Positions 1 to 8,193 of a stretch of DNA of 8,193 nt are shown piece after piece. The translations under genes and the position numbers were made by a program. Within the stretch, counting starts at the first letter, position 1. Each line of letters starts with the position of its first letter. The stretch lies in contig CAMPAJ010000068.1 in the NCBI GenBank assembly GCA_946631805.1, forward strand, positions 1 to 8,193. The letters run 5' to 3'. This stretch comes from an uncultured Eggerthellaceae bacterium (GTDB lineage: Bacteria; Actinomycetota; Coriobacteriia; Coriobacteriales; Eggerthellaceae). A model generated the notes under the pieces. The model was not told the DNA's origin and searched no databases. It saw only the letters and a list, made by a program, of their open reading frames with translations.

Positions 1-23
1 GCGTCCTTGAATCGGTTCTCCAC
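1..23 (-). CDS. Probable start of a minus-strand gene (8 codons only)
   Basis: Read on the minus strand, a GTG at 23-21 opens a frame giving M-E-N-R-F-K-D-A before the window ends. It is preceded at a 7-base distance by GAAAGGGG (38-31), a good purine-rich ribosome binding site, and by an AT-rich stretch that could hold its promoter. Eight residues are far too few to name a family. The call rests only on the placement of start and ribosome binding site and on the compositional change upstream. Confidence 0.4.
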
Positions 24-203
24 CGAATCACCCCTTTCAATCAGCTTTTATAAAATTTTTTTATCTATAAGCAGATGCGGAAAATTCTACTCGTTTTCGA
101 ACGTGTTTACATTCTACGTTTTGCACAAAGACATAGAATATTCGATAAAGACTAATGGGTGCCGTTCCAACGGCAATAATACAAGTCCCAGATTGATTTA
201 ATC
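24..203. other. AT-rich spacer, probable promoter region of the left-hand gene
   Basis: This 180-base spacer lies between the stop of the DJ-1-like gene and the putative GTG at 23. It is much richer in A and T than the rest of the window, with a run of seven T at about 56-62 in a TATAAAATTTTTTTAT context. Such composition fits a promoter for the minus-strand gene that leaves the window, but I found no well-spaced -35/-10 pair. A short open frame here has no ribosome binding site and is not called. Confidence 0.35.
160..175 (-). terminator. Short hairpin downstream of the DJ-1-like gene
   Basis: TGCCGTT-CC-AACGGCA is a perfect 7-base inverted repeat, forming in RNA a 6-bp stem with a 4-base loop. 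It lies about 30 bases beyond the DJ-1-like stop codon. On the minus strand it is followed by CCCATTAG rather than a T tract, so intrinsic termination is doubtful. It may instead act as a 3'-end stability hairpin. Confidence 0.3.
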
Positions 204-920
204 CTATGAATTCCTTTGCCCAGAACGAAAAGCTTGCACCTCGCCGGCCGCAGCCTTCCCTGCAACTCTTTCCAATAGTAGATGCATCACGCGCTCGCTG
301 TAGGCGGGGCCGGAACACGAGATGACGCCATCCCATTCCGCAACCGAATCGGCAACCGGATCGCACCCAAGCTCACGCAATCGCCCAACATTATCGTGAC
401 GGCTACTAAATGGATACGTCGTCGCACGCCCTCCTGCAAGTACTCCGGCTTCGGCTACGGGCACCACACCCACGCACATCGTGGCAATCGGGCAACCGCG
501 ATCGCGCATGTGGCGTATTATCCGATACACGCGCTCGTCATACACCTCGCCATATCCCAAATTATGGAACCCGCCGGGAACAACGAGCGCATCATAGCAA
601 CCCGGATCGACGTCGTCGACGAGCACATCGGCCCGAATCACCGTCCCAAAAGCACCGCTCACCTGGCCTTTGAATGCCGCAACATCCACGTCAACCGTCG
701 CCACGCTCGGACGGTACCGCGTCCACCCCAACACATCGAGCGCACAAGCCGCCTCTGCATCGTCAAAGCCCTCCGCAAGCAGCAACAGCACCCTCTTGTT
801 CGGCAAACTATCGGCATCAACGGGCTGGTCCGACGCCCAACCGCTCAGCAACCGCTCGCCCTCAGCCAACCCGACACCTCCCCGCTGCCGCGCCCCGCCC
901 ACATCATCCGCCACGTCCAT
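204..920 (-). CDS. DJ-1/PfpI-family (class I glutamine amidotransferase-like) protein
   Basis: A 238-residue protein with one DJ-1/PfpI domain at about residues 42-220. It contains the first beta strand VLLLLAEGF, an acidic residue Glu56 in GFDDAE at the place of human DJ-1 Glu18, the VVPGG turn (113-117) and a nucleophile elbow ATMCVG with Cys149. The family includes deglycase/chaperone-like proteins, peptidases and regulators, and the sequence does not decide between them. About 40 low-complexity residues precede the domain. The ATG at 920 is chosen because AAGGGGAAGT directly precedes it; a TTG at 962 would add 14 residues but has no comparable site. The gene faces away from the LysR-corrinoid gene, separated by the repeat cluster. 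No functional link to the methyltransferase genes is visible. Confidence 0.85.
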   Translation of the reverse strand: MDVADDVGGARQRGGVGLAEGERLLSGWASDQPVDADSLPNKRVLLLLAEGFDDAEAACALDVLGWTRYRPSVATVDVDVAAFKGQVSGAFGTVIRADVLVDDVDPGCYDALVVPGGFHNLGYGEVYDERVYRIIRHMRDRGCPIATMCVGVVPVAEAGVLAGGRATTYPFSSRHDNVGRLRELGCDPVADSVAEWDGVISCSGPAYSERVMHLLLERVAGKAAAGEVQAFRSGQRNS

Positions 921-1030
921 ACTTCCCCTTTCCCGCAAAACCTTCAACCCATAGTAGCCCAAGTCAAAGCAAAAGCCCCCCGCTAGGTTAAACGGAACCC
1001 CCGTAGGGAAAGCAAAAAAGAGTCAGGGGA

Positions 1031-1060
1031 ATGAGCCACGAAAACGTATCTGCAACTCAT
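1031..1060. repeat. Dispersed hairpin element, copy 1
   Basis: The stretch begins ATGAGCC, contains ACGTATCTGC and ends ACTCAT. It closely matches 4963-4990, with a one-base gap and a few substitutions. Outer arms AATGAG/CTCATT pair, and on the minus strand the inner mismatches become G-U pairs, so a fold is more likely in minus-strand RNA. About ten bases further along the minus strand is a run of six T (1020-1015). That makes a terminator-like role possible, although no minus-strand gene ends immediately upstream of it. Confidence 0.5.
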
Positions 1061-1061
1061 T

Positions 1062-1311
1062 CGAAGCCAAGCGAAAGACCCACCAATCGGAACAACGAAG
1101 CCCCTGGAGCCCGGGGTGGTGGGTCTTGAGCGATTCTGCAGCCACTGTCCCTGTAGTCCACTTAGGTTAGGCGAAGCCAAGCGAAAGGCCCACCACCCCG
1201 GGCTCCAGGGGCGGCGGGACGGCAAGCCGAAGCCAAGCGAAAGACCCACCACCCCGAGCTCCAGGGGCGGCGGGATGGCTACTGAAGTTGAGCGAAAGCC
1301 TCGACGCCCAC
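1062..1311. repeat. Cluster of GC-rich direct and inverted repeats, about 56-bp period
   Basis: Two units of about 51 bases (1172-1222 and 1228-1278) are nearly identical. They start CGAAGCCAAGCGAAAG, continue with CCCACCACCCC and end CCAGGGGCGGCGGGA. A partial copy of the left end lies at 1062-1085, and a decayed copy (GAAGTTGAGCGAAAGCC) at 1284-1300 keeps the 56-base step. An inverted copy of the right half lies at 1100-1127. Start-to-start distance between the two full units is 56 bases. The arrangement resembles REP/BIME-type or miniature palindromic repeats rather than CRISPR, because there are no unique spacers of even length. No transposase or target duplication is visible. Confidence 0.75.
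1075..1127. repeat. Long-arm hairpin inside the repeat cluster
   Basis: AAGACCCACCA (1075-1085) and TGGTGGGTCTT (1117-1127) are perfect 11-base reverse complements separated by 31 bases. The loop contains a second pairing between CCCC (1101-1104) and GGGG (1113-1116). The structure arises from one direct partial copy and one inverted copy of the local repeat. No T tract follows on either strand, so it is not called a terminator. Confidence 0.6.
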
Positions 1312-1364
1312 AAGCAAAGCAAGCAGCCAAACACGAACGCAAATCGCTGCCCATCCCCCAACGT

Positions 1365-1408
1365 TTGACATCTGCCACAACGCGAAACCAAGCGCATTGC
1401 TGTAGAAT
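1365..1408 (+). promoter_or_regulatory. Weak promoter candidate for the LysR-corrinoid gene
   Basis: A perfect TTGACA lies at 1365-1370 and a -10-like TAGAAT at 1403-1408, both upstream of the ribosome binding site at 1443. The 32-base spacing is far from the usual 16-18, so they are unlikely to act as one standard promoter. The TAGAAT could be the -10 of an activator-dependent promoter. Low confidence. Confidence 0.25.
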
Positions 1409-1413
1409 AGGGC

Positions 1414-1431
1414 ATTCGGAAGACAGCGAAT
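1414..1431. promoter_or_regulatory. Inverted repeat upstream of the LysR-corrinoid gene, possible autoregulatory operator
   Basis: ATTCG-N8-CGAAT is a perfect 5-base dyad between the TAGAAT box and the ribosome binding site. LysR-type regulators commonly bind dyads of the T-N11-A kind near their own promoter. Here the nearest inner pairing is T-N12-A, so the match is only approximate. Confidence 0.3.
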
Positions 1432-1442
1432 CTGGCACTTTC

Positions 1443-1450
1443 AAGGAGGT
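1443..1450 (+). promoter_or_regulatory. Strong ribosome binding site fixing a GTG start
   Basis: AAGGAGGT is a perfect Shine-Dalgarno match, six bases before the GTG at 1457. It settles the non-ATG start of the LysR-corrinoid fusion. Confidence 0.85.
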
Positions 1451-1456
1451 GAACGC

Positions 1457-3013
1457 GTGGACATTTCGCAGATGCGCATGATGCTCGTTCTGGCAGAATG
1501 CAAGTCAATGACGACGACGGCCAAGAAACTGCACGTCACGCAACCCGCGCTCACCTACCAATTGAAGGTCATCGAAAACGAACTGGGCTTCAAGGTGTTC
1601 AATCGAACACGAACAGGCACGTCGCTTACAGCAGAAGGCGCGTTCCTGCACGAGACGGTCAAGCAGATCGTCTCGGATTACGACGAGACCATCCGCTTGG
1701 CACGGGCCATGGTCAAGGGCACGGCCGCCGGCACCATCCGCGTGGGCGTGAACGACTGCTCGCGCGACACCATCTCGTTCTTCCTGAACGTCGCCCAGTC
1801 GAACGTATCGTTCTCGCTCATTCCCTGCGGGTCGTCCAACCCCATCAAGCTGCTGCGCGAAGGCGTTATAGATCTGTGGTCCACCTCGGACATAGCCATG
1901 GTAAACGCCCCTTCCAACCTGCGCTTCGCCGAGCTCACAACTGCAAGCCAGCTCGTTTTCGTTCCCAAGGACCATCGGCTCGCGCAGCGCACGGCCGTCA
2001 GCATAGAAGACCTTAAGAACGAAACCGTATGGCTCTGGCCGCGCGGAAAAGCCTCGTGCGCTTCCGACGCCATACGCGATAAGCTCGAAAGCATGGGGAC
2101 CGACGTCGCCGACTTCATCCCAGGAGTACCGGCCATTGTTTCGGCGTTCATGGACGAAGGCGTCGTCGTATACGACGAGGGCTACCTACCTCCATCTGCG
2201 CAAGCGGCCGTACAGATCCTGCTCGCCGACGCCGAGGACGACACGCTGGGCCTTGCCTACCTGGCGGCGCAGGAAGAAAAGCTGGCGCCCATTATCGCGA
2301 ACCTGAAAGAGCACATTCCCAACAACCAGGATCGCACTATCAGCTCTTCGGAGCTGGCGGCGGAGCGCATCGTCTCGGTGCTCGACGAAATCAGCTCGAC
2401 CGTGCGCCGCGGCGGCATGAAAGACATCGTGCCGCTCGTGGAATATGGTTTGGAACTGGGCATTTCTGCACACCATTTGCTCAATCGCGGCTTGCTGGCC
2501 GGCATGAACGCAACGAGCAACGCATACCAGCAAGGCGAGATCTACACAACCGAGATGATGGCAGCCGTATCTACGACGAACCTCGCCATGGACGTGCTGC
2601 AACCATACTTTGCCGTCGAGGACGAGCGGCCCATGACGGGAACGGCCGTCATCGGCACCGTGTTGGGCGACCGCCACGATATCGGCAAGAACCTCGTGCG
2701 CATCATGCTGGAAAGCCGCGACATCGAAGTTGCCGACCTGGGCACCCAGGTGACACCCGAGCGTTTCGTCGAGCACGTGCGCAACAACGCCAACTGCAAC
2801 TTGGTGCTCATCTCGGTCAACCACACGGACTTCCTGGACAATGCACGTGCCGTGGTAAAAGCGCTGCAAAAAGCCAGGCTGCGCGAGCAGGTATTCGTCA
2901 TGATAGGCGGAAGCGCCGCCACGCCGGAATTTGCCGACGAAATTGGCGCCGATGCCTTCACGTACAACGCCGAGGATGCCGCCGAAAAGGCGCATGAGCT
3001 CATGAGCCTATAA
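1457..3013 (+). CDS. LysR-type regulator fused to a methyltransferase-type corrinoid-binding module
   Basis: A 518-residue one-frame fusion. Residues 1-60 are a LysR-type winged helix-turn-helix (AAKKLHVTQPALTYQLK-like recognition region 21-37, then LGFKVFNRT and LTAEG). Residues about 90-285 have the two-lobe effector-binding layout (IRVGV start at 94, LLREGVIDL at 132-140). Residues about 298-388 match the helical cap of MtaC/MttC-type corrinoid proteins (LLNRGLLAGM 341-350, YQQGEIYTTEMMAA 357-370). Residues 392-518 are the Rossmann-like B12 domain with D405-x-H407-x-x-G410, where the His is the usual lower cobalt ligand, plus GTxxGDRHDIGKN context and IGG at 483-485. Both halves look complete. 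The GTG start has a perfect ribosome binding site. It converges on the PucR-type gene. Inference: a regulator sensing corrinoid or its methylation state, linked to the nearby methyltransferases. Confidence 0.9.
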   Translation: MDISQMRMMLVLAECKSMTTTAKKLHVTQPALTYQLKVIENELGFKVFNRTRTGTSLTAEGAFLHETVKQIVSDYDETIRLARAMVKGTAAGTIRVGVNDCSRDTISFFLNVAQSNVSFSLIPCGSSNPIKLLREGVIDLWSTSDIAMVNAPSNLRFAELTTASQLVFVPKDHRLAQRTAVSIEDLKNETVWLWPRGKASCASDAIRDKLESMGTDVADFIPGVPAIVSAFMDEGVVVYDEGYLPPSAQAAVQILLADAEDDTLGLAYLAAQEEKLAPIIANLKEHIPNNQDRTISSSELAAERIVSVLDEISSTVRRGGMKDIVPLVEYGLELGISAHHLLNRGLLAGMNATSNAYQQGEIYTTEMMAAVSTTNLAMDVLQPYFAVEDERPMTGTAVIGTVLGDRHDIGKNLVRIMLESRDIEVADLGTQVTPERFVEHVRNNANCNLVLISVNHTDFLDNARAVVKALQKARLREQVFVMIGGSAATPEFADEIGADAFTYNAEDAAEKAHELMSL

Positions 3014-3079
3014 GGATCGCAAGCCCACATGGGCCGCCCGCGCCAACTTCTTGTTCGTCCATCCCAATCACGAGCCGAC

Positions 3080-3092
3080 TAGGACTGTCCTA
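3080..3092 (+). terminator. Short palindrome between convergent genes, weak terminator candidate
   Basis: TAGGAC-T-GTCCTA is a perfect 13-base palindrome followed by TTTG, in the 106-base gap between the convergent LysR-corrinoid and PucR-type genes. In RNA it gives only a 5-bp stem with a 3-base loop. A second small hairpin, GCCCA-CA-TGGGC, lies upstream near 3023-3034. Either could help end plus-strand transcription, but neither is strong. Confidence 0.35.
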
Positions 3093-3119
3093 TTTGCCAT
3101 TGCTGCACGCTGACGATTT

Positions 3120-4721
3120 TTACATCCCCAACAGCTTCGCCGAAAGCAGCAGATACAGCACCTGGTCGGCATCGCCGAGGTCGATGTCTACGAGGCTTTC
3201 GATCTGAGACATGCGGCGCATAAACGACGTGCGATGGATGAACAGCTCGTTTGCGGCGTGCGTCGTGTTTTGGCTATTGCGAAGGAAGCACACGAGCGTG
3301 CGCGCATACTCGGTTGCATTGTCGCGATCGTGCGCGATGAGCCTGGCAAGCGCCGGATGGCATATCTGGTCAGGAGAAATCCCATCAGAGCAGCGCGCCA
3401 AGAGGTAGTCGAGCGCGTAATCGCTAAAACGGTAATACCAGTAATGCGGATCGCGTACTTGGCCGAGCGCAAGCGCCTGCTCCGCCTCCAGGTAATACCC
3501 GCGCATCGCGCCAAACTGCGCGAACACGTCGCTAATACCCGCCTTGCATGCGTAGTTGCGCAGCATCTCGATGAGCGCATTCACAAACCGCTGCTCCACG
3601 TCTTTGGCCGTCTCGCCCGAAGCAGCCGATTTCGAGAGATTGGCAAACCACACGATTTGCTGGTCGGCGGGAAATGCGCAGCTCGCAGACATCGCGCGCT
3701 CAAACAAGCCGCACAAGTACAACGACACGGTATCCCAATGCACCCCTTCGAAGAAGACCACTTTAGCCACAAGATACTCGTCATCGCGGCTCCAGCCGTA
3801 CGACGCCAATATGGAATCGGCTTCGTCAAGTACCAGCGGAGCGTCTTCGAGCAGAGACTGGCGCACGAGCACATGCAGCGAATCGTTTTGCGACGTTGCC
3901 ACGCCTGCATGGCCCGCATAGCGGGCGTGAAGGTTCTCGAGCCCCGCATGGAACACGTCAACGAGCTGCTCTTCGCCCCGATGCAGGTGCTTCTTTCCTT
4001 CGGGCAGCGCCAGCACGAGCCGAGCAAGGTATTCCCCACCGTCGAACGTGTTCACGCCATAGTACATGCGGTTGCGCGTATCCTCGTAGTAAAAACCACC
4101 TTCGATTTTTGCGGCGTTCAGGTAATCGTCGTCTTCCACCAAATCGACGGCTCGATCGATGGGCATCTGACCCTCGACGTGCGCGTCGTCGGCAGCGTTG
4201 TTCATCGGGTCGGTTTCGCTCCAATAATCGTTGGAGGCGGCCAGGACTATGAGGTTGCGATCGAAATAGGCCAGGGGACACGACAGCATGTCGCGGCTCA
4301 AACCCATGAACTCATCGAGCGTCGTACCCCTGATGAGCGCGTCCTTCAAGGCGGCATCCCATGCATCAAGACGACGCAAGGCCTGGTAAGCGGCCTCGAC
4401 AAGCTCTATCGGCGAGGCGACCTGCTTCCATTGCACAACAGCGAATCCAGCATCTGAGTCAATAACCTTGCCCTTGCTTTTGCCCGCCTTCTTGCTTTTG
4501 TTCTTGCTGCCCTTAGCCTTGCCTTTGCCTCCCTTTGGTTTTTCCTCGGACTGTATGGCAAGTTCAACTGAAGAATCTGCCACATACAGCACGCCTGGCT
4601 CGTACGAACCTGGGCTGTAAACGCTTACGCGCTCAACCTTGCTATCGGGATCGCCAACGAGATTAACTTCGACGCCACTTTGAGCGAGCGCATATTCAAC
4701 CATTGCCGCACGTATATTCAT
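3120..4721 (-). CDS. PucR/CdaR-type transcriptional regulator with a lysine-rich insert
   Basis: A 533-residue cytoplasmic regulator. The C-terminal part, about residues 455-530, is the PucR-type helix-turn-helix: conserved layout of ALARLIAHDRDNATEYARTL, then NTTHAANELFIHRTSFMRRM and the end helices IDLGDADQVLYLLLSAKL. The middle (about 280-425) has the spacing of the CdaR/GGDEF-like region of this family. The N-terminal part is not recognised. Residues 61-85 contain 12 lysines in 25 positions (KGKAKGSKNKSKKAGKSKGK type), an unusual basic insert next to the N-terminal domain. ATG at 4721 follows GGTAGGTAGG. Family members act as activators or repressors of catabolic genes, often for purines, sugar diacids or amino compounds. 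It lies just beyond the UroD-like gene, suggesting control of the methyltransferase genes or of itself; the effector is unknown. Confidence 0.85.
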   Translation of the reverse strand: MNIRAAMVEYALAQSGVEVNLVGDPDSKVERVSVYSPGSYEPGVLYVADSSVELAIQSEEKPKGGKGKAKGSKNKSKKAGKSKGKVIDSDAGFAVVQWKQVASPIELVEAAYQALRRLDAWDAALKDALIRGTTLDEFMGLSRDMLSCPLAYFDRNLIVLAASNDYWSETDPMNNAADDAHVEGQMPIDRAVDLVEDDDYLNAAKIEGGFYYEDTRNRMYYGVNTFDGGEYLARLVLALPEGKKHLHRGEEQLVDVFHAGLENLHARYAGHAGVATSQNDSLHVLVRQSLLEDAPLVLDEADSILASYGWSRDDEYLVAKVVFFEGVHWDTVSLYLCGLFERAMSASCAFPADQQIVWFANLSKSAASGETAKDVEQRFVNALIEMLRNYACKAGISDVFAQFGAMRGYYLEAEQALALGQVRDPHYWYYRFSDYALDYLLARCSDGISPDQICHPALARLIAHDRDNATEYARTLVCFLRNSQNTTHAANELFIHRTSFMRRMSQIESLVDIDLGDADQVLYLLLSAKLLGM

Positions 4722-4777
4722 GAAACCTACCTACCATAATTAAAAGTACCAGCGGGGAGCCAAAACCCAAACGCACC

Positions 4778-4793
4778 GCATCGCGCGCGATGC
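4778..4793. promoter_or_regulatory. Perfect 16-bp palindrome upstream of the PucR-type gene, operator candidate
   Basis: GCATCGCGCGCGATGC is a perfect palindrome ending 57 bases before the PucR-type start codon. It overlaps a second palindrome, TGCATGCA (4791-4798). The half-site word CGATGCAT (4788-4795) recurs at 6111-6118 upstream of the UroD-like gene. Position and symmetry fit an operator for a dimeric regulator, perhaps the PucR-type protein itself; this is inference. Confidence 0.45.
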
Positions 4794-4963
4794 ATGCAGA
4801 TAATTCTCTCCCAAAAGCGCATGCCATGCAAACTGCTCGATTCAATTCAACAAAATGCAACATATCGGACGCATCATTTTGCAGCACGCGTAGAAAAGAG
4901 CCGGGGATATGCTCTCCGACCCATTTCCTTCCCTCGGCAACGCACCTTGCGCAGCAAAGCAAA

Positions 4964-4990
4964 TGAGCCGCAGAACGTATCTGCGACTCA
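4964..4990 (-). terminator. Hairpin terminator after the UroD-like gene, and repeat copy 2
   Basis: On the minus strand TGAGTCGCAGA-TACGT-TCTGCGGCTCA forms an 11-bp stem (one G-U pair) with a 5-base loop, followed by TTTGCTTTGC. It lies 57 bases after the UroD-like stop codon. The T-rich tail is interrupted, so termination may be partial. The same element occurs in related form at 1031-1060. Confidence 0.6.
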
Positions 4991-5046
4991 GTATCGGAAG
5001 GGCCAAAGCAGGTGGCGGCGGCTCTTTTTATGTGCGGACGAAGACC

Positions 5047-6027
5047 TTATTGCCCGAGACGTGCGGCAGCAAGCTCCTTGGCGTATTGGAAGGCCCCGCC
5101 GAGGATGCGCGGGTCGCGCATGTTACCCAATCGGAAGCCCATGAACCCATAGGAATGGCCGTACTTGCCATATTCGTCGAGGCAGCGATGCACCTCGGTG
5201 GCGATTTCCTCATCGGTAGCATCGTCATGACCGGGGCGGCCCTGCGTATCGTAGCCGCCGAGCACCGAGAGCTTGTCGCCGTATTGTTCGATGATGCGGT
5301 TGATGTCGTTGCTGGGTTGGGCTGACTGCCACACGACCGAGCCCTCTTCGATGATGTCGGGAATGATTTCCTCGCAGCAGCCGCACACGTGAATCTCGGG
5401 CGTGATGCCCAGACCGATGGCTGCATCGTTCATGCGCTTGTGAGCTGGCTTTATGAACTCACGGTAAATCTCGGGCGACATGAACAGCGATTTCTCGGTG
5501 GCTACATCGTCGTAGTGCACATAGGCATCGGGGCGAATCCACTTGGCCACGCGCTCGAGCAACGCCACCTTGTAGTCGGCGATTGCCATGCACAGCGCCT
5601 TCGTAGCCTCGGGTTCGTCGTAAAACGCGCACAGAGCTTCCTCGAACCCAAGCAGATGGCCCAAACGCAGGAATACCGAGTTCCACGTATGGTATTCGAT
5701 AACCTTGTTCTCGCGGTCCGCCAGCGCAAGCTCCTGCTCGGCAAACGCAGCCCAGTCGATGGCGTCAAGGTCGGGGAACTTGACCTTGTCTTCCCAGTCG
5801 CACACATCATCCAGCGGAATGACGTTGGGATCCAGCGCAGGCTGCCCTGCAGCCGAATCCGTCGGGATCCAATTGTTTCCAAAGCTGTCGTATCCACCTG
5901 TTAGCGGGCCGTTTTCCCACCATTCGCGCTGGCTTCCCAATATGGTGAAATCGATGGCGAACGTGGGGATCCACTCGACGGGCTCGTGCTTCTGATAAGC
6001 CAAGTAATTCTCGCGCGGGGTGAGCAT
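5047..6027 (-). CDS. Uroporphyrinogen-decarboxylase-family (MtaA/MtbA-like) methyltransferase
   Basis: A 326-residue protein of the UroD/MtaA fold. Supporting features are the N-terminal TPRENYLA at 3-10, the mid-region YVHYDDVATEKSLFMSPEIYREFIKP (169-194) and LGGYDTQG at 256-263. His213-x-Cys215 at 213-215 is the start of the zinc motif by which relatives activate a thiol or carrier. Here it continues as CGCCEE, and the late Gly-Cys of MtaA/MtbA is replaced by the LGNM region (300-303). In relatives the enzyme moves methyl groups between a corrinoid protein and coenzyme M or tetrahydrofolate; true heme-pathway decarboxylation is unlikely. ATG at 6027 is chosen for GAGGAAAGG seven bases upstream; a start at 6105 lacks such a site. 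It follows the transporter gene on the same strand and probably receives or donates the methyl group handled by the MttB-like enzyme. Confidence 0.8.
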   Translation of the reverse strand: MLTPRENYLAYQKHEPVEWIPTFAIDFTILGSQREWWENGPLTGGYDSFGNNWIPTDSAAGQPALDPNVIPLDDVCDWEDKVKFPDLDAIDWAAFAEQELALADRENKVIEYHTWNSVFLRLGHLLGFEEALCAFYDEPEATKALCMAIADYKVALLERVAKWIRPDAYVHYDDVATEKSLFMSPEIYREFIKPAHKRMNDAAIGLGITPEIHVCGCCEEIIPDIIEEGSVVWQSAQPSNDINRIIEQYGDKLSVLGGYDTQGRPGHDDATDEEIATEVHRCLDEYGKYGHSYGFMGFRLGNMRDPRILGGAFQYAKELAAARLGQ

Positions 6028-6110
6028 GAGTGCACCTTTCCTCGATAATCCAAAGCATAAGCAGCGGCTTTCTTTGCGTTCTTGCATAGAAGTCGCATGT
6101 GGCACTTGAA

Positions 6111-6145
6111 CGATGCATCTAATCGCTGCATCGCATAATATGCAG
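6111..6145. promoter_or_regulatory. Overlapping dyads upstream of the UroD-like gene
   Basis: CGATGCA (6111-6117) and TGCATCG (6127-6133) form a perfect inverted repeat with a 9-base gap. Overlapping it, CTGCAT (6126-6131) and ATGCAG (6140-6145) form another with an 8-base gap. They lie 84-118 bases before the start codon, a usual place for regulator binding. Which regulator binds is unknown. Confidence 0.4.
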
Positions 6146-6204
6146 TTTAACGAGGTATTATTGACTTATAAAGCCGCGATTATGCGCAAATATCGTCGTA
6201 GCGC

Positions 6205-6219
6205 GCATCTATTAGATGC
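6205..6219. promoter_or_regulatory. Perfect 15-base palindrome upstream of the UroD-like gene
   Basis: GCATCTA-T-TAGATGC is a perfect palindrome around a single central base. Its right part extends to ATTAGATGCAT (6211-6221), the exact reverse complement of ATGCATCTAAT at 6113-6123, so two inverted copies of an 11-base word sit about 87 bases apart. This could be a pair of operator sites allowing DNA looping. Confidence 0.4.
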
Positions 6220-6339
6220 ATTTGGCGCCAGAATCGATTTCGCATACCAGGCAGAATGTTGATTATTGCACGGTATCGCAATTGCACTCGCAAGCTCGCA
6301 CCTTGCGTGTGCTGCACTACCAGCCCAGCACATCGGGAA

Positions 6340-6376
6340 TGCGTGCCAGCCCCCAGAACGGGCGTACTGGCACGCA
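6340..6376 (-). terminator. Hairpin directly after the BCCT transporter gene
   Basis: TGCGTGCCAG (6340-6349) and CTGGCACGCA (6367-6376) are perfect 10-base reverse complements with a 17-base loop, starting 5 bases beyond the transporter stop codon. On the minus strand only TTCCC follows, so this may be a weak intrinsic terminator or an mRNA 3'-end protecting hairpin. Confidence 0.5.
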
Positions 6377-6381
6377 CTGCG

Positions 6382-7908
6382 TTATTCCGCCAGCTGCTCC
6401 TCGGGCACTTCCCCTTCGCCATCGCTTGCAAGCCCTTTGACGATCGATACCATAGCGGCAATCATGACGAAAATGAAAGGGAATGCAGCAGCTATCGAGA
6501 TGGTCTGCAGCGGCTTTAAGCCACCTGCTATGAGCAGTCCGATTGCCATGACTGTAAGCACGATGCCCCACAGCACCTTTTTGAAGTTCGAAGGATTCAT
6601 GTTGCCTTCGCTCGAAAGCATGCCCAACACGAACGTCCCCGAGTTCGCAGACGTGATGAAGAACGTGCACACCAAAACGAGCATGATGACCGAGATGATA
6701 GCGCCAAGCGGATACTGGTTGAGCACCATGAACAAGCCCGTTTCGGGAGAGGCGGCCACGGACGCAACGGCTTCGGGGCCGAGCGCCCCACCTTGAGCAA
6801 GCGAAAGCCCCATCGACCCGAACACCGAAAACCACATGATAGATGCTACGGCGGGTACGAATACGACGCCCAGAATGAACTCGCGCACGGTACGGCCTTT
6901 CGAAATACGCGCGATGAACACGCCGACGAACGGCGCCCATGCAATCCACCAGGCCCAATAGAATACGCGCCAGCCGAGCACCCACGAGTTGTCACCATAT
7001 GCCGAGATACCCAGGCTGCTTTGGAAAAACGAGCCCACGTACTCGCCCAATCCGCCGGCAAGGTTGTTGAGCGCGTCGATCTTGGGACCCACGATGAAGC
7101 AGACGACAAGAACACCGATGGCAATGTAGAGGTTTGCATCGGAAATAACCTTGATTCCGCGATCGATACCGAGCACGGCCGAACCGATGAAGATTACCGC
7201 TATGACGAGAATGATCGCAATTTGCACGGTAAGGTCAACAGGTACGCCGAACAGGTAGTTAAGTCCAGCATTGATTTGCAGGACCCCCAACCCGAGCGAG
7301 GTGACGACGCCGGCCATGGTGGCGAACAATGCCAACACGTCCACAAGCTTTCCCAGAGGCCCACGAGCCCCCTTCTCACCCAAAATCGGCGTGAGCGACG
7401 AGCTTATGAGCGCTGATTTTCCCTTGCGATACATGAAATAGCCCAAAGCTAATCCGATGATGGCGTAATTGGCCCAGGGGTGTATTCCCCAGTGCATGAA
7501 CGAGGCCGCCATCGCAAACCCAGCCGCCTCTGCCGAATTGGGCTCGATTCCCGCCATAGGGCCCACATAATGCGATATAGGTTCGGCAACGCCCCAAAAC
7601 ACGAGACCAACGCCCATTCCGCAGCCGAATAGCATGGCAAACCACGAAACAGTGGTGTACTCGGGCTTGGAGTCATCGGGCCCGAGTCGGATAGCGCCCC
7701 ATTTGGAAACTGCGATGCAAAGGACGAACACAACGAACGAAAGCATGACCACGAGATACAACCAGCCGAAATCAACGGTCAAGAACCCGAATACGGCGTT
7801 GGAAACCTCGGTGAAACTCTGGTTTTGGGCTATCGCCCACACGGCGATAGCCACACACAACACAAGCGAAACGATGAAAACGGGGTTTTTGAACTCGTTT
7901 TTGTTCAT
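6382..7908 (-). CDS. BCCT-family betaine/carnitine/choline-type transporter
   Basis: A 508-residue inner-membrane protein with about 12 hydrophobic segments and short tails (about 8 residues before the first, about 18 after the last). GMGVG at 97-101 followed by FWGVAEP (104-110) matches the substrate-contacting glycine stretch. GWRVFYWAWW at 312-321 plus Trp324 is the family signature with its aromatic box for the trimethylammonium group (Arg at the usual Thr). ITSANSG at 418-424 lies where BetP has sodium-site Thr/Ser residues. BetP has GMGIG here, and Asp at the last Gly is associated with choline recognition, so a betaine-like substrate is favoured. The short tails argue against BetP-type osmosensing and for nutritional uptake. 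ATG at 7908 has AGGAG eight bases upstream. The neighbouring methyltransferase genes imply that the imported amine is demethylated. Confidence 0.93.
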   Translation of the reverse strand: MNKNEFKNPVFIVSLVLCVAIAVWAIAQNQSFTEVSNAVFGFLTVDFGWLYLVVMLSFVVFVLCIAVSKWGAIRLGPDDSKPEYTTVSWFAMLFGCGMGVGLVFWGVAEPISHYVGPMAGIEPNSAEAAGFAMAASFMHWGIHPWANYAIIGLALGYFMYRKGKSALISSSLTPILGEKGARGPLGKLVDVLALFATMAGVVTSLGLGVLQINAGLNYLFGVPVDLTVQIAIILVIAVIFIGSAVLGIDRGIKVISDANLYIAIGVLVVCFIVGPKIDALNNLAGGLGEYVGSFFQSSLGISAYGDNSWVLGWRVFYWAWWIAWAPFVGVFIARISKGRTVREFILGVVFVPAVASIMWFSVFGSMGLSLAQGGALGPEAVASVAASPETGLFMVLNQYPLGAIISVIMLVLVCTFFITSANSGTFVLGMLSSEGNMNPSNFKKVLWGIVLTVMAIGLLIAGGLKPLQTISIAAAFPFIFVMIAAMVSIVKGLASDGEGEVPEEQLAE

Positions 7909-7916
7909 GCGACTTA

Positions 7917-7921
7917 CTCCT
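7917..7921 (-). promoter_or_regulatory. Ribosome binding site of the transporter gene
   Basis: AGGAG on the minus strand, eight bases before ATG at 7908, decides the start. The open frame continues upstream to 8139 through the terminator and into the preceding gene, which is not plausible coding sequence. Confidence 0.8.
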
Positions 7922-7981
7922 GAATCGCTTAAAAAACCTCGGTCGGTAAATAATCCTTGATGAATAGCTCGTTCCGAATAA

Positions 7982-8006
7982 AGAGCGGCCCACAAGGGGC
8001 CGCTCT
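7982..8006 (-). terminator. Strong hairpin terminator after the MttB-like gene
   Basis: On the minus strand AGAGCGGCCC-CTTGT-GGGCCGCTCT forms a perfect 10-bp GC-rich stem with a 5-base loop, followed by TTATT. It lies 17 bases after the MttB-like stop codon. It separates that gene from the transporter gene, which therefore needs read-through or its own promoter within 7909-7981; no clear promoter is seen there. Confidence 0.8.
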
Positions 8007-8023
8007 CGATTGCAAATGCGCGA

Positions 8024-8193
8024 TTAGCGCGTGTACAGCGCGGGGCTCGAACCGATAAGCTCGTTGCAGCGCTTCTCGATGTAAGCGTTGAGCTCGGCTT
8101 CGACGGCCTCGTCCATGTCGGGAGCAACGTACTCCTCAAGCTGCTTGGTCCAACGGTCGTAGCAGACCTTGTCGAGCGACTTGGCGCCAGCGG
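8024..8193 (-). CDS. C-terminal end of an MttB-superfamily (trimethylamine/betaine-type) methyltransferase, partial
   Basis: The last 55 residues of a protein whose start lies beyond the right edge. The frame ends with TAA at 8026-8024 and reads AGAKSLDKVCYDRW, then a helical stretch ending in CNELIGSSPALYTR. The helical end with YDRW and a regular amphipathic tail resembles the C-terminus of MttB-superfamily enzymes, which move a methyl group from trimethylamine, glycine betaine or other quaternary amines to a corrinoid protein. The betaine-type transporter next door supports this. The catalytic barrel, and whether a pyrrolysine (in-frame TAG) codon is present, cannot be seen here. The family assignment is moderately sure; the substrate is unknown. 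Confidence 0.6.
   Translation of the reverse strand, partial: AGAKSLDKVCYDRWTKQLEEYVAPDMDEAVEAELNAYIEKRCNELIGSSPALYTR

What the first reader, a model, noticed from the sequence alone, without database searches (positions are those of the whole stretch)
1457..3013. LysR-type regulator fused to a complete corrinoid-binding protein
One uninterrupted 518-residue frame joins a full LysR-type regulator (DNA-binding plus effector lobes) to a full MtaC/MttC-like module with helical cap and D405-x-H407-x-x-G410 cobalt-ligand motif. Known B12-binding transcription factors such as CarH/LitR are MerR-type; I know of no described LysR-corrinoid fusion. It sits among MttB-like, UroD-like and betaine-type transport genes. 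It could report the methylation or redox state of corrinoid directly to transcription, or be a methyl carrier that moonlights as a regulator.
Basis: partly seen in the sequence, partly recalled or inferred. Interest (0 to 1): 0.88.

Follow-up and report, generated by a model that had tools for sequence, protein, structure and literature searches.

The report
LysR regulator carrying a corrinoid module
A gene regulator in uncultured gut bacteria has a complete vitamin-B12-type methyl-carrier module built into it and often sits beside the genes that burn methyl groups, so it probably reads the cell's methyl-group traffic directly and switches those genes; this has not been tested in the laboratory.

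Summary
Window 1457-3013 encodes a 518-residue protein: LysR HTH, LysR effector domain, corrinoid cap and cobalamin-binding Rossmann domain. It is no assembly artefact: 93 aligned rows (window included) share the architecture at 42-100% identity, with D405, H407, G410, S453, G484 and G485 in 93 of 93. Named sources are Eggerthellaceae or Coriobacteriaceae MAGs; 12 of 138 genomes of one family carry it. The corrinoid modules of 25 sampled fusions form one clade apart from carriers.

New here: in 9 of 14 contexts metF (MTHFR) is divergent within 3 kb. The window is one: its first 23 bases are the metF start and the next 180 its conserved leader. At the right edge lies the end of an mttB.

The module keeps the cobalt-binding core but has lost several carrier-invariant residues around it. 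I read it as a sensor of corrinoid methylation or redox state controlling one-carbon genes, not as a working carrier. Cofactor binding and DNA targets are untested. Ten searches of held papers found no description. AraC-corrinoid fusions of separate origin turned up too.

The parts
1457..3013 (+). LysR-corrinoid fusion protein, 518 aa, GTG start
1443..1451 (+). Shine-Dalgarno sequence AAGGAGGTG
   Evidence: read in the sequence
1403..1408 (+). TAGAAT, -10-like element; TACAAT or TAGAAT stands at a like place in several relatives (weak; the promoter scan did not list it)
   Evidence: by eye
1466..1639 (+). LysR helix-turn-helix, residues 4-61, in the most conserved part (mean entropy 0.48 bits over 1-61)
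1727..2317 (+). LysR effector-binding domain, residues 91-287; S102, R103, S142, S144, S200, R207 in 93 of 93
2366..2626 (+). helical corrinoid cap, residues 304-390
2627..3010 (+). cobalamin-binding Rossmann domain, residues 391-518
2669..2686 (+). D405-x-H407-x-x-G410 cobalt-ligand motif
   Evidence: 93 of 93
1..23 (-). start of metF (methylenetetrahydrofolate reductase), GTG then ENRFKD, rest outside the window
   Evidence: same letters as the metF start of L007
24..203 (-). metF leader/promoter, conserved in linked relatives; AT-rich near-inverted repeat at 49-65
204..962 (-). DJ-1/PfpI protein between metF and the fusion gene
3120..4721 (-). PucR-type regulator (HTH_30, GGDEF_2)
5047..6105 (-). 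UroD/MtaA-like protein, probable methylcorrinoid:THF methyltransferase (MT2); likelier start near 6027
6382..7908 (-). BCCT betaine-type transporter
8024..8193 (-). C-terminal end of MttB-family methyltransferase

Best explanation
A one-component transcription factor that senses the state of a protein-bound corrinoid and controls one-carbon metabolism. SHOWN: a full LysR regulator is fused to a full corrinoid module; the cobalt ligands do not vary in 93 rows; the fusion modules form one clade; the gene is linked to metF and often to mttB and betaine-type transporter genes. INFERRED: the LysR part (dimer or tetramer) sits in the metF-side promoter region. The module holds a cobamide base-off/His-on. 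Its state (methyl-Co(III) while quaternary amines are being demethylated, Co(II)/Co(I) or empty otherwise) changes the packing of the cap against the LysR effector lobes and so DNA binding or activation, turning on the tetrahydrofolate methyl branch (metF, fhs, fchA, folD) that oxidises the methyl groups. The conserved LysR pocket suggests a second, small-molecule input. Direction (activation by the methylated form) is a guess.
For: D405, H407, G410, S453, G484, G485 invariant in 93 of 93 rows although rows go down to 42% identity; corrinoid parts vary less (mean entropy 1.06-1.09 bits) than the LysR effector lobes (1.45). metF divergent within 3 kb upstream in 9 of 14 contexts: window, L002, L006, L007, L008, L009, L098, L099, L100; L002 and L009 continue with fhs, fchA, folD, folE. 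MttB within about 5 kb in 5 of 14 (window, L003, L006, L007, L099). Fusion and MTHFR of this kind co-occur: 12 and 16 of 138 genomes, both in 10, Fisher p 1e-9, not corrected for kinship. Separate carriers exist in the same genomes and the fusion module has changed carrier-invariant positions, as expected of a dedicated sensor. AraC-corrinoid fusions of separate origin, one in an operon-like row with UroD and the activase RACo, show that joining this module to regulators has happened more than once.
Against: No cofactor, DNA or expression data. Gene order is inherited among relatives, so 9 of 14 is not 9 independent events. In the two deepest genome loci (L004, L005) no metF is near; a stand-alone corrinoid gene is. 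L003 has metF 6.3 kb away on the other side; L001 has a MurT-like gene upstream; L096 starts 329 bp upstream and its genome's metF is on another contig. 2 of the 12 fusion genomes (G001, G004) had no such MTHFR at E<=1e-80, and 6 genomes have one without the fusion, G120 at 72% identity. 2 of 9 genomes (G002, G008) had no MttB match. The altered loop 454-460 and cap could mean loss of cofactor. The invariant LysR pocket could be the only input.
Confidence: 0.5

Rival explanations
1. Sensor of corrinoid supply: the regulator responds to whether any cobamide is available (holo or apo), not to its methylation, and licenses the corrinoid-dependent pathway only when B12 is present.
For: Same conserved ligand core; AerR and CarH are known cases where cobalamin binding matters (recalled). 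No Rfam family reached its gathering score in window, L002, L006, L007, L009, L099, so no B12 riboswitch was seen there and another B12 input is conceivable.
Against: The neighbours that I scanned are methyl-oxidation, demethylation and other genes, none a corrinoid uptake or synthesis gene by its Pfam match.
Confidence: 0.22
2. Corrinoid module without (functional) cofactor, kept as a docking surface: MttB or the MT2 enzyme binds it and titrates or frees the regulator.
For: Changes in the carrier-invariant 455-459 loop and cap residues.
Against: D405, H407, G410, S453, G484, G485 stay invariant in 93 of 93, which a bare docking surface would not need.
Confidence: 0.13
3. Working methyl carrier that also regulates: it shuttles methyl groups between MttB and MT2 and moonlights as a transcription factor.
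For: Fold and ligands as in MttC; genes for MttB and UroD nearby. The AraC fusion L022, from a set that keeps carrier residues, sits with UroD and RACo.
Against: Positions fixed in 27 of 27 sampled carriers are changed in most of 25 LysR fusions: F357 in 22, P365 in 19, A371 in 21, L455 in 93 of 93; T457 is kept in 16 of 25. Separate carriers are present.
Confidence: 0.1
4. Light sensor of the CarH type on a LysR scaffold.
Against: The CarH cap motif W-x9-E-H (recalled) is absent: the MetH F708-equivalent position 357 is Y, F, M, I, V or L in 93 of 93, never W; several named sources are ruminant gut, a dark place.
Confidence: 0.02

Closest known systems
Methyltransferase corrinoid proteins (MttC, MtmC, MtaC; Moorella 1y80)
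   Same: Cap plus Rossmann fold, DxHxxG...S...GG; 22-42% identity in the structure alignments (sequence matches)
   Different: Fused behind a LysR regulator; below the TIGR02370 cut-off; several carrier-invariant loop and cap residues changed
LysR-type regulators (CbnR, BenM, CcmR, OxyR)
   Same: HTH, linker helix, two-lobed effector domain; full-length match to CbnR
   Different: An extra module of about 215 residues at the C-terminus
CarH/LitR (MerR-type, adenosylcobalamin; recalled)
   Same: One-component regulator with a cobalamin-binding domain
   Different: Other DNA-binding family, no W-x9-EH cap; passages of P2TF report 35 of 37 proteobacterial B12-domain regulators as MerR type (PMC3532121)
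AraC-corrinoid fusions (P0097, L022 and others; named ones from Clostridia)
   Same: Regulator plus complete corrinoid module in one chain
   Different: Different regulator family, separate place in the tree, carrier residues kept in 15 of 15 sampled

Membership tests
LysR-type transcriptional regulator | N-terminal HTH_1 domain | tested here: met
   59.8 bits, cut-off 26.6
LysR-type transcriptional regulator | C-terminal two-lobed LysR_substrate domain | tested here: met
LysR-type transcriptional regulator | binds DNA as dimer or tetramer at T-N11-A sites | not tested
   no LTTR-box search was made; a conserved metF leader was seen only by alignment
Methyltransferase corrinoid protein (MttC/MtgC type) | B12-binding_2 cap plus B12-binding domain | tested here: met
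   30.5 and 63.9 bits, cut-offs 23 and 32.1
Methyltransferase corrinoid protein (MttC/MtgC type) | DxHxxG, S, GG cobamide-binding residues | tested here: met
   93 of 93 rows
Methyltransferase corrinoid protein (MttC/MtgC type) | score over the curated TIGR02370 cut-off | tested here: not met
   130.9 bits, cut-off 215.3; the stand-alone proteins L004 and L005 also miss it, at 181.6 and 182.7
Methyltransferase corrinoid protein (MttC/MtgC type) | residues fixed in sampled carriers: F357, P365, A371, L455, L456, T459 (feature derived here, not from a curated source) | tested here: not met
   fixed in 27 of 27 carriers, changed in most of 25 fusions and all six in the window protein; T457, also fixed in carriers, is kept in 16 of 25 and in the window
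Methyltransferase corrinoid protein (MttC/MtgC type) | binds cobamide and carries a methyl group | not testable with these tools
   needs protein
CarH/LitR photoreceptor regulators | MerR-type DNA-binding domain | tested here: not met
   HTH_1, no MerR match
CarH/LitR photoreceptor regulators | W-x9-E-H adenosylcobalamin cap motif (recalled) | tested here: not met
   W in 0 of 93 at position 357; the window has M367-M368 where E-H would be

The most novel reading that the evidence does not exclude
The first of a class of transcription factors that read flux through corrinoid methyl transfer directly, by carrying a copy of the pathway's own methyl-carrier module whose cobalt is methylated or demethylated by the pathway's enzymes; the same trick was invented separately with AraC regulators in Clostridia and perhaps with a PocR histidine kinase in a Moorellaceae bacterium.
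Probability: 0.4. Interest if true: 0.88.

Novelty: new variant of a known kind. Interest (0 to 1): 0.72.

Why it matters
The B12-binding regulators that I know of sit on MerR scaffolds and sense light or adenosylcobalamin (recalled). A LysR regulator with a methyl-carrier module, linked to metF and MttB genes, would be a genetically encoded sensor of methyl-corrinoid state. How anaerobes match quaternary-amine demethylation to the folate methyl branch is, as far as I know, little understood, and this protein makes the question testable with one purified protein and one promoter. It would also be a ready part for biosensors of methylamine or betaine use in gut communities.

Tried and rejected
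Assembly error or split gene: rejected, 93 rows in one frame from many contigs and sources.

CarH-like light sensor: rejected on scaffold and cap residues.

Riboswitch at metF: no Rfam match at gathering score in six sources.

Wider spread of the family: a profile of deep members listed 53 hits at E<=1e-30, 50 of them LysR-corrinoid fusions, then a histidine kinase, a UroD-corrinoid protein and one more corrinoid protein (only the 7995 best candidates were scored, so this is a lower bound). 126 of 138 genomes of the family lack the fusion at E<=1e-60.

Pyrrolysine in MttB: one search printed one TAG in the MttB of G003. By coordinates it lies just before the start of the open frame L003 11580-13016; the other rows printed with a stop (G006 and G009 with TAG, G004 with TAA, G007 with TGA) were not looked at.

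Operator: the AT-rich repeat at 49-65 matches a pattern that was made from these sequences, so the shuffle figure is no independent test. The metF leader is conserved in linked loci; it is not recognisable in L109 (metF unlinked) or L111 (genome without the fusion), but kinship was not controlled. The sigma-70-type scan of 1-1600 found one site, no more than shuffles give, and not at the fusion gene.

Mislabelled rows: the first tree and first residue table counted L022 and L014 as stand-alone carriers. One search showed that L022 is an AraC fusion and L014 a UroD fusion; both were relabelled, and the carrier counts of this report are. That set is a sample: 25 LysR rows (window and 24 of 92), 15 AraC rows (P0097, 13 others of the 120 listed, and L022), 27 carriers (25 of the 71 loci L010-L080, and L004, L005). 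P0098, P0100 and two of four MetH rows (P0099, P0107) were dropped before (long branches or few columns).

Structure matches: the list covers mainly 225-518; absence of a family from it says nothing.

Papers: of PMC3306737, PMC11796333, PMC3532121, PMC10418091 and PMC12478193 I saw term counts and passages; all others are search listings. PMC3621897 holds 'LysR-type' once and many corrinoid mentions and was not opened.

Full report

IT IS A FAMILY. The protein search listed first 96 relatives with at least two of the four domains (P0001-P0096; P0071, P0092 and P0096 lack the N-terminal HTH and P0075 is marked partial), then AraC-corrinoid, MetH-like and single-function proteins. The window and 92 of them were aligned, at 42-100% identity. 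Names, where a source gives one, are Eggerthellaceae; the nine genome loci are Eggerthellaceae or Coriobacteriaceae MAGs, several from ruminant gut. In 138 genomes of the family of G007, 12 carry it at E<=1e-60, one copy each except G122, which has a second, incomplete one running to the end of its stretch. A profile of the deep members found no LysR-corrinoid fusions of another group among the candidates scored.

CONSTRAINT. G404, D405, H407, G410, S453, G484, G485 are the same in 93 of 93 rows; T401 in 92. Mean column entropy is 0.48 bits in residues 1-61 (HTH), 1.45 in the effector domain, 1.09 in the cap and 1.06 in the Rossmann domain. So the DNA-reading head and the cobalt site are what selection keeps best. 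Six residues of the LysR domain (S102, R103, S142, S144, S200, R207) are also fixed in 93 of 93, so a small-molecule pocket may still work.

NOT AN ORDINARY CARRIER. Against 27 sampled stand-alone carriers the 25 sampled fusions have changed residues that do not vary there: F357, equivalent to MetH F708 (its place over the cobalt is recalled), is F in only 3 of 25 and mostly Y; P365 is kept in 6 of 25; A371 in 4 of 25. In all 93 fusion rows L455 is N, S, F, G, Y or H, L456 is mostly R, Q or H, and T459, in the place of MetH S810 of the Asp-His-Ser triad (triad recalled), is L, A, V or F in 74 and S in 10. T457 is an exception, kept in 16 of 25. 15 of 15 sampled AraC fusions keep all these carrier residues. 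A careful tree puts the 25 LysR rows in one clade (100/100) and the AraC fusions elsewhere, among clostridial carriers. Each of the eight genomes with a full-length fusion searched also has a separate corrinoid protein at 39-43% identity; G008, whose fusion is cut by the contig end, showed none.

NEIGHBOURHOOD. There are 14 contexts: the window and 13 genomes (G001-G009, G121-G124). In 9 metF is divergent within 3 kb: directly next in L002, L006, L008, L009, L099, L100, and with other genes between in the window (DJ-1), L007 and L098 (HipA-like) (metF by Pfam in L002, L003, L006, by BLAST or whole-genome search in the others). In L002 and L009 metF is followed by fhs, fchA, folD and folE, the tetrahydrofolate methyl branch. 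L003 has metF and fhs 6.3 kb downstream. L001, L004, L005 and L096 show no metF in the DNA held. MttB lies within about 5 kb in the window, L003, L006, L007 and L099; BCCT transporters in the window, L006, L007 and, in pieces, L100. The deep loci have a stand-alone corrinoid gene upstream on the same strand: 148 bp away in L004, 2.3 kb away in L005 with an MFS and a LysR gene between. The window's first 23 bases, read on the minus strand, are the metF start, the same letters as in L007, and 24-203 its leader. Across 138 genomes the fusion (12) and MTHFR of this kind (16 at E<=1e-80) are found together in 10 (Fisher p 1e-9). G001 and G004 have the fusion without it; six genomes have it without the fusion, five of them at about 50% identity and G120 at 72%. 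This is not corrected for kinship, and gene order is partly inherited.

HOW IT MOST LIKELY WORKS. Betaine-type transport, MttB demethylation, UroD-type transfer to THF and MetF-FolD-FchA-Fhs oxidation form one route (known roles of these families; the MtgB-MtgA-MtgC set is described in passages of PMC12478193). A regulator with its own cobalt site beside these genes would read methyl-corrinoid state. Shown are anatomy, constraint, one clade and linkage. Cofactor, methylation by the pathway enzymes, operator and direction are inferred. I put the state-sensor reading at 0.5, cobamide supply at 0.22, docking surface at 0.13, working carrier at 0.1, light sensor at 0.02.

KNOWN OR NEW. Ten searches of the held papers listed no LysR- or AraC-corrinoid regulator; most subscription journals are not held, and most listed papers were not opened. 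Passages of P2TF report 35 of 37 proteobacterial B12-domain regulators as MerR; the main text of SignatureFinder, which mined 128,000 cobalamin-domain sequences for light sensors, holds neither 'LysR' nor 'AraC' (term counts). The protein is a LysR regulator by the features tested; by the sampled carrier residues it is not an ordinary carrier, and it is no CarH. New variant of a known kind (B12-dependent one-component regulators), with a sensing principle that would be new if the methylation reading holds.

Noticed in passing
P0097, P0121-P0239, L022 3976-5511: AraC regulators fused to a complete corrinoid module; the 120 listed hits (of 4683 at E<=1e-3, not all fusions) show AraC-type HTH and both B12 domains; named ones are Clostridia, Ruminococcaceae or Lachnospiraceae. 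In L022 the gene is followed by UroD, the activase RACo and a UroD-like gene on the same strand.
   Followed up: partly
P0209: 843-residue protein with AraC, corrinoid and UroD domains in one chain.
   Followed up: no
P0242: Moorellaceae histidine kinase with an N-terminal corrinoid module (DxHxxG present) and a PocR domain: a third signalling output joined to this module.
   Followed up: partly
P0098: Corrinoid module with an AraC HTH at its C-terminus, the reverse order, on a very long branch.
   Followed up: no
L014 1822-3591: UroD-type methyltransferase fused to a corrinoid protein in a Coriobacteriaceae MAG (UroD part recognised by eye, not scanned).
   Followed up: no
window 1130-1290: GC-rich repeated stretch with terminator-like hairpins on the minus strand between the DJ-1 and fusion genes.
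   Followed up: no
window 204-962: DJ-1/PfpI gene between the metF leader and the fusion gene; its frame was not picked by the codon score trained on the neighbours, so it may be a later arrival.
   Followed up: no
window 3120-4721: PucR-type regulator next to the fusion gene, with a lysine-rich stretch near its N-terminus; no PucR-type gene was among the neighbours that I scanned in relatives.
   Followed up: no
L098 7774-9120: HipA-like protein between metF and the fusion gene in G122.
   Followed up: no
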